NCBI RefSeq assembly: GCF_000737705.1
Contig: NZ_JPRH01000006.1
Location: 62,001 to 126,000, forward strand
Direction of reading: 5' to 3'
DNA from: Chryseobacterium soli
GTDB lineage: Bacteria > Bacteroidota > Bacteroidia > Flavobacteriales > Weeksellaceae
Length of the DNA stretch: 64,000 nucleotides
Shown here: positions 1 to 64,000 of the stretch, one piece after another
How positions within the stretch are numbered: position 1 is the first letter of the stretch
Layout: each line of letters begins with the position of its first letter
Notes under the pieces: generated by a model
The model's input: the letters and a program-made list of their open reading frames with translations, nothing else
Told to the model about the DNA's origin: nothing
Database searches by the model: none
Program-made: the position numbers and the translations under genes

Positions 1-226
1 TATCAGAATCTCATAAAATCATTAAGGATTAATACAAAGCATTTCATTTATAACAGTCTGCTTTTTCTGAATAAATAAACAGTAACCATGAAAACTTTAT
101 TCTACACTCAATGAGCAGTCATGATATGAACAAAAATGCACTCAACCTTTCTACTGTATTATAAAAACGCTTGTAATCAGTATGAAAAAGAATTCAGCTT
201 CCCTGCGATTCTAATGCATAAATGAT

Positions 227-260
227 AACTCCCTTAACAATTGTCAAGGGAGTTTATTTT
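227..260. terminator. Hairpin terminator-like palindrome
   Basis: Perfect 9-bp arms AACTCCCTT (227-235) and AAGGGAGTT (246-254) enclose a loop that is itself nearly palindromic, followed by a short T-rich tail on the plus strand. It lies just past the stop of the orphan minus-strand frame at 259. It may serve either strand. The first 226 bases of the window show no convincing gene. Confidence 0.6.
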
Positions 261-528
261 ATCTGGTCCATTTATGAATATGTTCAATTCCTGTATTTCT
301 TTTCATCAAAGACTGGAACCTTAATTTCAGCAGTATTTTTCTTCCTTCTACAGTTCTCGTAAAAACCAACTCAGACTTTTCCATTAAATCATTCCAGGTT
401 GCATTGAAAAATTCTGCACTTTTTTTGTTCTTAGATTGAAAGGTTTGCCTGGATTTGACAAATTTATGTGAAGATATTAGTATTACATCTAATTTATTTT
501 TTCTCTCAGTTTTGTTGTTGGAATTTCA
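259..528 (-). pseudogene. Orphan C-terminal coding remnant, unidentified
   Basis: On the minus strand a frame is open from a stop at 526-528 down to TAA at 259-261 (about 89 codons) with no early start codon; the only internal ATG lies near the middle. The last ~65 codons read like real protein, with mixed charged and hydrophobic residues and pieces such as EFFNATWNDLMEKSEL and RTVEGRKILLKLRFQSL before the ending HIHKWTR. I do not recognise the family. The upstream part overlaps the acyltransferase remnant in another frame, so this is most likely the 3' stub of a gene whose front was lost. It could also be chance. Confidence 0.35.
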
Positions 529-1608
529 AAATATTTATAAATTAAAATTGATAATATTATAGTTAAGAACCAGTACAAAAAGTATTTAATAATTATCAAT
601 AAATAGGAATTAATATCTTCGATCTGAACATTGTTTAAAATCCATTTTTTAACAATAGATAAATTTATCAAATACATAGAGTATGAAATTAAAGAGATAT
701 AAGTTACAATCTTATGTATAAAGGCATTTTTTGTTTTTTTAAAATCACTCAAATATGGGATTAAAAATAAAGTTCCAATAGCATTAATTGAAAAAGAAAA
801 CACACAAAGATAGATAGTACCAAAGTTATTAAAAGAGATGAATTTCGGGAATACTAAAATTACAAAACCAATTAAAAAAAGACTTCTTTTGTATTTTAAC
901 CAGTTTGATTTATAGTAATATGCAAAATAAGCACCTACAACCCCATACATTAAGCTATCTAGTCTTGTAAAAACTTGTTTACGGAATATCAAATCCCAAT
1001 CACTTATATCATTAATTGTCACAGTTAAAAATCTGTAAAATCTAAAAACTGTTACAGCAATAATGATAAGAGAAGCAGTCATAATCAAAGTTTGTTTTTT
1101 TGATGATTTTAGAGTAACCGAAATAAATAATATAATTAATGGGGTTTAATAAATAAAACCATTCCTCAACACTTAAGCTCCAAGCTTCTGGAAAAAAACC
1201 GGGATGAGGTGTAAATAAATTTTGCGAAAAGACAAAATATCTAGCAATACTTCTGATACCATCAAAGTCTTTGTCAAATGATACACTTAAAATACATAGA
1301 ATAATAAGAATTAGAAAATAATTTGGAAGTGTTCTGAACCATCTTCTTTTCCAAAAATTCAATATTAATTTAAAAGAAATATCTTTATTTTCAATCTCTT
1401 TAATCAAAATACCACCTATTAAAAATACACTTAACACGAAAAATACACTTACTCCATCGAATATAAAATAATCGATAATATTTGAAATTTTAGTTGGCAA
1501 AAGATAATTACCGTGTCCAATGACTACAAATAAAATAGCCAAACATCTTAAAATATCAAGTCCAAAAACTCTATCTTGTTTTATATTTATACTTAAAACT
1601 TTCATCAT
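489..1608 (-). pseudogene. Acyltransferase-3 (OafA/YrhL-type) gene, frameshifted
   Basis: Two overlapping minus-strand frames make one acyltransferase-3 membrane protein, a family that O-acetylates surface glycans. The first part (1608 to about 1145) has the family signature GLDILRCLAILFVVIGHG, with the Arg-x-His region, and WSLSVEEWFYLL. The second part supplies the remaining transmembrane segments and a natural C-terminus. The frames meet at a GGGG run (1141-1144). Removing one G gives a smooth join (FYLLNPLIILFISV), for about 375 residues, the usual family length. As written, the product stops soon after the EEWFYLL motif with a nonsense tail. It is a true frameshift, a slippage site or an assembly error. 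It neighbours the decayed IS copy. Confidence 0.8.
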
Positions 1609-1658
1609 TCTTTGTGTTTAATTTGTTAAAATCCGGCTAATTTACTACAAATTATTAA

Positions 1659-1674
1659 GAGCCTGTTTAAATTT
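1659..1674 (+). repeat. Possible left terminal repeat of decayed IS
   Basis: GAGCCTGTTTAAATTT stands 57 bases before the transposase remnant. It resembles the GAGnCTGTTTAAA-type ends I associate with small IS elements. No matching right end (AAATTTAAACAGGCTC) was seen between 2140 and 2230, so the right end seems lost. Confidence 0.4.
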
Positions 1675-1730
1675 AGCTGGAAAATTTTGTTAAGCGGATT
1701 TCAAAGGTTGGATATTTGAAAAAAAAAATA

Positions 1731-2140
1731 ATGCAATACCCAAGTGGTTTGAATGAAAACCAGTGGAAAAATATGAAGCTAAAAGAGAGAAAAAGAAAAT
1801 ATCCTCTTATACTGATTTGAAATGCCTTAATATATCTGATAAAAACGGGCTGTTAGTGTCTTATGTTTCCTAAATATTTTCCAAAATGGCAATTGGTTTA
1901 TTACTATTATATCCGCTGGATAGAGGCAGGCTATTTCGACTTAGTTATAGAAAAACTATGCATGAAAGTTCGTGTGAAAAAGGGTTAGTGAGCTGAAGCC
2001 TCTTTAGGGATAATGAATAGCCAGAGTGTTCGCTGGGGCAATAATAGAAGACTTCATGGAATAGATGAAAATAAATAGAATAAAATGACATGTGGTGGTC
2101 GATAAGAAAGAATTTCAGTGTTGACAAGGATGTTATTGAA
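1731..2140 (+). pseudogene. Decayed IS5-family transposase
   Basis: Reading straight through in one plus-strand frame from ATG 1731 gives the N-terminal half of an IS5-type DDE transposase interrupted by at least six in-frame stops. Recognisable pieces in order are YPSGLNENQW, KRKYPLI, ALIYLIKTGC, FPKYFPKWQLVYYYYIRW, LGIMNSQSVR (around the first catalytic Asp, here Asn) and a weak trace of the KGRKRH segment. No compensating frameshift is needed, so decay was by substitution. The part after about 2140 is not recognisable. This fills most of the 600-bp gap between 1609 and 2226. Confidence 0.8.
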
Positions 2141-2226
2141 TATTTCCAAGAAATGTTTCATTTGCATTGTTATCAAATGATTCACAAGCACAAAACAATC
2201 TTATACTATACTTTAGATTTCAGGAG

Positions 2227-2922
2227 TTAATATACTATGGTTTTTAAAGCCAGTACATACTTATCGATATACATTTGTTTTTCTTTCAGCTTATACTGCT
2301 GAATATATCTTGGATGTTCCAGAATAGTCATTCTTTCAAAAAGCTTTGCTTCTTTATTCAGTTTAGAGATAAAATCTGCATTCTTTTTTCCGAGAACAAA
2401 GACCTCTGAGGTATCGAGATTCAAGCTGATGTGTTTCTTTAAAGAATCGATCATAAAATCTTTTACCGCTTCAAACAGCTTTTTATCATCATAATAATTC
2501 GCATTGACATCACCATTTCTGGTTTTTCTTACAATAGCCAGCGGAAACGGTGAATTGATATAACAGTCATTGTAAAACTCATCTGCATCACCATATTCTG
2601 CAATCATATCATACATAAAAACGGAAGAAATTTCGTGAGTATAGGCAGATTTCATGGGAATTCCACAAACGCTTTCTAAGCGTTTTGTATCGGTAAACGG
2701 AACGCCTGTAACTCCTGCTCCATGACGGCTGGGATTAATTCCAATGATGAATTTTCTTTGGTTGGAATCGTTATAATATTTTTGATAAAACTTCTGCATG
2801 ACCTCCATTGTTTCCGGATTATTCATGTAGGGATTTAATATCTGAAAACCTTCAGGAAGATCCCCTGCATATTCCAGATTTTTGTTAAACTGAACAACCT
2901 GATCAGCAAAAGTTTTATTCAT
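2227..2922 (-). CDS. SMUG2-like uracil-DNA glycosylase family protein
   Basis: A 231-residue protein resembling the SMUG2/DUF4918 branch of the uracil-DNA glycosylase superfamily, which removes deaminated bases from DNA. Evidence is the first catalytic-loop motif GINPSRHGAGVTGVPFTD (around residues 61-78), comparable to GxNPGPxxxxxxGVPF of SMUG1, and a second loop HPRYIQQYK near residue 203, comparable to the SMUG HPSPRN loop. There is no signal peptide, so it is cytosolic. ATG 2922 lies two bases past the stop of the DUF4241 gene, so the two are probably cotranscribed. Substrate range cannot be read from sequence. Confidence 0.7.
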   Translation of the reverse strand: MNKTFADQVVQFNKNLEYAGDLPEGFQILNPYMNNPETMEVMQKFYQKYYNDSNQRKFIIGINPSRHGAGVTGVPFTDTKRLESVCGIPMKSAYTHEISSVFMYDMIAEYGDADEFYNDCYINSPFPLAIVRKTRNGDVNANYYDDKKLFEAVKDFMIDSLKKHISLNLDTSEVFVLGKKNADFISKLNKEAKLFERMTILEHPRYIQQYKLKEKQMYIDKYVLALKTIVY

Positions 2923-2924
2923 AC

Positions 2925-3710
2925 CTAGTCTTTAAGAAAAACGAAATTTTCAGGTTCATTGTTATCGTCTTCTTCATCCTCTTCATATTCCTCCTCATCG
3001 TCATCAGACAATGCCAGTTCAATATCAATAAACTGAATATACAATCCGCAGATCTGATCTTGTGCATCGTAAGCAAAATATACCGGATAAGCACCATCAC
3101 CAAAACCACTCGCAAAAATTGGTATGTGATAAGACGTATTTGGAATTGTCCAGTTGATCCAGTCTCCCAGCTCTCTTTGATTGTCAGGGTGATCTTTATA
3201 GCTCTGTGCAAAAAGACCCGCAAAATAATCATCGTAGATATTATCCGCATTGGTTTCTGTAAGGAATTTATCATAGGCAGGAAGTACAGCCACATCCGTA
3301 ATACAGGCTAATCCTGCATCTACTGCAAATCCAAAGTAATCACCTTCTCCCACATCTTCAATGTCTTCGTTACCCAGGAGTGCTTCGCGATAAATAACGG
3401 GATTTTCATCGGTAAACTTTACTTTGGCAACGGCATACCTGTCTCCCCATTCTTCTGATTTTACCACAGCAATCTTTACTGGAAAATCTCCTTTCGGAGT
3501 TTCAATGAAATAAGGTTTTTCTCCTGCATTCAAATAGACCAGCGGATCTCTTACAATTACTTTTCCGGAAGGCAGAGAAACATTTCCGATTTCCATCACT
3601 TCCATTTTTTGATCAAGGATCTCCTCAGAGGTAAAATAGGATTCTAAATCTGTGGGGCATACCATAACATCTTTTACCTCTTCCCACTTTTGCATCCAAC
3701 TTTCGTTCAT
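2925..3710 (-). CDS. DUF4241 domain protein
   Basis: 261 residues. The C-terminal half carries the DUF4241 pattern: YFAGLFAQSYKDHPDN, then W(I)NW, then FASGFGDGAYPVYFAYD followed by an acidic strand (IQFIDIEL). The C-terminal tail is very acidic (residues about 237-252, nearly all D/E). DUF4241 proteins are often found among immunity genes of bacterial toxin systems, but no toxin gene is visible here. No signal peptide. It probably heads a two-gene unit with the glycosylase. Function is not known. Confidence 0.75.
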   Translation of the reverse strand: MNESWMQKWEEVKDVMVCPTDLESYFTSEEILDQKMEVMEIGNVSLPSGKVIVRDPLVYLNAGEKPYFIETPKGDFPVKIAVVKSEEWGDRYAVAKVKFTDENPVIYREALLGNEDIEDVGEGDYFGFAVDAGLACITDVAVLPAYDKFLTETNADNIYDDYFAGLFAQSYKDHPDNQRELGDWINWTIPNTSYHIPIFASGFGDGAYPVYFAYDAQDQICGLYIQFIDIELALSDDDEEEYEEDEEDDNNEPENFVFLKD

Positions 3711-3760
3711 TGTTTTTTATTTTATAATTTGATGAATTAAGAGTTAAAAATACTGATTAT

Positions 3761-4293
3761 TTAATCTAAATCAAATTCATCTTCGTCTTTTAAGCCTTTA
3801 ATGAAAGTTTCAAAATTTTTGGCCAGAAAGGTTTTCTTATAATCATCTTCCTGATCTACGTGTACAACTTCAGGTTCGCCTTCTTTTCCACATTTGGAAT
3901 AGTCCAGCATCACCATGTCATGTCCTGCGGAAGGGCAATCGGCAATATATACTCCAGTGTCCGGATATCCCCATTCATCCATCATAAACCGACTTCCCAA
4001 TTCGCCGCAAAGAGAATATGTTTTTTCACGCCCAATTCCCATAATCCCTGTGATAGCGATGTGATCATCTGCCCAGGAAGTACTTTCAGCAGTAGGAAAA
4101 CAGGATTTGTTTACTAAGCCACCGTTTTGATACCTCATCAAATATAAGAAGCAGGAAGCTTATACCCAAGTTCACTTTCCACTGATGCAATCATTTCATC
4201 ATTGGGGTAATCTTCAATATAATCTCTTACTGAATAGCTGCTTTCATTCCAGAAATTGGTGAAATCGAAGTCTTTAAAAAATTGTAATTCCAT
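3761..4293 (-). pseudogene. SMI1/KNR4 (SUKH) family immunity-like gene, frameshifted
   Basis: Two frames form one SUKH-family protein. The first runs from ATG 4293 (MELQFFKDFDFTNFW, with ELGYKLPASYI) to a TGA at 4138-4140. The second continues with MRYQNGGLVNKSCFPT and a typical SUKH C-terminus. Adding one base to the AAA run at 4140-4142 joins them as LPASYI-L-MRYQNGG, the expected core motif (usually LPxSY...NGG). Total about 175 residues, normal for the family. SUKH proteins are immunity or regulatory proteins of polymorphic toxin systems. A longer start at 4350 is possible but adds residues the family lacks. It lies ahead of the DUF4241 gene in the same direction. Confidence 0.8.
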
Positions 4294-4399
4294 ATTTTTT
4301 GTAAATAAATGAGATTCTGATATTAGTATTCCTGTAAAAGTACTTATCATTTTTAAGAAAAGCCTTTATTCAACTAAGATTTTATCAGGGACAACAAAA

Positions 4400-4427
4400 A
4401 TCCCTTCCAGTAAAAACCAAAAGGGAT
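4400..4427 (-). terminator. Terminator of the paa cluster
   Basis: Arms ATCCCTT (4400-4406) and AAGGGAT (4421-4427), followed in the minus direction by a T run (plus-strand AAAAA at 4395-4399). It sits 25 bp past the paaZ stop codon, at the 3' end of the long minus-strand cluster. Confidence 0.65.
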
Positions 4428-4451
4428 AATCAATTTATATTTTATTCTGAA

Positions 4452-6947
4452 TTAAATCAATCCAAACTGCTCAAAATGATGGGTGAAATGCTTACTGTGC
4501 ATTAATTCCCACATTTCTTTATTTAATTTTCCGAAAACAAAATTCATATGCTCTGCCTGTGGATTTTCTTTATAATACACTGAGAATTTTTTCAAATTAT
4601 CTATGAAAGACTGTTTGGCAGCTTCAAGATTTTTATGTCTTAATTCTAATAATTTTTCATCTTCCGCCAGGAAAGGAGCCGGGAAATCTTTAGGCATTTT
4701 TCTGTGATTGTAAAGGGAATCCTGCCATTTTTCAAGCTGTTCTTCCGGAGTGTAGCATTTGTCTGCTTCAGGTTCACCTAAACTTACCAAAACACCATGT
4801 TCCAAATGCTCAATCATTTGCTGAGGAGACATTTTGCCCCATTTTGCCTGAGTATGATCTGTTAAACCGTTCAGGATTTTCTCAACAGCTTTTACTTTCA
4901 AATCGATAAATGGTGATTTCTTCGCCACCAATGTTAAGATCGTAGCTACACAAACCACTTCTTCACGCTGATTAACCACCTCAACGAGCCATTTTACGAC
5001 TCCTGAAGGTATATTTCTACCTTTTACACCACGGTTTACCTTTTCTTTTGCCGTTAAGTATACTGTAATCGTGTCTCCTGCATATACAGGTTTAAAGAAA
5101 TTACAGTTTTCTAGTCCATAGTTGGCAATAACAGGACCTTTTTTACCGGAAACAAATAATCCAGCTGCCGCTGAAAGGATGAAATATCCGTGTGCTACGG
5201 TTTTATCAAAAATAGTTCCTGTTAAACTTGTTGCATCTGTGTGGGCATAGAAATGATCCCATGAAACATTGGAGAAGTTAACGATATCTGCATCGGTAAC
5301 TGTTCTTCCTGCAGTCTCTAATGAATCTCCGACTTCAACGTCTTCAAAATATTTTTGGAAAGGATGTTTGTCTGCGAATTTTTTCTCTGCTCCCTGCTGA
5401 TAAATTTTAGTGATCGCCGTCAGAACATCCGGTGATCCCTGAATCGCTGTTTTTTGAAGGAAGAAATGTAAGCCGTTCAATCCGCCCATTTCTTCTCCAC
5501 CTCCTGCTCTACCAGGTCCTCCGTGCATTAAGGTAGGAAGCGGCGAACCGTGTCCTGTGCTTTCTTTTGCGTTATCTCTATTCAACACAAAGATCCTTCC
5601 GTGCTGGGAAGCCATTTTCCATGACGTTTCAGCGATAAAATGGTCATCATGAGAAATGATAGAACCTACTAAACTTCCTTTTCCTCTTTTTGCCAGAGCA
5701 GCTGCTTCTTCAGCATCTTTATAAGGCATCAGGGTAGAAACGGGTCCGAAAGCCTCAACATCGTGAGAGATATTTTTTTCAAAAGGTTTGTCATTCAGGA
5801 ATAATTTCGGACTCATAAATGCTCCATTTTCATAATCAGCATCTACCAATTCGTGTTTTCCGTCGTATACAAGCTCTGTTTCGGTTTTTAAAATATTAAC
5901 TTTTCTAAGAACTTCATCGTATTGCTGTTTTCCTACTAAAGATCCCATTCTGGTTTCTCTGCTTAGGGGATTTCCTATTTTGGTTTGATCCAATGCTTTG
6001 GATAAGGCATTCTGAACGTCACCTATCAAATGTTCAGGAACGATAATTCTTCTGATCGCTGTACATTTCTGACCGGCTTTGGTCGTCATTTCCGTACGAA
6101 CTTCTTTGATGAAAAGATCAAATTCCGGGGTTCCCGGTTTAGCATCTAATCCAAGGATTGAGCAGTTCAAGGAGTCTGCTTCCATATTGAAACGCACAGA
6201 ATTTCCAGACACTGAAGGTAAAGATTTCAATTTTCTCCCTGTTGTTGCAGAACCTGTGAACAATACAGAATCTCCATCCTGTACGTAATCCAGAATATTT
6301 CCGGGTTCACCGCAAACCAGTTGAAGGGCCCCTTCAGGAAGGACTCCACTTTCAATCATATCCTGAAAAACAGCATTGGTTAAATAGGAACCGTAAGGAG
6401 ATGGTTTTACAATACTTGGAACTCCTGCCAATAATGAAGTTGACAGTTTCTCCAGCATTCCCCAAACCGGAAAGTTATAGGCATTGATCTGTACAGAAAC
6501 TCCTTCACTAGGGGTTAAAATATGGGTTCCCAGAAATGTTCCGTTGGCAGAAATCTTCTGAGTTTCGCCATCTACCCAAAACGGAGTATTCGGAAGCATT
6601 CTTTTTGCCAATCCGGAATAGGTGAAAAAGGTACCGAAACCTCCTTCAATATCTACCCATGAGTCTGCATGCGTAGCTCCTGTTTTATATGATAGTTCGT
6701 AATATTTTTTCTTTCTTTCTAAAAGATACAGCGCTACTTTTTTCAACATTTCTCCACGATCGTAGAACGTCATAGAAGAAAGGTTCTTGTACCCTACTGT
6801 TCTTCCATAATCAAGAGCCTGTTCAAAATTAAGGCCTTCTGTATCTGAAACAGCAACCTGCTCTCCCGTTACAGCATTGTATAAAGGAATTCCGTTTCCG
6901 GTACCTTCTACCCATTCTCCGTAGATATAGTTTTTTAATTTTTCCAT
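4452..6947 (-). CDS. paaZ: Bifunctional ring-opening enzyme PaaZ with extra C-terminal DUF1569-like domain
   Basis: PaaZ hydrolyses oxepin-CoA and oxidises the resulting semialdehyde to 3-oxo-5,6-dehydrosuberyl-CoA in aerobic phenylacetate breakdown. Residues 1-520 are an aldehyde dehydrogenase domain with general base E256 (FNMEADS) and nucleophile C295 ([10 protein letters not shown]). Residues about 530-675 are a MaoC-type hydratase with D564 and H569 ([10 protein letters not shown]). The protein is 831 residues, against about 680 in E. coli. The extra ~150 residues resemble DUF1569/DinB-like proteins: [18 protein letters not shown] near 701-718, and [16 protein letters not shown] then HHFEQFGL at the end. 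This is a three-domain fusion, and the role of the last domain is unknown. It is the last gene of the cluster. Confidence 0.95.
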
Positions 6948-7070
6948 AAAATATTTAATTTAACAATGTGTCCATTTAACAGTTTGGCAGTGAGTTGCTC
7001 CTATAAACTTGGCATGCAAGCACATAATGATTAGATTTTCACATTGATATATTGTTACATTTATTTATTT

Positions 7071-7898
7071 TTATTTCGGTTCTTTGTAAGGAAACATTTT
7101 CACCAGTCCTTCATACAGACTTCTGTGAAGAATCGTTGCATGGTTATCACCTTCCATCATTTTATATTCTACCGTCCAGTTTTTCTTGTTTGAATTTTTA
7201 AGAATATCATAGATGGATTCTGCATCTTTTACCATCACAGGATGTTCCCCTTTTCCTACAGAAACATACACAAACTTTTTCATGTCGGGACTTTTAGAAA
7301 GCAGTTGTTTTGCCTGTTTGATCAGACTTTGATCATCCCACCACAAACTCGGACTTATGATAAAATAATTATTGAACATTTCAGGCTTTTTCAATAGAAT
7401 TTCCGTTGCCAGAAGTCCACCTAAAGACTGTCCGAATATATAGGTATCTGTTGTTTTGTAATGACTTTCTACATAAGGTTTCAACTCTTTCTCAAGAAAA
7501 CTGATAAACCGATCAGAATGTCCTGTAGTAGGATAATCCTTTTGTAAATCTTTTAAATCTGTATGGTAGGTAAAATCTCTCTTACGGTCTACATTAGCTA
7601 TTCCCACAACAATTGTCTCCGGCATAGCATACATTTGATTAAAGAACTGAACGAGTCCTGAAACATGGATAAAATCTTCATTCATGCTTCCATCCAGAAG
7701 ATAGATTACGGGATATGATTTAGCTTTATCAAAACCCAAAGGAAGATAGATATTTAAAGTTCTCTCTTCTTTTAAGATGGCAGATTTTAAGGTGACTGTC
7801 TCTCCAATGGTAAGTGGTTTTACAATTTCATTCTGGGCTAACACCATAGACTGAAATGCAAACAGAATACTGCAGAAAATTAGAAGTTTTTTTAACAT
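7071..7898 (-). CDS. Secreted esterase, EstD/IroE-like alpha/beta hydrolase
   Basis: 275 residues with an N-terminal signal peptide (cleavage near VLAQ, residue 22). The fold is that of the putative esterase family (PF00756; esterase D, IroE and BesA relatives). The nucleophile elbow is GQSLGG, an acidic region lies around SVGKGEHPV, and the catalytic His is in GDNHATILH near the C-terminus. It is likely periplasmic and acts on an ester or siderophore-type substrate. It lies between paaY and paaZ in the same direction (21 bp after paaY) and is not a usual paa gene; a link to phenylacetate is inference only. Confidence 0.75.
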   Translation of the reverse strand: MLKKLLIFCSILFAFQSMVLAQNEIVKPLTIGETVTLKSAILKEERTLNIYLPLGFDKAKSYPVIYLLDGSMNEDFIHVSGLVQFFNQMYAMPETIVVGIANVDRKRDFTYHTDLKDLQKDYPTTGHSDRFISFLEKELKPYVESHYKTTDTYIFGQSLGGLLATEILLKKPEMFNNYFIISPSLWWDDQSLIKQAKQLLSKSPDMKKFVYVSVGKGEHPVMVKDAESIYDILKNSNKKNWTVEYKMMEGDNHATILHRSLYEGLVKMFPYKEPK

Positions 7899-7919
7899 AT
7901 TAAATTTTGTAAGGTGGGG

Positions 7920-8513
7920 TTATTTCACATCATCCCAAATACTGTAATCAACAATTTTCGTAGGAATCTGTTCGACATATTCTGAAAACGGCTCGCACGG
8001 AAGAATGGCATCCTTCCCTTCTCTCGCCAATTCCTGATACAGTTTTGTACCTTGTGTTTTCCAATGAATCATATCATCAGAAACATCCCTGATAATTTTT
8101 GCCGGACTTCCGACAATTAATTTTCTTGGACCACATGTAAAATTGGCCGGAACAAAAGCCAATGCTCCGATGATGCATTCGTCACCGATCACCGCTTTAT
8201 CCATAACCACAGCATTCATTCCTACCAGACAATTCTTCCCGATATGTCCAGAATGGATAATGGCACCATGTCCAATGTGTGCTGATTCTTCTAAAATAGT
8301 TTCAATATTGGGGAAAACGTGAAGTGTACAATTTTCCTGCACATTGGCTCCGTCTTTTATAATAATTTTACCCCAGTCGCCACGGATGACCGCATTGGGA
8401 CCAATATATACTTCTTCACCTATTTCTACATTTCCAATGATTACGGCCTGCGGATGAATATAGGCCGATGGTTTTATGATAGGGCGAATCCCGTGATATG
8501 AGTAGATGTTCAT
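7920..8513 (-). CDS. paaY: PaaY, gamma-carbonic-anhydrase-like hexapeptide protein / thioesterase
   Basis: 197 residues of left-handed beta-helix repeats (IIGNVEIGEEVYIGPNAVIRGDWGKIIIKDGANVQENC). His residues in HVFPN and HIGHGAIIHSGHIG match the metal site of gamma-carbonic-anhydrase-like proteins. PaaY of the phenylacetate pathway is a thioesterase that hydrolyses ring-hydroxylated or stalled CoA thioesters and so relieves CoA trapping. The C-terminus (LPCEPFSEYVEQIP) resembles PaaY rather than general YrdA proteins. It is cytosolic and lies directly after paaJ. Confidence 0.85.
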   Translation of the reverse strand: MNIYSYHGIRPIIKPSAYIHPQAVIIGNVEIGEEVYIGPNAVIRGDWGKIIIKDGANVQENCTLHVFPNIETILEESAHIGHGAIIHSGHIGKNCLVGMNAVVMDKAVIGDECIIGALAFVPANFTCGPRKLIVGSPAKIIRDVSDDMIHWKTQGTKLYQELAREGKDAILPCEPFSEYVEQIPTKIVDYSIWDDVK

Positions 8514-8520
8514 GAAATTT

Positions 8521-8656
8521 TTATTAAAAATTTAATTTAACAATATATCTTAATGAATGTAACAGTGTATCAATCTAACAGTTTAACAATATTTAAACGA
8601 TTGAATTTAAATTGGTACATTGATACACTGCTATATTGGTACATTATTGAAAAAAG
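8521..8656. repeat. AT-rich inverted repeat between paaJ and paaY
   Basis: Perfect 12-bp arms CAGTGTATCAAT (8563-8574) and ATTGATACACTG (8619-8630) lie in a 143-bp gap built from loose units of the form AACAATnTA or TAACAGTnTA. Similar gaps follow most genes of this cluster. No coding potential seen. Confidence 0.65.
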
Positions 8657-9862
8657 CTATACTTTTTCAATTACCATTGCATAGCCTTGTCCGACACCGA
8701 TACAAAGCGTACATAATGCATATTTTTTATTCTGCTTTTGAAGCTCTATCGCTGCAGAACCAATGATTCTTGCTCCAGAAACTCCAAGAGGATGCCCAAT
8801 CGCAATAGCTCCTCCATTTGGATTGATTCTTGCATCATCGTCTTTTAGTCCTAAGCTTCTTGTTACCGCCAGTGATTGAGCTGCAAACGCTTCATTTAAT
8901 TCGATAACATCCATATCTTCTAAAGACAGGTTTAATCTTTTTAAGAGTTTCTGCGTTGCTTCCACAGGTCCGATTCCCATAATTCTTGGTTCAACACCTG
9001 CTACCGCAGATCCTAAAATCTTAGCTTTTGGTTTCAATCCGTATTTTTTTACGGCTTCTTCACTTGCCAGGATCAATGCTGCTGCACCGTCGTTCATTCC
9101 TGAAGCATTTCCGGCTGTAACGGTTCCTTCTTTCCTGAAAGCTGGACGAAGTTTTCCTAACCCTTCCATAGAAGATGTAGGCTTGATAAACTCGTCTGTA
9201 TCGAAAATTTTCGGTTCTCCTTTTTTCTGTGGGATTTCAACTTTTACAATTTCTTCCGCCAGTCTTCCGCTTTCCTGTGCTTTTGTAGCTTTCTGCTGAG
9301 ACCAAAGCGCAAATTTATCCTGATCTTCTCTGCTGATCTGATGCATATCCGCAAGGTTTTCAGCTGTATCTCCCATTCCGTCAACACCGTATAATTCTTT
9401 CATTTTAGGGTTGATAAAACGCCATCCGAAAGTGGTGTCAAATAGTTGGCTGTCTCTTCCAAAAGCTGCGCTCGGTTTTGACATTACATAAGGTGAACGC
9501 GTCATATGCTCTACTCCACCTGCAATGTAAATTTCACCTTCACCAGAAGCAATTGACCGGAAAGCATTCGCAACTGCCGACATTCCGGAAGCACATAACC
9601 TGTTGACGGTTTCACCTCCTATTTTGTAAGGAAGTCCGGCCAGTAAAAGTCCCATTCTTGCTACATTACGGTTATCTTCTCCTGCCTGATTGGCACATCC
9701 GAAAATAACGTCCTCAATTTCCTCAACAGGAACTTCAGGGTTTCTGGCAACAATTTCTTTAAGGACAACTGCTGCCAAATCATCGGCACGTACTTCTGAA
9801 AGACCACCTGACAATTTTGAAATTGGCGTTCTTATATAATCTATGATATATACGTTGTTCAT
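8657..9862 (-). CDS. paaJ: Thiolase PaaJ (3-oxo-5,6-didehydrosuberyl-CoA / 3-oxoadipyl-CoA thiolase)
   Basis: 401 residues from ATG 9862 (NNVYIIDYIRTPISK), the usual thiolase start; an ATG 27 bases upstream would add nine atypical residues. The family triad is complete: C90 in NRLCASGMSA, H357 in GHPLG and C387 in CIGVGQG. In this pathway it cleaves the C8 and C6 3-oxoacyl-CoA intermediates with CoA, releasing acetyl-CoA and ending with succinyl-CoA. It lies between the four-helix-bundle gene and paaY within the paa cluster, which supports PaaJ over a general acetyl-CoA acetyltransferase. Confidence 0.9.
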   Translation of the reverse strand: MNNVYIIDYIRTPISKLSGGLSEVRADDLAAVVLKEIVARNPEVPVEEIEDVIFGCANQAGEDNRNVARMGLLLAGLPYKIGGETVNRLCASGMSAVANAFRSIASGEGEIYIAGGVEHMTRSPYVMSKPSAAFGRDSQLFDTTFGWRFINPKMKELYGVDGMGDTAENLADMHQISREDQDKFALWSQQKATKAQESGRLAEEIVKVEIPQKKGEPKIFDTDEFIKPTSSMEGLGKLRPAFRKEGTVTAGNASGMNDGAAALILASEEAVKKYGLKPKAKILGSAVAGVEPRIMGIGPVEATQKLLKRLNLSLEDMDVIELNEAFAAQSLAVTRSLGLKDDDARINPNGGAIAIGHPLGVSGARIIGSAAIELQKQNKKYALCTLCIGVGQGYAMVIEKV

Positions 9863-9907
9863 AATATTTGAAATGTAACAATTTAGCAATGTAACAGTCT
9901 AACAATA
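9863..9907. repeat. AT-rich repeat, 3' flank of four-helix-bundle gene
   Basis: Contains GTAACAATTT (9875-9884) and further TAACAGT/TAACAATA units. Its sequence is complementary to AAATTGTTAC at 10283-10292 on the other side of the four-helix-bundle gene, so the two flanks could pair in RNA. Confidence 0.55.
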
Positions 9908-10270
9908 CTAAATCGATTGGTTTTTATTTAAACTTGTACTTAATATTTTATAAATAATTTTTCCTAATTCTATAATCTGATGTTCTAGTTTTTCATCAAA
10001 TGGATAGCTATCGGAATGTTTACACAGATATAGCCAATACTTGGTCTCTTCCAATTCTTTGGCTGAAATTTTTATCTTATTGATAAAATCATTTTTACTG
10101 TGAGGGTTTTGGGCTTCAAATGCATTCGCTCCAATGCTTGTCCCTGAACGTAATAGTTGTTTAGCAATAACAAATTTTCTTTTTTCCTCTAATAATTCAC
10201 AAAATTCAATAATATCTAATGAAAATTGAACAGTTTTCTGAATCAACGGATTATTGTCAAAATTTATCAT
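9908..10270 (-). CDS. Four-helix-bundle protein (S23 / 23S rRNA intervening-sequence protein family)
   Basis: 120 residues, nearly all helical, with family features LDIIEFCELLEEKRKFVIAKQLLRSGTSIGANAFEA and ISAKELEETKYWLYLC. This family is best known as the protein encoded inside 23S rRNA intervening sequences, and is related to the Avd accessory protein of diversity-generating retroelements; its free-standing role is unknown. Here it interrupts the paa cluster between paaI and paaJ. The flanking gaps on both sides carry complementary AT-rich sequence. No DGR reverse transcriptase is visible in the window. Confidence 0.85.
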   Translation of the reverse strand: MINFDNNPLIQKTVQFSLDIIEFCELLEEKRKFVIAKQLLRSGTSIGANAFEAQNPHSKNDFINKIKISAKELEETKYWLYLCKHSDSYPFDEKLEHQIIELGKIIYKILSTSLNKNQSI

Positions 10271-10323
10271 CCTTTTAAAATTAAATTGTTACACTGGTAA
10301 ACTATTACATTGTTATATTGAAC
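10271..10323. repeat. AT-rich repeat, 5' flank of four-helix-bundle gene
   Basis: Contains AAATTGTTAC (10283-10292) and TTACATTGTTATATTG (10306-10321), complementary in style to the 3' flank at 9875-9907. It separates paaI from the four-helix-bundle gene. Confidence 0.55.
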
Positions 10324-10737
10324 TTACAGTTCTGTTACTTTTTTTCCGATTTTATAGACTGTTCCGACAAATTTTGCAATCAGTTCTTCATGTTGATTGG
10401 TAATATTGATGTCGTAAACAGCGGTTTTTCTTGTATTGTTTACCAGTTTACTTTCAGCTCTGAAAATATCGCCTTCTTTTCCGGCTTTGGTAAAACTGAT
10501 GATACAGTTTAATGCTACTGCCGCATCTCCGGAATTGTTGGATGAAAATGCCAATGCCGAATCCGCAAAAGCAAATGTAACACCTCCGTGAACGGTTTTA
10601 AGGCCATTCAACATTTCCTGTCTGATGGGCATTTCTAGTAAACAATAATTTTCTTGTACTTCAATCATTTTGATATTCATCCACTGGGAAAAATAATCCT
10701 GATCGAACATATATTCTGCAACTTGTCTTGGATTCAT
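10324..10737 (-). CDS. paaI: Hotdog thioesterase PaaI
   Basis: 137 residues with the PaaI hotdog motif NGLKTVHGGVTFAFADSALAFSSN near residues 44-67. The Asp in FADSA matches the catalytic Asp of E. coli PaaI (D61 in LADSAF). PaaI hydrolyses hydroxyphenylacetyl-CoA and other dead-end thioesters to free CoA. The start ATG 10737 lies one base from the stop of the small upstream gene, so the pair is translationally close. Confidence 0.9.
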   Translation of the reverse strand: MNPRQVAEYMFDQDYFSQWMNIKMIEVQENYCLLEMPIRQEMLNGLKTVHGGVTFAFADSALAFSSNNSGDAAVALNCIISFTKAGKEGDIFRAESKLVNNTRKTAVYDINITNQHEELIAKFVGTVYKIGKKVTEL

Positions 10738-10738
10738 T

Positions 10739-11053
10739 TTACTCTATACTTGTTATTTCTTCATATAATTCTTCAACCAACTGATCATAAATACTCATAG
10801 TTTTGCCAAGAATTACTTGCTCATAGGAAAGATTTTCTGAATTGGATGAATTTTCAATTGGATAAGGAGCGCTTAAGTCGATTCCATTTTCATAAGCTAA
10901 CCGTTTTACCAAGTCTTTATATTTTTCATTAAATTTCCCTAATAATCCAAGTATCTCCTGATCATCACAGATCGAAGCAAGTTCTTGAATTACATAGTTT
11001 TTTTCAATTAAAAGCCTTGTTTCCAGCTCAATTTTAAATTCATCTATACCCAT
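10739..11053 (-). CDS. Small unknown protein in paa cluster
   Basis: About 104 residues from ATG 11053 (GIDEFKIELETRLL); an upstream ATG at 11077 would add eight residues. It is acidic and helical throughout, with no signal peptide, membrane segment or Cys/His motif that I recognise. Its stop is one base from the paaI start, so it is probably cotranscribed with paaI. It is real rather than a shadow: the codon pattern is good and no other frame is open. Function unknown. Confidence 0.6.
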   Translation of the reverse strand: MGIDEFKIELETRLLIEKNYVIQELASICDDQEILGLLGKFNEKYKDLVKRLAYENGIDLSAPYPIENSSNSENLSYEQVILGKTMSIYDQLVEELYEEITSIE

Positions 11054-11077
11054 TAATTTTAATCTAAAATTTAACAT

Positions 11078-11156
11078 TGTAACTCTTTACCAATTGAGAT
11101 TCTTCACTTTCCTCAGAATGACAGTAAGATTGCTACATTGTTAGATTAGTATATTG
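11078..11156. repeat. AT-rich repeat downstream of paaH
   Basis: A gap carrying TTGTAACTCTTTACCAATTG and ATTGTTAGATTAGTATATTG units, similar in style to the other paa-cluster gaps. The segment around 11096-11128 (GAGATTCTTCACTTTCCTCA, then GAATGACAG) looks like a second, different short repeat. No gene seen. Confidence 0.45.
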
Positions 11157-12290
11157 TTACATTTTACGAAGTAAAGGGCTTTGCCTGTATCTTTCTTCCT
11201 GATATTCTTCGTAAAGGTTTTGCAGGGCTTCGGAGATTTTTGCATATCCGATTTCTTGGCCCCAGCTTAATAATCCTTTTGGATAGTTTACTCCTTTCTG
11301 CATTGCCAGTTCAAGGTCTTCATCATTGGCCACTCCCAGCCTTTTTGCTTCAACCGCTTCATTGATCAACATGGAAATAATTCTTAAGAAAATCTGCTGG
11401 TATAAAGCTTCATCCTTTTGAGGAATCGGCTTTTCAGCCCCTTCTGCATAATCGTAGAAGCCTTTTCCGGTTTTTCGCCCGTGAAGTTTTGCTTCAGACA
11501 TACGCTGCTGCAGTAAAGATGGTTTGTATTTTGGATCATAGAAATAATCCTTATAAACGGTAGTGGTTACAGAGAAGTTCACATCAACACCAATGAGATC
11601 CATTAATTCAAAAGGACCCATTTTGAAGTTACCCAGTGTTTTCATAGCATCATCCACCTGTTCCGGAGTTGCTATATTTTCTTCAACAATTCTTAATGCT
11701 TCTCCGTAGTAAGGGCGGGCAATTCTGTTAACAATAAACCCAGGAATATCCTTGGCAATCACGGGAAGTTTACCCCAATCTTTCATGAGGGTATACATTT
11801 TTTCTGCTAAAGATTTTTCTGTCAGTAAAGATGGAATCACCTCAACTAAAGGCATCAAAGGTGCCGGATTGAAAAAATGAATTCCGATGAAACGCTCCGG
11901 TTTCTTTAATTCTGCCCCTAAGGAAGTAATGGAAATGGATGAAGTATTGGAAGCGATGATGCAATTATCGGAAACATACTGTTCCAATTCTGTAAAAACT
12001 TTTGTTTTAATTTGTTTATTTTCAATAATCGCTTCAATCACAAGATCAGAATCTTTTAAATCCTGTAACTTCCCACCTTTGGCGATATTATTTCTGATTT
12101 CGGCGGCTTTTTCCTGAGAAATTTTAGCTTTTTCAACTAATTTCTGAAGGGTTTTCTCCAGACCTGAAAGTGCTTTATCTATTTGCGGGGTCTGTGCATC
12201 GTATATAACGACTTTACATCCCGCTGTTGCAGCCACCTGAGCAATTCCTACGCCCATAGTTCCTGCACCAATAATTCCGATATTGTTCAT
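11157..12290 (-). CDS. paaH: 3-hydroxyacyl-CoA dehydrogenase PaaH
   Basis: 377 residues. The N-terminal Rossmann fold has the NAD motif GIIGAGTMGVGIA. The centre has the family motifs SNTSSISITSLG and the catalytic-region HFFNPAPLMPLVEVI, followed by the C-terminal domain (GFIVNRIARPYYGEALRI, then FKMGPFELMDLIGVDVN). In the paa pathway PaaH oxidises (3S)-3-hydroxyadipyl-CoA to 3-oxoadipyl-CoA. It is shorter than E. coli PaaH (about 475) but has an extra ~80 residues after the first C-terminal domain. It could also work on other short hydroxyacyl-CoAs; its position supports PaaH. Confidence 0.88.
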   Translation of the reverse strand: MNNIGIIGAGTMGVGIAQVAATAGCKVVIYDAQTPQIDKALSGLEKTLQKLVEKAKISQEKAAEIRNNIAKGGKLQDLKDSDLVIEAIIENKQIKTKVFTELEQYVSDNCIIASNTSSISITSLGAELKKPERFIGIHFFNPAPLMPLVEVIPSLLTEKSLAEKMYTLMKDWGKLPVIAKDIPGFIVNRIARPYYGEALRIVEENIATPEQVDDAMKTLGNFKMGPFELMDLIGVDVNFSVTTTVYKDYFYDPKYKPSLLQQRMSEAKLHGRKTGKGFYDYAEGAEKPIPQKDEALYQQIFLRIISMLINEAVEAKRLGVANDEDLELAMQKGVNYPKGLLSWGQEIGYAKISEALQNLYEEYQEERYRQSPLLRKM

Positions 12291-12309
12291 TTTCTGTATT
12301 ATGTAAAAA

Positions 12310-12371
12310 GTACAATGTAAAAAGTATCATAATGGCAACATACCTTGTACATTATACTTTTTACATTGTAC
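12310..12371. repeat. Perfect 18-bp inverted repeat between paaG and paaH
   Basis: GTACAATGTAAAAAGTAT (12310-12327) and its exact complement (12354-12371) frame a 26-base loop. The gap between paaG and paaH is 89 bp, so the hairpin fills most of it. There is no T run, so it is more likely an RNA stability or processing element, or a repeat insertion, than a simple terminator. Confidence 0.8.
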
Positions 12372-12379
12372 AAGATCTT

Positions 12380-13180
12380 TTATTTTCCTTTATAATCAGG
12401 TTTTCTTTTTTGTAAAAAGGCACTTACTCCTTCTTTGAAATCTTCTGTCTGAGCAGCTTCCTGCTGTAGATCACCTTCTAATTCAAGCTGTTCTTTCAAC
12501 GTATTGTTGTATGAATGGGCAAAAGCTTTTTTAGTTAACTTTATAGCAACAGTCGGCATATTTGACATTCTTTCAAGAATTTCCATAGATTTTGGAGCAA
12601 ATTCTTCTTCATTGAAAACTTCTGCAACTAAACCATAAGATTTTGCTTCTTCAGCGGATAATTTTTTACCTGTGAAAGCTAAATAATTTGCCAATTGTCT
12701 GCCCAATAATTTTGGCAAGAAGTATGTTCCTCCTGTATCAGGAATCAATCCTATATTAGAAAATGCCTGAGCAAAATAGGACTTATCAACCGCTAAAACG
12801 AAGTCACAAATTAATGCCAGCATAGCACCAGCTCCTACTGCTGGACCATTTACCAAGGCAACAACCGGTTTTTTGCAGTGTGTGATCTCCGTCACCAAAG
12901 GATTATAATAATCTACTACAATTTTTCTGATGATGTCGTTATCATGATGTTCATTTCCCTGTACAAAAGCATCATCCAGATTCTGTCCGGAGCAGAACGC
13001 TCTTCCTCTTCCAGAAATAGCCACACATCTTACAGTATCATCTTCATTGCATTCTTTAATAAAATCTTTCAAATCTCCTAAAGAAGGCTTTGTAAGCGCA
13101 TTCATTGTGTCAGGCTGGTTGAGGTAAGCAATTTTAAGTTTTCCGTCAAAATGCGTTTCGATATCAAGTTGTGTATACAT
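12380..13180 (-). CDS. paaG: Enoyl-CoA isomerase PaaG (1,2-epoxyphenylacetyl-CoA isomerase)
   Basis: 266 residues of the crotonase family, with an oxyanion-hole segment GRGRAFCSGQNLDD and GPAVGAGAMLALICDFV. The motif GLIPDTGGTYFLPKLLG carries the Asp typical of PaaG (IPDxGGT in E. coli PaaG), where hydratases such as PaaF have a different active-site residue. PaaG converts the ring epoxide to oxepin-CoA and also shifts the double bond later in the pathway. No separate paaF was found in the cluster, so hydration of 2,3-dehydroadipyl-CoA must be done by a gene elsewhere or a promiscuous enzyme. Confidence 0.9.
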   Translation of the reverse strand: MYTQLDIETHFDGKLKIAYLNQPDTMNALTKPSLGDLKDFIKECNEDDTVRCVAISGRGRAFCSGQNLDDAFVQGNEHHDNDIIRKIVVDYYNPLVTEITHCKKPVVALVNGPAVGAGAMLALICDFVLAVDKSYFAQAFSNIGLIPDTGGTYFLPKLLGRQLANYLAFTGKKLSAEEAKSYGLVAEVFNEEEFAPKSMEILERMSNMPTVAIKLTKKAFAHSYNNTLKEQLELEGDLQQEAAQTEDFKEGVSAFLQKRKPDYKGK

Positions 13181-13189
13181 GGTTTTAAA

Positions 13190-13332
13190 TTTAAAAATTA
13201 AATGATTAAAGAATTAAAAAATTACACTGCTCTAATTTAACAATATTAAACAATCTAACAATGTATCAGTTTAGCAGTGTAACAATTATTTTTGCATTGG
13301 TAAACTGGTACATTGTTTTATTGTTACATTTA
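13190..13332. repeat. AT-rich inverted repeats between paaD and paaG
   Basis: Arms TTACACTGCT (13222-13231) and AGCAGTGTAA (13273-13282) match perfectly. A second imperfect pair joins the stretch at 13258-13280 with 13290-13316. The region is made of TAACAATnTA-like units, like the other gaps in this cluster. No open frame seen. Confidence 0.65.
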
Positions 13333-13797
13333 TTAGTGGCACTTAAAATAGTCAAAAGGCTCCAAACAGTCTAAACACTGATAGGAAGCTTTGCATAAGG
13401 TAGACCCGAATCTGCTGATCTGTTTCGAATGCATCGATCCACAACGCGGACATTTTTTAGGTTTCCCGATGTGATGTTCGTCGGCTCCTTTTTCGGGAGG
13501 TGTAATTCCGTACACACGGAGTTTTTCTCTTGCTTCATCTGTCAGCCAGTCTGTCGTCCAAATCGGAAACATTTTGGTGACCACTTTTGCATCCCAGCCG
13601 TTTTCCTTCATCATTTTAATGATATCTTCCTCAATGGTAAACATAGCAGGACAGGCAGAATAAGTGGGCGTAATTATTACTTCACAAGCATTCTCGCTGG
13701 TAACTTTTGCCTCTCTTACAATACCTAACTCCACGATATTGATTACCGGAATTTCCGGATCGGGGATTGTACTTAATAAATCTAAAAGCTGATTCAT
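13333..13797 (-). CDS. paaD: PaaD, maturation/assembly subunit of phenylacetyl-CoA epoxidase
   Basis: 154 residues. The N-terminal MIP18/DUF59 domain includes STIPDPEIPVINIVELGIVR and PTYSACPAM, with the conserved Cys. The C-terminus has a four-Cys metal ribbon (CPRCGS near residues 118-123, then CKASYQCLDC) and ends FDYFKCH. PaaD is needed for the PaaABCE monooxygenase and is thought to serve in metal or Fe-S maturation. It follows paaC in direction, with an alpha/beta hydrolase inserted between them (3-base gap). Confidence 0.92.
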   Translation of the reverse strand: MNQLLDLLSTIPDPEIPVINIVELGIVREAKVTSENACEVIITPTYSACPAMFTIEEDIIKMMKENGWDAKVVTKMFPIWTTDWLTDEAREKLRVYGITPPEKGADEHHIGKPKKCPRCGSMHSKQISRFGSTLCKASYQCLDCLEPFDYFKCH

Positions 13798-13800
13798 ATT

Positions 13801-14610
13801 TTATTTATTATCAAACTCAAGAATTGTTTTCATTGAATTCTGATAATCTAAATTATCTGTTATTCCGTTATGAGATTGATCTTTCAACAGGATCAAACGA
13901 TCTCCTTTTTTAAAATTTGCTTTCAGTTTTAAAGATGCTTTATAATTAATGACCTCATCTTTATTTCCATGAAAAATGATGACCGGAGACCTAACGGTTT
14001 TTAAATAGTCATAAGTTTCAATATTATATTTTAGCAAAAACTTCGGAAGAAATGAAAACTTTTGATTCATTTCATCTTCAATACTATAATATGGAGCTTG
14101 TAAAATCAATAATTTAGCATTTTCCTGAGAGGCTAATTTTGAAGCCAATCCAGTTCCAAGGGAATATCCTAAAATAATAATCTTATTTTCAGAATATCTT
14201 TTCTTCACCTCTTCATATGCTAGTTTCACATCTGAAAATAATTGTTCTTTACTTTCAATACCTCCTTCGCTTTTTCCATACCCTCTATAATCAATTATAA
14301 AAACATCATAATTCATATGATTATAGAGTTTCGCGACCTCGCCCCATCCTTTTATTGAACCTGCATTTCCATGAAGGTAAAAAATAACACCGCGCGGATT
14401 TTCAACTTTAAATAATACTGAGTTTATTTTCTTTTTATCTTTTGTATAGATTGATATTTCCTCAAAATTACCTCCGAAATCATAGGAATAATTTTCTGAT
14501 AATTTTTCCGGATAGAAAATAATTTGTTCCTGATAAAAATATACTGCAACACAAATGAAAGCATATGCTATCAATAAAAAAGCGATTATACCCAGGATCA
14601 TCTTTTTCAT
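13801..14610 (-). CDS. Membrane-anchored alpha/beta hydrolase (BEM46/YfhR-like)
   Basis: 269 residues with an N-terminal membrane anchor (residues about 4-27). The hydrolase fold shows an oxyanion His-Gly (YLHGNAG), the nucleophile elbow GYSLGTG, an Asp after a beta strand (HGNKDEV) and the His in QSHNGITD. This matches serine hydrolases of the BEM46 type, with unknown substrate. It is tightly packed: 5 bases after paaC and 3 bases before paaD. It is not a standard paa gene, so its role in the pathway is unproven. Confidence 0.75.
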   Translation of the reverse strand: MKKMILGIIAFLLIAYAFICVAVYFYQEQIIFYPEKLSENYSYDFGGNFEEISIYTKDKKKINSVLFKVENPRGVIFYLHGNAGSIKGWGEVAKLYNHMNYDVFIIDYRGYGKSEGGIESKEQLFSDVKLAYEEVKKRYSENKIIILGYSLGTGLASKLASQENAKLLILQAPYYSIEDEMNQKFSFLPKFLLKYNIETYDYLKTVRSPVIIFHGNKDEVINYKASLKLKANFKKGDRLILLKDQSHNGITDNLDYQNSMKTILEFDNK

Positions 14611-14615
14611 TTACG

Positions 14616-15365
14616 CTACCATGTACATCCCGGATACGCTCTCTGCATATACTGTAATTCACAAAGCATAAATCCGAAATATTCTGTATGATACCCTGTT
14701 CTTGATTTAGGTTGCATGAAATGATCTTTTGGATATTCTAATCCAAAATCTGCGAAATCTTTTTCTGTAATGGAGATAAACTGGTTGTATAATTCATCCA
14801 CATTCGGAGTGATATTTAAAGCAATTAAATCATCTTCTCCGTCCACTTTTGCGAATAAACCTTTTGTATATTCCCAAACATTTTCGATTGCTTTTACTAA
14901 ACGGGTTTTACTTTCTTCTGTTCCCTGAGCGAAAATTTTCATCCAAGAAGAAGCATGAGTATAATGATACCTAACTTCTTTCAAAGATTTCTGTGCTAGA
15001 GCAGAAAGTTCTTCATCAGCAGAATTTGATAATGCTTCATACATCAATTTCTGATAGACAGAGAAAATATATACTTTAAGAATGGTCTGTGCATAATCTT
15101 CATTCGGAAGTTCGGCTAAATGCGCATTCAGATATTCGTGTTCATATCTTAGAAATGCCAAATCATCCTCACTTTTACCGTTATCGGCAACTCTTGAGGC
15201 GTAAACATAAAAGTTATTTGCCTGTCCAAGTTCGTCCAATGCGATATTTGTCAATGCAATATCTTCCTCCAGATAAGGACCTTCACCACACCACGCAGAC
15301 AATCTTTGTCCCATAATGAAACTGTCGTCCGCTAGTTTTAATAAATAATTATATAATGAATTCAT
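14616..15365 (-). CDS. paaC: PaaC, structural subunit of phenylacetyl-CoA epoxidase
   Basis: 249 residues of ferritin-like helical bundle, matching PaaC: LADDSFIMGQRLSAWCGEGPYLEEDIALTNIALDELGQA at the N-terminus, YHYTHASSWMKIFAQGTEESKTR in the middle and GYHTEYFGFMLCELQYMQRAYPGCTW at the end. PaaC forms the core heterodimer with catalytic PaaA and does not itself hold the active di-iron centre. It follows paaB after a 73-bp gap with an inverted repeat. Confidence 0.95.
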   Translation of the reverse strand: MNSLYNYLLKLADDSFIMGQRLSAWCGEGPYLEEDIALTNIALDELGQANNFYVYASRVADNGKSEDDLAFLRYEHEYLNAHLAELPNEDYAQTILKVYIFSVYQKLMYEALSNSADEELSALAQKSLKEVRYHYTHASSWMKIFAQGTEESKTRLVKAIENVWEYTKGLFAKVDGEDDLIALNITPNVDELYNQFISITEKDFADFGLEYPKDHFMQPKSRTGYHTEYFGFMLCELQYMQRAYPGCTW

Positions 15366-15385
15366 TGTTTTTTATTTTTGTAAAA

Positions 15386-15433
15386 TGTAAAATGTCGGAT
15401 GTACAATGTACTTTTTACAGCTGACATTTTACA
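15386..15433. repeat. Inverted repeat between paaB and paaC
   Basis: Perfect 11-bp arms TGTAAAATGTC (15386-15396) and GACATTTTACA (15423-15433) with a 26-base loop containing GTACAATGTACTTTTTACAG. The inner sequence resembles the 12310-12371 repeat (GTACAATGTAAAAAG), so the two belong to one family. Confidence 0.7.
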
Positions 15434-15438
15434 GAGAA

Positions 15439-15720
15439 TTACATATTTTTCACATCATTCGGAATGTCATAAAAAGTCGGGTGACGGTACAATTTGTCAT
15501 CAGCCGGATCAAAGAATGCTTCTTTGTCTACTCCTTCTGAAGTCACAATATATTTACTTGGAACCACCCAAACAGAGGTCCCTTCTTTTCTTCTTGTGTA
15601 TACGTCTCTTGCATTCTGCAAAGCCATTTCTGCTGTTGGTGCCTGTACAATTCCAACGTGTTTGTGAGATAATCCCGGTTTAGTCTGAATAAACACTTCC
15701 CACATATCTAATTGACTCAT
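15439..15720 (-). CDS. paaB: PaaB, small subunit of phenylacetyl-CoA epoxidase
   Basis: 93 residues, the normal PaaB length, with the family sequence WEVFIQTKPGLSHKHVGIVQAPTAEMALQNARDVYTRRKEG and SVWVVPSKYIV. PaaB holds PaaAC dimers together in the active monooxygenase complex. In this cluster paaA and paaB are separated by a membrane-protein gene. Confidence 0.95.
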   Translation of the reverse strand: MSQLDMWEVFIQTKPGLSHKHVGIVQAPTAEMALQNARDVYTRRKEGTSVWVVPSKYIVTSEGVDKEAFFDPADDKLYRHPTFYDIPNDVKNM

Positions 15721-15774
15721 TTTTATTTGTTTTATAAATTTAAATGATTTAAAAATATTTATTTAAATCATATT

Positions 15775-16719
15775 TTATTTTTCACTTCTGTTTTTAATAA
15801 CCCGAAGTATATTATCTTGTATATCTTTCATTATCCATTTCCCCCAAAGTCCAGCATAAAAATTAAATGTTGTATTGAGTGAAAAATTTGAATATAAAAT
15901 TAAATCATATTCATTTTCTGATATTTTCTTTAGTACATAAGTTCCATTAAGCATATCAAAATATTCACCTCCTATTAAAATATGCTCATCTAAAGTTGTA
16001 GATGGAATATCATAAGTATTTGCTTTTATTTCAAAGCTCATTTTATTAAAATCCGAATAATCCGTCACAGTTTCATTGAAAATCAATCCTCTTTCGAAAA
16101 TTGCTTTTCTAAATCCACCTATTTCATTCTTATCTAGCACTGCTTCTACAGGCATAGGAAACCCTAAAAACTTTGTAAGTTTCGGATGCTCTTCATTAGA
16201 CTCTATCTTTTTTACTGAAATAACATTTTCCCAGATTTTCTCTTTTGTTGAATGAATTCTAATACTTGTAAAGGTTTTAAAAATCTGCTTTTGAGTATGT
16301 ATTGATTTCTCAATTGGTGCAATTAAAAAAGGTAATAATATCACCAATGAAATATTTAATCTATCTCTTTTTTTAGATTTTATATAACCTCCAAACAATC
16401 CCCCTAATGATGAAAACAATAAAAACAAAGGCGTTATCATTATCCAGCAAGCCCATCCTTCAATTTGGAATACAATTGTCACTCCTACAAAAGCACAAAC
16501 TCCTAACCAAGGAAAAAATATTCTATAAGTATAAGATGGTGTATCTTTTTCTTTTGACAAGTAAATCATTAAAGCCCCTAATACAAAAGGAACAGTGATA
16601 AAAAAGTTCAGAGACATTACACTGGAAAAATTTTCAAAAATATTTGCTCCGAATAACACCCTAATGAATGTTACTACAATTACAGGTATCACAATAATTT
16701 TAAAATAATCCCAGATCAT
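15775..16719 (-). CDS. Membrane protein with SRPBCC-like C-terminal domain
   Basis: 314 residues. The N-terminal ~130 residues hold about four membrane helices (near residues 8-24, 38-53, 68-86 and 91-110), with a further hydrophobic stretch near 122-135. The rest looks like a polyketide-cyclase/SRPBCC fold: SIRIHSTKEKIWENVISVKKI opens it, and TYVLKKISENEYDLILYSNFSL is a late strand. Its composition is more AT-rich and Lys/Ile-rich than the paa genes on either side. It sits between paaA and paaB (11-base gap after paaA), which is unusual and suggests later insertion. Function unknown. Confidence 0.65.
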   Translation of the reverse strand: MIWDYFKIIVIPVIVVTFIRVLFGANIFENFSSVMSLNFFITVPFVLGALMIYLSKEKDTPSYTYRIFFPWLGVCAFVGVTIVFQIEGWACWIMITPLFLLFSSLGGLFGGYIKSKKRDRLNISLVILLPFLIAPIEKSIHTQKQIFKTFTSIRIHSTKEKIWENVISVKKIESNEEHPKLTKFLGFPMPVEAVLDKNEIGGFRKAIFERGLIFNETVTDYSDFNKMSFEIKANTYDIPSTTLDEHILIGGEYFDMLNGTYVLKKISENEYDLILYSNFSLNTTFNFYAGLWGKWIMKDIQDNILRVIKNRSEK

Positions 16720-16730
16720 AATTTCTTCAG

Positions 16731-17672
16731 TTACTTAATAGATTCTTTTTGCTGTTTTTCTGCAAAAGCTGCTGCCGCTTCTTTCACCCAAAGGTTTTCT
16801 TGTTGCGCCTTTACTTTTGTCTGTAACCTTTTCTTATTACAAGGTCCGTTTCCTTTCAGGATTGTCATGAATTCATCCCACGGAAGTTCTCCGAAATCGT
16901 AATGCTGTCTTTCCTCATTCCATTTCAGATCTTTGTCCGGAATGGTTAATCCTAAGAATTCAGCCTGAGAAACGGTAACGTCAATAAATCGCTGACGAAG
17001 ACTGTCGTTACTCTCACGCTTTACTCTGTAATTCATAGAGATTTTAGAGTTAGGTGAACTGTCGTCATTCGGACCAAACATCATTAGAGCCGGCCACCAG
17101 AAACGGTTTAGAGAAGCCTGAGCCATTTCTTTCTGTTGTTTTGTACCACGGCAAAGCGCCATCAGGATTTCATATCCTTGTCTTTGGTGGAAAGATTCTT
17201 CTTTACAGATTTTCACCATGGCTCTGGAGTAAGGACCGTAAGAATTCCCCATCAGCATTACCTGATTCATAATGGCAGCGCCGTCTACCAGCCAGCCGAT
17301 TGCTCCGATATCTGCCCAGCTTAATGTTGGATAATTGAAAATACTTGAGTATTTTGCCTTTCCTTCCAGCATATCTTCGTAAGTCGCGTCTCTATCTGCT
17401 CTGATAGTTCCGTTTCCTAAGGTTTCAGTGGCAGAATACAGGTATAAACCATGTCCTGCTTCATCCTGAACCTTTGCGAGCAATGCCATTTTTCTTCTTA
17501 ATGAAGGGGCTCTGGAAATCCAGTTGGCTTCCGGCAGCATTCCGACAATCTCAGAGTGTGCATGCTGCGAAATCTGACGAACCAATAATTTTCTGTAATC
17601 ATCAGGCATTACATCTTTTGGTTCTACTTTATTTTCTTCGTGAACGTATTGAACAAATTTTTCTAAGTCCAT
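16731..17672 (-). CDS. paaA: PaaA, catalytic di-iron subunit of phenylacetyl-CoA epoxidase
   Basis: 313 residues of ferritin-like fold. Iron ligands lie in [19 protein letters not shown] (ExxH) and [13 protein letters not shown] (ExxH). The protein starts with [22 protein letters not shown] and contains [17 protein letters not shown], as in PaaA. With PaaB, PaaC and the reductase PaaE it converts phenylacetyl-CoA to the 1,2-ring epoxide using O2 and NADPH. Confidence 0.96.
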
Positions 17673-17696
17673 ATCTTTTGTTTTTTTGTATTAAAG

Positions 17697-17764
17697 TAAA
17701 ATGTCGGTTGTATAATGTAATTCGATATACTTTTTACATTATACATTTTACACTTTACAAAAAA
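17697..17764. repeat. Inverted repeat between paaE and paaA
   Basis: TGTATAATGTAA (17709-17720) pairs with TTACATTATACA (17734-17745), and flanking AGTAAAATGT pairs loosely with ACATTTTACACT. It fills most of the 92-bp gap and belongs to the same style as the repeats at 12310 and 15386. Confidence 0.65.
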
Positions 17765-18850
17765 TTAAACATCATAATTAAGCATCACCACATTGGTTGT
17801 CGGGTGACATTGGCAAGTAAGAACAAATCCTCTTGCTACCTCGTCTTCGGTAAGCGCAAAGTTTTTTTCCATGAAAACTTCTCCTTCTAATACTTCGGCC
17901 TTACACGTACAGCACACTCCTCCTTTACAAGCAAAAGGTACAGGAAGATTGTCTTTCAATGCTTTATCTAAGATACTCTCTTTTTTAGAATTAAGGTGGA
18001 ATGAATATTCATCGTCATCAATGATTACCGTCACCATACTTTCAATATTGGCAATCGCTTTGAATTCATCACTCATTTCTGCAGAATTCTCTTCGTCAGG
18101 AGCGGTGAAATATTCAAATAAAACCTGAATAGCAGGTACTTTTTTATCTTTCTTTAAATAATCGGCGATGCCTTTGATCATTTCAGCAGGTCCACAGATG
18201 AAATAGGTGGCTTCCTTTACGTCGATATCTGTATATCTTTCAAATAAATGATCTAGTTTTTCAGGGGAAATTCTTCCTTCAAAAATAGGGTCTTCATGTT
18301 TTTCACGGCTTACCAGATAAACCACTTTCAGTCTTCCATTGAAATGCTCTACCAGCTTTTCAATTTCAGCTTTTTTCATAATTTGGCTCATGCTTCTGTT
18401 GCTGTAGAACAGATATGCATTGCTGTTGGGTTCCTGGTAAAGGCTTTCTTTAATATTGGATAAAATCGGACTGATTCCACTTCCTGCTGCCAAACCGATA
18501 TAGGTTTTCGTGTTGGAGGGGTGATAAGATGTATTGAAACCTCCCATAGGCGGCATTACTTCCAAGACTTCATCCATATGAAGATGTTCATTGAAATATC
18601 CTGAAACCTTTCCGCCTTCCAATAATTTCACCAATACTTCAAGCGTGTTGCTTTTTTCGCTTGGCGCATTACAGATAGAGTAAGAACGTCTCTCTTCATT
18701 TCCGTCGATCATCATTCGGAAGTTAAGATATTGTCCCTGTTTGAATCTGAATTTATCTTTCAGTTCTTCAGGAATTTCTACCGCTACATTCACTGCATCG
18801 TTGGTATCTTTCTGAACTTTTACCGTTTTTAGTTTATAAAATGAATTCAT
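17765..18850 (-). CDS. paaE: PaaE, reductase of phenylacetyl-CoA epoxidase
   Basis: 361 residues. The N-terminal ferredoxin-reductase part has the flavin motif RRSYSICNAP (near residues 54-63) and the NAD(P) segment GLAAGSGISPILS. The C-terminal plant-type [2Fe-2S] domain has CKGGVCCTCKAEVLEG and a final Cys in VLTCQCHP. It passes electrons from NADPH to PaaA. Its ATG overlaps the paaK stop codon (ATGA, 4 bases), so the two are translationally coupled. Confidence 0.95.
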   Translation of the reverse strand: MNSFYKLKTVKVQKDTNDAVNVAVEIPEELKDKFRFKQGQYLNFRMMIDGNEERRSYSICNAPSEKSNTLEVLVKLLEGGKVSGYFNEHLHMDEVLEVMPPMGGFNTSYHPSNTKTYIGLAAGSGISPILSNIKESLYQEPNSNAYLFYSNRSMSQIMKKAEIEKLVEHFNGRLKVVYLVSREKHEDPIFEGRISPEKLDHLFERYTDIDVKEATYFICGPAEMIKGIADYLKKDKKVPAIQVLFEYFTAPDEENSAEMSDEFKAIANIESMVTVIIDDDEYSFHLNSKKESILDKALKDNLPVPFACKGGVCCTCKAEVLEGEVFMEKNFALTEDEVARGFVLTCQCHPTTNVVMLNYDV

Positions 18851-20166
18851 TTTTTCTTTAGTATTCTATTAATTTTTCCACCTTCGCACTTAGGCAAACT
18901 GTCCTGGGCATGAATTTTCACTTTCGTTGTGATTCCTACCCGTTTTTTTATTTCGTTTTCTATACTTTTTCCAAAGTTCCCGACAAAAATAGTATAATCA
19001 TCGGTATTTATTACCTGCTGGGCTTCTTTTACAAAATCATCATCAATTTCTATGTCAATATCCAGTGCTACACACATTTGTTCTTTTTCAACCGGAGTCA
19101 GATAATAATTCGGTACAACACCTTTCACATGAGAAAAAGCTTCTTCTATCTGGCTTGGATATACATTTACGCCTCTTACGATCAGCATATCATCAGCTCT
19201 ACCAAGAATAGGTCTCATTTTAACCATGTTTCTCTTGCCATTATCATCATAATAAAGACTGGTAATATCATTGGTCCAATACCGTAAAAGCGGCATAGCT
19301 TTCTTTGTTAATGTAGTGATCACCAAAACTCCTTCTTCCCCGAAAGGAACCGGTTGTTTAGTAACCGGATCTAAAATTTCAGGATAAAAATGGTCTTCCC
19401 AGATGTAAGAACCTCCTTTTTCCTCAAAATCTTCCATAGAAACCCCGGGACCGATAATTTCACTTAACCCGTAAATATTGGTCGCGTGAACGCCTAATCT
19501 TTCTTCAATATGATGTCTTATCAATTCCGTCCAGGGCTCTGAACCCAATACGGCATATTTTAAACTTATTTCATCCGCAGAAATTCCTCTGTTAGCAAAT
19601 TCATCTGCAATTGTTAAAGCATAGGAAGGAGAACAGCAGATCACTTCAGGTTTGAAATCCATAATGAGATCCACCTGTCTGGTCGTCATTCCCCCTGAAA
19701 TCGGCAGAACGCTCATTCCTAATTTTTCAGCTCCGTAATGAAGTCCAAGTCCTCCCGTGAAAATTCCATATCCGTAGGCATTGTGCAGCTGCATTCCGGC
19801 TCTTGCACCGGCTGCATATAAAGATCTTGCTACCACTTCACTGAAAAGATCAACATCTTCTTTGGTATACCCCACTACTGTAGGTCTTCCCGTGGTTCCG
19901 CTTGAACAGTGAATTCTCTGAAGTTCATTTTTCGGAACTGTAAATAAGCCAAACGGGTAATTATCTCTCAAATCCTGTTTATAGGTAATCGGCAGTTTTG
20001 AAATATCTTCAATTGACCTTATCTCCTTAGGTGATATTCCTGCTTCATTAAATTTTCCTTTATAAAAATCCGATCTCTCCCCAAGATACTCTACCAAAGC
20101 TGACAATCTCTCGGATTGAAGCTGTCTCAATTGGTCGAGCTTTAAGTATTCAACTGAAAAATCCAT
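18847..20166 (-). CDS. paaK: Phenylacetate-CoA ligase PaaK
   Basis: 439 residues from ATG 20166 (MDFSVEYLKLDQLRQLQ). The frame could start at a TTG two codons earlier, but the ATG is preferred. Adenylate-forming motifs are present: HCSSGTTGRPTVVGYT near 88-103, YGLSEIIGPGVS, and YWTND with GRADDMLIVRGVNVYPSQIEE in the C-terminal part. It activates phenylacetate to phenylacetyl-CoA, the first step and the inducer. It heads the catabolic run, with a strong-looking promoter and palindromic operator just upstream. Confidence 0.96.
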   Translation of the reverse strand: MDFSVEYLKLDQLRQLQSERLSALVEYLGERSDFYKGKFNEAGISPKEIRSIEDISKLPITYKQDLRDNYPFGLFTVPKNELQRIHCSSGTTGRPTVVGYTKEDVDLFSEVVARSLYAAGARAGMQLHNAYGYGIFTGGLGLHYGAEKLGMSVLPISGGMTTRQVDLIMDFKPEVICCSPSYALTIADEFANRGISADEISLKYAVLGSEPWTELIRHHIEERLGVHATNIYGLSEIIGPGVSMEDFEEKGGSYIWEDHFYPEILDPVTKQPVPFGEEGVLVITTLTKKAMPLLRYWTNDITSLYYDDNGKRNMVKMRPILGRADDMLIVRGVNVYPSQIEEAFSHVKGVVPNYYLTPVEKEQMCVALDIDIEIDDDFVKEAQQVINTDDYTIFVGNFGKSIENEIKKRVGITTKVKIHAQDSLPKCEGGKINRILKKK

Positions 20167-20176
20167 ATTCAACTAA

Positions 20177-20190
20177 CTAACATTTGTTAG
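20177..20190. promoter_or_regulatory. Palindromic operator in front of paaK
   Basis: CTAACA-TT-TGTTAG is a perfect 6+2+6 palindrome 10 bases upstream of the paaK ATG. It starts 3 bases below the -7 box and so covers the expected transcription start, a place where a repressor would block. The likely ligand is the TetR-family protein encoded at 20392-20970, with phenylacetyl-CoA as inducer by analogy with PaaR; this is inference. Confidence 0.7.
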
Positions 20191-20193
20191 GTG

Positions 20194-20224
20194 TAAATTT
20201 ATAAAGATTTTACCACCTGACAAA
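20194..20224 (-). promoter_or_regulatory. paaK promoter (-33/-7 of Bacteroidota type)
   Basis: In the minus direction a TTTG (20221-20224) is followed after 19 bases by TAAATTTA (20194-20201), against the consensus TTTG and TAnnTTTG. Transcription would start near 20188, inside the palindromic operator, giving a leader of about 20 bases. Confidence 0.6.
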
Positions 20225-20356
20225 ATTTTTATGATTTTCATCATATTTTGAATTATTCTAAAGAACTGTGATAGATAAAGAATTGCAATAATCAACCTAA
20301 TTTAATCGTTAAAACATTTACAATCAGTTAATTATAAATGTTCATTATTTGAAATA

Positions 20357-20370
20357 TGTGAATTTTCACA
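20357..20370. promoter_or_regulatory. TGTGA-N4-TCACA palindrome
   Basis: TGTGAA-TT-TTCACA lies between the tetR stop and the paaK promoter, about 190 bp above the paaK ATG. It has the look of a CRP/FNR-family site with 4-base spacing, but may be only part of the tetR 3' region. The rest of the 225-bp gap shows nothing else clear. Confidence 0.35.
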
Positions 20371-20391
20371 CTTCTAAAATTATAAAAGTAT

Positions 20392-20970
20392 TTACCGTTT
20401 TTGATTTCCTAATAACCCGAAGAGTATTTTATCCCGGATTTCTTCGGTGATTTCATTGGTGGAATCGATATTTCTTTTGAACCAGAAATAAGAATTATTT
20501 AAGGTATGAAGGATAAACCTGGTGGTAAAAGTGGGTGACTTCAGTTCCCAGTTTTGAGCCTGGAAAATTTCAGAAATTAATTCTTCCACCTCAAGCTGAT
20601 ATTGTTTTCTCAGTTCTATAAACTCAGGAAGCCTTTCTTCCAAATGCCTCCATTCATTGGAATAGATATGAGTAACATCGCGGTTTTTAAGAACAACCGA
20701 CAGATGTTTATCAATAAAGAGGTCCAGCTTTTCTTTTGGATTTACAGGAGTATTTTTTACAGATTGAAGTTCTACAAAGAATTCCTGTGCAATTCCAAAG
20801 CAAATCCATTCCAGAATTTCCTCTTTGGAACGTATGTGCGCATAGAGAGAGGCTGCTTTAATGTTCAGTTTGGTTGCCAGATCTCTTACAGAACTGCCCA
20901 TATACCCTTTCTCTTTGAAAAGTTCTACAGCAACGTCTAATATTTTTCTTTGTTTTTCTTTTAACTCCAT
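20392..20970 (-). CDS. TetR-family regulator of the paa cluster (PaaR-like)
   Basis: 192 residues. The N-terminal helix-turn-helix matches TetR (KILDVAVELFKEKGYMGSSVRDLATKLNIKAASLYAHIRSKEEIL, residues about 9-53). The C-terminal ligand domain resembles regulators of phenylacetate and fatty-acid genes (FWFKRNI near the end). It is the first minus-strand gene above paaK and most likely represses the cluster until phenylacetyl-CoA accumulates, standing in for PaaX of proteobacteria. A perfect -7 box (TACTTTTG, 20981-20988 on the minus strand) gives it its own, very short-leader promoter. Confidence 0.85.
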   Translation of the reverse strand: MELKEKQRKILDVAVELFKEKGYMGSSVRDLATKLNIKAASLYAHIRSKEEILEWICFGIAQEFFVELQSVKNTPVNPKEKLDLFIDKHLSVVLKNRDVTHIYSNEWRHLEERLPEFIELRKQYQLEVEELISEIFQAQNWELKSPTFTTRFILHTLNNSYFWFKRNIDSTNEITEEIRDKILFGLLGNQKR

Positions 20971-21147
20971 CGGTGAAATGCAAAAGTAATTATTCTGATT
21001 TTAATATATTGATTTTGAATGAATGATTTTTTAACGCTGCAGGAGCAGAGGTTATTTATAGTTATTACGGTTATTTTCCTTTGTAACAATATGATATTCA
21101 ACTAGATATATTTTATCAAGAGGAAGCTTATTCTTTTTTACCACCCC

Positions 21148-21197
21148 GTCAAAAATTCCCAGAATTTTTGACACCCCTCCAAGGGAGGGGAATTTTT
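21148..21197. repeat. Double-hairpin intergenic repeat
   Basis: Two adjacent hairpins: GTCAAAAATTC / GAATTTTTGAC (21148-21158 and 21162-21172, loop CCA), then CCCCTCC / GGAGGGG (21174-21180 and 21184-21190, loop AAG), followed by a T run. It lies between divergent genes, where a terminator is not expected, so it is probably a dispersed repeat unit. Confidence 0.7.
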
Positions 21198-21290
21198 ACT
21201 GCGCTGTTTTCAAAATTAGCTCTATTAATCTTTTTATAATTTTTATGATATGACGATTTTTCCATCATTTTATTATAAATAATTATGAAT

Positions 21291-21347
21291 CGGAAATTTT
21301 GTCTTTGTGTTTTTTGCTAAAAAATGCATAATTCGGAAATTTTGTCT
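21291..21347 (+). repeat. 14-bp direct repeat upstream of clpB
   Basis: CGGAAATTTTGTCT occurs at 21291-21304 and 21334-21347, 43 bp apart, about 160-220 bp before clpB. Matching flanks (ATnATnnAAT before, T/C-rich after) extend the likeness. It may be a regulator site for this stress gene or a remnant of a duplication. Confidence 0.5.
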
Positions 21348-21508
21348 CAAATATTTATAAATTCAACAAAAGAACAGTTTTTGCGATACACTAATCGAAT
21401 TAAATGATAAATAATTGATAACATTAAGAAATTGAGCCTTAAAATTTAATTTCTTGATGTTTTTTAGAAAAATTAATCGGAACTTAACCTTACCAAAAAT
21501 ATAAAAAT

Positions 21509-24103
21509 ATGAACTTAAACCAATATACCGTAAAATCACAGGAAGCCATCCAGGCAGCACAGCAAGTTGCAATGGAATTTGGCAATCAAAGTATAGAACC
21601 TCAACATCTTCTGGAAGGGATCTTTCAAGTGGATGAAAATATATCGCCTTTTTTATTAAAAAAATCTGAAGCAGATGCTAATTTAGTGAGAGAGCGAAAT
21701 CGTGAAAATTTAGAAAAGCTTCCTAAAGTACAGGGAGGAAACATTTATCTTTCACAATCCGCCAATAAAGTTTTATTGGATGCTCCCAATATTGCTAAAA
21801 AAATGGGCGATGAATTTGTAACGATTGAGCATTTATGGTTATCTCTTTTAGAAACCAGCTCAGAAGTTTCCAAAATGCTGAAAGATATGGGTGTAACTAA
21901 AAGTCTTTTGGAAGGCGGAATTAAAGAATTAAGAAAAGGAAGCAAAGCTACTTCTGCAAGTTCGGAAGAAACGTACCAGTCCTTAAATAAATATGCTAAA
22001 AACTTCAATGAGTTAGCAGCAGAAGGAAAACTGGATCCTGTAATCGGACGTGATGAAGAAATCAGAAGGGTGCTGCAGATTCTTTCAAGAAGAACAAAAA
22101 ACAATCCGATCTTAATCGGTGAACCTGGGGTGGGTAAAACTGCCATCGCAGAAGGAATTGCCCACAGAATTATCAGTGGGGATATTCCGGAAAACCTAAT
22201 GGATAAAACTTTATATTCATTAGATATGGGTGCACTGATTGCCGGAGCAAAATATAAGGGTGAATTTGAAGAGCGATTAAAATCTGTTGTTAATGAAGTA
22301 ATTAAATCAGATGGGCAGATCATCCTTTTCATCGACGAAATCCACACATTAGTGGGTGCCGGAGGTGGTGAAGGCGCCATGGATGCTGCCAATATTCTGA
22401 AACCGGCTTTGGCAAGAGGAGAATTAAGAGCAATCGGAGCCACCACACTGAATGAATATCAGAAATATTTCGAAAAAGATAAGGCATTAGAAAGACGTTT
22501 CCAGAAAGTCATGGTGGAAGAACCGGATACTGAGGCTGCGATTTCTATTCTTAGAGGTATTAAAGACAAATATGAGGCCCACCACAAAGTAAGAATCAAA
22601 GATGAAGCGATAATTGCAGCTGTTGAAATGTCTCAACGATATATTTCAGACCGATTTTTACCAGATAAAGCGATCGACCTTATTGATGAAGCGTCTGCTA
22701 AATTAAGAATGGAGATCAATTCAAAACCGGAAGAACTGGATGTTTTAGACAGAAAGCTGATGCAGATGGAAATTGAACTGGCTGCCATTTCAAGAGAGGG
22801 CAACCAGACCAAGATCGATCATTTGAAAGAAGATATTTCCAAAATATCAGAGGAAAGAAATGAGATCAATGCTAAATGGCTGAAAGAAAAACAAAAATCT
22901 GAGGACTTAACATCAATCAAAAAAGATATTGAATCTCTGAAACTGGAAGCTGAAAGAGCTTCAAGAGCCGGAGATTATGCAAAAGTTGCTGAAATTCAGT
23001 ACGGAAAAATAAAAGAAAAAGAAGATGCTTTGCAGAAACTTGAACTGGAAATGCAAAACCATCAGAATGAATTGATTAAAGAGGAAGTAACCGCAGACAA
23101 CATTTCAGAAGTTATCGGAAAATGGACAGGAATTCCTGTTACGAAGCTTTTGCAGTCTGAAAGAGAAAAGTTATTACATCTGGAAACGGAACTTCATCAT
23201 AGGGTTGTTGGACAGGAGGAAGCTATTCAAGCGGTTGCAGATGCGATCAGAAGAAACAGAGCGGGATTGAGTGATGAGAAAAAACCAATCGGTTCATTTC
23301 TTTTCCTGGGAACAACAGGTGTCGGAAAAACTGAGCTGGCAAAAGCACTGGCTGAATTCTTATTCGATGATGAAAACAATATGACGAGAATTGATATGAG
23401 TGAATATCAGGAACGTCACAGTGTTTCAAGACTGGTAGGTGCTCCTCCGGGATATGTAGGATATGATGAGGGAGGACAATTAACTGAAGCAGTACGAAGA
23501 AGACCTTATTCTGTAGTCCTGCTGGATGAGATTGAAAAAGCACATCCTGATGTTTTCAATACGCTGTTACAGGTTTTAGATGACGGCCGTCTTACGGATA
23601 ATAAGGGACGTGTGGTGAATTTTAAAAATTCGATCATCATTATGACTTCGAATCTCGGATCACACCTGATTCAGGAGAATTTTGAAAACATTACGGAAGA
23701 AAACCAGGATGAAATTGTTGATAAAACGAAAGATGAGGTTTTTGATCTGCTGAAACAGACTTTACGCCCGGAATTCCTGAACAGAATTGATGAGATCGTT
23801 CTTTTCCAGCCTTTAAGAAAAAAAGAAATCGGAAAAATCGTTCAGTATCAATTGAGAGGATTCAATGATATGCTCGCCAAAAGAAATATCATTATGACTG
23901 CTACACAGGATGCTGTAGATTATTTAATGAACAAAGGATATGATCCTGCTTTCGGAGCGAGACCACTGAAAAGGGTTATTCAACAGGAAGTACTGAACAA
24001 ATTGTCCAGAGAGATTCTTGCAGGAACGGTAAATGAGGGAGACCGAATCACATTGGATTATTTTGAAGAAACAGGATTGGTATTCCGTCCTGCAGAACAA
24101 TAA
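21509..24103 (+). CDS. clpB: ClpB disaggregase
   Basis: 864 residues, full length for ClpB/Hsp104. In order: Clp N domain (repeats starting YTVKSQEAIQAAQQVA); AAA+ domain 1 with Walker A GEPGVGKT near residue 207 and Walker B ILFIDEIHTL; a coiled-coil middle domain (about 405-530, rich in K/E) that separates ClpB from ClpC or ClpA; and AAA+ domain 2 with GTTGVGKTEL near 603 and VVLLDEIEKAHP. It has no ClpP-binding loop. With DnaK it frees proteins from aggregates after heat stress. Monocistronic, closed by a strong terminator. Confidence 0.97.
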   Translation: MNLNQYTVKSQEAIQAAQQVAMEFGNQSIEPQHLLEGIFQVDENISPFLLKKSEADANLVRERNRENLEKLPKVQGGNIYLSQSANKVLLDAPNIAKKMGDEFVTIEHLWLSLLETSSEVSKMLKDMGVTKSLLEGGIKELRKGSKATSASSEETYQSLNKYAKNFNELAAEGKLDPVIGRDEEIRRVLQILSRRTKNNPILIGEPGVGKTAIAEGIAHRIISGDIPENLMDKTLYSLDMGALIAGAKYKGEFEERLKSVVNEVIKSDGQIILFIDEIHTLVGAGGGEGAMDAANILKPALARGELRAIGATTLNEYQKYFEKDKALERRFQKVMVEEPDTEAAISILRGIKDKYEAHHKVRIKDEAIIAAVEMSQRYISDRFLPDKAIDLIDEASAKLRMEINSKPEELDVLDRKLMQMEIELAAISREGNQTKIDHLKEDISKISEERNEINAKWLKEKQKSEDLTSIKKDIESLKLEAERASRAGDYAKVAEIQYGKIKEKEDALQKLELEMQNHQNELIKEEVTADNISEVIGKWTGIPVTKLLQSEREKLLHLETELHHRVVGQEEAIQAVADAIRRNRAGLSDEKKPIGSFLFLGTTGVGKTELAKALAEFLFDDENNMTRIDMSEYQERHSVSRLVGAPPGYVGYDEGGQLTEAVRRRPYSVVLLDEIEKAHPDVFNTLLQVLDDGRLTDNKGRVVNFKNSIIIMTSNLGSHLIQENFENITEENQDEIVDKTKDEVFDLLKQTLRPEFLNRIDEIVLFQPLRKKEIGKIVQYQLRGFNDMLAKRNIIMTATQDAVDYLMNKGYDPAFGARPLKRVIQQEVLNKLSREILAGTVNEGDRITLDYFEETGLVFRPAEQ

Positions 24104-24134
24104 ATAGTTTTTTTTCATATATTATTTTTGTAGT

Positions 24135-24170
24135 AAGTGGCGCAGATCAGGTCTGCGCCACTTATTTTTT
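24135..24170 (+). terminator. clpB terminator
   Basis: Perfect 12-bp GC-rich arms AAGTGGCGCAGA (24135-24146) and TCTGCGCCACTT (24152-24163), loop TCAGG, then a T run. A classic intrinsic terminator 31 bp past clpB. Confidence 0.9.
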
Positions 24171-24244
24171 TAAACTCAAACGGTTAAAATTCTTATTCAT
24201 ACATTTACAATAACCAAACATCATTAATCAAAACAAGTAATATT

Positions 24245-24394
24245 ATGAAAAAATTAAAAAGAAACGAATTGAAGGAAATCACCGGAGCTGGTCCGGCACC
24301 TATTTATTGTGCTCTTGATGGCTCATGCCCTTCGGGACTTTGCTGCAGTAATGGTACCCTTTGTAAAGATCCTAAAAAGTATCCTTGCATCTAA
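24245..24394 (+). CDS. Six-cysteine bacteriocin-like peptide with double-glycine-type leader
   Basis: A 49-residue peptide with its own terminator. The leader MKKLKRNELKEITGAG matches the short KxLxRxELKxIxGG-type leaders of Bacteroidota ribosomal peptides, with GAG in place of GG. The core (about 33 residues) has six Cys spaced C-x5-C-x4-C-C-x5-C-x7-C, compatible with an inhibitor-cystine-knot pattern. Leader processing would normally need a C39 peptidase/ABC exporter, and none is visible in this window. It could be a bacteriocin, a signalling peptide or a modified-peptide precursor. The start is preceded by an A-rich region, as is usual here. Confidence 0.7.
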   Translation: MKKLKRNELKEITGAGPAPIYCALDGSCPSGLCCSNGTLCKDPKKYPCI

Positions 24395-24408
24395 AAAAAA
24401 TTCTATGA

Positions 24409-24444
24409 TAAGAGCGGCGAAATTAATTTTTTGCCGCTTTTTTT
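24409..24444 (+). terminator. Terminator of the six-Cys peptide gene
   Basis: AGCGGC (24413-24418) and GCCGCT (24433-24438), extended by A:T pairs on both sides, then a T run. It ends the peptide gene as a single small transcript. The 200 bp beyond it, up to 24644, hold a small hairpin (CCGTGAAAACACGG) but no convincing gene. Confidence 0.8.
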
Positions 24445-24644
24445 ATGTTTTCCCGAAAGCATCATTAAATATAATAAAACACTCATTTTTCTTTTTAAAA
24501 AGTCAATAATACTTTATACTTTTAACACCCAAAATGCAATCCGTGAAAACACGGATAATAAACGGGAAAAACACCTATCGCTTAGCTCGTATTTTTTGCG
24601 AAATTTGCGTTACTAACTAACATTCTATCTTAAACACTAATATT

Positions 24645-25208
24645 ATGACAACAGAACCTACTCCTAATTCTGAAAACAATGATTTACCGGCAGCTCCCAA
24701 CACGATGCTCACTCCGTTTATCCAGGGTTTAATAGACAATTACCGCATCCGTCAGCTCAACGTAATCAATGGTGCAATGAATATCGATGATGCACATTCT
24801 ATCTGGTTTGATCTCCCTACTTTAAAAAAATTCATTGCCGATATAGAAGCTGAAACTCAAAAAGTAGATACAGCTATAACAGAAAGTAGTTTAGGAGTAA
24901 GATTTCATTATGCAGCCTACCCAAGAATTGAAGACTGGGATCAGATGGCAGATCAGCCGATTGTACAGGAATATGCAGGAAAACACACGTTAGTAATGAT
25001 TCCTACTTTGAAAATTGCGGATGAAAATGGTGAAATGCTGAATTATGATTTCAATCCAATGGATTCTTCAACATACAGTATTACACAAGAAACAGGAATT
25101 GAAAACGAACAGGTTATGGCAATGGGAGCAAAATCTCCTAAATCGATTTTATGCCAGAATCATGGAGCTTTAATTCCACCGGATCTTTCAGTAGTAGAAC
25201 AATTCTAA
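24645..25208 (+). CDS. Unknown protein heading a two-component locus
   Basis: 187 residues, no signal peptide or membrane segment. The N-terminus is Pro/Asn-rich and disordered (TTEPTPNSENNDLPAAPNT), followed by a folded-looking part with FIQGLIDNYRIRQLNVINGAM and GVRFHYAAYPRI. The C-terminus has SILCQNHGALIPP with single Cys and His. I do not recognise the family. It is 44 bp ahead of a seven-helix membrane protein gene and is followed by a kinase and a regulator in the same direction, so it may belong to the signalling unit. Confidence 0.65.
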   Translation: MTTEPTPNSENNDLPAAPNTMLTPFIQGLIDNYRIRQLNVINGAMNIDDAHSIWFDLPTLKKFIADIEAETQKVDTAITESSLGVRFHYAAYPRIEDWDQMADQPIVQEYAGKHTLVMIPTLKIADENGEMLNYDFNPMDSSTYSITQETGIENEQVMAMGAKSPKSILCQNHGALIPPDLSVVEQF

Positions 25209-25252
25209 TATAATCAGCATTACAAATAAAAAAAAATTAAATCCCAAACATA

Positions 25253-25897
25253 ATGATTGACTTCCAAAAAGGAGCATTTGAACTCATGTATTTAGCAGAA
25301 GGAATAGCTGCTGCTACATCTCTGATCTTTTATATCCGGAGAAAAGATCAGCAATGGAAATATTTTATGTTTTATCTGGTTTTTATTTTTTTGTGTGAAT
25401 CAATAGGAAAATGGGGACATCATTTTATGGATTATAATAAAGCACAATTCTACAATTATTTTGTAATCCCCGTACAGTTTATATTTTTCTATTGGCTGTA
25501 TGCCGTAAAATCTCTTGAAAAACCCAAGCTTTTCGCTTTATTATCCTTTCTTTATCTGCTCTCTTTTATTCCCATCGAATTTATTTCAACAGATAAGGTG
25601 ATGTTCTCCTTAAATTATACTTTGGGATGCCTGCTTTTAATGATTTTAGTTATCATGGAGTATTATAAACAGATCAACTCTTCTGATATCCTTCATTTTA
25701 ATAAAAACAGAATGTTTTATATCAATCTGGGGGTAACGTTATTCTATATAGGAACATTACCATTCTGGACATTTCTGGATTATATCAGGGAATATCGCGG
25801 GATTTTCAACATCTATTTCAGTTACTTTCTGATTTCAGGAATTATCATGTATGCATTATTTACAATTTCGTTTATATGGGGAAAACAGAACTCTTAA
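25253..25897 (+). CDS. Seven-helix membrane protein of a two-component locus
   Basis: 214 residues with seven predicted membrane helices (about residues 11-28, 36-52, 65-83, 92-108, 118-140, 151-175 and 186-208) and almost no soluble part. It is Phe/Tyr-rich. The family is not recognised. Its 3' end overlaps the histidine kinase gene by 22 bases, so the two are translated together. The kinase itself has only one membrane helix and no sensor domain, so this protein is a good candidate for the sensing partner. Confidence 0.7.
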   Translation: MIDFQKGAFELMYLAEGIAAATSLIFYIRRKDQQWKYFMFYLVFIFLCESIGKWGHHFMDYNKAQFYNYFVIPVQFIFFYWLYAVKSLEKPKLFALLSFLYLLSFIPIEFISTDKVMFSLNYTLGCLLLMILVIMEYYKQINSSDILHFNKNRMFYINLGVTLFYIGTLPFWTFLDYIREYRGIFNIYFSYFLISGIIMYALFTISFIWGKQNS

Positions 25898-26661
25898 TAA
25901 CGATCATCTTATTCAATATCTTTTTTGTGCTGTTTGTTGCAGCTGTAATGGTCTACATCAGGCAATACAGACAGCGCAAGAAGGAATACCTCAATGAAAT
26001 TGAAGTAAAAAATGAGATTCATAAAAGAGAACTTCTGGCCACACAGCTGGAAATTCAGCAGGCTACTATGCAGCAGATCGGGCGTGAACTTCACGATAAT
26101 ATCGGGCAGAAACTTACGCTCGTAAGCCTTTACACCCAACAGCTGCTCTATGAAAATAAAGTATCTGAAGTAAGTGAAAGGATTGAGCAGGTATCTCAGA
26201 TCATCAATCAGTCTCTGCAGGATCTCAGAAGCCTGTCGAAAACTCTTACCGATGACAATATCAATCAGAAAGAAATTGTAACTTTAATCCAGGAAGAAGC
26301 GGATAACACCAATACTTTTAAAAAATGCATCGTAAGTTTTGAACATAATTTCAAACAGCTGGATCTTGATTTTGTCCATAAAAATGTACTGCTCAGGATT
26401 ACACAGGAATTTATTCAGAACAGCATCAAACATGCCGACTGTAAAAACATTTTCATCACCCTTAATACGTCCGATGATGTGCTTTGGGAACTGAATATCA
26501 AGGATGACGGTGTCGGGTTTGATACATCAGACATAAGTTCCAGCGGTATAGGCCTCACCAATATGAAAAACAGAGCGGCCATCATTGGTGCTGACTTCAG
26601 TCTTATAAGCCAGAAAAACATCGGAACGACGCTCAATATTATTTTAAAAAGACAGCCATGA
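25876..26661 (+). CDS. Histidine kinase, HisKA_3 type
   Basis: 261 residues: one N-terminal membrane helix (about 6-28), a coiled coil, then the HisKA_3 dimerisation box with phospho-acceptor H73 in RELHDNIGQKLTLVSLY. The HATPase domain has QNSIKHADC (N box), DDGVGFD (G1) and SGIGLTNMKNRA (G2). There is no extracellular sensor region. It overlaps the upstream seven-helix gene by 22 bases and the downstream regulator by 4 (ATGA). It phosphorylates the NarL-type regulator that follows. Confidence 0.88.
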   Translation: MGKTELLITIILFNIFFVLFVAAVMVYIRQYRQRKKEYLNEIEVKNEIHKRELLATQLEIQQATMQQIGRELHDNIGQKLTLVSLYTQQLLYENKVSEVSERIEQVSQIINQSLQDLRSLSKTLTDDNINQKEIVTLIQEEADNTNTFKKCIVSFEHNFKQLDLDFVHKNVLLRITQEFIQNSIKHADCKNIFITLNTSDDVLWELNIKDDGVGFDTSDISSSGIGLTNMKNRAAIIGADFSLISQKNIGTTLNIILKRQP

Positions 26662-27296
26662 AAAAAACAATAGTTATTGTTGATGACCATATCCTTATTG
26701 CCAAAGCATTAGAAGGAATTATCGGTAATTTCAACGATTTTGAAGTGATCTATGTATGTGAAAACGGACAGGACCTCATCGATAAACTTGAAAACAATAG
26801 CCAGATTCCGGATTTCATCCTGTTAGACATCAGTATGCCCATTATGAATGGTTTTGAAACAGCGGCCTGGCTTACAAAAAATCATCCCGGCATCAAAATT
26901 ATGGCTTTAAGCATGCAGGGTGATGACAACAGCGTGATTAAAATGATCAAAAACGGAGCAAAAGGATATTTACTAAAAAACACTCATCCGAAAGATCTGG
27001 AAACGGCACTTACCAAATTAAATACCGACGGTTTTTTCTATCCTGAATGGGCAACACGCATTATCCTTTCAAGCCTCAACAATGAAAAGGGTGCTGAAAA
27101 TACAGTAAAAATTTCCGACCGGGAAAAAGAATTCCTGACCTATACAGTAACGGAGCTCAGCTATAAAGAAATTGCAGACCGTATGTGCTGCAGTCCCAGA
27201 ACGGTTGAAAGCTACCGCGATCAGCTGTGCGAAAAGCTGGAGTTAAAAACCCGTGTAGGACTGGCTGTATTTGCAATGAAGAATGGTTTTGCTTAA
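26658..27296 (+). CDS. NarL/FixJ-type response regulator
   Basis: 212 residues. Receiver domain with acidic pocket (IVDDH), phospho-acceptor D57 in ILLDISMP and Lys in AKGYLLK. The LuxR-type helix-turn-helix is at about 148-205 (ISDREKEFLTYTVTELSYKEIADRMCCSPRTVESYRDQLCEKL). It is paired with the preceding kinase by a 4-base overlap. Targets are unknown; the M43 protease gene just downstream is one possibility. Confidence 0.92.
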   Translation: MKKTIVIVDDHILIAKALEGIIGNFNDFEVIYVCENGQDLIDKLENNSQIPDFILLDISMPIMNGFETAAWLTKNHPGIKIMALSMQGDDNSVIKMIKNGAKGYLLKNTHPKDLETALTKLNTDGFFYPEWATRIILSSLNNEKGAENTVKISDREKEFLTYTVTELSYKEIADRMCCSPRTVESYRDQLCEKLELKTRVGLAVFAMKNGFA

Positions 27297-27609
27297 ATGA
27301 TTTGAGTGATATTACAATCAAAAATCTTCCATAATTAACACACTAACCTAACAATTGTTAATTATGCAACGAATAACGAATTTCATTACATAATTATATC
27401 CAAACAAGCCATGATAACATGGAAATTATGAAAAGTGAAAAATCAAAGAAAACCCTATAAATAAAGAAAATAGCTATAAAAATATACAAAAATATAAATA
27501 TTTCATTTTAAAAATTAAGCTAAACCTATCAACTTATCAAAATTCAAATTTTGCAAACTCATTGAAAATAATATAATTTCGTCTCACCACAAAATATAAT
27601 ATTTAAACA
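27297..27609. other. Gap before M43 protease gene
   Basis: 313 bp, very AT-rich, without a gene. It holds a 12-bp palindrome TAACAATTGTTA (27349-27360) and outer arms ATAATTAA / TTAATTAT (27331-27338 and 27358-27365). These may be a regulator site or a weak hairpin after the regulator gene. A weak -7-like TAATTTCG lies near 27577. Confidence 0.5.
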
Positions 27610-28617
27610 ATGAAAAAACTACTATTCGGAATTCTTGCCTTAGGATTCCTGTCATCTTGCAACAATGATAATGTATCTACTCAAACCGAAGATCCGGGAA
27701 AAAGCAATGAATCTTCAGCCAGTTTTGCGAATAAAAGAAGCTGTCCTTCTGAAGAAATCAGAAAACAGGCTTTGCAAAGCAGCTCAGAGCTACGACAAAA
27801 GTATAGTGCTTTAGAGGCTAATACTGAAAAATTTGCAAACGATATCTCGTTAGGGAAAGTTCTTGCAGATGGTACCGTTGAAATCCCTGTCATTGTGAAT
27901 GTATTATACAGAACCACTGCAGAAAACGTTTCAGATGCAAGGATCACGGAACAAATCGCAGTCTTGAATGCTGATTACGGTGGTACGAATACTGATGTAA
28001 GCAAAATCCCTACAGAATTTCAGACGGTAAAATCAGGTGATGTTAAAGTAAGATTCAAATTAGCCAATACGGTAAGAAAATCTACTACCAAAACAAGCTG
28101 GACGACCAATGATGCAATGAAAAAAGCTTCCACTGGCGGTATTGATGCTACGAATCCTACCAATTATCTGAATATCTGGGTAGTAAGCAGCATGCCTAGC
28201 AGCCAGGGAGAAACTTTAGGATACGCCACTTTTCCTGAGTCTGCAGGTCTTTGGAATGACGGTGTTGTAATCGCAGCTCCATTTTTTGGAAAAACAGGGA
28301 CTTCATCTCCATTTAATCTAGGAAGAACAGCCACTCATGAAGTGGGTCATTATTTAAACCTAAGACACATCTGGGGAGATGCCAACTGCGGAAATGACCT
28401 TGTAGCTGATACTCCAACGCAGACAACTTCCAATGTAGGAAAACCTACTTATCCATTATACAACACTTGCAGCGGGGTTCAGAGATCGGTAATGTTTATG
28501 AATTTCATGGATTATGTAGATGATGCTGCCATGTTTATGTTCTCAGCCGGACAAAAAACAAGAATGCAGGCAGTCGTTGCTTCCTCAGGTTCAAGAGCTG
28601 GGTTAAGAGTACTTTAG
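27610..28617 (+). CDS. Secreted M43 (pappalysin-type) zinc metalloprotease, lipoprotein
   Basis: 335 residues. The lipoprotein signal peptide ends LGFLSSC (Cys near residue 17). The catalytic domain has the metzincin motif HEVGHYLNLRH (from about residue 243, HExxHxxGxxH-like) and a Met-turn MNFMDYVDD. Conserved Cys in DANCGND and YNTCSG fit M43B. It is likely anchored at the cell surface or released and digests peptides or host proteins. Monocistronic, closed by a strong hairpin shared with the convergent M1 gene. Confidence 0.9.
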   Translation: MKKLLFGILALGFLSSCNNDNVSTQTEDPGKSNESSASFANKRSCPSEEIRKQALQSSSELRQKYSALEANTEKFANDISLGKVLADGTVEIPVIVNVLYRTTAENVSDARITEQIAVLNADYGGTNTDVSKIPTEFQTVKSGDVKVRFKLANTVRKSTTKTSWTTNDAMKKASTGGIDATNPTNYLNIWVVSSMPSSQGETLGYATFPESAGLWNDGVVIAAPFFGKTGTSSPFNLGRTATHEVGHYLNLRHIWGDANCGNDLVADTPTQTTSNVGKPTYPLYNTCSGVQRSVMFMNFMDYVDDAAMFMFSAGQKTRMQAVVASSGSRAGLRVL

Positions 28618-28643
28618 AATATATCCTTTTTATTTTTATAATG

Positions 28644-28685
28644 AAACATCCTTTCTCTGGTTTTGAGAAAGGATGTTTACTTTTT
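28644..28685. terminator. Bidirectional terminator between M43 and M1 genes
   Basis: Perfect 14-bp arms AAACATCCTTTCTC (28644-28657) and GAGAAAGGATGTTT (28665-28678) between convergent genes, with a T-rich tail on the plus strand. Confidence 0.85.
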
Positions 28686-28698
28686 ATCATTATGGAAA

Positions 28699-30564
28699 TT
28701 ATAAAACTTTTGTATTGTCTGCCGGGGTATAGTCCATAAAAAGACCGCCATCCAGGGTAATTGATTTTACTTTTTTCTTGATAGGAATCGTTAAAGCTGT
28801 CTGCTTCTGATCTTTTTCCCAAATAGAAGGAGAAAAATGAAGCTTTTCTGTAGTACCGTCTTCGTATGTTAATATCGCATCAAAAGGCACTGCAAAACCA
28901 CCTACATTGTCAATATTTACCGTAAGAAGATCATTTTGCTGAGCGGTTCCTTTAATCTTAAGATCAATATAATTATTGGTATAAAACCAATTATTGAAGA
29001 ACCAGTTGAGGTTTTTGCCAGAACCCGTATTCATTGAGTTAAAATAATCCCACGGAACCGGATGCTTCCCGTTCCAGTTATCCATATAATGATGAAGTGC
29101 TTTTTTAAACAGTTCATCCCCTAAATAATCTTTTAAAGCTAAATACGATAAAGATGCCTTCACATAGGAATTGTTCCCATATCCTGCTCCGCTTACCTGT
29201 GTACTCATCGTAATAATTGGCTGATCCTGTTCTGCAGACGGATCATTGATCCATTTTTTCACCCTGAAGTTCTGATAAAATTCTTTTGCCGGCGCTTCAC
29301 CATTTTCATCAATCCCAATCAGGTATTCCAGTGTGGTGGCCCAACCTTCATCCATAAAGGCATATCGTGTTTCATTGATTCCCATATAAAAAGGGAAATA
29401 GGTATGAGCAATTTCGTGATCTGCTGTCAGTCTTGCATCCTGAAGATTATCGGGAATACTGCTGTCATTAATCATCATCGGATATTCCATATCGGCATAT
29501 CCCTGAATCGCTGTCATTACATTATAAGGATATTCTACCCCCGGCCAGTTTTTTGAAAACCAATCCAGGTTATAACGCATCCAGTCTACATAATGTTCAA
29601 AATCTTTTGCTCCGGCTTTATATCCTGCCTGCACACTGGCTCTTTTTGTTTTCAGCTGAACACTGGCAGCATCCCAAACGTAATGATTGCTTAATGCGAA
29701 ACAGAAGTCGGTGATATTATTGGCTTTAAATTTCCAGACATTCTGTTTATTCTGTTTGGTTACTTTTCCAGATTTCATTTCGTGCTCTGTAGCAACATGC
29801 ATTACTTTGTCACTTTTTAAAGAAGCTTTGTATCTTTTTAAATATTCAGGCTGCAATACGGCATCGGGATTCAGGAAATCTCCAGTCGCCCAAACGACAT
29901 AATTTTTTGGAGCGGTAATCGCAAAGTTGTAATCATTAAAATCATTATAAAATTCCTGTCTGTCTGAATGCGGCAACATATCCCAACCGTTGTAATCATC
30001 ATATACGGAGATTCTTGGGAATGAATAGGCCACATAAAAGGTTTCAGCATCAATCTGTCCTTCTCTTCCACTTTGTACAGACAGTGGGTATTCCCATTCT
30101 ATGGCAATCTGGGCTTTTGATTTTGCTTTTAAAACAGTTTGTAATTTTACTTTTTCTACCGTTCCCCAATCATCACTGTTGATGTCATATTTTTTACCAT
30201 CCACAGCAAATGACTTGATATGCAATCCTGAAGACAAAAAGTCTTTGGATACAGAACCGGACCTTGGAGATTCCGGTTTATGAAGATTGTTGACAAAACG
30301 AATGGCCAGATCATTCAGATCATTCGGACTGTTATTGCTGTACACAATAGTTTCTTTTCCGGAAACTACTTTTGTGGCAGCATCTACTTTCACCTCTACA
30401 TTATAAATTCCTTTGTTTTGCCAGTAGTTTTTCCCGGGTGCACCGGATGCATCCCGCGTTCCATTTTCATATGCTTTTTTAATGTTTCTCGGCATATACA
30501 GATCCTGAGCGGAAACTTGATACAGCGAAATAATCATCATCAACCCGGAAAAAATTCTCTTCAT
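28699..30564 (-). CDS. Secreted M1-family metallopeptidase
   Basis: 621 residues with a signal peptide (cleavage near VSAQ, residue 20). Zinc motif HEIAHTYFPFYMG near residue 382, with the third ligand in MDEGWATTLEY. The usual GAMEN exopeptidase motif is replaced by ADMEYP. A second, larger M1 protein lies at 36784-38982, and the two share an N-terminal pattern (GxPGxxYWQNxxxYN). It probably trims peptides in the periplasm. The minus strand has a good -7 box (TAATTTTG, 30590-30597) just upstream. Confidence 0.9.
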   Translation of the reverse strand: MKRIFSGLMMIISLYQVSAQDLYMPRNIKKAYENGTRDASGAPGKNYWQNKGIYNVEVKVDAATKVVSGKETIVYSNNSPNDLNDLAIRFVNNLHKPESPRSGSVSKDFLSSGLHIKSFAVDGKKYDINSDDWGTVEKVKLQTVLKAKSKAQIAIEWEYPLSVQSGREGQIDAETFYVAYSFPRISVYDDYNGWDMLPHSDRQEFYNDFNDYNFAITAPKNYVVWATGDFLNPDAVLQPEYLKRYKASLKSDKVMHVATEHEMKSGKVTKQNKQNVWKFKANNITDFCFALSNHYVWDAASVQLKTKRASVQAGYKAGAKDFEHYVDWMRYNLDWFSKNWPGVEYPYNVMTAIQGYADMEYPMMINDSSIPDNLQDARLTADHEIAHTYFPFYMGINETRYAFMDEGWATTLEYLIGIDENGEAPAKEFYQNFRVKKWINDPSAEQDQPIITMSTQVSGAGYGNNSYVKASLSYLALKDYLGDELFKKALHHYMDNWNGKHPVPWDYFNSMNTGSGKNLNWFFNNWFYTNNYIDLKIKGTAQQNDLLTVNIDNVGGFAVPFDAILTYEDGTTEKLHFSPSIWEKDQKQTALTIPIKKKVKSITLDGGLFMDYTPADNTKVL

Positions 30565-30666
30565 ATCTCCAATTTTTAAAAATCAACTTCAAAATTAAGG
30601 AAAATGCAACAGAGAAAAGTAAATTAATCCGTTTAATAGTTAATATTATTCTATGATAATTGATTT

Positions 30667-33036
30667 TTACATCCTATCCTGTTCATCCGCTTTTTTAATG
30701 GTTTTAGTATTTTTTACTGATTGATTTCCAAAATTGAATTTTAAAGAGATGATAAAGTTTCTTGTATCCCTGTAATCCAGAAAATAATTATCCTGATTGG
30801 CATATTTGGTACTTATTTTTTCTCCTGAAGTTCTGAAAATATCATTAAAGAAAAGGCTGGCTTCTAATTTTTTGTTCAAGAATTTCCTGTTCATGACCAG
30901 ATAGGTAGACGATGAACCTGAAATTCTAAATGTTCCTTGTATGGAAGGGGAATTGTATTGATGTCCCAGCTCCAGTTTCCAGTCACTGTTTTTATCTAGC
31001 GTGAAACTTGTTGAAACATTGGATGTCCAGTTCCAGATTTTATTTTTGTATAAAAGATCATCTACGCCGATAAAATAGTTCTCATTATGTTCAAGATTTT
31101 CAGACAGACTTAAGCTCCACCACGGTTTGATCTGGAAATTTTTATACAGACTCAGGCCATAGGCCTGCGCTTTTTCTATATTGGTATAATGATAAATCAG
31201 CTGATTGGTACTCGGTTCCTGAAATGAAATTTCCATGGAGGGATACAGCTCTTTACGATAATAGAAATCGAGATTCCATTCTTTCCAGGTATATGTAAGG
31301 TTAAGATTATGGATGATTGTCGCTTTCAGTTTGGGATCACCCTGAAAGTAAGAAAACAGGTTATAATAAGACTTTGCCGGATTCAGCCATGAATAGGAAG
31401 GTCTGCTGATTCTTTTTCCGTATGATAATCCGAACTGATGTTTACTCTCCGTGGTATATTGGGCATATGCAGTCGGGAATAATTTCCAGTAATCGTTCTT
31501 ATTCATCTCATAAGGTTCGGAAACTACACCTTCAAGATCGGTTTTCTCCGCGCGAAGGCCTGCTTTAAAATTCCATTTTCCCGGATTATAGGCCAGTGAA
31601 GAGTAGAGCGCAAAATTATGTTCTTTATAATCAAAAACATTGCTTTTATCAGCTCTGTACTGAAACTGTCCGTTTTCATTATCTGAAAAATCCAGCTGGC
31701 TGCTGGTCTTCACAAAACTGTATTTTGCCCCTGATTCCAGTTCCCATTTTTCATTTTTCCACTGATAATCTGCCTGCGTGGAATACAGCTGAACATCACT
31801 TCTGTTATTGGTCAGAAAATTATTTTCCTTAGGTGGCTGGTTGACAAAATCCAGATAGGTCAGCACATTTTGATATTTGCGGGCATTGTTTCCTGCAAAA
31901 TAATTGGTCCAGGTCAGCTGGCTTTTTTCATTGAGCTTCCGGTCTGCCTGAAAGCTCAGTGAGTTATTGATAGAACGGGAATTATGATCATTTACCGTTA
32001 GATAATTGGATTCAGCAATATTCTGATTGTTATAAATTAAAGTAGGAACATGATAGGTTCCAAAGGATTTCGGACTGAATGATCCTGAATAATTCAGACT
32101 GATGTTGGTAAGGCTGTCTATTTCATATTCAAGATTCACATTTACGGTATTCTGGCTTTTATTCTGATCTTTACGGTTCATGGTACTGATCCATCGGGTC
32201 TGATCTTCTATATAATTCACATAGTCCGTTCCTTCTCTGTAATACGTTCCGGTTCCACGGTAATAGCTTCCCATCACCGAGAGTTTATCTTTTTTATAAT
32301 ATTGTGAGAGGCCCGCCACTCCTTTTGCATACTGGCTTTGTACATATTTGGAATACAGTACGCCGCGGTAACCTTCTATTTTATTTTTCTTTAATACGAT
32401 ATTCAATACTGCACTTCCAGACGCTTCATATTTTGCCGGCGGATTGGTAATCACCTCTACAGACTTCACTTCGTCACCCTGTGTATTTTCCAGCAGACTT
32501 TTCAGTTCATCTCCTGTCAGCATTACCTTTTTATCATTAATGGTTACCAGAATACTCTGGCTTCCTTTTATCGCCAATACATCATTCCCTGCTGTAACGC
32601 CCGGCGTTTTTTTGAGGATTTCCCATGCATTCAGTGAGGAAATATTACTATTTTCCACATTAAACTCCAGCCGGTCGATTTTCCTTTTCACGACAGGTTT
32701 TTGCCTAGTCATCACCACTTCCTGAATTTCCTGGATTTCTTTTTTCAAAACAATTTGAAGCTCATCCTGCTTTTCCATATCCACATTTTTTTCTACCGTT
32801 CCATATTCCAGGTCTTTAATCACCAGTTTTATGGTCTTTTCTGAAATGCCTTCAAGGGTAAAACCTCCATTTTCATTAGTCGTCAAAGTTTTCAGTAAAG
32901 TATTTTCGGAGTTGAAGACCTCAACAGAGACCAGAGCCAGTTTTTCGTTCTGAGCATTGGTAACAGTTCCCTCGATTTTTTGCTGCTGCGAAAACATCAG
33001 AATGGGAAGAAACAGAAAGACAAGCAATTTATACAT
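30667..33036 (-). CDS. TonB-dependent receptor-like outer-membrane beta-barrel protein
   Basis: 789 residues with a signal peptide (ends MFSQQ). A CarboxypepD-regulatory-like domain covers residues about 20-90 (GTVTNAQNEKLALVSVEVFN). A plug domain follows (ILKKTPGVTAGNDVLAIKGSQSILVTINDKK, then EVITNPPAKYEASGSAVLNIVLKK), then a long barrel ending LKFNFG. This is the outer membrane beta-barrel family often paired with GLPGLI genes. The substrate is unknown. The promoter has a GGTTAATG triple repeat 31 bp beyond its -7 box, the same as the GLPGLI gene, suggesting control by the nearby two-component pair. Confidence 0.88.
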   Translation of the reverse strand: MYKLLVFLFLPILMFSQQQKIEGTVTNAQNEKLALVSVEVFNSENTLLKTLTTNENGGFTLEGISEKTIKLVIKDLEYGTVEKNVDMEKQDELQIVLKKEIQEIQEVVMTRQKPVVKRKIDRLEFNVENSNISSLNAWEILKKTPGVTAGNDVLAIKGSQSILVTINDKKVMLTGDELKSLLENTQGDEVKSVEVITNPPAKYEASGSAVLNIVLKKNKIEGYRGVLYSKYVQSQYAKGVAGLSQYYKKDKLSVMGSYYRGTGTYYREGTDYVNYIEDQTRWISTMNRKDQNKSQNTVNVNLEYEIDSLTNISLNYSGSFSPKSFGTYHVPTLIYNNQNIAESNYLTVNDHNSRSINNSLSFQADRKLNEKSQLTWTNYFAGNNARKYQNVLTYLDFVNQPPKENNFLTNNRSDVQLYSTQADYQWKNEKWELESGAKYSFVKTSSQLDFSDNENGQFQYRADKSNVFDYKEHNFALYSSLAYNPGKWNFKAGLRAEKTDLEGVVSEPYEMNKNDYWKLFPTAYAQYTTESKHQFGLSYGKRISRPSYSWLNPAKSYYNLFSYFQGDPKLKATIIHNLNLTYTWKEWNLDFYYRKELYPSMEISFQEPSTNQLIYHYTNIEKAQAYGLSLYKNFQIKPWWSLSLSENLEHNENYFIGVDDLLYKNKIWNWTSNVSTSFTLDKNSDWKLELGHQYNSPSIQGTFRISGSSSTYLVMNRKFLNKKLEASLFFNDIFRTSGEKISTKYANQDNYFLDYRDTRNFIISLKFNFGNQSVKNTKTIKKADEQDRM

Positions 33037-33101
33037 GATTCATTTTTTAAGGTTACATACTCTTCCGAAAACAGGATATCCTGTCCGCGAAATTTCTGAT
33101 A

Positions 33102-33109
33102 CAAAAGTC
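33102..33109 (-). promoter_or_regulatory. Putative -7 box of the TonB-receptor gene
   Basis: GACTTTTG on the minus strand (one mismatch to TAnnTTTG). The start would be near 33094, with a ~58-base leader. Its distance to the GGTTAATG array equals that of the GLPGLI gene. Confidence 0.5.
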
Positions 33110-33130
33110 CATGTTGCTAAGGGAAATATG

Positions 33131-33160
33131 GGTTAACAGAAGGTTAATGATGGGTTAATG
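33131..33160. promoter_or_regulatory. Triple GGTTAATG operator, TonB-receptor promoter
   Basis: Three boxes start at 33131 (GGTTAACA), 33142 and 33153 (GGTTAATG), exactly 11 bp apart, one helical turn, as for tandem OmpR-type regulator sites. The array lies at about -37 to -66 of the receptor promoter, a classic activator position. It is nearly the same as the array at 33787, including the following GGC and GACAA. Confidence 0.75.
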
Positions 33161-33285
33161 GCTTTTAGACAACAACCGGAATTAATTTATTATTAAAATA
33201 CAAAATGACCTGAACAGCATGCTGTTCAGGCCCCGAAATATTATTTTCCAATTCATGTTATGAATTTGATGGTGAGATGGTCAAT

Positions 33286-33657
33286 CTAAGAAGGTATTGT
33301 TTTTTCTGCTCTTCCATTCGTTTTCTTCAGATTGGATTTATACACAAAATCTTTCTGACTGTCTTCCACATACAATATCGCTCCCGGAAGTCCTCCAAGC
33401 TGATAATGGCCCGTTGAAATTTTTGTTTCAGCGGTAAACCACGCGGTAAGCTCTCTTCCTTCAAACACAGCCGTTGCTTTCTGAAGGTTATAATTATTAA
33501 GTGTCTTTGTTTCTGATTCAATTTTCCATTGAATACTTTCTTCAGCATGATGGGCTGTCACCTTTTGAGACTGTTCAACAGACACTGATCTATCGGTATT
33601 TTGAGCATTAACAAAAATGCCCATTGATACCACGAAAAGAAAAATTATTTTTTCCAT
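33286..33657 (-). CDS. Shortened GLPGLI-family protein
   Basis: 123 residues from ATG 33657 (EKIIFLFVVSMGIFVNAQ, signal peptide); an in-frame ATG at 33684 would spoil the signal. The family core is present: WKIESETKTLNNYNLQKATAVFEGRELTAWFTAE, then LGGLPGAILYVED. Usual GLPGLI proteins are about 230-290 residues. Here about 100 residues before the core and the C-terminal part are missing, with no sign of frameshift, so it is a minimal version or a remnant. The family is of unknown function, periplasmic, and usually next to beta-barrel receptors, as here. Confidence 0.7.
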   Translation of the reverse strand: MEKIIFLFVVSMGIFVNAQNTDRSVSVEQSQKVTAHHAEESIQWKIESETKTLNNYNLQKATAVFEGRELTAWFTAETKISTGHYQLGGLPGAILYVEDSQKDFVYKSNLKKTNGRAEKTIPS

Positions 33658-33757
33658 TGAGTAATTTTTTATTAAAAAGTACAATCAGAAAACTGTATGC
33701 GAATATGTTTTTATGTATCCCGTTGTAATGAGTAGATGAAAACTTTTACCTGCAGTA

Positions 33758-33765
33758 CAAAGGTG
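33758..33765 (-). promoter_or_regulatory. Putative -7 box of the GLPGLI gene
   Basis: CACCTTTG on the minus strand (one mismatch to TAnnTTTG), placed exactly as in the receptor promoter: TACAAA on the plus strand begins 31 bp before the first GGTTAATG box in both. Confidence 0.5.
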
Positions 33766-33786
33766 ATTATTTAATCTGAAAAACTC

Positions 33787-33816
33787 GGTTAATGGAAGGT
33801 TAATGACAGGTTAATG
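33787..33816. promoter_or_regulatory. Triple GGTTAATG operator between GLPGLI gene and kinase
   Basis: Three GGTTAATG boxes start at 33787, 33798 and 33809, exactly 11 bp apart. They stand upstream of both the minus-strand GLPGLI gene and the plus-strand kinase-regulator pair, so both could be controlled, including feedback on the pair itself. Confidence 0.75.
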
Positions 33817-33840
33817 GCCCTATGACAAAGACTAAAGTTT

Positions 33841-33848
33841 TATATTTG
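33841..33848 (+). promoter_or_regulatory. -7 box of the kinase-regulator pair
   Basis: TATATTTG matches TAnnTTTG. Its end is 5 bases before the kinase ATG (33854), so the mRNA would be leaderless or nearly so, or this box is fortuitous. It lies 24 bases below the last GGTTAATG box. Confidence 0.45.
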
Positions 33849-33853
33849 TTACT

Positions 33854-35173
33854 ATGATTTTGAAAAGTAAAAATCTTATTGCTCTTTTTGCAGCATTATT
33901 CCTGCTTCTGTTAGGGATTCAGGCTTATTTCATGTATAAAACCTATCAGGTAAAAGAGCGGGAAATTTACAGAAACGTACATAATACACTCACCGGATTC
34001 ACTGATGATCTGGAAGATAAAAAAGGAATTAAAAAAGCATCGGACGATTCGTTGCAGCATATTTTCATCCGGTATAACAATAAGGAAATCAGCAAAAAAC
34101 AATTTTTAGCTCTATTTGAGCAAAACAGAAAAAAAAGTCAGGATTATTTCAGCGGGTATGTAGATAATCAATTCAAAAAAGAAGGGTATAAAATTGCTGT
34201 TAAAATTCAATATTTATCCATCGTTTTTTTACCGACCAAAACCCAGCTCATTGACGATCCCATCACCCTCTTTGAAACAAAAAATAAGGTGGTAAAAGCT
34301 GGAATTACCAACACAGGAAATTGGGAAACCTCTTCTACTTCTACCTCAGATGATGACAAAAAGATCATCAAAAACAATAGTTTTCATGTGAAAAGCAAAA
34401 CGGAATTTGAAATTTTAAACATCAAAAGTATTGTTTTCAAAGAACTCACTCTGCTTTTCCTATGTTGTATTGCTTTGCTGGCAAGTGTTTTAATCCTTTA
34501 TATTTTCACGGTTAAAAATCTAATCAGGCAGCAGAAGCAGGTAGAAGTTCTCCACACTGTTGTGGATAATATTTCCCACGAATTCAAAACGCCTATTGCC
34601 ACGCTGAAAATCGCTTCCAAAGCACTGAACAAGGAATGGAATCCTGAAATACTGCCTCTTATTGACCGACAGATTCTCCGCCTGGAAAGCCTGATGCAGC
34701 AGCTTCACAAAGATGAAACAGAAGAAGAAATTATTCACATACAGCCCGAAGACTGGAGTTTTTTCATTCAGGACTTATCTTTTGCCTATCCTCACATAGA
34801 TTTTGAAATTAAAAACCAGATTACACAGCAGCTTCCTTTTGATAAAAACCTAATGGAGACGGTTATTAAAAATCTTTGTGAAAACAGTGTAAAATATGGA
34901 TCTTCCGCTGTAAAAGTCAATATCATTAGCCAACCACATCATATAGAAATTGAAATTTCCGATAATGGCCAGGGTATGGAAAAGAAAGAACTTAAAAATA
35001 TATTTGAAAAGTTCTACAGAATACAGTCCAATAATATTCACAACAGCAAAGGATTGGGGCTAGGACTCTATTTTGTAAAAAAAATAATTGATCAGTACGC
35101 CGGCAGAATAGAGGTTTCAAGCCAGCTTCAAAAAGGAACAACTTTTACAATACGACTGCCTTATGAAAACTAA
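33854..35173 (+). CDS. Histidine kinase, OmpR-partner type
   Basis: 439 residues. A periplasmic sensor region (about 30-195) lies between two membrane helices (about 8-27 and 197-220). The HisKA box has the phospho-acceptor His near 242 in DNISHEFKTPIATLK. The ATPase domain has NLCENSVKYG, DNGQGM, FYR and GLGLGLYFVKKI. The gene overlaps the response regulator by 11 bases. Its promoter region carries the triple GGTTAATG array shared with the receptor gene. Confidence 0.93.
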   Translation: MILKSKNLIALFAALFLLLLGIQAYFMYKTYQVKEREIYRNVHNTLTGFTDDLEDKKGIKKASDDSLQHIFIRYNNKEISKKQFLALFEQNRKKSQDYFSGYVDNQFKKEGYKIAVKIQYLSIVFLPTKTQLIDDPITLFETKNKVVKAGITNTGNWETSSTSTSDDDKKIIKNNSFHVKSKTEFEILNIKSIVFKELTLLFLCCIALLASVLILYIFTVKNLIRQQKQVEVLHTVVDNISHEFKTPIATLKIASKALNKEWNPEILPLIDRQILRLESLMQQLHKDETEEEIIHIQPEDWSFFIQDLSFAYPHIDFEIKNQITQQLPFDKNLMETVIKNLCENSVKYGSSAVKVNIISQPHHIEIEISDNGQGMEKKELKNIFEKFYRIQSNNIHNSKGLGLGLYFVKKIIDQYAGRIEVSSQLQKGTTFTIRLPYEN

Positions 35174-35849
35174 AATTTTGCTAGCAGAAGATGATGTAGA
35201 TTTTGGAATGATTCTTAAGCAGTATCTTGAACTTGAGGATTTTGAGGTCGTATGGTTCCAGAATCCTGCTGATATCATTCCTGTTTTATCTGCCGATTTT
35301 ACGTTTCATATCGGAATTTTAGATATCATGATGCCTAATATTGACGGATTTTCTTTAGCCAAAATGATCTTAAAGGAAAAAACTGATTTTCCCATCCTGT
35401 TTTTAACAGCCAAAAACCAGAAAATAGACCGTCTGACAGGTCTGAAAATAGGCGCCGATGATTACATCGCCAAACCCTGCGATCCAGAAGAACTCATCCT
35501 GAGAATTAAAAACATCCTTAAAAGAGTACAGCCCGCCACGCCGGAAAATATCATCAGTATAGGCAGCTACCAATTAGATACAGAAAAGCTTTTGCTCTCC
35601 CATACGGCAGGAAACATCCGGCTTACCATCCGTGAACAGCAGCTGCTCCTTCACCTTTTAAAACACAATAAAAAGGCCATAAAGCGGGACGATATATTGG
35701 ACAGTCTTTGGGAAACTAATGATTATTTTACGGGAAGAAGCCTTGATGTTTTCATCAGCAGGCTTAGAAAATACCTCAGTAATGATCCAGAAATAAAAAT
35801 CCAATCCCTGAGAGGAATTGGATTTGAAGTTGATTTTCCGACACCGTAA
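35163..35849 (+). CDS. OmpR-family response regulator
   Basis: 228 residues. Receiver domain with AEDDVD, phospho-acceptor Asp near residue 54 (ILDIMMPNIDGF) and Lys in LTAKNQ. The winged-helix DNA-binding domain is at the C-terminus (LTIREQQLLLHLLKHN, RSLDVFISRLRKYL, IQSLRGIGFEVDF). Such regulators bind tandem direct repeats about 11 bp apart, which fits the GGTTAATG arrays. The gene ends 6 bp from the convergent exonuclease/phosphatase gene. Confidence 0.94.
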   Translation: MKTKILLAEDDVDFGMILKQYLELEDFEVVWFQNPADIIPVLSADFTFHIGILDIMMPNIDGFSLAKMILKEKTDFPILFLTAKNQKIDRLTGLKIGADDYIAKPCDPEELILRIKNILKRVQPATPENIISIGSYQLDTEKLLLSHTAGNIRLTIREQQLLLHLLKHNKKAIKRDDILDSLWETNDYFTGRSLDVFISRLRKYLSNDPEIKIQSLRGIGFEVDFPTP

Positions 35850-35855
35850 TATTGT

Positions 35856-36689
35856 TTAGAAAGAAATATCTACCAATACCGGAAAATGATCGGAAGGATA
35901 CAGTAAATTCTCTCTTCTGTCATTGATGTGGCGGTGTGATTTTATGTTGAATCCTTTTACAAAAATATAATCGATTCTTTCTTTTGGAATTTCATTGACG
36001 TTGAAATCGGTGAATGTTCCTACAGGCCCATAATGTTTTGTTTCCGAATGATAGAAACTGTCTTTCATATGTTGTGACATAATTTTAATCGGCTCTGAAT
36101 CATCAGTTAAATTAAAATCACCACTCACTGTTACCGGCAGGTTTTTCGGATTGATTTCTTTGATTTTCTTTAGAATTAATTCCGAAGATTTCACTCTTGC
36201 CACATTTCCGACATGATCGAAGTGAAGATTGAGCGCCATGAATTCTTTTTTAGATTTCTTATCTTTAAACACAGCATAGGTGCAAACCCTGTTGTATGCT
36301 GCATCCCAGCCTTTTGAAGGAACATCCGGAGTCTCGGAAAGCCAGAACGTTCCCGATTTGATGATCTGAAGTCTGCTTGTATCATAAAAAAGTGCTGAAA
36401 ACTCACCCTTTTCTTTTCCGTCATCTCTTCTTACTCCTACATAATCGTAATTCTTTAATCCGGTTTTGAGATCCTTCATCTGCTCAGGAAGCGCTTCCTG
36501 AACTCCAAAATAATCCGGGTGATAATACTCCAACAAACTGACTACATCCTGCTTTCTCTCTGTCCAGGCATTCTGCTTATCGGATTCCACCTGAAGCCTG
36601 ATGTTAAAACTCATTACTTTAAGATCCTGCGAAAATCCCAACGCAAAAAACATCAAAAAGACCATAGAAAATCTAAAATTCATACTCAT
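35856..36689 (-). CDS. Secreted endonuclease/exonuclease/phosphatase-family protein
   Basis: 277 residues with a signal peptide (ends LGFSQ). The EEP fold shows MSFNIR near the start, DYFGVQEALPEQ (metal Glu), LNLHFDHVGNVAR, TVSGDFNLT (Asp/Asn pair), RIDYIFVKG and a final YPSDHFPVLVDI (catalytic Asp-His). Members of this secreted subgroup are phosphodiesterases or sphingomyelinase-like enzymes; the substrate is not readable. Only 6 bp from the convergent response regulator. Confidence 0.85.
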   Translation of the reverse strand: MSMNFRFSMVFLMFFALGFSQDLKVMSFNIRLQVESDKQNAWTERKQDVVSLLEYYHPDYFGVQEALPEQMKDLKTGLKNYDYVGVRRDDGKEKGEFSALFYDTSRLQIIKSGTFWLSETPDVPSKGWDAAYNRVCTYAVFKDKKSKKEFMALNLHFDHVGNVARVKSSELILKKIKEINPKNLPVTVSGDFNLTDDSEPIKIMSQHMKDSFYHSETKHYGPVGTFTDFNVNEIPKERIDYIFVKGFNIKSHRHINDRRENLLYPSDHFPVLVDISF

Positions 36690-36715
36690 ATATTTAAAAT
36701 AATAAACAACAAAAA

Positions 36716-36744
36716 TAAAGCTTCTCTGCGAGAGAGAAGCTTTA
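36716..36744. terminator. Terminator after the larger M1 gene
   Basis: Perfect 12-bp arms TAAAGCTTCTCT (36716-36727) and AGAGAAGCTTTA (36733-36744), loop GCGAG. It separates the M1 gene from the EEP-family gene downstream on the minus strand. Confidence 0.75.
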
Positions 36745-36783
36745 AAAAGGTAACAATATTGTTAATTTAAACAAACGGAAATT

Positions 36784-38982
36784 CTATTCTCTCGTGAATT
36801 TGAATTCTCTCTCCCCTTGTTTAAAAGTGATTGCTTTTTTGTCTTTACTGAAAACGATGGAAATAGTTGCCTGATCAAAAGTGAAGGTATTGTCACCAGC
36901 ATACTCCAGAGGAAATTCAGACTGCCCGCCGGCTTTTCCATACAACTGTCCGTTTTTCTCAGAGAATATGATTTTAAGCGGGACTTCTTTGCTTCCAAAT
37001 GTTCCTGCGAAATCTTTCGCATCAATTTTCTCAACCGGTTTCACCTGTGCAGAGCTCCAGCTGTTATTTTTCACATTGATATCCGGAATCTGGGAATTCG
37101 GATCCAGTTTCACCTCATCAATTTCTTTATTTGAATCCACTTTGAAAGTCCATTCGGTATTTCGTTTCCAAAGCTCGATAGGAAGCTGGATGATTTGCTT
37201 GGTTCCATCTTTAAATTTCACCTGAACCGTAGTCGGCATTGGAAGCTGTCCGATATTTTCAACCGTAATTTGCGCCCCATTCTTAAAGTCTCCGTTGATA
37301 TATTTAACAGCCTTAACAGACTGATCGATTTTCCATTTGCCGAAAAACCAACCTCTCCAGAACCAGTTCAGCTCTTCTCCGGAAACATTTTCCATTGTAT
37401 GGAAGAAATCCCACGGTGTAGGGTGTTTGAACGCCCAACGCTGGATATACGTTCTGAAAGCTTTATCAAATTTTTCAGGTCCCAGAATGGATCCTCTCAA
37501 AATTTCAAGTCCCATTCCCGGTTTGTAGTAAGCCAAAACACCGATGTTTCTTTCTTTCATATTATCAGCTCCCACCATAATAGGTTCAAACTGATCACTC
37601 ATCAGAAAACTTCCTGTTTGGGCCACATTCTTCTTTTTATAATATTCTCCTTTGTTGAAAGCCTCCGTGGACAATTCATTGATAAAGGTATTAAATCCTT
37701 CATCCATCCATGCAAAAAGTCTTTCATTAGAGCCTACAATCATCGGGAACCAGTTGTGTCCAAATTCATGATCCGTCACTCCCCAAAGGTCTTCTCCTTT
37801 AGAATCCATATGACAGAATACGATTCCCGGATATTCCATTCCGCCTTCATTTCCTGCTACATTCGTCGCTGCCGGATAAGTATATTCATACCATTTTGCA
37901 GAATAATGTTCTATAGCAGCCTTGGTATATTCCGTAGATCTTCCCCAGGCCTTATCGCCACCGGTTTCTGCCGGATATGCGGAAATAGCCAATGATTTTT
38001 TACCACTAGGTAAATTGATTCTGGCAGCATCCAAAACAAATGCAGCAGAAGATGCCCAGGCAAAATCTCTCGCCTGATCAATTTTAAATTTCCATGTTTT
38101 GGTTCCAGAAGCCTGGTTTTTGCCAATCTCAGATTCCGGGCGGATCATTACTGTTTTATCACTGTTTCTCGCCTGGCTCCAGCGGGAGTTTTCTTCTTTG
38201 CTATAAACTTCCTTTTCGTTAAGAAGTTCTCCGGAGGCCACCACATAATGATTGGCAGGCACCGTGATATTAGCCGTTATGTTACCATATTCCAGATAAA
38301 ACTCTGCGGCACCAAGATAAGGAAGGGTATTCCATCCCATTACATCGTCATAGACACACATTCTTGGATACCATTGGGCCATGGTAAAAATTTTACCGTT
38401 TTTGGTGTCCTGTATTCCCATTCGGTCAGAGCCATATTCCGGGGATATGAAAGAATATTCAATTTTAATTTTTGCTGTTCCTCCTTTCGCTTTAAGCTCT
38501 TTAGGAAGATCAATCTGCATTCTTGTATCGGTAACTGTATATTTTATGTCTTTACCGTCCATTTTCACCGATTTAATGGTATATCCGCCATTCAGCTTTT
38601 CTCCGTGAGCTCCGTTTCTGCTTCCGGACATAGGCACAACTGCATTTCCTCTGGAATCTTTATTAAATAAATTCTGATCCAGCTGAAGCCAAAGAAAGCC
38701 TAACTGATCGGGACTATTGTTGGTATAGGTAATTTCAGCAGTTCCTGTAATTTCATTTTTAGTCTCATTCAGGCTGACATTGAGGTTATAGTAAGCCGAA
38801 TTCTGCCAGTACGCATGTCCCGGCTGTCCGCTCGCGGAGCGTGTTTCCGTACCTGTCTGAGGATAGAAAAAAGGTTTGAATGCTTCTACATAATCATATT
38901 TTGGAGCTTCCTGTGCAATAGCAGATCCTGAAAACATAAGGACTGCAATAGCGGAAACAAGCGTGGGGAATTTATAATTCAT
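36784..38982 (-). CDS. Secreted M1-family metallopeptidase with C-terminal beta domain
   Basis: 732 residues with a signal peptide (ends SAIAQ). The zinc motif [13 protein letters not shown] is near residue 403, with the third ligand in [11 protein letters not shown]. The exopeptidase motif is GGMEYP instead of GAMEN. After the catalytic part, residues about 640-732 form a short lipocalin-like beta domain ([15 protein letters not shown], then [13 protein letters not shown]). It is related to the 621-residue M1 protein at 28699 but longer by this domain. Probably periplasmic peptide trimming. Confidence 0.9.
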
Positions 38983-39023
38983 TGGTAAAAATTTATAAGC
39001 TTATAAACAGATAGGTAAAAAAA

Positions 39024-39049
39024 CTCCCGGATTTGTTACAAATCCGGGA
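39024..39049 (-). terminator. Terminator of the SDR gene
   Basis: Perfect 12-bp arms TCCCGGATTTGT (39025-39036) and ACAAATCCGGGA (39038-39049), followed in the minus direction by a run of T (plus-strand A run at 39016-39023). Lies 15 bp past the SDR stop codon. Confidence 0.85.
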
Positions 39050-39063
39050 ATTTTTATTATCAT

Positions 39064-39945
39064 TTAATTAGATTTCTTTGCTTTAATCATAGCTTCGAGC
39101 ATATCCCACATTTCCTGGGGAACATCTTCCAGCATGTTAAATTCCCCGGCTCCCTGCAGCCATTCGCCACCATCAATAGTTACTACTTCCCCATTCATAT
39201 ACGCTGAATAATCGGATACCAAGTAAGCTGCTAAATTGGCAAGTTCTTGATGCTCACCTACTCTTCTTAACGGAACTTTCTTTTTCATATCAAATTTTTC
39301 CTGAAGATCTCCCGGAAGCAGTCTGTCCCAGGCTCCTTTGGTAGGGAAAGGCCCCGGAGCAATCGCATTGAAACGGATTCCATATTTTGCCCATTCTACC
39401 GCTAATGATCTGGTCATGGCCAATACACCTGCTTTTGCACAGGCAGAAGGAACAACATATGCCGATCCTGTCCATGAATATGTCGTTACAATATTCAAAA
39501 CAGTGCCCGGGGATTTAGTATCAATCCAGTGTTTACCGATAGATAGTGTACAGTTTTTGGTTCCTTTCAGAACGATATCCAGAATAGAATCAAAAGCCGA
39601 ATGGGTAAGTCTTTCGGTTGGTGAAATGAAATTTCCTGCTGCATTATTCAACAGGATATCAATTCTTCCGAATTCTTTTAAGGTGGCCTCTTTCATGGCT
39701 TCCACTTCATCCCAGTTTCTTACATCACAAGCTACACAAAGAACTTTCCCACCTGTTTCATCTTCCAGTTCCTTGGCAGTTGCCTGTAGCTTTTCAATAT
39801 TCCTGGAAGTGATCACTACTTTTGCACCTAATTCAAGAAAATATTTGGTCATAGCCTTTCCAAGTCCGCTTCCGCCTCCTGTTACAATCGCTACTTTATC
39901 GTTCAATGCGCCTTCACGAAGCATCGGCTGTGTATATAGATTCAT
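39064..39945 (-). CDS. Short-chain dehydrogenase, 2,4-dienoyl-CoA reductase type
   Basis: 293 residues. NAD(P) motif TGGGSGLGKAM (near 23-33), DVRNWDEV, NNAAGNF and the C-terminal region GPFPTKGAWDRLLPG. The active-site Tyr-xxx-Lys of ordinary SDRs is absent; instead the segment is VPSACAKAGVLAMTRSLAVEW, as in DECR-type dienoyl-CoA reductases, which use the Lys without that Tyr. It likely reduces 2,4-dienoyl-CoA in breakdown of unsaturated fatty acids. It stands alone, with its own terminator. Confidence 0.82.
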   Translation of the reverse strand: MNLYTQPMLREGALNDKVAIVTGGGSGLGKAMTKYFLELGAKVVITSRNIEKLQATAKELEDETGGKVLCVACDVRNWDEVEAMKEATLKEFGRIDILLNNAAGNFISPTERLTHSAFDSILDIVLKGTKNCTLSIGKHWIDTKSPGTVLNIVTTYSWTGSAYVVPSACAKAGVLAMTRSLAVEWAKYGIRFNAIAPGPFPTKGAWDRLLPGDLQEKFDMKKKVPLRRVGEHQELANLAAYLVSDYSAYMNGEVVTIDGGEWLQGAGEFNMLEDVPQEMWDMLEAMIKAKKSN

Positions 39946-40070
39946 ATTTTTTATTTTTCCTAAAAATACTAAATATTGAATGGATGACCTTTAAAATTCC
40001 AGTATAAATAATGTTATAAATAATTATTCTTTGATTTTATTTACATTTACGATTCAAAAATTACTCATTC

Positions 40071-42368
40071 ATGAAAAATCCGGGAACTTCCGTTGTACTG
40101 ATCCTCTTATTTTTTAGTGTACATTCTAAAGCCCAAACATTCGAAAAGCTTTATCAATATATCAATCCGTTAATAGGAACTGAAAAAATGGGTCATACCT
40201 ATCCCGGTGCGACGGCTCCCTTTGGAGCTATTCAGCTGAGTCCTGAAACAGACACGATTTCTTATGAACTTAACGGGAAATACAACGGTGAAGTGTATAA
40301 ATATTGTGCAGGATACCGATATGAAGATAAAACCATTGTAGGGTTCAGTTCTACGCATTTTAGCGGAACCGGACATTCTGATCTTGGCGATTTTTTACTT
40401 ATGCCTACCGTAGGGAAATTACAGTTGAATCCCGGAACCGCTTCGAATCCAGATAGCGGCTATAGAAGCCGGTTTTCCCATCAGAATGAAAAAGCAGAAG
40501 CCGGTTATTATAAGGTAAAACTGGATGACCACAATATTCTTGCAGAAATGACGGCAACCACCAGAACAGGTGTTCACCGGTATACTTTTCCAAAATCTGA
40601 TCAGGCGCACATCATCCTTGATCTGATGGCTGGAATTTATAATTATGACGGTAAAAATGTATGGACCTATGCACGGGTAGAAAACGGAACTACTATTACA
40701 GGATACCGGCAGACCAACGGCTGGGCCAGAACAAGGACGGTTTATTTTGCACTGACATTCTCTAAGCCATTTAAATCTTACGGTCAGAAAAATTATGACG
40801 GCAAGCAGGTTTATAATGGATTCTGGAGAAAATTTGACCAGACCAAAAACTTCCCTGAAATCGCTGGCAAAAACCTGAAACTATATTTTGATTTTGATAC
40901 GAATGACAATGAAGCAATAGAAGTAAAACTGGCAATTTCGCCGGTAAGCCAGGCCAATGCTCTGGATAATTTACAAAAAGAAACCGGCGGTTTATCTTTC
41001 GATCAGGTCAAAGCAAAAACCCAGCAGGACTGGAATAAAGAATTAAATAAAATCGTTATTAAAGGTGCCGAAACTGAAAAGACCAATTTTTACACAGCGA
41101 TGTACCATACCTTTATCAATCCTACCACTTATACCGATGTGAACGGTGAGTACAAAGGACTTGACCAGAATATTCATAAAGCAGAAGGATTTACCAACTA
41201 TACTACATTTTCTCTTTGGGATACTTATCGTGCACTTCATCCCTTCTTTAATATCATTCAGCCAAAAAGGAATAATGATATGGTTCAGTCAATGATGGCA
41301 CATTACCGCCAGTTTTCCATGAAAATGTTACCGATCTGGTCGCATTATGCCAATGACAACTGGTGTATGAGTGGTTATCACAGTGTAAGCGTTGTTGCCG
41401 ATGCAATTATCAAAGGAAATTACACGGGAGATCCGAAAGAGGCTCTTAAAGCCTGTGTGGAAACCGCTAACAAAAGAGATTATGAAGGAATCGGACAGTA
41501 TATAGACCTTGGATATATTCCTGCTGAGAAAAGCGGAACCTCGGTTTCCAATACACTGGAATATGCTTATGACGACTGGGCCGTTGCGCAGCTTGCAAAG
41601 CATCTGGGTGAAACCGATATTTATAACCAATTTATCAAACGTTCTGAAAACTGGAAAAACAATTTTGATCCAAGTATAGGTTTTATGCGTCCCCGATTAG
41701 CTGATGGCAGCTTCAAGAAAGATTTTGATGTGTTGAGTACCCATGGTCAGGGATTTATCGAAGGTAACTCTTGGAACTACAGTTTCTTTGTTCCTCAAAA
41801 CCCGGATGAACTGATTAAAATGATGGGTGGAAAGAAAAAATTCGCATTAAAACTGGATGAATTGTTTACCATGCATCTTCCTGATGAATTTTTTGCCGAT
41901 ACTGAAGACATTACCCGGGAAGGAATCATTGGCGGCTATGTTCACGGAAATGAACCTGCACACCATGTTGCTTATTTTTACAACTGGGCGGGACAACCGT
42001 GGAAAACACAATCCCAGATCCGTCATATTTTAGAAATGCAGTACAAAACAACTCCTGATGGATTGGGTGGAAATGATGATGCGGGACAAATGAGTGCCTG
42101 GTATATTTTAAGTTCATTAGGATTTTATCCTGTAGCACCCGGTTCAGAAGATTATTCTATCGGAAGCCCTGCCATTGATCATGCTGTTCTGAATCTGGAA
42201 AATGGAAAAACGTTTGAAATTGAAGCCATCAATCAGAGTCCGAAAAACGTGTATGTCCAAAAGGTTCTTTTGAATGGAAAGGAGATCAGTAATTTCACTC
42301 TGAAACATTCTGAGATTATGAATGGTGGGAAACTCACATTTTATATGGGAAGCAAAGCGAAAAAATAA
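40071..42368 (+). CDS. GH92 alpha-mannosidase, secreted
   Basis: 765 residues with a signal peptide (ends HSKAQ). GH92 features: NPLIGTEKMGHTYPGATAPFGAIQLSPET at the N-terminus, FSLWDTYRALHP in the middle, and YVHGNEPAHHVAYFYNWAGQPWKTQ and GGNDDAGQMSAWYILSSLGFYPVAPG in the catalytic barrel. GH92 enzymes are calcium-dependent exo-mannosidases acting mostly on alpha-1,2 linkages of N-glycans or mannans. Part of its 3' end is duplicated at 43674. No other glycan-foraging genes are next to it. Confidence 0.95.
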   Translation: MKNPGTSVVLILLFFSVHSKAQTFEKLYQYINPLIGTEKMGHTYPGATAPFGAIQLSPETDTISYELNGKYNGEVYKYCAGYRYEDKTIVGFSSTHFSGTGHSDLGDFLLMPTVGKLQLNPGTASNPDSGYRSRFSHQNEKAEAGYYKVKLDDHNILAEMTATTRTGVHRYTFPKSDQAHIILDLMAGIYNYDGKNVWTYARVENGTTITGYRQTNGWARTRTVYFALTFSKPFKSYGQKNYDGKQVYNGFWRKFDQTKNFPEIAGKNLKLYFDFDTNDNEAIEVKLAISPVSQANALDNLQKETGGLSFDQVKAKTQQDWNKELNKIVIKGAETEKTNFYTAMYHTFINPTTYTDVNGEYKGLDQNIHKAEGFTNYTTFSLWDTYRALHPFFNIIQPKRNNDMVQSMMAHYRQFSMKMLPIWSHYANDNWCMSGYHSVSVVADAIIKGNYTGDPKEALKACVETANKRDYEGIGQYIDLGYIPAEKSGTSVSNTLEYAYDDWAVAQLAKHLGETDIYNQFIKRSENWKNNFDPSIGFMRPRLADGSFKKDFDVLSTHGQGFIEGNSWNYSFFVPQNPDELIKMMGGKKKFALKLDELFTMHLPDEFFADTEDITREGIIGGYVHGNEPAHHVAYFYNWAGQPWKTQSQIRHILEMQYKTTPDGLGGNDDAGQMSAWYILSSLGFYPVAPGSEDYSIGSPAIDHAVLNLENGKTFEIEAINQSPKNVYVQKVLLNGKEISNFTLKHSEIMNGGKLTFYMGSKAKK

Positions 42369-42554
42369 AATTTCAAAATCGCGAAAGAAAAAAGATAAGT
42401 ACTGTTGAAATATAATATTCTTGCAGATTTTCACAGATGATTGTGTTTTAAATCTGCATAATCTCCCAGATCTGCGAGAGCTAAGAATAAGTTTTGGCTA
42501 AAGCCAATGGAAAATAAAATATAAAGAGAGCGGACTTTAGCCCGCTCCTATTGA
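42319..42554 (+). repeat. Direct duplication, copy A (GH92 3' end and hairpins)
   Basis: About 235 bp repeated at 43674-43920 with roughly 85-90% identity by eye. It includes the last ~16 codons of the GH92 gene, its stop, an AT-rich stretch, the hairpin TTGGCTAAAGCCAA (42494-42507) and a terminator-like hairpin (42528-42547). The two copies bracket the TPR gene. Confidence 0.88.
42528..42547. terminator. Terminator between GH92 and TPR genes
   Basis: GAGCGG-A-CT (42528-42536) pairs with AG-C-CCGCTC (42539-42547), one mismatch. It lies between the convergent GH92 and TPR genes, 10 bases from the TPR stop codon. Its twin in copy B (43894-43913) is perfect. Confidence 0.65.
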
Positions 42555-42557
42555 TTA

Positions 42558-43613
42558 TTATTTTTCTGAACATTTTTCATTGTACAATTTTATCCCTTCG
42601 GTTTGTTCCAGATCTTTTAATTTTTTCAATGTAGCACATGCAGCATCTGTTTTATTCTGAGCTAAATAAATTGAAACTATATTATATAATGCATCAGTAT
42701 TGGTATTATCATTCTCATAAGCCTGATTGAAAAAATAAATTGCACTATCAAACTTCTGGTTGTTAATGGCTCCTAAACCTTTATTGAAATTATCTGAAGA
42801 AGCAAACTTATTTTTTATATTAATTACAATTTCTTTATTTCCCTTATCGGAAACCTTATTAGAAAAACTAAAATTACCAGAACCCGCTTCTACCTTACTA
42901 TAGAAATGATAAGGAATAATAATTTTTTCAAACTTCTCAAATCCTGCTATGTTCCATACTTTAAAGCTATTTTGTAGAGTATTTTTGAATAAATCAACAC
43001 CTATTTGATTATCTCTAGTCCATTTTTTATTCTCCATTTTCACTTCAACCACCTGTTTTTTGGGAAAAATAAGGATTTCTCCATCCAAGGTAAAATCGTG
43101 GGTATAATTTTTTTTCAAATACACACTCAGCATTTCACTAATTATATCTTTTGTCAATGTTGGAGTTACAGTTTGGGAATTAATTATAATTGAATCACTT
43201 TTTTCTTTATCAGCAAAATCTTTTACAATAACAGAAGTCTTTACAAACCAGAACTTTCTTATTTTATCTGGGGAAGTCACGCCATCTATCTTTTCTACAA
43301 CAACTAATGAATCTGCTGTTAGTGTTTCAATGTGATAGGCTAACTTATCTGATAACTTTATTACATTATTTTCAAGTTTAAAATTGATACATTTATTTCT
43401 ATCTACAAACCATGGATCAATATTTTTACAAAAATTATTTCCGTTGATCTTCCATACCAAAAATCGGGGTGATTCTTTCGATAAATCTGTACTTCCATCA
43501 ACCATTTTGTTTTTCAGACGTGTCCAGGATGAATTTGAAAGCAACTGTGTATTAACTTGAGCGCTAAGCTGTAAAGAAATTGAGAGAAATAAGGTTAAAA
43601 AAAATTTATACAT
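42558..43613 (-). CDS. Secreted protein with C-terminal TPR repeats
   Basis: 351 residues with a signal peptide (ends QLSAQ). Residues about 25-130 form a beta-rich part (FLVWKINGNNFCKN, then YHIETLTADSLVVVEKIDG), similar in style to lipocalin-like domains. The C-terminal 80 residues are two TPR units (FNKGLGAINNQKFDSAIYFFNQAYENDNTN, then ALYNIVSIYLAQNKTDAACATLKKL). The family is not recognised. It is more AT-rich and Lys/Asn-rich than its neighbours, and lies opposite to GH92 inside a direct duplication, which suggests it was inserted. Confidence 0.75.
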   Translation of the reverse strand: MYKFFLTLFLSISLQLSAQVNTQLLSNSSWTRLKNKMVDGSTDLSKESPRFLVWKINGNNFCKNIDPWFVDRNKCINFKLENNVIKLSDKLAYHIETLTADSLVVVEKIDGVTSPDKIRKFWFVKTSVIVKDFADKEKSDSIIINSQTVTPTLTKDIISEMLSVYLKKNYTHDFTLDGEILIFPKKQVVEVKMENKKWTRDNQIGVDLFKNTLQNSFKVWNIAGFEKFEKIIIPYHFYSKVEAGSGNFSFSNKVSDKGNKEIVINIKNKFASSDNFNKGLGAINNQKFDSAIYFFNQAYENDNTNTDALYNIVSIYLAQNKTDAACATLKKLKDLEQTEGIKLYNEKCSEK

Positions 43614-43674
43614 TGATGATTATTTTTCCGCGCAAAACTAGCTAAATAAAAGTTTATTGCAAAAAATACAGCTT

Positions 43675-43725
43675 ATGAATAGAGTAAAGCTTACTTTTTA
43701 TATGGGAAGTAAAGCGAAAAAATAA
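43675..43725 (+). pseudogene. GH92 3' end fragment
   Basis: Encodes MNRVKLTFYMGSKAKK and a stop, against MNGGKLTFYMGSKAKK at the end of the intact GH92 gene. It is the stub of a second GH92 copy, the rest being deleted or replaced. The substitutions are compatible with an old duplication. Confidence 0.8.
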
Positions 43726-43893
43726 AATTTCAAAATCGCGAAAGGAAAAAGATAAATACTCTTGAAATATAATATTCTCGCAGATTTTGCGGATTTAGCA
43801 TGTGATTGTGTTCTAAAATCTGCATAATCTCCCAGATTTGCGAGAGCTAAGAATAAGTTTTGGCTAAAGCCAATGGAAAATAAAATATAAAAA

Positions 43894-43913
43894 GAGCGGG
43901 CTAAAGCCCGCTC
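43894..43913 (-). terminator. Terminator of pyrC
   Basis: Perfect GAGCGGGCT (43894-43902) / AGCCCGCTC (43905-43913), followed in the minus direction by a T-rich stretch. Lies 62 bp past the dihydroorotase stop codon. Confidence 0.75.
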
Positions 43914-43974
43914 CTATTGAATTATCTTGATAATCTCCATTAATTCAGAGATTATATTCTATGATTTAATTTTA

Positions 43975-45312
43975 TTAATCTCTTTCTTCAAAAAGCAATC
44001 TTTCTCCAAATTTCTCTTCTGTAATTTTCCCATTGTCATATACCAGATTTCCGTTCACAAAAGTATGGGTCACTTTAGAATGGAAATTCATCCCTTCCAA
44101 TGGGCTCCACCCACATTTATATAAGATATTTTCTTTGGCAACCGTCCAGTTTTCATTTAAATCAACCAAAACAAGATCAGCTTTGTATCCTTCTCTCACA
44201 AAACCTCTTTTTTCAATTCTGAAAAGGATGGCCGGATTATGGCTCATTTTTTCAACAATTTTTTCCAGGGAGATTTTACCGTTTTTATAATTTTCCAGCA
44301 TCACTACTAATGAATGCTGTACCAAAGGCCCTCCTGAAGGACATTTAGTATATAGATTTTGTTTTTCTTCCCACGTATGAGGAGCATGATCTGTTGCGAT
44401 AACATCAATTCTATCGTCTAAAAGTGCTTCCCAAAGACCATCTTTATCCTTTTGGGTTTTTACGGCCGGATTCCATTTAATCAAACCTCCTTTCGTTTCA
44501 TAATCTTCATTCGTGAAGGTTAAATGATGAACGCACACCTCCGCTGTTATTTTTTTATCCTTTAATGGAATATCATTTCTGAAAAGTCCGGTTTCTACAG
44601 CAGTAGAAAGATGGAACACATGAAGTCTGGCTCCGGTTTTCTCTGCAAGTTCAATTGCTTTTGAAGATGATTTATAGCAGGCTTCTTCACTTCTTATCAA
44701 ATGATGAAACTTCATCGGAATATCTTCTCCATATTTATCGATATACTGCTGTGTATTCGCTCTGATGGTCGCTTCATCTTCACAATGAACTGCGATCAGC
44801 ATGTTTGTATTGCTGAAAATATTTTCCAGCGTTTCAGGATTGTCTACCAGCATATTTCCTGTTGAAGATCCCAGAAACAGTTTAATTCCGGGAACATTTC
44901 TGGGATTCGTTTTTAGAACTTCTTCCAGATTATCATTGGTTCCGCCCATCATAAACCCATAATTAGCATAGGCTTTTTGAGCAGCAATCTCATATTTGTC
45001 AGCCAGCAATTCCTGCGTTACTGCATTGGGAACTGTATTGGGCTGATCGATAAAACTGGTTACGCCCCCTGCGATGGCAGCTCTTGATTCCGTTTCAATA
45101 TTTCCTTTATGCGTCAATCCCGGATCCCGGAAATGCACTTGATCATCAATAATTCCTGGCAGAAGGTATTTTCCGGCAGCATCAATAATCTGGTCAGCTT
45201 CCTCAGAAATAGAAGCTTCTATTTTAGAAATGATATCGTTTTCAATTAAAATATCGCTTTCAAAGATCTGGCCTTCGTTGACGATTTTTACATTTTTGAT
45301 AAGGGTCTTCAT
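43975..45312 (-). CDS. pyrC: Dihydroorotase
   Basis: 445 residues of the amidohydrolase family, class-I type. Metal motif DQVHFRDPG (His-x-His with the first His changed to Gln-Val-His as written), IKLFLGSSTGN with the Lys, further His ligands in VHCEDE and VFHLS, and the final ATDHAPHTWEEK (Asp, HAPH substrate loop). It interconverts carbamoyl-aspartate and dihydroorotate in pyrimidine synthesis. The first metal His pair reads QVH instead of the usual HxH, so it could be a less active or specialised relative; sequence elsewhere is intact. Monocistronic. Confidence 0.85.
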   Translation of the reverse strand: MKTLIKNVKIVNEGQIFESDILIENDIISKIEASISEEADQIIDAAGKYLLPGIIDDQVHFRDPGLTHKGNIETESRAAIAGGVTSFIDQPNTVPNAVTQELLADKYEIAAQKAYANYGFMMGGTNDNLEEVLKTNPRNVPGIKLFLGSSTGNMLVDNPETLENIFSNTNMLIAVHCEDEATIRANTQQYIDKYGEDIPMKFHHLIRSEEACYKSSSKAIELAEKTGARLHVFHLSTAVETGLFRNDIPLKDKKITAEVCVHHLTFTNEDYETKGGLIKWNPAVKTQKDKDGLWEALLDDRIDVIATDHAPHTWEEKQNLYTKCPSGGPLVQHSLVVMLENYKNGKISLEKIVEKMSHNPAILFRIEKRGFVREGYKADLVLVDLNENWTVAKENILYKCGWSPLEGMNFHSKVTHTFVNGNLVYDNGKITEEKFGERLLFEERD

Positions 45313-45438
45313 TTTATTGGTAGGCTTTAGATATTAGATTTCAGACAGTAAAATACGGTCTGCATTTTCATTCATTACAAAATTAAGATTTATGAATGAA
45401 TTTTAATCCCTCCGATAATAAATCAATTTCTAAATATT

Positions 45439-45446
45439 TACATTTG
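45439..45446 (+). promoter_or_regulatory. -7 box of the flippase gene
   Basis: TACATTTG matches TAnnTTTG, 17 bases before the TTG start codon at 45464. No good -33 TTTG is seen at the usual distance. The short leader supports the TTG start, since no ATG lies in frame after the upstream stop at 45431. Confidence 0.55.
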
Positions 45447-45463
45447 CAGAAAAAATTTCGACA

Positions 45464-46891
45464 TTGTATAAGAAACTATTAGGGCAGACAATCATATACG
45501 GAGTTGGTGCAATTGCGCCAAGAATTATTTTATTTATTCTTAATCCACTTTTGATCTATAAAATTCCCAATGAAGGTTTTGCTACTTTCACACAGCTTTA
45601 CGCATGGATTTCGTTTGTAAACATCATACTTTCTTTTGGTTTTGAAACAGCTTATTTTAGATTTTCTGCGGAAGAAGGAAATGAGAAAAAGACTTTCAAT
45701 ACTTCTTTTTGGTTTTTATTTTCAACCTCTACTATTTTCCTCGCGTTGTGCTACTTATTCAATCAGCAGTTAGCAGATTATGCCGGATATCATAATAATC
45801 CTGAATACATTAAATGGTTTGCTTTAATTGCATTTTTTGATAATTTATTGGTGATACCTTTTGCTTGGCTACGTTTTCACAATAAACCAATCAAATATTC
45901 AGTAGTAAGGATCGTTCAAGCTATTTTTCAGGCAGTCTTTACTGCTTCATTATTTTTCTGGATTCCACAAAGCATTTCAAGAAGCTTTGGACTAGACCAA
46001 AATGTAGATTATCCATTCTTCAGTAATCTTGCGGGAAGTGCACTAGGGGTTTTATTATTGCTTCCGATTATAATAAAGGTAAGATTTCAATTCATAACTT
46101 CATTGTTTAGACGAATGATCAAATATTCATTCCCATTGATGTTAGCTGGTTTAGCATTTATGGTTAATGAGAATTTCGATAAATCTATTCAAAAAGGTCT
46201 GATATCAGATGAAGAGGCCGGCGCTTATGGTGGTTGTTACAAATTAGCCGTTTTGATGACATTATTTGTTACTGCTTATAGAATGGGTATTGAGCCTTTC
46301 TTCTTTAAACAAATGGACAAAGGCGATTCTAAAAAAACATATGCAAAAGTCGCTGAATATTTTGCGTTTTTTGCATGTGCCGTTGCATTAGGAATTATTG
46401 CCAATATTTCTTGGCTAAAAAGCGTTTTTATTCCTAACAAATCTTATTGGATCGCAATAGATATTATCCCAATTATTGTCCTAGCCAATCTTTGCTTTGG
46501 AATTTACTATAACTTTTCGACTTGGTATAAAGTTACAGATAGAACGAGTATTGGAACGATCATTTCTTGGCTTGGAGCTGGGATCAATATTGCATTGAAT
46601 CTTTTAGCGCTAAAATTTTATCACAGTATGATTGGTTCTGCATGGGCAACTTTCGGAGCATATGTTATCATGATGGTTGTGTCTTATCTATTAGGTCAAA
46701 AATATTATCCCATACCTTACAGAATGAAAAAAATGTCTTTCTTCCTCATATTACTTGGCGTTTTCAGTTTTATCATTGTGAAATACCTTAACTATAATAT
46801 CTTACTGAGCAATATATTATTCTTAATTTTCATTGGAATTTTATTTTACTCCGAAAAAAATATGGTCCTCTCGCGAATCAAAAAAAACTAA
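45464..46891 (+). CDS. Polysaccharide (Wzx-type) flippase
   Basis: 475 residues with about 12-14 membrane helices, of the polysaccharide transport/MATE-like flippase group. Features include GQTIIYGVGAIAPRIILFILNPLLIY at the N-terminus, a long Phe-rich series of helices, and the charged loop FDKSIQKGLISDEEAGAYGGCYKLA typical of this group. It would move lipid-linked oligosaccharides across the inner membrane. Start codon is TTG (45464); no in-frame ATG is available upstream. The next plus-strand gene is a sugar nucleotidyltransferase, fitting a role in surface glycan assembly. Confidence 0.85.
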   Translation: MYKKLLGQTIIYGVGAIAPRIILFILNPLLIYKIPNEGFATFTQLYAWISFVNIILSFGFETAYFRFSAEEGNEKKTFNTSFWFLFSTSTIFLALCYLFNQQLADYAGYHNNPEYIKWFALIAFFDNLLVIPFAWLRFHNKPIKYSVVRIVQAIFQAVFTASLFFWIPQSISRSFGLDQNVDYPFFSNLAGSALGVLLLLPIIIKVRFQFITSLFRRMIKYSFPLMLAGLAFMVNENFDKSIQKGLISDEEAGAYGGCYKLAVLMTLFVTAYRMGIEPFFFKQMDKGDSKKTYAKVAEYFAFFACAVALGIIANISWLKSVFIPNKSYWIAIDIIPIIVLANLCFGIYYNFSTWYKVTDRTSIGTIISWLGAGINIALNLLALKFYHSMIGSAWATFGAYVIMMVVSYLLGQKYYPIPYRMKKMSFFLILLGVFSFIIVKYLNYNILLSNILFLIFIGILFYSEKNMVLSRIKKN

Positions 46892-47046
46892 AAATTGGTC
46901 CCTCTTTTGATAGTAATGAATTCTATTTTTAAAAATTAGATAAACACAGACTAAAGATGATAAATATTACCGGCAAGCATGGTTTTAATTACTATCTTTA
47001 ACCTAAGAAAATTAAAACTAACAAATAAAATATCCTCATATCATTT

Positions 47047-48063
47047 ATGAAAATTATTGTTCCTATGGCTGGACGTGGTTCCAGATTACGTCCACATACA
47101 CTCACCGTTCCAAAACCTCTTATTCCTATTGCAGGAAAACCTATCGTACAGAGGTTGGTGGAAGATATCGCTAAAGTAGCAGGAGAAAAAATTGAAGAAG
47201 TAGCCTTTATCATTGGAGACTTTGGACCGGAGATTGAAAAATCCCTGCTTCATATTGCCGAAAAATTAGGAGCAAAAGGAAGTATATATTATCAAACAGA
47301 TCCGCTGGGTACCGCTCACGCCATAAAATGTGCTGAAGCTTCTATGCAGGGAGATGTGGTCATTGCTTTTGCAGATACTCTTTTCCGTGCAGATTTCCAG
47401 CTGGATAAAAATTCAGACGGAGTAATCTGGGTAAAAAGTGTGGAAGATCCTTCTGCTTTTGGAGTCGTAAAATTAGACAATTATGGCTTTATCACAGATT
47501 TTGTAGAAAAGCCACAAACATATGTTTCAGACCTTGCAATCATCGGAATATATTATTTCAACAGTGCTGAGAAATTGATGAGCGAAATTAATTATATCAT
47601 GGATAATGATATTAAAAATGGCGGCGAATATCAATTAACAACTGCACTGGAAAATCTGAGAGCGAAAGGAGCCAAATTCACTTTAGGAAAAGTAAATGAC
47701 TGGATGGACTGCGGTAATAAAAACGCAACGGTAGAAACCAACAGCAAAATCCTTGAATACGAAAGAGAAAATATGAAGAATTTCCCGGCTTCTGCAGTGA
47801 TTGAAAATTCTTTAATCATCCAGCCTTGCTTCATTGGAGAAAACGTAAGGATTTCCAATTCAAAAGTAGGTCCTGGAGTTTCATTGGGAAATAACACCGT
47901 TATCGTTAATTCCAATATTGAAAACTCATTGATTCAGGAAAATACAAAGATCAACCATGGAAATCTTTCCAACTCAATGATCGGTAATTCTGCCCAGTAT
48001 TTTGGGGTCGCAAGAGAAATTTCTCTAGGAGATTTTTCCGTATTGGATTTCTTATCCAAATAA
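47047..48063 (+). CDS. Sugar-phosphate nucleotidyltransferase
   Basis: 338 residues. The N-terminal nucleotidyltransferase domain has the signature MKIIVPMAGRGSRLRPHTLTVPKPLIPIAGKPIV and a metal Asp in IAFADTLF. The C-terminal ~90 residues are left-handed-helix repeats (VRISNSKVGPGVSLGNNTVIVNSNIENSLI). It is like glucose-1-phosphate thymidylyltransferase or NDP-sugar synthases; the exact sugar is not readable. It follows the flippase gene by 155 bp. Confidence 0.85.
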   Translation: MKIIVPMAGRGSRLRPHTLTVPKPLIPIAGKPIVQRLVEDIAKVAGEKIEEVAFIIGDFGPEIEKSLLHIAEKLGAKGSIYYQTDPLGTAHAIKCAEASMQGDVVIAFADTLFRADFQLDKNSDGVIWVKSVEDPSAFGVVKLDNYGFITDFVEKPQTYVSDLAIIGIYYFNSAEKLMSEINYIMDNDIKNGGEYQLTTALENLRAKGAKFTLGKVNDWMDCGNKNATVETNSKILEYERENMKNFPASAVIENSLIIQPCFIGENVRISNSKVGPGVSLGNNTVIVNSNIENSLIQENTKINHGNLSNSMIGNSAQYFGVAREISLGDFSVLDFLSK

Positions 48064-48101
48064 ATAAAGTTAGAAATCATTTAACATAAATAAAGATATG
48101 T

Positions 48102-48133
48102 CCAAACCACACAATATATTTTGTGTGGTTTGG
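48102..48133. repeat. Near-perfect 32-bp palindrome
   Basis: CCAAACCACACAA (48102-48114) and TTGTGTGGTTTGG (48121-48133) with loop TATATT. No T run follows. It is between the nucleotidyltransferase and the DUF4292 gene and may act as terminator, mRNA processing site or protein-binding site. Confidence 0.8.
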
Positions 48134-48174
48134 CGTTAATATTGCAAAGCATTTGTAATTGAAAAGATTAATAC

Positions 48175-49023
48175 ATGAAAAATTGGATATCCGTACTACT
48201 ATTACTTCTCGTTGTAACGTCTTGTAAAACCCGTAATGCGGCCAGAAACAAAACAGGAACTCCACAGGACAGTACTAGTACTGTTGTTGGGGATAACAGG
48301 GATCCAAAAGACGTCAATGAACCTGTAAGTGATAAATTCGCTTTTTTTGAACATGTGATTATTCCGCCTAAATTTGAGCAGATAAAAATCAACAGCAAAA
48401 TAAATGTGGAGACAGGAAATTTCATTCCTACCCTTGATGCAACCATTTATATTGAAAATGATAAAAAAGTATGGATGAACCTTCAGGCATTCTTCTTTAC
48501 GGTTGCCAAAGGTATTGCTACTCCGGAAGGAATTAAAGGTCAGGATAAAACCAGTAAAACCTATATTGATTCAGACTTTGATTATCTTAATCACCTGCTG
48601 AATGTTAATTTCATTGATTATAAATCACTTGAAAAAATATTACTGGGACGAACTTTTGTAAAAATCAGCGACTCTCAGTTCAATCTTACCCAGAATGCAC
48701 AGGGATTTAAAATGGCTTCAAAAGTTAATCAGAAAATTGTCACCAATGAAAAAACGAGAGAGTATAAAATTGTTTTACAATATGATACCAATTACGACCT
48801 GTTAAGTGTCAATTTAAAAGATGTATTATCTCCTGATGAATTAGAAATATCATACAGCAATTGGGATGAATATAATGGAATACGTCTTCCAAAAAATGTT
48901 AAAATAATTATAAAAGGCTCAAAATCTAGTCAAATTTTAATGGAAAATACGAAATTTGACTTTTCGAGGATGGAAACAGCATATTCTGTACCTTCCAGTT
49001 ATAAGAAAATAGAGATTAAATGA
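48175..49023 (+). CDS. DUF4292 lipoprotein
   Basis: 282 residues with a lipoprotein signal (LLLLVVTSC, Cys near 17). It matches the DUF4292 family: FEQIKINSKINVETG, YIENDKKVWMNLQAFFFTVAKGIATPEGIKGQDKTSKTYIDSDF, and late strands IRLPKNVKIIIKG. The fold is probably LolA/LolB-like, so a role in the envelope is likely. It overlaps the EnvC-like gene by 4 bases (ATGA), so the two are coupled. Confidence 0.85.
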   Translation: MKNWISVLLLLLVVTSCKTRNAARNKTGTPQDSTSTVVGDNRDPKDVNEPVSDKFAFFEHVIIPPKFEQIKINSKINVETGNFIPTLDATIYIENDKKVWMNLQAFFFTVAKGIATPEGIKGQDKTSKTYIDSDFDYLNHLLNVNFIDYKSLEKILLGRTFVKISDSQFNLTQNAQGFKMASKVNQKIVTNEKTREYKIVLQYDTNYDLLSVNLKDVLSPDELEISYSNWDEYNGIRLPKNVKIIIKGSKSSQILMENTKFDFSRMETAYSVPSSYKKIEIK

Positions 49024-50582
49024 TTAAAAAATTTAGCTTTTTAATAGGTATTTTGTTCTTTGGTCTGCACCAGGGGCAGCAAAATAAAGAACAATTGCAG
49101 AAGCAGAATGCCGATCTTAAAAAACAAATTGCACAAATAAATTCAGATTTAGCTAAAACAAGAAGCGAATCCAAGCTTTCCGTAGCCTATCTTATGAATG
49201 TCAATAAAAAACTGGTCTTAAGAGAAAAGGTTTACAACAATACTCAAAAAGAAAAAAGATTTATTGAAGACGATATTTATCTTCGTCAATTAGAGATCAA
49301 CAGGCAAAATAAGGAACTCGATGTTCTGAGGAAAAATTATGCCGAAGTTTTAGTAAAAGCCTATAAAAACAAAGGGGTACAAAACAAAGTAACCTTTATT
49401 CTTTCTGCCAAAAACCTTGGAGAAGGAATAAGAAGGGTTCAATACCTGAAACAATATTCCGATTTCCAGGATAAAAAAGCGGCCGAAATCACAGATGCTG
49501 CAAATCAGATCAAAAAGACCATTACACAAAGGCAGAATTCAATAAAAGACAAAGAAAATCTTTTAATTAATCAGCAAAAAGACTTAACCACCATCAATGC
49601 TGAAAAAGCACAGAAGGAACAGCTGGTTACGGAATTCAAGAAAAATGAATCAAAACTGACAGTAGAGCTTAAGCAGAAACAAACTCAGTCTAAAGTTCTT
49701 GAAGGCCAGATCAGAGCCATTATTGCGGAAGAAATAAGAATAGCCAAAGCAGAAGAAGAAGCCAGAAGAAAAGCGGAAGCGGAAAAAATCCGTCTCGCAA
49801 AAATTGCTGCAGAAAGAGAAAAGGCCAGAATTGAAGCCGAAGCCAAAGCCAGAGCGGAAGCCCTGGAAAGAGAAAGAAAAATAGCCGAAGCGGAATCTAA
49901 AAGAGCAACAGAACTGGCAGCTAAGAGAGCTGAGGAAGAAAGAAAACGTACCGAAGAAGCAGCCAGAGCAGAAGCCAATGCAAAAGATGCTGCCAGAAAA
50001 ATTGCAGCAACGAAAGCCTCTGAAGAAGCCAACGCCAAAGCTAAAGAAGCAACCAATAAGCTAATTGCAGCAAGAGCCGCAGAAGCAGCACTGGAAAAAA
50101 GAAAAGACGAAGACAAAAAGGCGGCAGAATCCAAAGCTATGACCAGCTATGGAGTAACCACTCCGGCAGGAAATAATTTTGCAGAAAGCAGAGGTCGATT
50201 AGGCTATCCGGCAGACAGAGCAGGACAGATTACCCACCGTTTTGGAAGACAGCCTCACCCTATACTTAAAAATATTGTTGAAGAAAATAACGGAATCAAA
50301 ATTTCAGTTCCTTCCGGTACCCGTGCAAAATCGGTATTCCCGGGAACCGTTTCTTCAGTATTGGCAAACAATGACGGCACGAAGACTGTAATTGTAAAAC
50401 ATGGAGAATACTTTACTATTTATTCCAACTTAGGAAATGTAAGTGTTTCCAAAGGACAGCAAGTTTCGTCAGGGACTCCTGTAGGGACTATAGCACAGGA
50501 TTTCGATGGTTCCTATACCCTTGATTTCCAAGTATGGAAAGGAAGTAATCCAGTTGATCCATTAGGTTGGATTGCATATTAA
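49020..50582 (+). CDS. EnvC-like coiled-coil protein with degenerate LytM domain
   Basis: 520 residues with a signal peptide, a long coiled coil (about 20-220), an Ala/Glu/Arg-rich helical stretch (about 240-375) and a C-terminal LytM/M23 domain (about 395-518). The zinc ligands of active M23 enzymes are lost: the HGxDI site reads NNGIKI, YxHL reads YSNL, and the last HxH reads LDF. This is the state seen in EnvC, which does not cut peptidoglycan but activates amidases for cell separation, so activator is the best guess. It overlaps the DUF4292 lipoprotein gene by 4 bases and is followed by tatA. Confidence 0.87.
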   Translation: MIKKFSFLIGILFFGLHQGQQNKEQLQKQNADLKKQIAQINSDLAKTRSESKLSVAYLMNVNKKLVLREKVYNNTQKEKRFIEDDIYLRQLEINRQNKELDVLRKNYAEVLVKAYKNKGVQNKVTFILSAKNLGEGIRRVQYLKQYSDFQDKKAAEITDAANQIKKTITQRQNSIKDKENLLINQQKDLTTINAEKAQKEQLVTEFKKNESKLTVELKQKQTQSKVLEGQIRAIIAEEIRIAKAEEEARRKAEAEKIRLAKIAAEREKARIEAEAKARAEALERERKIAEAESKRATELAAKRAEEERKRTEEAARAEANAKDAARKIAATKASEEANAKAKEATNKLIAARAAEAALEKRKDEDKKAAESKAMTSYGVTTPAGNNFAESRGRLGYPADRAGQITHRFGRQPHPILKNIVEENNGIKISVPSGTRAKSVFPGTVSSVLANNDGTKTVIVKHGEYFTIYSNLGNVSVSKGQQVSSGTPVGTIAQDFDGSYTLDFQVWKGSNPVDPLGWIAY

Positions 50583-50589
50583 AAAAAGC

Positions 50590-50597
50590 TAACTTTG
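50590..50597 (+). promoter_or_regulatory. -7 box of tatA
   Basis: TAACTTTG matches TAnnTTTG, ending 15 bases before the tatA ATG (50612). It starts 8 bases past the EnvC-like gene's stop codon, so tatA can be transcribed on its own. Confidence 0.55.
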
Positions 50598-50611
50598 TAA
50601 AAATTTTAGAA

Positions 50612-50827
50612 ATGGAAACATTAACAATATTATCCTTATCGTGGCAACACATCCTAATCGTTGCGATACTTCTTGTATTACTTTTCGGAGGAAAAAAAAT
50701 TCCGGAATTAATGAGAGGGGTAGGTTCTGGTATTAAAGAATTTAAAGATGCCGTAAAAGAAGAAGATAAACCGGACTCTGAAAAGAATCCGTCTTCAACG
50801 AACAATAATACGCCGCCTAGCAACTAA
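50612..50827 (+). CDS. tatA: Twin-arginine translocase subunit TatA
   Basis: 71 residues from ATG 50612 (METLTILSLSWQHIL); the longer frame from 50567 is not needed, as a good -7 box sits between. One membrane helix (about 10-24), then the amphipathic helix with the FGGKKIPELMRGVGSGIKEFKDAVKEE motif typical of TatA/E, and a polar Asn/Ser-rich tail. It forms the pore for folded proteins together with TatC, which is not in the window. Confidence 0.92.
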   Translation: METLTILSLSWQHILIVAILLVLLFGGKKIPELMRGVGSGIKEFKDAVKEEDKPDSEKNPSSTNNNTPPSN

Positions 50828-50841
50828 ATTCTACAGAATTA

Positions 50842-51456
50842 ATGAATTTCACCGAGACCGCATGGAAAGTCTTCAATCAATCTATTGAAGACTATCACGT
50901 GTTTGATGATGTTAACGCTCTAGTTAATAACCCTTTCGAAAAAGACAGTTTGGAACGGATTTTGTATGCAAAGAACTGGATTGATACCGTTCAATGGCAT
51001 TTGGAAGATATAATTAGAGATGAGAATATAGATCCGATCGAAGCTCTTCAATTGAAGAGAACAATTGATGCCTCTAATCAGAAAAGAACTGATCTAGTGG
51101 AATTTATTGACAGTTGGTTTCTTATAAAGTTTGAAAATATAACTCCGAACCCTGATGCAAAGATAAATACTGAAACTCCCGCTTGGGCAGTAGACAGACT
51201 ATCCATTCTTGCATTAAAGGTTTATCATATGTCATTAGAAGCCAATAGAGAGTCCGCTTCTGAAGAGCACCGAACGAATTGCCAGGCAAAAATGGACGTG
51301 CTTCTTACTCAGAAAGAGGATCTTTCAACTTCTATAGATCAGTTGCTTGCTGATATTGAGAACGGTAATGTTAAGATGAAGGTATACAGACAAATGAAAA
51401 TGTATAACGATGAAAGTCTTAACCCAATCCTTTATCAAAAGGGGCAACAGAAATGA
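50842..51456 (+). CDS. DUF4254 protein
   Basis: 204 residues, all helical and acidic, of the DUF4254 family (AWKVFNQSIEDYHV, RILYAKNWIDTVQWHLEDIIRD, IDASNQKRTDLVEFIDSWF). No signal peptide. The function of the family is unknown; it is common in Bacteroidota. The gene is 14 bases after tatA and overlaps the next lipoprotein gene by 4 bases. Confidence 0.88.
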   Translation: MNFTETAWKVFNQSIEDYHVFDDVNALVNNPFEKDSLERILYAKNWIDTVQWHLEDIIRDENIDPIEALQLKRTIDASNQKRTDLVEFIDSWFLIKFENITPNPDAKINTETPAWAVDRLSILALKVYHMSLEANRESASEEHRTNCQAKMDVLLTQKEDLSTSIDQLLADIENGNVKMKVYRQMKMYNDESLNPILYQKGQQK

Positions 51457-51911
51457 AAAAACAATTTTTTTTTGGAGTACTATTAATAATAACTGCTTCC
51501 TGCGCAACGGAAAAGCTTAACCTTTCCCCGTTGTCCAATAATTTTTACAGCGAAACGAAGGGTTCAGATTCCGGTAGAGATAAAAAGAAGGGCTTTGATA
51601 TTAATATCAAAGAAAATGTAAACGCTTCTGAAATATCAAATCTTATCTCAACTTTTCCCAAGTTTAAAAATGTCGAAGTAAATGAAGAGATCACCAGTCT
51701 GAAATACAGTCTGCAGAACTACTTATATGCAATCGACGCCAACAATTCACCAGGAAAAAACAGGGCTATTAAGAGCTTCGAAAAATCTTATAAAAAAATC
51801 CAAAAACTAAGACAACGTCTCGATAAAGATGATGATGAGGTACTCAACAGGTATCTGGTTCGCCTAAAAACCAACATCTCTGTTATTGAAGATTCTTTAA
51901 AAGGAAACTAA
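51453..51911 (+). CDS. Small unknown lipoprotein
   Basis: 152 residues with a lipoprotein signal (LLIITASC, Cys near 17), then a Ser/Gly/Lys-rich linker and a helical, highly charged C-terminal part (KSYKKIQKLRQRLDKDDDEVLNRYLVRLKTNIS). No family recognised. It overlaps the DUF4254 gene (ATGA) and precedes ribA by 17 bases. Confidence 0.7.
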   Translation: MKKQFFFGVLLIITASCATEKLNLSPLSNNFYSETKGSDSGRDKKKGFDINIKENVNASEISNLISTFPKFKNVEVNEEITSLKYSLQNYLYAIDANNSPGKNRAIKSFEKSYKKIQKLRQRLDKDDDEVLNRYLVRLKTNISVIEDSLKGN

Positions 51912-51928
51912 AACTAATTGCACTATTA

Positions 51929-52525
51929 ATGATTAAAATTCAGGCGGAATCCAATGTTCCTACAGAACACGGCAATTTCCGAATGATTGCTCTCTCTGAA
52001 GATGCCAATGACTGGATGCCTCACATGGCCATAGTAGCAGAAAATACAGATTTTTCAAAACCTGTGAATGTACGCTTCCACTCAGAATGTATTACCGGAG
52101 AAGTTTTCCATTCAAAAAAATGTGAATGCGGACAGCAACTTGATGCCGCAATGAAATATATCCATGAAAACGGAGGCATTATCGTCTATCTTCGTCAGGA
52201 AGGAAGAAATATAGGGATTATCAATAAATTAAAAGCATACTCTTTACAGGAAAAAGGACTTGATACTGTACAGGCCAACCTTGAACTAGGTCTTCCTGCA
52301 GATGACAGAAACTTTGGAGTGGCTATTGAAATTTTGAACCTGCTGGGTGTGAAAGATGTCAATCTGCTGACGAACAATCCTGAAAAGGTAAAATACGTCG
52401 TAGAAAGTAACATCCATCTTAATTCAAGAATTCCTCTCCAGATTCCGGCTAATGAGAATAGCAAAGGATATTTACAAACAAAGAAAGATTATTTTGGCCA
52501 TCTTCTGGATGACAATGATAATTAA
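51929..52525 (+). CDS. ribA: GTP cyclohydrolase II
   Basis: 198 residues, the monofunctional length. The zinc site is formed by Cys in HSECITGEVFHSKKCECGQQLD; the substrate and catalytic segment is YLRQEGRNIGIINKLKAYSLQEKGLDTVQAN, followed by LLTNNPEKV. It makes the first riboflavin intermediate from GTP. No DHBP synthase domain is attached, and no FMN riboswitch was recognised upstream. It lies at the end of a run of closely packed plus-strand genes and is closed by a terminator. Confidence 0.95.
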   Translation: MIKIQAESNVPTEHGNFRMIALSEDANDWMPHMAIVAENTDFSKPVNVRFHSECITGEVFHSKKCECGQQLDAAMKYIHENGGIIVYLRQEGRNIGIINKLKAYSLQEKGLDTVQANLELGLPADDRNFGVAIEILNLLGVKDVNLLTNNPEKVKYVVESNIHLNSRIPLQIPANENSKGYLQTKKDYFGHLLDDNDN

Positions 52526-52540
52526 AGAACAATACATACC

Positions 52541-52580
52541 AAAAGCTCCGAAAGATATTCTCTCGGAGCTTTTTATTTAA
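52541..52580 (+). terminator. ribA terminator
   Basis: AAAAGCTCCGA (52541-52551) and TCGGAGCTTTT (52563-52573), then a T-rich tail. Placed 15 bp past ribA. Confidence 0.85.
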
Positions 52581-52623
52581 GTAATCCTTTGTAATTGAGG
52601 TTATCTCCAATTATTATAAAGCA

Positions 52624-52655
52624 AAAGCCCCAGGATTTCTCCCGGAGCTTTTTTA
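52624..52655 (-). terminator. Terminator of the minus-strand lipoprotein gene
   Basis: AAAAGCCCCAGG and CCCGGAGCTTTT pair with two mismatches. On the minus strand it follows the 52686 lipoprotein gene and ends in T's. Its GGAGCTTTT half resembles the ribA terminator next to it. Confidence 0.6.
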
Positions 52656-52685
52656 ATTATAAAAAACTGAAAAGATATTTCTTAT

Positions 52686-53225
52686 TTACTTCGTCTTAAT
52701 TTTAGACTCGTCGATATGGTAATATTTAATTACACTGTTATAATCAGCATAGTCTACAGCAGCAGCTGCATTTTTGCTTGTACCTGTTTTTGCAGGAACT
52801 ACTACCACTCTGAATTTTTTCCCTTGATAATAAGTTGGATTTGCCGTTAAACTTAATGTTGGAGTAGAATTGATATTAATTGTGATCGCAAATTTGCTGA
52901 AATCAAATAAATAATCAACAGCATCATTATTTGCATTTCCTACATAATAAGTGTAAGGAAGAAGTTTCCAAACCGGTGATCCTCCATCAGTTCCATTCTG
53001 CATGTAGATTAATACTACATCAGACTCTACAAGAGGATTATTAAAATCATCCGTGTATCTATAAAGATTATCACTTACCTTGGTGAAACTAGGCGCGATA
53101 TCGTATGCTACTGAATATGTATCGTAATCCACAGTATTTACTGGCGTTACATCGTCATTATTGTCGCAACTGTAAGCAAAAAGACCTACAAAAGCCATAA
53201 GTAAAAATGGAAGAATTTTTTTCAT
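52686..53225 (-). CDS. Unknown lipoprotein
   Basis: 179 residues with a lipoprotein signal (GLFAYSC, Cys near 20, followed by DNNDD). The mature part is beta-rich (VVLIYMQNGTDGGSPVWKLLPYTYYVG), fitting a surface-exposed fold of the type Bacteroidota export to the cell surface. No family or active site recognised. It is a single gene between two outward transcription units. Confidence 0.7.
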   Translation of the reverse strand: MKKILPFLLMAFVGLFAYSCDNNDDVTPVNTVDYDTYSVAYDIAPSFTKVSDNLYRYTDDFNNPLVESDVVLIYMQNGTDGGSPVWKLLPYTYYVGNANNDAVDYLFDFSKFAITININSTPTLSLTANPTYYQGKKFRVVVVPAKTGTSKNAAAAVDYADYNSVIKYYHIDESKIKTK

Positions 53226-53315
53226 TTTTATAAAAGTTTAGTTATTATACATAAAGCATATTCAAAACATATACCAAAAAACTTAAAAACATTGTTTTCA
53301 TCATTTTTTTAGTTG

Positions 53316-53323
53316 TATTTTTG
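53316..53323 (+). promoter_or_regulatory. -7 box of the GH3 gene
   Basis: TATTTTTG matches TAnnTTTG; a TTG at 53292-53294 stands 21 bases upstream as a possible -33. The leader to ATG 53341 would be short. Confidence 0.55.
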
Positions 53324-53340
53324 TTCTTATTCAAAAAATC

Positions 53341-55080
53341 ATGAAGAAATTATCATATACTTCCCTCTTTATTTTTTTATTTATAAGTTCAGCTATTACC
53401 GCCCAATATCAGCCTAAAAACCTCTCTAAAGAAGATATAAAAAAGGCTCATCAATGGGTTGACAAAACATACAAGTCCCTTTCACAGGACGAAAAACTGG
53501 GTCAGTTATTTATTGTAGCATTATATACCAATAAAGACGAGAACCACATCAGCCAGATCAGAAACATCGTTGTCAATGATAAAATCGGGGGATTAATCCT
53601 TATGCAGGATGATGCTGCAAGAGAAATTAATCTTGTTAACGAATTCCAGCAAAAATCCAAAGTTCCTTTAATCATCGGAATGGATGCAGAATGGGGCCTT
53701 TACCAAAGAATTGCTGCCGCTCATAAGTTTCCCTGGGCTATGACCTTAGGAGCCATACAAGACAAAAATCTGATTGAGCAGATGTCTGCCAAAATAGCGG
53801 AAGACTGCCACAGAATGGGTATCAATTGGGATTTTGCGCCAGTAGTTGATGTTAATACCAATCCCAACAATCCGATTATCGGAAACAGAAGTTTCGGTTC
53901 GGAAGTGGATAATGTAATTAATTCTGCCCTATCCTATTCAAATGGCCTTCAGAATAACAATATCCTTGCAGCCATAAAACATTTTCCGGGGCACGGTGAT
54001 ACCAGCACAGATTCACACCTTGACCTTCCGGTAGTTTCCCATAGTTTGGACAGGCTTAACAGCATAGAATTAGCACCTTTCAAAGCATTAATGGATAAAG
54101 GAATCGGTGGAGTTATGGTAGCTCATCTCTATGTACCGAGTTTGGAACCCGCTAAAGGAATTCCTGCTTCGGTTTCGAAAAACATCATTACAGGTTTGTT
54201 GAAAGAGAAACTGGGATATAAAGGCCTTATCATCACTGATGCATTAAATATGGGAGCTGTTGCCAATAAATTTAAGCCCGGTGAACTGGATGCCATGGCC
54301 TTCAAAGCAGGAAATGATATTATGCTGTTTTCACAAGGCGTTGCTGATGGGAAAAAATTAATTCAGAAAGCGATTGATAATAAAGAAATTCCTCAGTCTC
54401 GGGTGGAAGAAAGTGTTAAGAAAATCCTGTTGACAAAATATTTTTTAGGATTAGATCACTATACTCCCAACAATTCTGAAAACGTTAATAATGATCTGAA
54501 CAATAACTCTCATAAAGTCTTGGTTCAAAATCTATATTCCAATGCACTGACTTTACTGAAAGACGACAAAAAACTGCTTCCTCTTACCGGAAAACAAGTC
54601 TATTACGTTCCGTTGGAAGAAGCTCCTTATCAAACTTTTGCCAATCAACTGGGGTCAGCTGTGATCATCAAAAAAGCCAATGAAGTTAATACAATTCCGG
54701 CCAACTCAACGGTGATTGTAGGATTGCATAAAGATAATTCTACAGCCTATAAACCTTATAAAATATCAGCTGAATCAAAGAAGATTCTATCCGAATTAAC
54801 AAAAAATCAAAATATTATCCTGAATGTTTTCGGAAGCGCCTATGCTTTAAAAGACATCGATATTTCAAAAGTTTCAACCGTTCTCGTTTCTTATGAAAAT
54901 AATGACGATTCAATGACTGCAACAGCAGATGCTCTTAACGGAAAAACGAAAATATGGGGCAGGCTTCCTGTTCTTGTCAATGACCAGCTGAAAGCAGGAA
55001 TGGGAATGGATCTCAATCCGGCTGCTGCCAGCACCACCAATATGAACTCAACAGTTTTCACAACATCAAAACAACAGTAA
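53341..55080 (+). CDS. GH3 beta-N-acetylhexosaminidase (NagZ-like)
   Basis: 579 residues with a signal peptide (ends AITAQ). The GH3 barrel has the NagZ hallmark KHFPGHGDTSTDSHLDLP near residue 213 with the catalytic Asp-His dyad, and the nucleophile segment GLIITDALNMGAV near 300. The C-terminal ~180 residues form a second domain, as in the two-domain NagZ of Bacillus subtilis. It removes GlcNAc from muropeptides or glycans in the periplasm. The gene is 4 bases ahead of bshA, so likely cotranscribed. Confidence 0.88.
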   Translation: MKKLSYTSLFIFLFISSAITAQYQPKNLSKEDIKKAHQWVDKTYKSLSQDEKLGQLFIVALYTNKDENHISQIRNIVVNDKIGGLILMQDDAAREINLVNEFQQKSKVPLIIGMDAEWGLYQRIAAAHKFPWAMTLGAIQDKNLIEQMSAKIAEDCHRMGINWDFAPVVDVNTNPNNPIIGNRSFGSEVDNVINSALSYSNGLQNNNILAAIKHFPGHGDTSTDSHLDLPVVSHSLDRLNSIELAPFKALMDKGIGGVMVAHLYVPSLEPAKGIPASVSKNIITGLLKEKLGYKGLIITDALNMGAVANKFKPGELDAMAFKAGNDIMLFSQGVADGKKLIQKAIDNKEIPQSRVEESVKKILLTKYFLGLDHYTPNNSENVNNDLNNNSHKVLVQNLYSNALTLLKDDKKLLPLTGKQVYYVPLEEAPYQTFANQLGSAVIIKKANEVNTIPANSTVIVGLHKDNSTAYKPYKISAESKKILSELTKNQNIILNVFGSAYALKDIDISKVSTVLVSYENNDDSMTATADALNGKTKIWGRLPVLVNDQLKAGMGMDLNPAAASTTNMNSTVFTTSKQQ

Positions 55081-55084
55081 TCTA

Positions 55085-56233
55085 ATGAAAATAGGCATAC
55101 TTTGCTATCCAACATACGGCGGAAGCGGAATCGTAGCAACAGAATTAGGAATGTCTCTTGCCAACAAAGGTTATGAAGTACATTTCATAAGCTCGGCACT
55201 TCCTGCAAGACTGGATATCACGAATCCGAATATTTTTTTCCATAGAGTGAATGTCCAGACGTATCCGCTTTTCCAATATCAGCCTTATGATATTGCATTA
55301 AGTTCAATGATCTACCGGGTCGTTAATCTTTATAAACTGGATTTACTTCACGCTCATTATGCCATTCCCTATGCATATGCAGCTTTTACAGCGAAGCAAA
55401 TGCTTATGGAAGACAATAATGACATTCCTTTGGTGACGACCCTTCACGGGACGGATATTACGCTGGTAGGACAGCACCCGAGCTATAAACATGCGGTAGA
55501 ATTTTCTATTAATAAATCAGATGCAATTACTTCTGTTTCCGAAAGCTTAAAAAAAGATACCCTGCAGTTTTTCCACATCAAAAAAGAGATTCAGGTAATT
55601 ACCAATTTTATTGATAATTCGGAGTTTGATGACTGTGATGAATGCCAGAGAACGCAGTTTGCCAGTCCGGATGAAAAAATACTGATCCACGTTTCCAATT
55701 TACGTCCGGTAAAACGAGTGGAAGAAGTATTGCAGATCTTTAAAAATGTGGAGAAAAAAGTAAAATCCAAACTGATCATTATCGGGGAAGGCCCTGACAT
55801 GGAAAAGATCAATCAGTTTTTGGAAGAAAATCCAGATCTGATCTCCAAAATCCGTCTTTTAGGAAAAGTGAATGATCTGTATAAAATCTTACAGCTTTCG
55901 GATGTATTTTTACTTCCTTCGGAGCAGGAAAGCTTCGGTCTTGCGGCACTTGAAGCTATGGCCGCTTATACTCCGGTTATCAGCTCCAATGCGGGCGGAA
56001 TTCCGGAAGTGAACATTCAGGGAGAGACCGGATTTTTGGCAGAAATCGGAAATGTAGAAGCAATGAGTAATTATACCATTAAGCTGCTGAGCAACGATGA
56101 ACTTTTAGCCAAAATGAAAATAAATGCGAAAGAACAGGCTATAAAATTCGATTTGAAAAACATTCTTCCTATTTATGAAGAAATGTATAGAACGACCATC
56201 GAAAACTTTAAAAAGGAGGTGTCGAAAGTATAA
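55085..56233 (+). CDS. bshA: BshA, N-acetylglucosaminyl L-malate synthase (bacillithiol pathway)
   Basis: 382 residues of GT4 fold. The N-terminus MKIGILCYPTYGGSGIVATELGMSLANKGYEVHFISSALPARL is strongly BshA-like. The C-terminal half has the GT4 motif LPSEQESFGLAALEAMA and NAGGIPEV. It joins UDP-GlcNAc and L-malate, the first step of bacillithiol, the low-molecular-weight thiol of Firmicutes and Bacteroidota. Starts 4 bases after the GH3 gene. bshB and bshC are not in the window. Confidence 0.95.
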   Translation: MKIGILCYPTYGGSGIVATELGMSLANKGYEVHFISSALPARLDITNPNIFFHRVNVQTYPLFQYQPYDIALSSMIYRVVNLYKLDLLHAHYAIPYAYAAFTAKQMLMEDNNDIPLVTTLHGTDITLVGQHPSYKHAVEFSINKSDAITSVSESLKKDTLQFFHIKKEIQVITNFIDNSEFDDCDECQRTQFASPDEKILIHVSNLRPVKRVEEVLQIFKNVEKKVKSKLIIIGEGPDMEKINQFLEENPDLISKIRLLGKVNDLYKILQLSDVFLLPSEQESFGLAALEAMAAYTPVISSNAGGIPEVNIQGETGFLAEIGNVEAMSNYTIKLLSNDELLAKMKINAKEQAIKFDLKNILPIYEEMYRTTIENFKKEVSKV

Positions 56234-56259
56234 TATTTCTATTATATTTATCGTCACTT

Positions 56260-57534
56260 ATGACGGAAAAACTACTTCAATATCTTTGGAACTTTAAGGT
56301 TTTCAAACATTTTGACTTCAAAGATATTGAAGGAAATTCCGTTGAAATACTAGAGTTTGGAAAATGGAACTCGGATGCCGGCCCGGATTTTTTAACTGGA
56401 AAAATCAAATTCAATAATGTAATATTGGCCGGAAATATTGAGCTTCATGTAAAAGCATCCGACTGGATTTTCCATAACCATTCTACAGATCCCAATTACA
56501 AAAATATTATCCTTCACGTCGTTTTCTATAACGATACTTCTATTGATGATTTTACCATCAATAATATCCCAACGCTAGAGCTTAAAGACTACATCGATGA
56601 AAATATTCTCTGGAAATACGAAAAACTTTCAGGTGAAAATCAATTCATTCCCTGTGAGCGTATTTTTGATTCTCAAAAAATTCCTGTTAATTTTCATGAA
56701 GGAAATATCCTAAGAAAACTGGAAGAAAAATCCCTGGAATTTGAGCATAGTCTGAAACAGTATAAAAATAACTTTGAAGCGGTTCTATTCCACAGTTTAG
56801 CATATTCTTTCGGACTAAAAGTGAATGCCTATATTTTCCGGCAGATCGCTGAAAGTGTAGACTTCAGTATTGTTAATAAAATCCGGCAAAACCCATATCA
56901 GCTGGAAGCTTTGTTATTTGGAATTTCAGGATGGCTTGAAACTGACGAAGATGAGCAGATGAAGATATGGAAAAGAGAATTTACTTTTATCAAAGCAAAG
57001 TTCAATATTCTGGATTTACATTTTCATCCTAAATTTTTGAGATTACGTCCACCTAATTTTCCTACGATCCGGCTTTCTCAACTCGCAAACCTTTACCATC
57101 AGCAGCAAAATATATTTTCTAAAGTGATCGTTGCAAAAAACTCGGAGGAATTATTTGCTATTTTTAAAGATAGTAACGCTTCCGAATATTGGGATAATCA
57201 TTTTAATTTCGGAAAGATATCCAGTAGTAAATATCCCAAGGTGGTAAGTAAAGATTTTATAGATCTTGTTATTCTCAACACGATTCTTCCCTTAAAATAT
57301 ACCTATCACAAATATCATCATGAAGAAATTTCGGAAGAGATCATCAGTTTTTACCGAACGATTGCTGCAGAAAAAAATTCAGTGACCAAAAACTGGAAAA
57401 ACATGGGGACTTCTATTCCCACTGCCTTAGAAAGCCAGAGTCTTATTTATCATTACAAAAGTTTCTGTGAAGAAAAAAATTGCTTACATTGCAGTATTGG
57501 ATTTAAAATTTTAAAAGAATCTTCAAATGTTTGA
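56260..57534 (+). CDS. DUF2851 protein
   Basis: 424 residues of the DUF2851 family: LQYLWNFKVF, VEILEFGKWNSDAGPDFLTGKIKFNNVILAGNIELHVKASDWIFHNHSTDPNYKNIILHVVF near the N-terminus, and a C-terminal Cys cluster (CEEKNCLHCSIG) that could bind metal. The N-terminal part has Asp/Glu-x-Lys patterns (GNIELHVK), as in nuclease-like folds, but no function is proven. It overlaps the PspC gene by 8 bases. Confidence 0.88.
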   Translation: MTEKLLQYLWNFKVFKHFDFKDIEGNSVEILEFGKWNSDAGPDFLTGKIKFNNVILAGNIELHVKASDWIFHNHSTDPNYKNIILHVVFYNDTSIDDFTINNIPTLELKDYIDENILWKYEKLSGENQFIPCERIFDSQKIPVNFHEGNILRKLEEKSLEFEHSLKQYKNNFEAVLFHSLAYSFGLKVNAYIFRQIAESVDFSIVNKIRQNPYQLEALLFGISGWLETDEDEQMKIWKREFTFIKAKFNILDLHFHPKFLRLRPPNFPTIRLSQLANLYHQQQNIFSKVIVAKNSEELFAIFKDSNASEYWDNHFNFGKISSSKYPKVVSKDFIDLVILNTILPLKYTYHKYHHEEISEEIISFYRTIAAEKNSVTKNWKNMGTSIPTALESQSLIYHYKSFCEEKNCLHCSIGFKILKESSNV

Positions 57535-57748
57535 TAATATCCGCCATAAAATGGAAAGAGAATGGTTTGGTGTTCTTACGAGAATGGGCGCTAAACTGGG
57601 GATTCCCGTGTCTAAATTACGGGTATTCTTTATCTATTCAACTTTTGCCACGGCAGGCTTTTTCTTTTTAATTTATCTGGGACTTGCCTTTACTCTTTGG
57701 ATTAAAGACATTTTCATAACAAGGAGGCCCAGCGTTTTTGACTTATAA
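57527..57748 (+). CDS. Small PspC-domain membrane protein
   Basis: 73 residues with a PspC domain (GVLTRMGAKLGIPVSKLRVFFIYSTF, then a helix FFFLIYLGLAFTLWI). It has one or two membrane helices, is often linked to envelope-stress response, and is here a minimal stand-alone form. It overlaps the DUF2851 gene and is 2 bases before the GNAT gene, so all three form one unit. Confidence 0.87.
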   Translation: MFDNIRHKMEREWFGVLTRMGAKLGIPVSKLRVFFIYSTFATAGFFFLIYLGLAFTLWIKDIFITRRPSVFDL

Positions 57749-57750
57749 TT

Positions 57751-58263
57751 ATGGAATTTTTACAGATCACCTCATCAGAGGATTATAGAGTTCAGGAAAT
57801 ATACAACTCTTACTCCAGCACCTTTCCTGAAGATGAAAGGAGAGACTGGAACCAATTCGTAGATTTATTTTCAAATCCTTATGTGAAGATCATTTCGGTC
57901 CTTCACGAATCTAAAACAATTGGATATCTCATTATCTGGGAACTCAGCAATTATGTTTTTGTAGAACATTTTGAAGTGTTTGCGGAATTCAGAAGTCAGA
58001 AATTAGGCTCGCATATCACAGGCTATTTATTTGACAATTATCCGCGGATTATTTTAGAAATAGAGCCTGAACATCTGGATGAAGATGCCAAAAGACGGTA
58101 TGCTTTTTATCAGAGAAATGGATTCAGATTGATTGATGAAGCCCATGTACAGCCCAGCTACGGCGAAGGGAAGAAACCTTTAGACCTTTGGCTGCTGGCT
58201 AATTATTCTCCTGAAAACCTCAACATCATCAAAGACGAAATTTACGATATCGTTTATCATTAA
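57751..58263 (+). CDS. GNAT-family N-acetyltransferase
   Basis: 170 residues. GNAT fold with the acetyl-CoA-binding segment HFEVFAEFRSQKLGSHITGYLF (Q/RxxGxG/A-like loop RSQKLGSH) and a Tyr-containing C-terminal motif RRYAFYQRNGFRLI. The substrate is unknown. Last gene of the unit starting at the DUF2851 gene; closed by a terminator. Confidence 0.85.
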   Translation: MEFLQITSSEDYRVQEIYNSYSSTFPEDERRDWNQFVDLFSNPYVKIISVLHESKTIGYLIIWELSNYVFVEHFEVFAEFRSQKLGSHITGYLFDNYPRIILEIEPEHLDEDAKRRYAFYQRNGFRLIDEAHVQPSYGEGKKPLDLWLLANYSPENLNIIKDEIYDIVYH

Positions 58264-58266
58264 CAT

Positions 58267-58300
58267 AAAAAAGTCAGATTACTCTGACTTTTTCTTTTTT
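58267..58300 (+). terminator. Terminator after the GNAT gene
   Basis: AGTCAGA (58272-58278) and TCTGACT (58283-58289), extended by A:T pairs, then a T run. Confidence 0.8.
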
Positions 58301-58338
58301 TATTTATTTTTATGAAAACCTGCTCGATGTTCTAAGCA

Positions 58339-59076
58339 TCAGTTAACTTCATATTCCAGTTTGATGGTAATACTGGCTTCTTTCTCTTTGGAAGACGTAT
58401 TGAACGTTCCTCCGTACGAATAATCTTCGTTTGAATTAGGAGCTGTAATCTGAACTACACCCATCGTTGCCTTTTTAAGGTGACCTAAACTGCTTCCGGA
58501 GTTCTCCGCAATTTTCTCCGCACGTTCTTTGGCGTCTTTTGTCGCGCTGGCAATCATTTCCTGCTTCACAGTCGATAATTTTGTGTAAAAGTAAGATGGC
58601 GATGAAGAAGTGAATTCAATCCCACGGTTAATAATCTCTGTAATATTTCTGGAAACGTTTTCAATTTTAGCCACTTCTTTACTTTCAATGGAAACTTTTT
58701 GGGTTAAATTATATCCGGAAAATTCTCCCTGGATATTATTTCCGTTGGCATCATTGTAATTTCTGAATTGCTTTTGAATATCTACGGACGAAAATACAAT
58801 TTCATTCTGCTTAATCCCTTTTGAAACAAGATAATCATTGATCACTTTTCTGTCCATTGCCAATTCATCATAGGCTGATTTCAGATCCATATTATTCTTC
58901 GAAAAACTTCCGGACCAGGTGATAAGGTCGGCAGTGAAATGTTTAGTTCCTAAACCGGTTACAGAAATGGTGTTTTCAGATTTATTCCTGTTTTTTATGG
59001 CATTTCCAAGAAGACCGAGACCGAGTACAAATCCTAGTGCTCCAATGGCAACGGTGATAATACTGCTTTTATTCAT
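58339..59076 (-). CDS. SIMPL (DUF541) domain protein
   Basis: 245 residues: one N-terminal membrane helix (about 7-25), then the SIMPL domain with ISVTGLGTKHFTADLITWSGSF, YLVSKGIKQNEIVFSSV, NLTQKVSIES and ATKDAKERAEKIAENSGSSLG. Family members are periplasmic or membrane-anchored, of uncertain function. Single gene on the minus strand. Confidence 0.88.
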   Translation of the reverse strand: MNKSSIITVAIGALGFVLGLGLLGNAIKNRNKSENTISVTGLGTKHFTADLITWSGSFSKNNMDLKSAYDELAMDRKVINDYLVSKGIKQNEIVFSSVDIQKQFRNYNDANGNNIQGEFSGYNLTQKVSIESKEVAKIENVSRNITEIINRGIEFTSSSPSYFYTKLSTVKQEMIASATKDAKERAEKIAENSGSSLGHLKKATMGVVQITAPNSNEDYSYGGTFNTSSKEKEASITIKLEYEVN

Positions 59077-59157
59077 AAAATTTGTGAGTTGGGGTGATTT
59101 AATTTTTCACAGAAAGTATATCAATTTCCGTTCCGAAATTTTAAGATTTCTTTAACA

Positions 59158-59973
59158 TTATTCTGACTTGCCGGAATGTTTTAACCGATCGACATATAAG
59201 GGAATCGTTTCTTCCAGTCTCAGCAGGACTCCAGACAAATTTTTAGCTTTCACATAGGTTCTTACCTGAGGTTTAACAAGAAAAGAAAATTCTATAAACT
59301 CTGAAATTCTTTCCGCAGGAATGCCTGCCTGTGTAAAATAGTCTTCGTCGACTCTATTTTTAATCCAAGAAATGTGTTCCTGAAGATCATCGTATTTATA
59401 TTGTCTTTTTTGCTTTCGGGCTTTTCCGCTAATGAGATCATATACTCCCTGAACATTAAGACTTCCCAAAAGCATTGGCAGCAAAACGCTTTTTACTTCT
59501 GCCGGTTTTTCCCTCATTTTTCCAATCGGCTGCGGAAGTCCGACTGCCTGCTGAACGATTTCTCCCTTATCTACCTTCGCCACTATTCTGGAATCTTTTG
59601 ACAGATCACCTGTAAGTTTTTTGACGATCTGTACTTCTTCTATCTCTTTTGGAATCGGGATAAGGCTGACTAATAACGGAGGATTATTACCATCCGTCAG
59701 AACTCTCGTAGAAACTCTTCCGAAATCTTCTTTGACAAACCTCAACTCGTCATTTTGTGAAGCTTCAATAGAAAATGCTCCTTCAGCATTCGAATAGGTT
59801 TTATGATCGGTAGCCATATTGATAATGATAACACCACTCAAATTGATTCCGTCATTATCCACAATTCTCCCTGTGACGGTTTGCTGTGAAAACAAATGCG
59901 TAAACAGAAAGACCAGGAAAACAAAAACTATTTTTCCGGTAAGTGCATATCTGTATTTGCTTTTGAAATTCAA
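59158..59973 (-). CDS. Tandem paralogue 3: secreted CarboxypepD-regulatory-like protein
   Basis: 271 residues from a TTG start at 59973, as no ATG is in frame before the signal peptide (FVFLVFLFTHLFSQ). An N-terminal carboxypeptidase-regulatory-like beta domain (VTGRIVDNDGINLSGVIIINMATDHKTYSNAEGAFSIEA, then DELRFVKEDFGR) is followed by a shared region VQIVKKLTGDLSKDSRIVAKVDK and a C-terminal helical part. It is homologous to the two genes upstream (60011 and 60827). Periplasmic, of unknown function. It ends the three-gene unit. Confidence 0.75.
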   Translation of the reverse strand: MNFKSKYRYALTGKIVFVFLVFLFTHLFSQQTVTGRIVDNDGINLSGVIIINMATDHKTYSNAEGAFSIEASQNDELRFVKEDFGRVSTRVLTDGNNPPLLVSLIPIPKEIEEVQIVKKLTGDLSKDSRIVAKVDKGEIVQQAVGLPQPIGKMREKPAEVKSVLLPMLLGSLNVQGVYDLISGKARKQKRQYKYDDLQEHISWIKNRVDEDYFTQAGIPAERISEFIEFSFLVKPQVRTYVKAKNLSGVLLRLEETIPLYVDRLKHSGKSE

Positions 59974-60010
59974 TGTATCTTTTTGTGTTTTTTATCTGTA
60001 ATGTAATTGT

Positions 60011-60820
60011 TTAGCCTTCAAGTTTATTCGTCTTTTTATACTCCTGAAATGCTGCTTTCAGTTCAAATTCTATGGCTGCCACATTAAAATCTTTTCTATA
60101 TAATTTTGCAAGTTTTTTGGTGTCATTGGCATAGAGTAAAAAACGGTCTATCTGTTCATCACCCATTCCATATTTCCTGAGAAAATCAAGATTCATTTCT
60201 TCCTTTACTCTTTTAATAAAATTTTGAGTCTCATTATAATCAGCTTTCGTGATCTTAGGCTTGCCTGATTTTTTAATCAAATTTACTACAAGACCGAGAG
60301 CTCCTAATACATCTCCCTGCCCTGCAGCAAAGTCATGACCTCCAAATTGTTTCGGAATCGTGTTTTTTGGCAACGGCTCATTGAGAGGACTTCTCATATA
60401 ATCATCCAATCCGGATTTTAAAGAAGCTATTTTTCTTGACTCGTCGAGATGTTTGCTATCCCTTTCCAGATTTCCTGTAGGCTGGTACTTAATCTTTACT
60501 TCGGGAATCAGGATTTCAGCATGAGGCAAAACGATCAGTAATGGATTTCTGATGTCTTGTTTAGTTATCTTCCTGTCAACACGATAATAGCCTTCCTTTA
60601 CAAACCTGAGCTCGTCATTTTCATCAGCATCAATTACAAAATTTCCGGAAGCATTACTGAATGTGCTTGTATGATTGGAAATATTCACTACTAAAACAGA
60701 ATTAAGGGTTGAACTTCCATTGTTATCTATAATGCTTCCTGTAATCTTTTGCTGTGAGCATACATCTGCAAAAATAAAACAAGGAACTGCATACAGACTT
60801 TGTCTGATATATCTTCTCAT
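60011..60820 (-). CDS. Tandem paralogue 2: secreted CarboxypepD-regulatory-like protein
   Basis: 269 residues with a signal peptide (YAVPCFIFADVCSQ). It has the same plan as its neighbours: ITGSIIDNNGSSTLNSVLVVNISNHTSTFSNASGNFVIDA, then DELRFVKEGYYRVDRKI, PEVKIKYQPTGNLERDSKHLDES, and a C-terminal helical region ending AFQEYKKTNKLEG. It starts 6 bases after the stop of the first paralogue. Function unknown. Confidence 0.75.
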   Translation of the reverse strand: MRRYIRQSLYAVPCFIFADVCSQQKITGSIIDNNGSSTLNSVLVVNISNHTSTFSNASGNFVIDADENDELRFVKEGYYRVDRKITKQDIRNPLLIVLPHAEILIPEVKIKYQPTGNLERDSKHLDESRKIASLKSGLDDYMRSPLNEPLPKNTIPKQFGGHDFAAGQGDVLGALGLVVNLIKKSGKPKITKADYNETQNFIKRVKEEMNLDFLRKYGMGDEQIDRFLLYANDTKKLAKLYRKDFNVAAIEFELKAAFQEYKKTNKLEG

Positions 60821-60826
60821 TACGGT

Positions 60827-61570
60827 CTATCTTTGGGTTTGCGGAGCACGGTAAGAAGAAATTCTGGTCAGTACAAAACGCTGAAATCTATATAAGTCTG
60901 CATCACTGCAAAATCCATATTTTAAGATCTTTTTCCTTTCAAAACCTCCCGCCAGCACATAATAAATAAAATGGTCTATCAGAGGTTTTTCTATTTTCAG
61001 ATGGATAAAATATTCATCCCCCAAAGCAGTTCGAAGGTAGGTTACAAGATCTGTATCATCCCATCTGTCTTTCACTTTTCCAATTGAAAAGCCCTGTCCT
61101 TTAGGCTGTACAAATTCACCGGGTCTTGCGGCCAATATCCTAGGATCTGATTTCTGAGCAATGTAGCGGTCTATCTCTTTCGTCAGTTTCTCCACTTTTG
61201 GCTTATTGAGGTTCTTGGAATCTATCCTCAAGTTTCCGGTAAGCCCTTTTTTCACTTCAACCTCAGGAATCAATATGGTTGTTCTTGCCAGACTGACGTT
61301 TAAAGGAGACTCTATGTTTTCTTTGGATATTTTTTTCATCATCCGTTCATAGCCGGCTTTTATAAAGCGCAGCTCATCCCCTACTCTTCCTGAAAGCATA
61401 AAGTGCCCATCCTGGTTAGATGCCACCATTTCGTCCGTTCTTATATTAATGACGGCAACATCCGCCATCTCGCTGCCATCTTCAGTGGTGACTTTCCCAA
61501 AAATATAGCTCTGGGCATTCAGATTGATAAAAAAGATGGTAGATAAAAGAAAGAATAATTTAATTTTCAC
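60827..61570 (-). CDS. Tandem paralogue 1: secreted CarboxypepD-regulatory-like protein
   Basis: 247 residues from a GTG start at 61570, with signal peptide (FFLLSTIFFINLNAQ). It has the same plan as the next two genes: FGKVTTEDGSEMADVAVINIRTDEMVASNQDGHFMLSG, then DELRFIKAGYERMMKKI, and PEVEVKKGLTGNLRIDSKNLNK. A good -7 box (TAGCTTTG on the minus strand, 61589-61596) stands just above, so it heads the unit. The shared segment with TGNLxxDSKxL marks a family that I cannot name. Confidence 0.75.
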   Translation of the reverse strand: MKIKLFFLLSTIFFINLNAQSYIFGKVTTEDGSEMADVAVINIRTDEMVASNQDGHFMLSGRVGDELRFIKAGYERMMKKISKENIESPLNVSLARTTILIPEVEVKKGLTGNLRIDSKNLNKPKVEKLTKEIDRYIAQKSDPRILAARPGEFVQPKGQGFSIGKVKDRWDDTDLVTYLRTALGDEYFIHLKIEKPLIDHFIYYVLAGGFERKKILKYGFCSDADLYRFQRFVLTRISSYRAPQTQR

Positions 61571-61588
61571 GGGCTGTTTTTAATAAAG

Positions 61589-61596
61589 CAAAGCTA
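61589..61596 (-). promoter_or_regulatory. -7 box of the three-paralogue unit
   Basis: TAGCTTTG on the minus strand (plus-strand CAAAGCTA) matches TAnnTTTG, 19 bases above the GTG start. No clear -33 TTTG at the usual distance. Confidence 0.5.
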
Positions 61597-61752
61597 AAAT
61601 TATTTTTAAATGTAATCATAAGTTTAACCTCAGTTAACTTGTTTTAGGATTTATTTTTGATTTTTAATTCTAAAACTGTTAAAGAGCCGGCCCAAATTGT
61701 TAAAATCCCACTTAAATTTTAGCTAAATTGCAGTCTCAATTCTATTAAAACA

Positions 61753-64000
61753 ATGCAAAATTCTTATACAGTGATCAATGCTTCTGCGGGTTCAGGGAAA
61801 ACCTATGCCCTTGTACAGCGGCTTTTGATGATCTGTCTTCGTTATCCGAATCAGCCGCATTCAATCCGGAACATTTTAGCACTTACCTTCACCAATAAGG
61901 CAGCCAATGAAATGAAGGAACGAATTTTATCATGGCTGGGAAATTTTGCTTCTGATCAGTTTGCAGAGAATGCAGATCTGAAAAATATACAGAAAGCTTT
62001 TGAAGAACAGGGCTTAAGGATTACCATCGATGAACTTCACCTTCGCTCTAAAAAACTGCTGGATTATGTTCTTCACAATTATTCCACGTTAAATATCGGA
62101 ACGATTGACAAGTTTAATTCAAGGCTGGTACGTAGTTTTTCTTATGAGCTGGGACTGGCTAAAAACTTTAACCTTGAAATTGATGCAGAACCTTTTCTGA
62201 TCGAAGCGGTTGATAAAATGCTTGATCAGATTGGTGAAAATGAGTCGATCTCCAATTCTTTCATGGATTATGTGGATTACAGCCTCGAAAACAATGAAAG
62301 GATCAACCTCAACAAAAGTCTTTACGGATCAGCAAAAGAGTTTGTAAAAGATATTCATTATGAACATCTTAAAAGCAATAAAAGTTTTGATGATACGACG
62401 TATGAAGACATCAAAAATACGCTTCGGAAAGAAATTGTAGCCAATAAAAAACAATCAACAGAACTTGCTTTACAGTCTGTAGATTTATTCAAGTCCAGAA
62501 ATATAGAGATTGAAGATTTCGCCCAGGGTAAAAATGGACTTGGAGGATTCTTTACCAAGGTTTTGGATTTTTATCAGCAGAAAAGACCGGGATTTCCTTT
62601 TCCAACGACGCAGGAAGAATCTGTGGTCAATAATTACAGAAAGGGAGCTTCTTCAAAATCAAAAAGTAAAGAGCCGGACATCTTAGAAATTCTAGAGCAG
62701 CTCCTTGAAAGCAGGATGAAGCTTATTATTTTATATATCGAAACGCAAAAGAAAGAGAAAATTTTGTTTGCTCTTCTTCCTTTAAAGGTCAACAAGGATA
62801 TTCAGGATGAATTAAAAAAAATTGAAGAGGAAAATGATCTGGTTTTACTTTCAAAATTTAATATCCTGATCAATGAAAACCTGAGAAATGAGCCTTCGGC
62901 TTTTATTTATGAAAAAGTAGGTTCACAGTTTCAGCATTACTTTTTTGATGAATTTCAGGATACTTCAGAACTTCAGTGGCAGAATTTTGTTCCGTTGAGG
63001 GATCATAGTGTATCCTCTAAGAACACCTCTTTCACATTAGTTGGAGATCCAAAACAGAGCATCTACAGGTTCCGTGGCGGAGAAAGCAAACTCATGCTGG
63101 ATATTATCAATAAAAAGGAATTTGCCCCTAAACAAGCTGATCTTCTGGTTCTGAAAGACAACTGGCGCAGTGCCACCAATATTGTTCAGTTTAATAATGA
63201 ATTATACCAATACCATTCCCGGGATCTGGAGGAGGAACATAAAAATATTTTCGGGACGGATGCTGAACAAAATTCAAAGTCAAAAATTGCAGGAAGGGTA
63301 AAAGTAAACCTAATTGAAAATCTTACCAATGAAGATTTCTACAACGATACTTCCGAACGGATGCGTAAAGATATCCAGGAAAGTCTTGACAACGGTTTTA
63401 AGTTTTCGGATATTACAATTTTATGCCGTGGAAACTTCGATATTTTCAGCTATTCACAGAAATTGGGAAATCTGAAAGTACAGTACCAGGGTGGAGAGAC
63501 CAATATTAAGACAATTTCCGATAAAGGACTGACGCTTGAACTATCGAATACGTTAAAGGCGGCCATCGAATTTCTGAAATGGGAAATGAATCCTAAAAGC
63601 AAACCCAATCTGATTATGATGATGTATCATCTTAATACGTTGGGAAGGGTTCAGATGGCAGATTTCACGCTGGAAATGAAAAAAATCCTGGAAATTGAAA
63701 CGCATGAAGAGATTCTTCAGTTTCTTCATGAAACGTATTCTTTACATCTGAAACAGGACAACTTCCCGAAGTTTAACCTGTATAATTTTGTTGAATATTA
63801 CATCAACGAATTTTCTATTGAGAACAAGGAAACTGATTTTCTTCTGAACTTCCTGGAAATGCTTTTTAATTTTACCCAAAATGCAGGTGCAAGTACAAAA
63901 GAATTTTTAAAATACTGGGATGAAGAAGCCTCAGCCTTCACTATTCAGGCTTCAGAAAACATCGACGCCATTCAGATTATGACGATTCATAAATCGAAAG
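61753..64000 (+). CDS. UvrD/AddA-like helicase-exonuclease, 5' part
   Basis: Starts at ATG 61753 and runs off the end of the window with about 749 codons and no stop. Superfamily-1 helicase motifs are clear: Walker A INASAGSGKTYALVQR near residue 13, motif Ia LALTFTNKAANEMKERI, motif II YFFDEFQDTSELQW near 400, motif III LVGDPKQSIYRFRGGE, then NWRSATNIVQFNNELY and the start of motif V (IQIMTIHKSK) at the very end. The large size suggests the beta subunit of a RecBCD- or AddAB-like exonuclease, with a nuclease domain expected past the window edge. It would act in recombinational DNA repair. Confidence 0.85.
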   Translation, partial: MQNSYTVINASAGSGKTYALVQRLLMICLRYPNQPHSIRNILALTFTNKAANEMKERILSWLGNFASDQFAENADLKNIQKAFEEQGLRITIDELHLRSKKLLDYVLHNYSTLNIGTIDKFNSRLVRSFSYELGLAKNFNLEIDAEPFLIEAVDKMLDQIGENESISNSFMDYVDYSLENNERINLNKSLYGSAKEFVKDIHYEHLKSNKSFDDTTYEDIKNTLRKEIVANKKQSTELALQSVDLFKSRNIEIEDFAQGKNGLGGFFTKVLDFYQQKRPGFPFPTTQEESVVNNYRKGASSKSKSKEPDILEILEQLLESRMKLIILYIETQKKEKILFALLPLKVNKDIQDELKKIEEENDLVLLSKFNILINENLRNEPSAFIYEKVGSQFQHYFFDEFQDTSELQWQNFVPLRDHSVSSKNTSFTLVGDPKQSIYRFRGGESKLMLDIINKKEFAPKQADLLVLKDNWRSATNIVQFNNELYQYHSRDLEEEHKNIFGTDAEQNSKSKIAGRVKVNLIENLTNEDFYNDTSERMRKDIQESLDNGFKFSDITILCRGNFDIFSYSQKLGNLKVQYQGGETNIKTISDKGLTLELSNTLKAAIEFLKWEMNPKSKPNLIMMMYHLNTLGRVQMADFTLEMKKILEIETHEEILQFLHETYSLHLKQDNFPKFNLYNFVEYYINEFSIENKETDFLLNFLEMLFNFTQNAGASTKEFLKYWDEEASAFTIQASENIDAIQIMTIHKSK

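Follow-up and report, generated by a model that had tools for sequence, protein, structure and literature searches.

A conserved triple-repeat array as the predicted operator of an OmpR-type two-component cassette in Chryseobacterium and its relatives

Two matched arrays of short direct repeats, one before the gene for an outer-membrane receptor and the other between a GLPGLI gene and a divergent gene pair for a sensor kinase and a response regulator, raise the question of which protein reads them, at which promoters and to what effect. The question was pursued for the 64,000 nucleotides of Chryseobacterium soli DNA in which they lie (hereafter the window), for the whole genome of that organism and for the genomes of its relatives at the level of the genus, the family and the order.

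The arrays and the genes around them

On re-reading the window, both arrays were found on the forward strand with the box starts (33131, 33142 and 33153; 33787, 33798 and 33809) and the 11-bp period that had been claimed for them, the letters being GGTTAACAGAAGGTTAATGATGGGTTAATG at 33131-33160 and GGTTAATGGAAGGTTAATGACAGGTTAATG at 33787-33816. The original prediction described three identical boxes per array, which is right for array 2 and not for array 1, where the first box deviates (GGTTAACA); five of the six boxes thus read GGTTAATG. The GGC that follows both arrays and the nearby GACAA are present as described, and in each case the distance from the start of a forward-strand TACAAA (33100 and 33756) to the first box is exactly 31 bp. 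The number of arrays expected by chance is 0 (100 shuffles of the window) and, with up to three mismatches allowed, arrays occur in the whole genome of 4.75 Mb at these two places only, with no hit for a reversed-pattern control. The arrays are a genuine, non-random sequence feature. A search of the same genome with two boxes yielded a single extra and weaker site (G000:C4:293115, one mismatch; reversed control, 2), directly preceding a frame for a secreted protein of 175 aa (L302).

The features of the locus are given in Table 1. The structure model of the receptor is of low confidence (mean pLDDT 61.7); its 50 listed Foldseek matches consist entirely of TonB-dependent transporters or complexes of these, at TM-scores of only 0.28-0.43, and a sequence profile search of the PDB with the receptor gave no match. 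The GLPGLI protein scores 87.9 bits against TIGR01200 (cut-off 50) and covers only positions 116-193 of the 229 in the profile. An OmpR-type regulator and its kinase had been placed beside the arrays, and the domains in question were indeed recovered from the two genes at 33854..35173 and 35163..35849: the regulator combines a receiver with a Trans_reg_C winged helix (86 and 58.5 bits in Pfam), and the structure model of the kinase mostly matches kinase cores. The locus thereby has the characters of an OmpR-family two-component system, i.e. receiver plus Trans_reg_C, an adjoining HisKA/ATPase kinase, and direct repeats of about 11 bp before the predicted target promoters and the system's own. 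Among named families the regulator scores best with RprY (NF051850, 195.3 bits, under the cut-off of 370), and it reaches 154.4 bits with the Bacteroidota PhoB family (NF053854, under the cut-off of 270). Two related genes for M1-type peptidases, about 30% identical, flank the cassette region (window 28699-30564 and 36784-38982).

Table 1. Features of the locus, with window coordinates unless a locus is named
Feature	Position	Strand	Details
Outer-membrane barrel receptor, TonB-dependent-receptor-like, 789 aa	30667..33036	-	CarboxypepD_reg (N-terminal) and OMP_b-brl_3
Predicted -7 element, receptor promoter	33102..33109	-	TTTG 25 bp from array 1
Array 1, predicted response-regulator operator of the receptor promoter	33131..33160	+	boxes GGTTAACA/GGTTAATG/GGTTAATG, 11-bp period
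Short GLPGLI-family protein, 123 aa	33286..33657	-	signal peptide (by eye) and core; TIGR01200
Predicted -7 element, GLPGLI promoter	33758..33765	-	TTTG 25 bp from array 2
Array 2, predicted operator common to the GLPGLI (-) and kinase-regulator (+) promoters	33787..33816	+	three perfect GGTTAATG boxes
Predicted -7 element, kinase promoter	33841..33848	+	TATATTTG; TTTG 28 bp from array 2, 5 nt before ATG
Sensor histidine kinase, 439 aa	33854..35173	+	HisKA and HATPase_c; H-box histidine region conserved
OmpR-family response regulator, 228 aa	35163..35849	+	Response_reg and Trans_reg_C; overlaps the kinase gene
RprXY-like pair	L051:8800-10738		equivalents in L034, L037, L044 and L050

Conservation of the cassette, its arrays and their spacing

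In a set of 98 Chryseobacterium genomes the regulator (E up to 1e-55) was recovered from 72 and the receptor (E up to 1e-120) from the same 72, whereas the remaining 26 had neither at these cut-offs; the cassette therefore seems to occur as a whole or not at all. Three cassette-less regions were opened, and in two of them (L050 and L052) the flanking peptidase and exonuclease-phosphatase genes are only about 285-300 bp apart; in the third (L051) the peptidase lies outside the stretch. Among the best 80 of 297 matches, relatives of the regulator occur in Kaistella, Elizabethkingia, Soonwooa, Riemerella columbina and Flavobacterium.

Absence of the arrays from orthologous loci was the test that the original prediction had set for itself, and it did not refute the prediction: a triple array precedes the receptor start by 48-96 bp in 71 of the 71 genus loci that carry receptor and kinase on one stretch, the array being the position with the highest score within 130 bp upstream of the receptor and the receptor start being estimated from the alignment. 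It attains the full score of 18 in 53 of these loci, 17 in another 17 and 16 in one. At the 72nd locus (G071) receptor and array are on another contig than the regulator, and the array is 81 bp from the receptor gene. GTTAA is invariant at all three boxes throughout the 71 loci; the box cores carry 1.92 bits of information on average, as against 0.88 for the spacers and 0.96 and 0.44 for the two flanks. The array is retained across regulators that are only about 53% identical. A search for the triple pattern with one mismatch gave matches in 74 of the 98 genomes (reversed control, 1).

The joint distribution of array and regulator follows the same line. Both are present in 71 of the 98 genus genomes and both are missing from 23; three have the array only and one has the regulator only (G047, where the array is present with two mismatches). 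For 197 genomes of the family the respective numbers are 65, 122, two and eight. Of the two array-only genomes, G140 has a regulator-like gene at E 4e-55 in a local search, and in G233 a contig end truncates the regulator. Among the eight with the regulator only, six have a more-mismatched array beside a cassette copy (in G205, the second copy only); in the other two (L278 and L281) the receptor is truncated and the array was not found. At the level of the order the array was detected in 25 of 296 genomes, and one of these 25 belongs to a different family. These counts come from related, not independent genomes, so that Fisher values calculated from them are no true probabilities, and array and regulator share one cassette, which makes their co-loss partly trivial.

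Variants of the cassette were also encountered. Diverged copies within the genus (L279, L283, L287 and L288), with a regulator that is 50-65% identical, have array variants of their own and the same 25-bp receptor spacing, and in G266 and G270 a diverged copy stands alongside the main cassette. L278, L280 and L281 are decaying cassettes with a truncated receptor, kinase or regulator, in which no array was found.

The GLPGLI gene had been presented as a regular member of the regulon, which the comparison does not bear out: counted as genes between receptor and kinase, it is there in only 18 of the 71 genus loci. The constant core consists of receptor, kinase and regulator, and GLPGLI is optional. 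The protein has 277-293 aa in 16 of the 18 loci and is short in the window genome and in G096. Among the loci examined, a triple array stands on both sides of GLPGLI in the window genome, in G096 and in the Elizabethkingia loci only, the other 16 GLPGLI loci having a two-box array on the kinase side. From the comparison of the two short genes a dN/dS of about 0.31 was obtained for the whole and of 0.21 for the core, a value for a single pair in which G096 needs a GTG start; it suggests purifying selection on the short GLPGLI and thereby weakens the view that it is a decaying remnant. No GLPGLI frame was seen in the 461-bp gap of G104, which keeps similar letters (by eye).

The promoters that the arrays may serve were located by means of the Bacteroidota -7 box, TAnnTTTG, which in the available part of a study of Flavobacterium psychrophilum is taken to span -12 to -5 (PMC9723704). 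If this numbering applies, the receptor and GLPGLI promoters have their arrays at about -34 to -63, and relative to the kinase promoter array 2 occupies about -37 to -66. The interval of -37 to -66 that had been assigned to the receptor and GLPGLI promoters accordingly fits the kinase side instead. That the kinase-regulator promoter is beside array 2, as claimed, agrees with the -7 element predicted there, 28 bp from the array. The kinase mRNA is predicted to be nearly leaderless, since the kinase start follows 5 nt after the TTTG in 51 of the 65 loci with a TTTG found nearby; leaderless mRNAs are a minority type in F. psychrophilum (5.5%, according to the available part of PMC9723704).

The spacing of arrays and promoters is nearly constant. 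Of the 71 genus loci, 69 have a TTTG fitting the Bacteroidota -7 box before the receptor, at a distance of exactly 25 bp from the array. The same distance, with TTTR, was found in 46 of 46 further listed promoters from about ten genera (40 TTTG and 6 TTTA). These comprise 40 hand-chosen promoters (34 TTTG, 6 TTTA) of receptor, GLPGLI and small-secreted-protein genes, taken from the window, one relative, paralogous loci, Elizabethkingia and other genera, plus six fetched loci that were added later, all with TTTG (L218, L282, L284, L289, L290 and L301, the last from another family). The gene downstream of one of the 40 (L267) is truncated by the end of its contig. The 25-bp distance was not used in choosing the promoters; the lists are of fetched loci and not of every match, and they leave out most of L143-L170 as well as the loci of the named matches. 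Their overlap with the 71 loci consists of the receptor promoters of G000 and G096 (up to three), and L284, L289 and L290 are genus loci outside the 71. On the kinase side the boxes are in register with a TTTG in all 71 genus loci: in 43 there are three boxes with the TTTG at 28 or 29 bp, and in 28 there are only the middle and distal boxes, with the TTTG at 27 or 28 bp and the proximal box decayed. Three g25/g44 loci have the kinase-side TTTG at 39, i.e. one repeat further, and one of them, L266, has a TTTG at 24 as well; two diverged paralogous loci (L283 and L288) have no kinase-side TTTG at 28 bp. In cassette loci the array has the same polarity throughout, GGTTAATG being directed towards the kinase with the target behind it. 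A fixed polarity combined with two different, nearly constant distances implies that the same row of proteins could serve two divergent promoters.

The predicted reader of the arrays and the sense of regulation

The conservation of the arrays, their fixed distances to promoters and the co-occurrence of the regulator support the claim that the receptor, GLPGLI and kinase-regulator promoters share sites of one regulator. We consider it very probable that the arrays are the operators of the adjacent OmpR-type regulator, which would activate the divergent envelope gene and autoregulate its own operon. The DNA-binding domains of the phosphorylated regulator would sit head to tail on the three 11-bp direct-repeat boxes with their GTTAA core, and the bound row would abut the -33 region and help the polymerase at a promoter that has a -7 box and no clear -33 box. 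The gene activated would most likely be the envelope gene that is read away from the array, namely the receptor, or GLPGLI where it is present, while the same or a second array would drive the kinase-regulator operon in the opposite direction, giving positive autoregulation. Binding by the regulator, its dependence on phosphorylation, activation and the positive sense of the feedback are what we infer from sequence comparison. Since no strong site other than the two arrays was found in the genome, the regulon is likely to be almost confined to the cassette, with autoregulation.

An operator outside the -7 box at a near-fixed spacing is typical of activators that touch the polymerase. The position of the arrays therefore suggests activation, and it speaks against the alternative that the phosphorylated regulator reads the same arrays as a repressor of the receptor, GLPGLI and its own operon: the arrays end at about -34 on the target side and about -37 on the kinase side, clear of the -7 box, and their distance from it is constant almost to the base pair. 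Negative autoregulation of this kind would be compatible with divergent shared operators, and repression of some GLPGLI and barrel genes has been reported for a response regulator of Weeksellaceae (PMC9603813); we nevertheless regard it as unlikely. Still less probable is a main reader other than the cassette regulator, for instance an RprY-like or PhoP-like paralogue of the OmpR family. The stretch assigned by eye to the recognition helix, GRSLDVFISRLRK, also occurs in the RprY-like paralogue of relatives, so that specificity for the cassette regulator is not readable from the residues, and the TTTAACA of the Riemerella anatipestifer PhoP motif, as given in the available part of the report (PMC9603813), resembles the reverse complement of the box. 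Against such a reader, the 26 regulator-negative genomes of the genus have no canonical array, their three matches (G055, G088 and G091) having other box letters, and a close copy of the RprY-like paralogue or of the RprXY-like pair was not found in the window genome. Short tandem-like repeats can also spread, and the arrays might on that ground be a mobile element, or else a chance repeat, with no regulatory role; given that the genome has no third copy, that none is expected by chance and that placement, polarity and spacing are strict over about ten genera, we attach hardly any probability to this.

Operation of the arrays by the adjacent regulator also receives support from beyond the intergenic region. 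In g36 and g24 genomes (L254, L256, L258, L263 and L286) remote arrays precede the gene for a small secreted protein of about 120-140 aa, which has no Pfam match above cut-off in the copies scanned, and in g25 (L266 and L276) the neighbouring gene that diverges from the kinase gene encodes a small secreted protein of the same kind. Of all the evidence that ties the array to the regulator, and not just to one intergenic region, this pairing of one protein with remote arrays and with the kinase-regulator pair is the strongest. In L301, from a genome of another family of the order, a small secreted protein of this kind follows the regulator (weak match, E 9e-6). With a single protein query no match was obtained in the window genome, an empty result that carries no weight. 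More tentatively, and with somewhat less than even confidence, the cassette may be read as a self-contained envelope-sensing unit of Weeksellaceae and some Flavobacterium relatives, whose regulon would essentially be its own divergent receptor together with interchangeable secreted partners (GLPGLI or the small secreted protein), all under one operator design whose distance to the promoter is exact to the base pair, with receptor and GLPGLI feeding back on the kinase signal.

Known systems and related sites

Operators of the OmpR/PhoB family consist of head-to-tail repeats of about 11 bp upstream of the promoter and go along with autoregulation, as in the PHO boxes of Streptomyces PhoP and the PhoB and PmrA boxes of E. 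coli. The arrays share with these the head-to-tail repeats of one helical turn before a promoter and, as we infer here, autoregulation, whereas the box GGTTAAYR, the three units, the Bacteroidota -7 promoter and the apparent near-restriction of the regulon to the cassette set them apart.

Closer counterparts have been described in Bacteroidota, in each case as far as the available parts of the sources go. PhoP of R. anatipestifer, an OmpR-type regulator of Weeksellaceae, binds its own promoter and has GLPGLI and outer-membrane barrel genes among its direct targets (PMC9603813, PMC5399024). The most conserved letters of its motif are the TTTAACA mentioned above, and of 50 direct targets 34 are up and 16 down in a phoP deletion (PMC9603813). 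PhoP is reported to act globally: DAP-seq gave 583 peaks, and the protein is about 70% identical to proteins of Chryseobacterium and relatives (PMC9603813, PMC5399024). The cassette regulator, by contrast, has a patchy distribution within the genus and two strong sites in its genome; the two are told apart by their descriptions. In Porphyromonas gingivalis, which belongs to another order of Bacteroidota, the regulator of HaeSR (PG0719-PG0720) binds its own promoter and those of TonB-dependent receptors, and two GLPGLI genes are down in a PG0720 deletion mutant (PMC3764172, PMC8757827); the likeness is one of description only, and the part of that description available mentions no triple-box operator. 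RprY of Bacteroidota likewise binds its own promoter, in the available part of the source (PMC3646045); RprY (NF051850) is the best-scoring named family of the cassette regulator, yet at a score far under its cut-off.

The novelty that was claimed for the regulon survives in part. We found no description of this cassette, operator or regulon among the open-licence PMC texts listed by our searches, but regulation of GLPGLI and barrel genes had already been reported for PhoP of R. anatipestifer, in the available part of PMC9603813. The kind of operator is known, and this regulon is apparently undescribed in those texts. What the array offers is an operator, precise and testable, for a two-component system that occurs in Chryseobacterium, Elizabethkingia and their relatives; it assigns the GLPGLI family, of unknown function, and a small secreted protein to a defined circuit that also includes a receptor. 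Feedback of the receptor and GLPGLI on the kinase signal would, if true, be the first circuit-level handle on GLPGLI function, and the exact distance from operator to -7 box constitutes a clean natural data set on how activators may work at the unusual promoter of Bacteroidota.

Several other matches were set aside as targets. In G077 (L140) and G055 (L141) the arrays that end in GGTTTA fall within a long coding frame, whose protein reads as that of metG; those of G040, G063, G086 and G088, with letters similar to this family, were dismissed on their letters alone. The G091 match (L142) has a degenerate middle box and coincides with the 5' end of a frame that reads as superoxide dismutase. The RprY-like pair beside an SDR gene was taken as a neighbour, the loci with this pair having no array at a threshold of 16/18. 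In many relatives an RprXY-like pair and a small secreted gene (DUF1573-like, by reading) stand a few kb from the cassette site.

Two further observations concern repeats of related form. In L286 (4799-6358) a tandem cluster of small-secreted-protein paralogues has one array, before the most conserved copy. A second family of triple repeats, with GGTTAAGGAAC boxes (GGTTAAGGAACGGTTAAA..GGGTTAATG), precedes the gene for a secreted retropepsin-like aspartyl protease at L138:4770-4799 and L139:5000-5029 (G023 and G059); this family may represent another target or the site of another regulator. Letters of the GGTTAAGGAAC type occur in about ten other genus genomes, all of which have the cassette regulator, and the spacing to the protease promoter looks different by eye.
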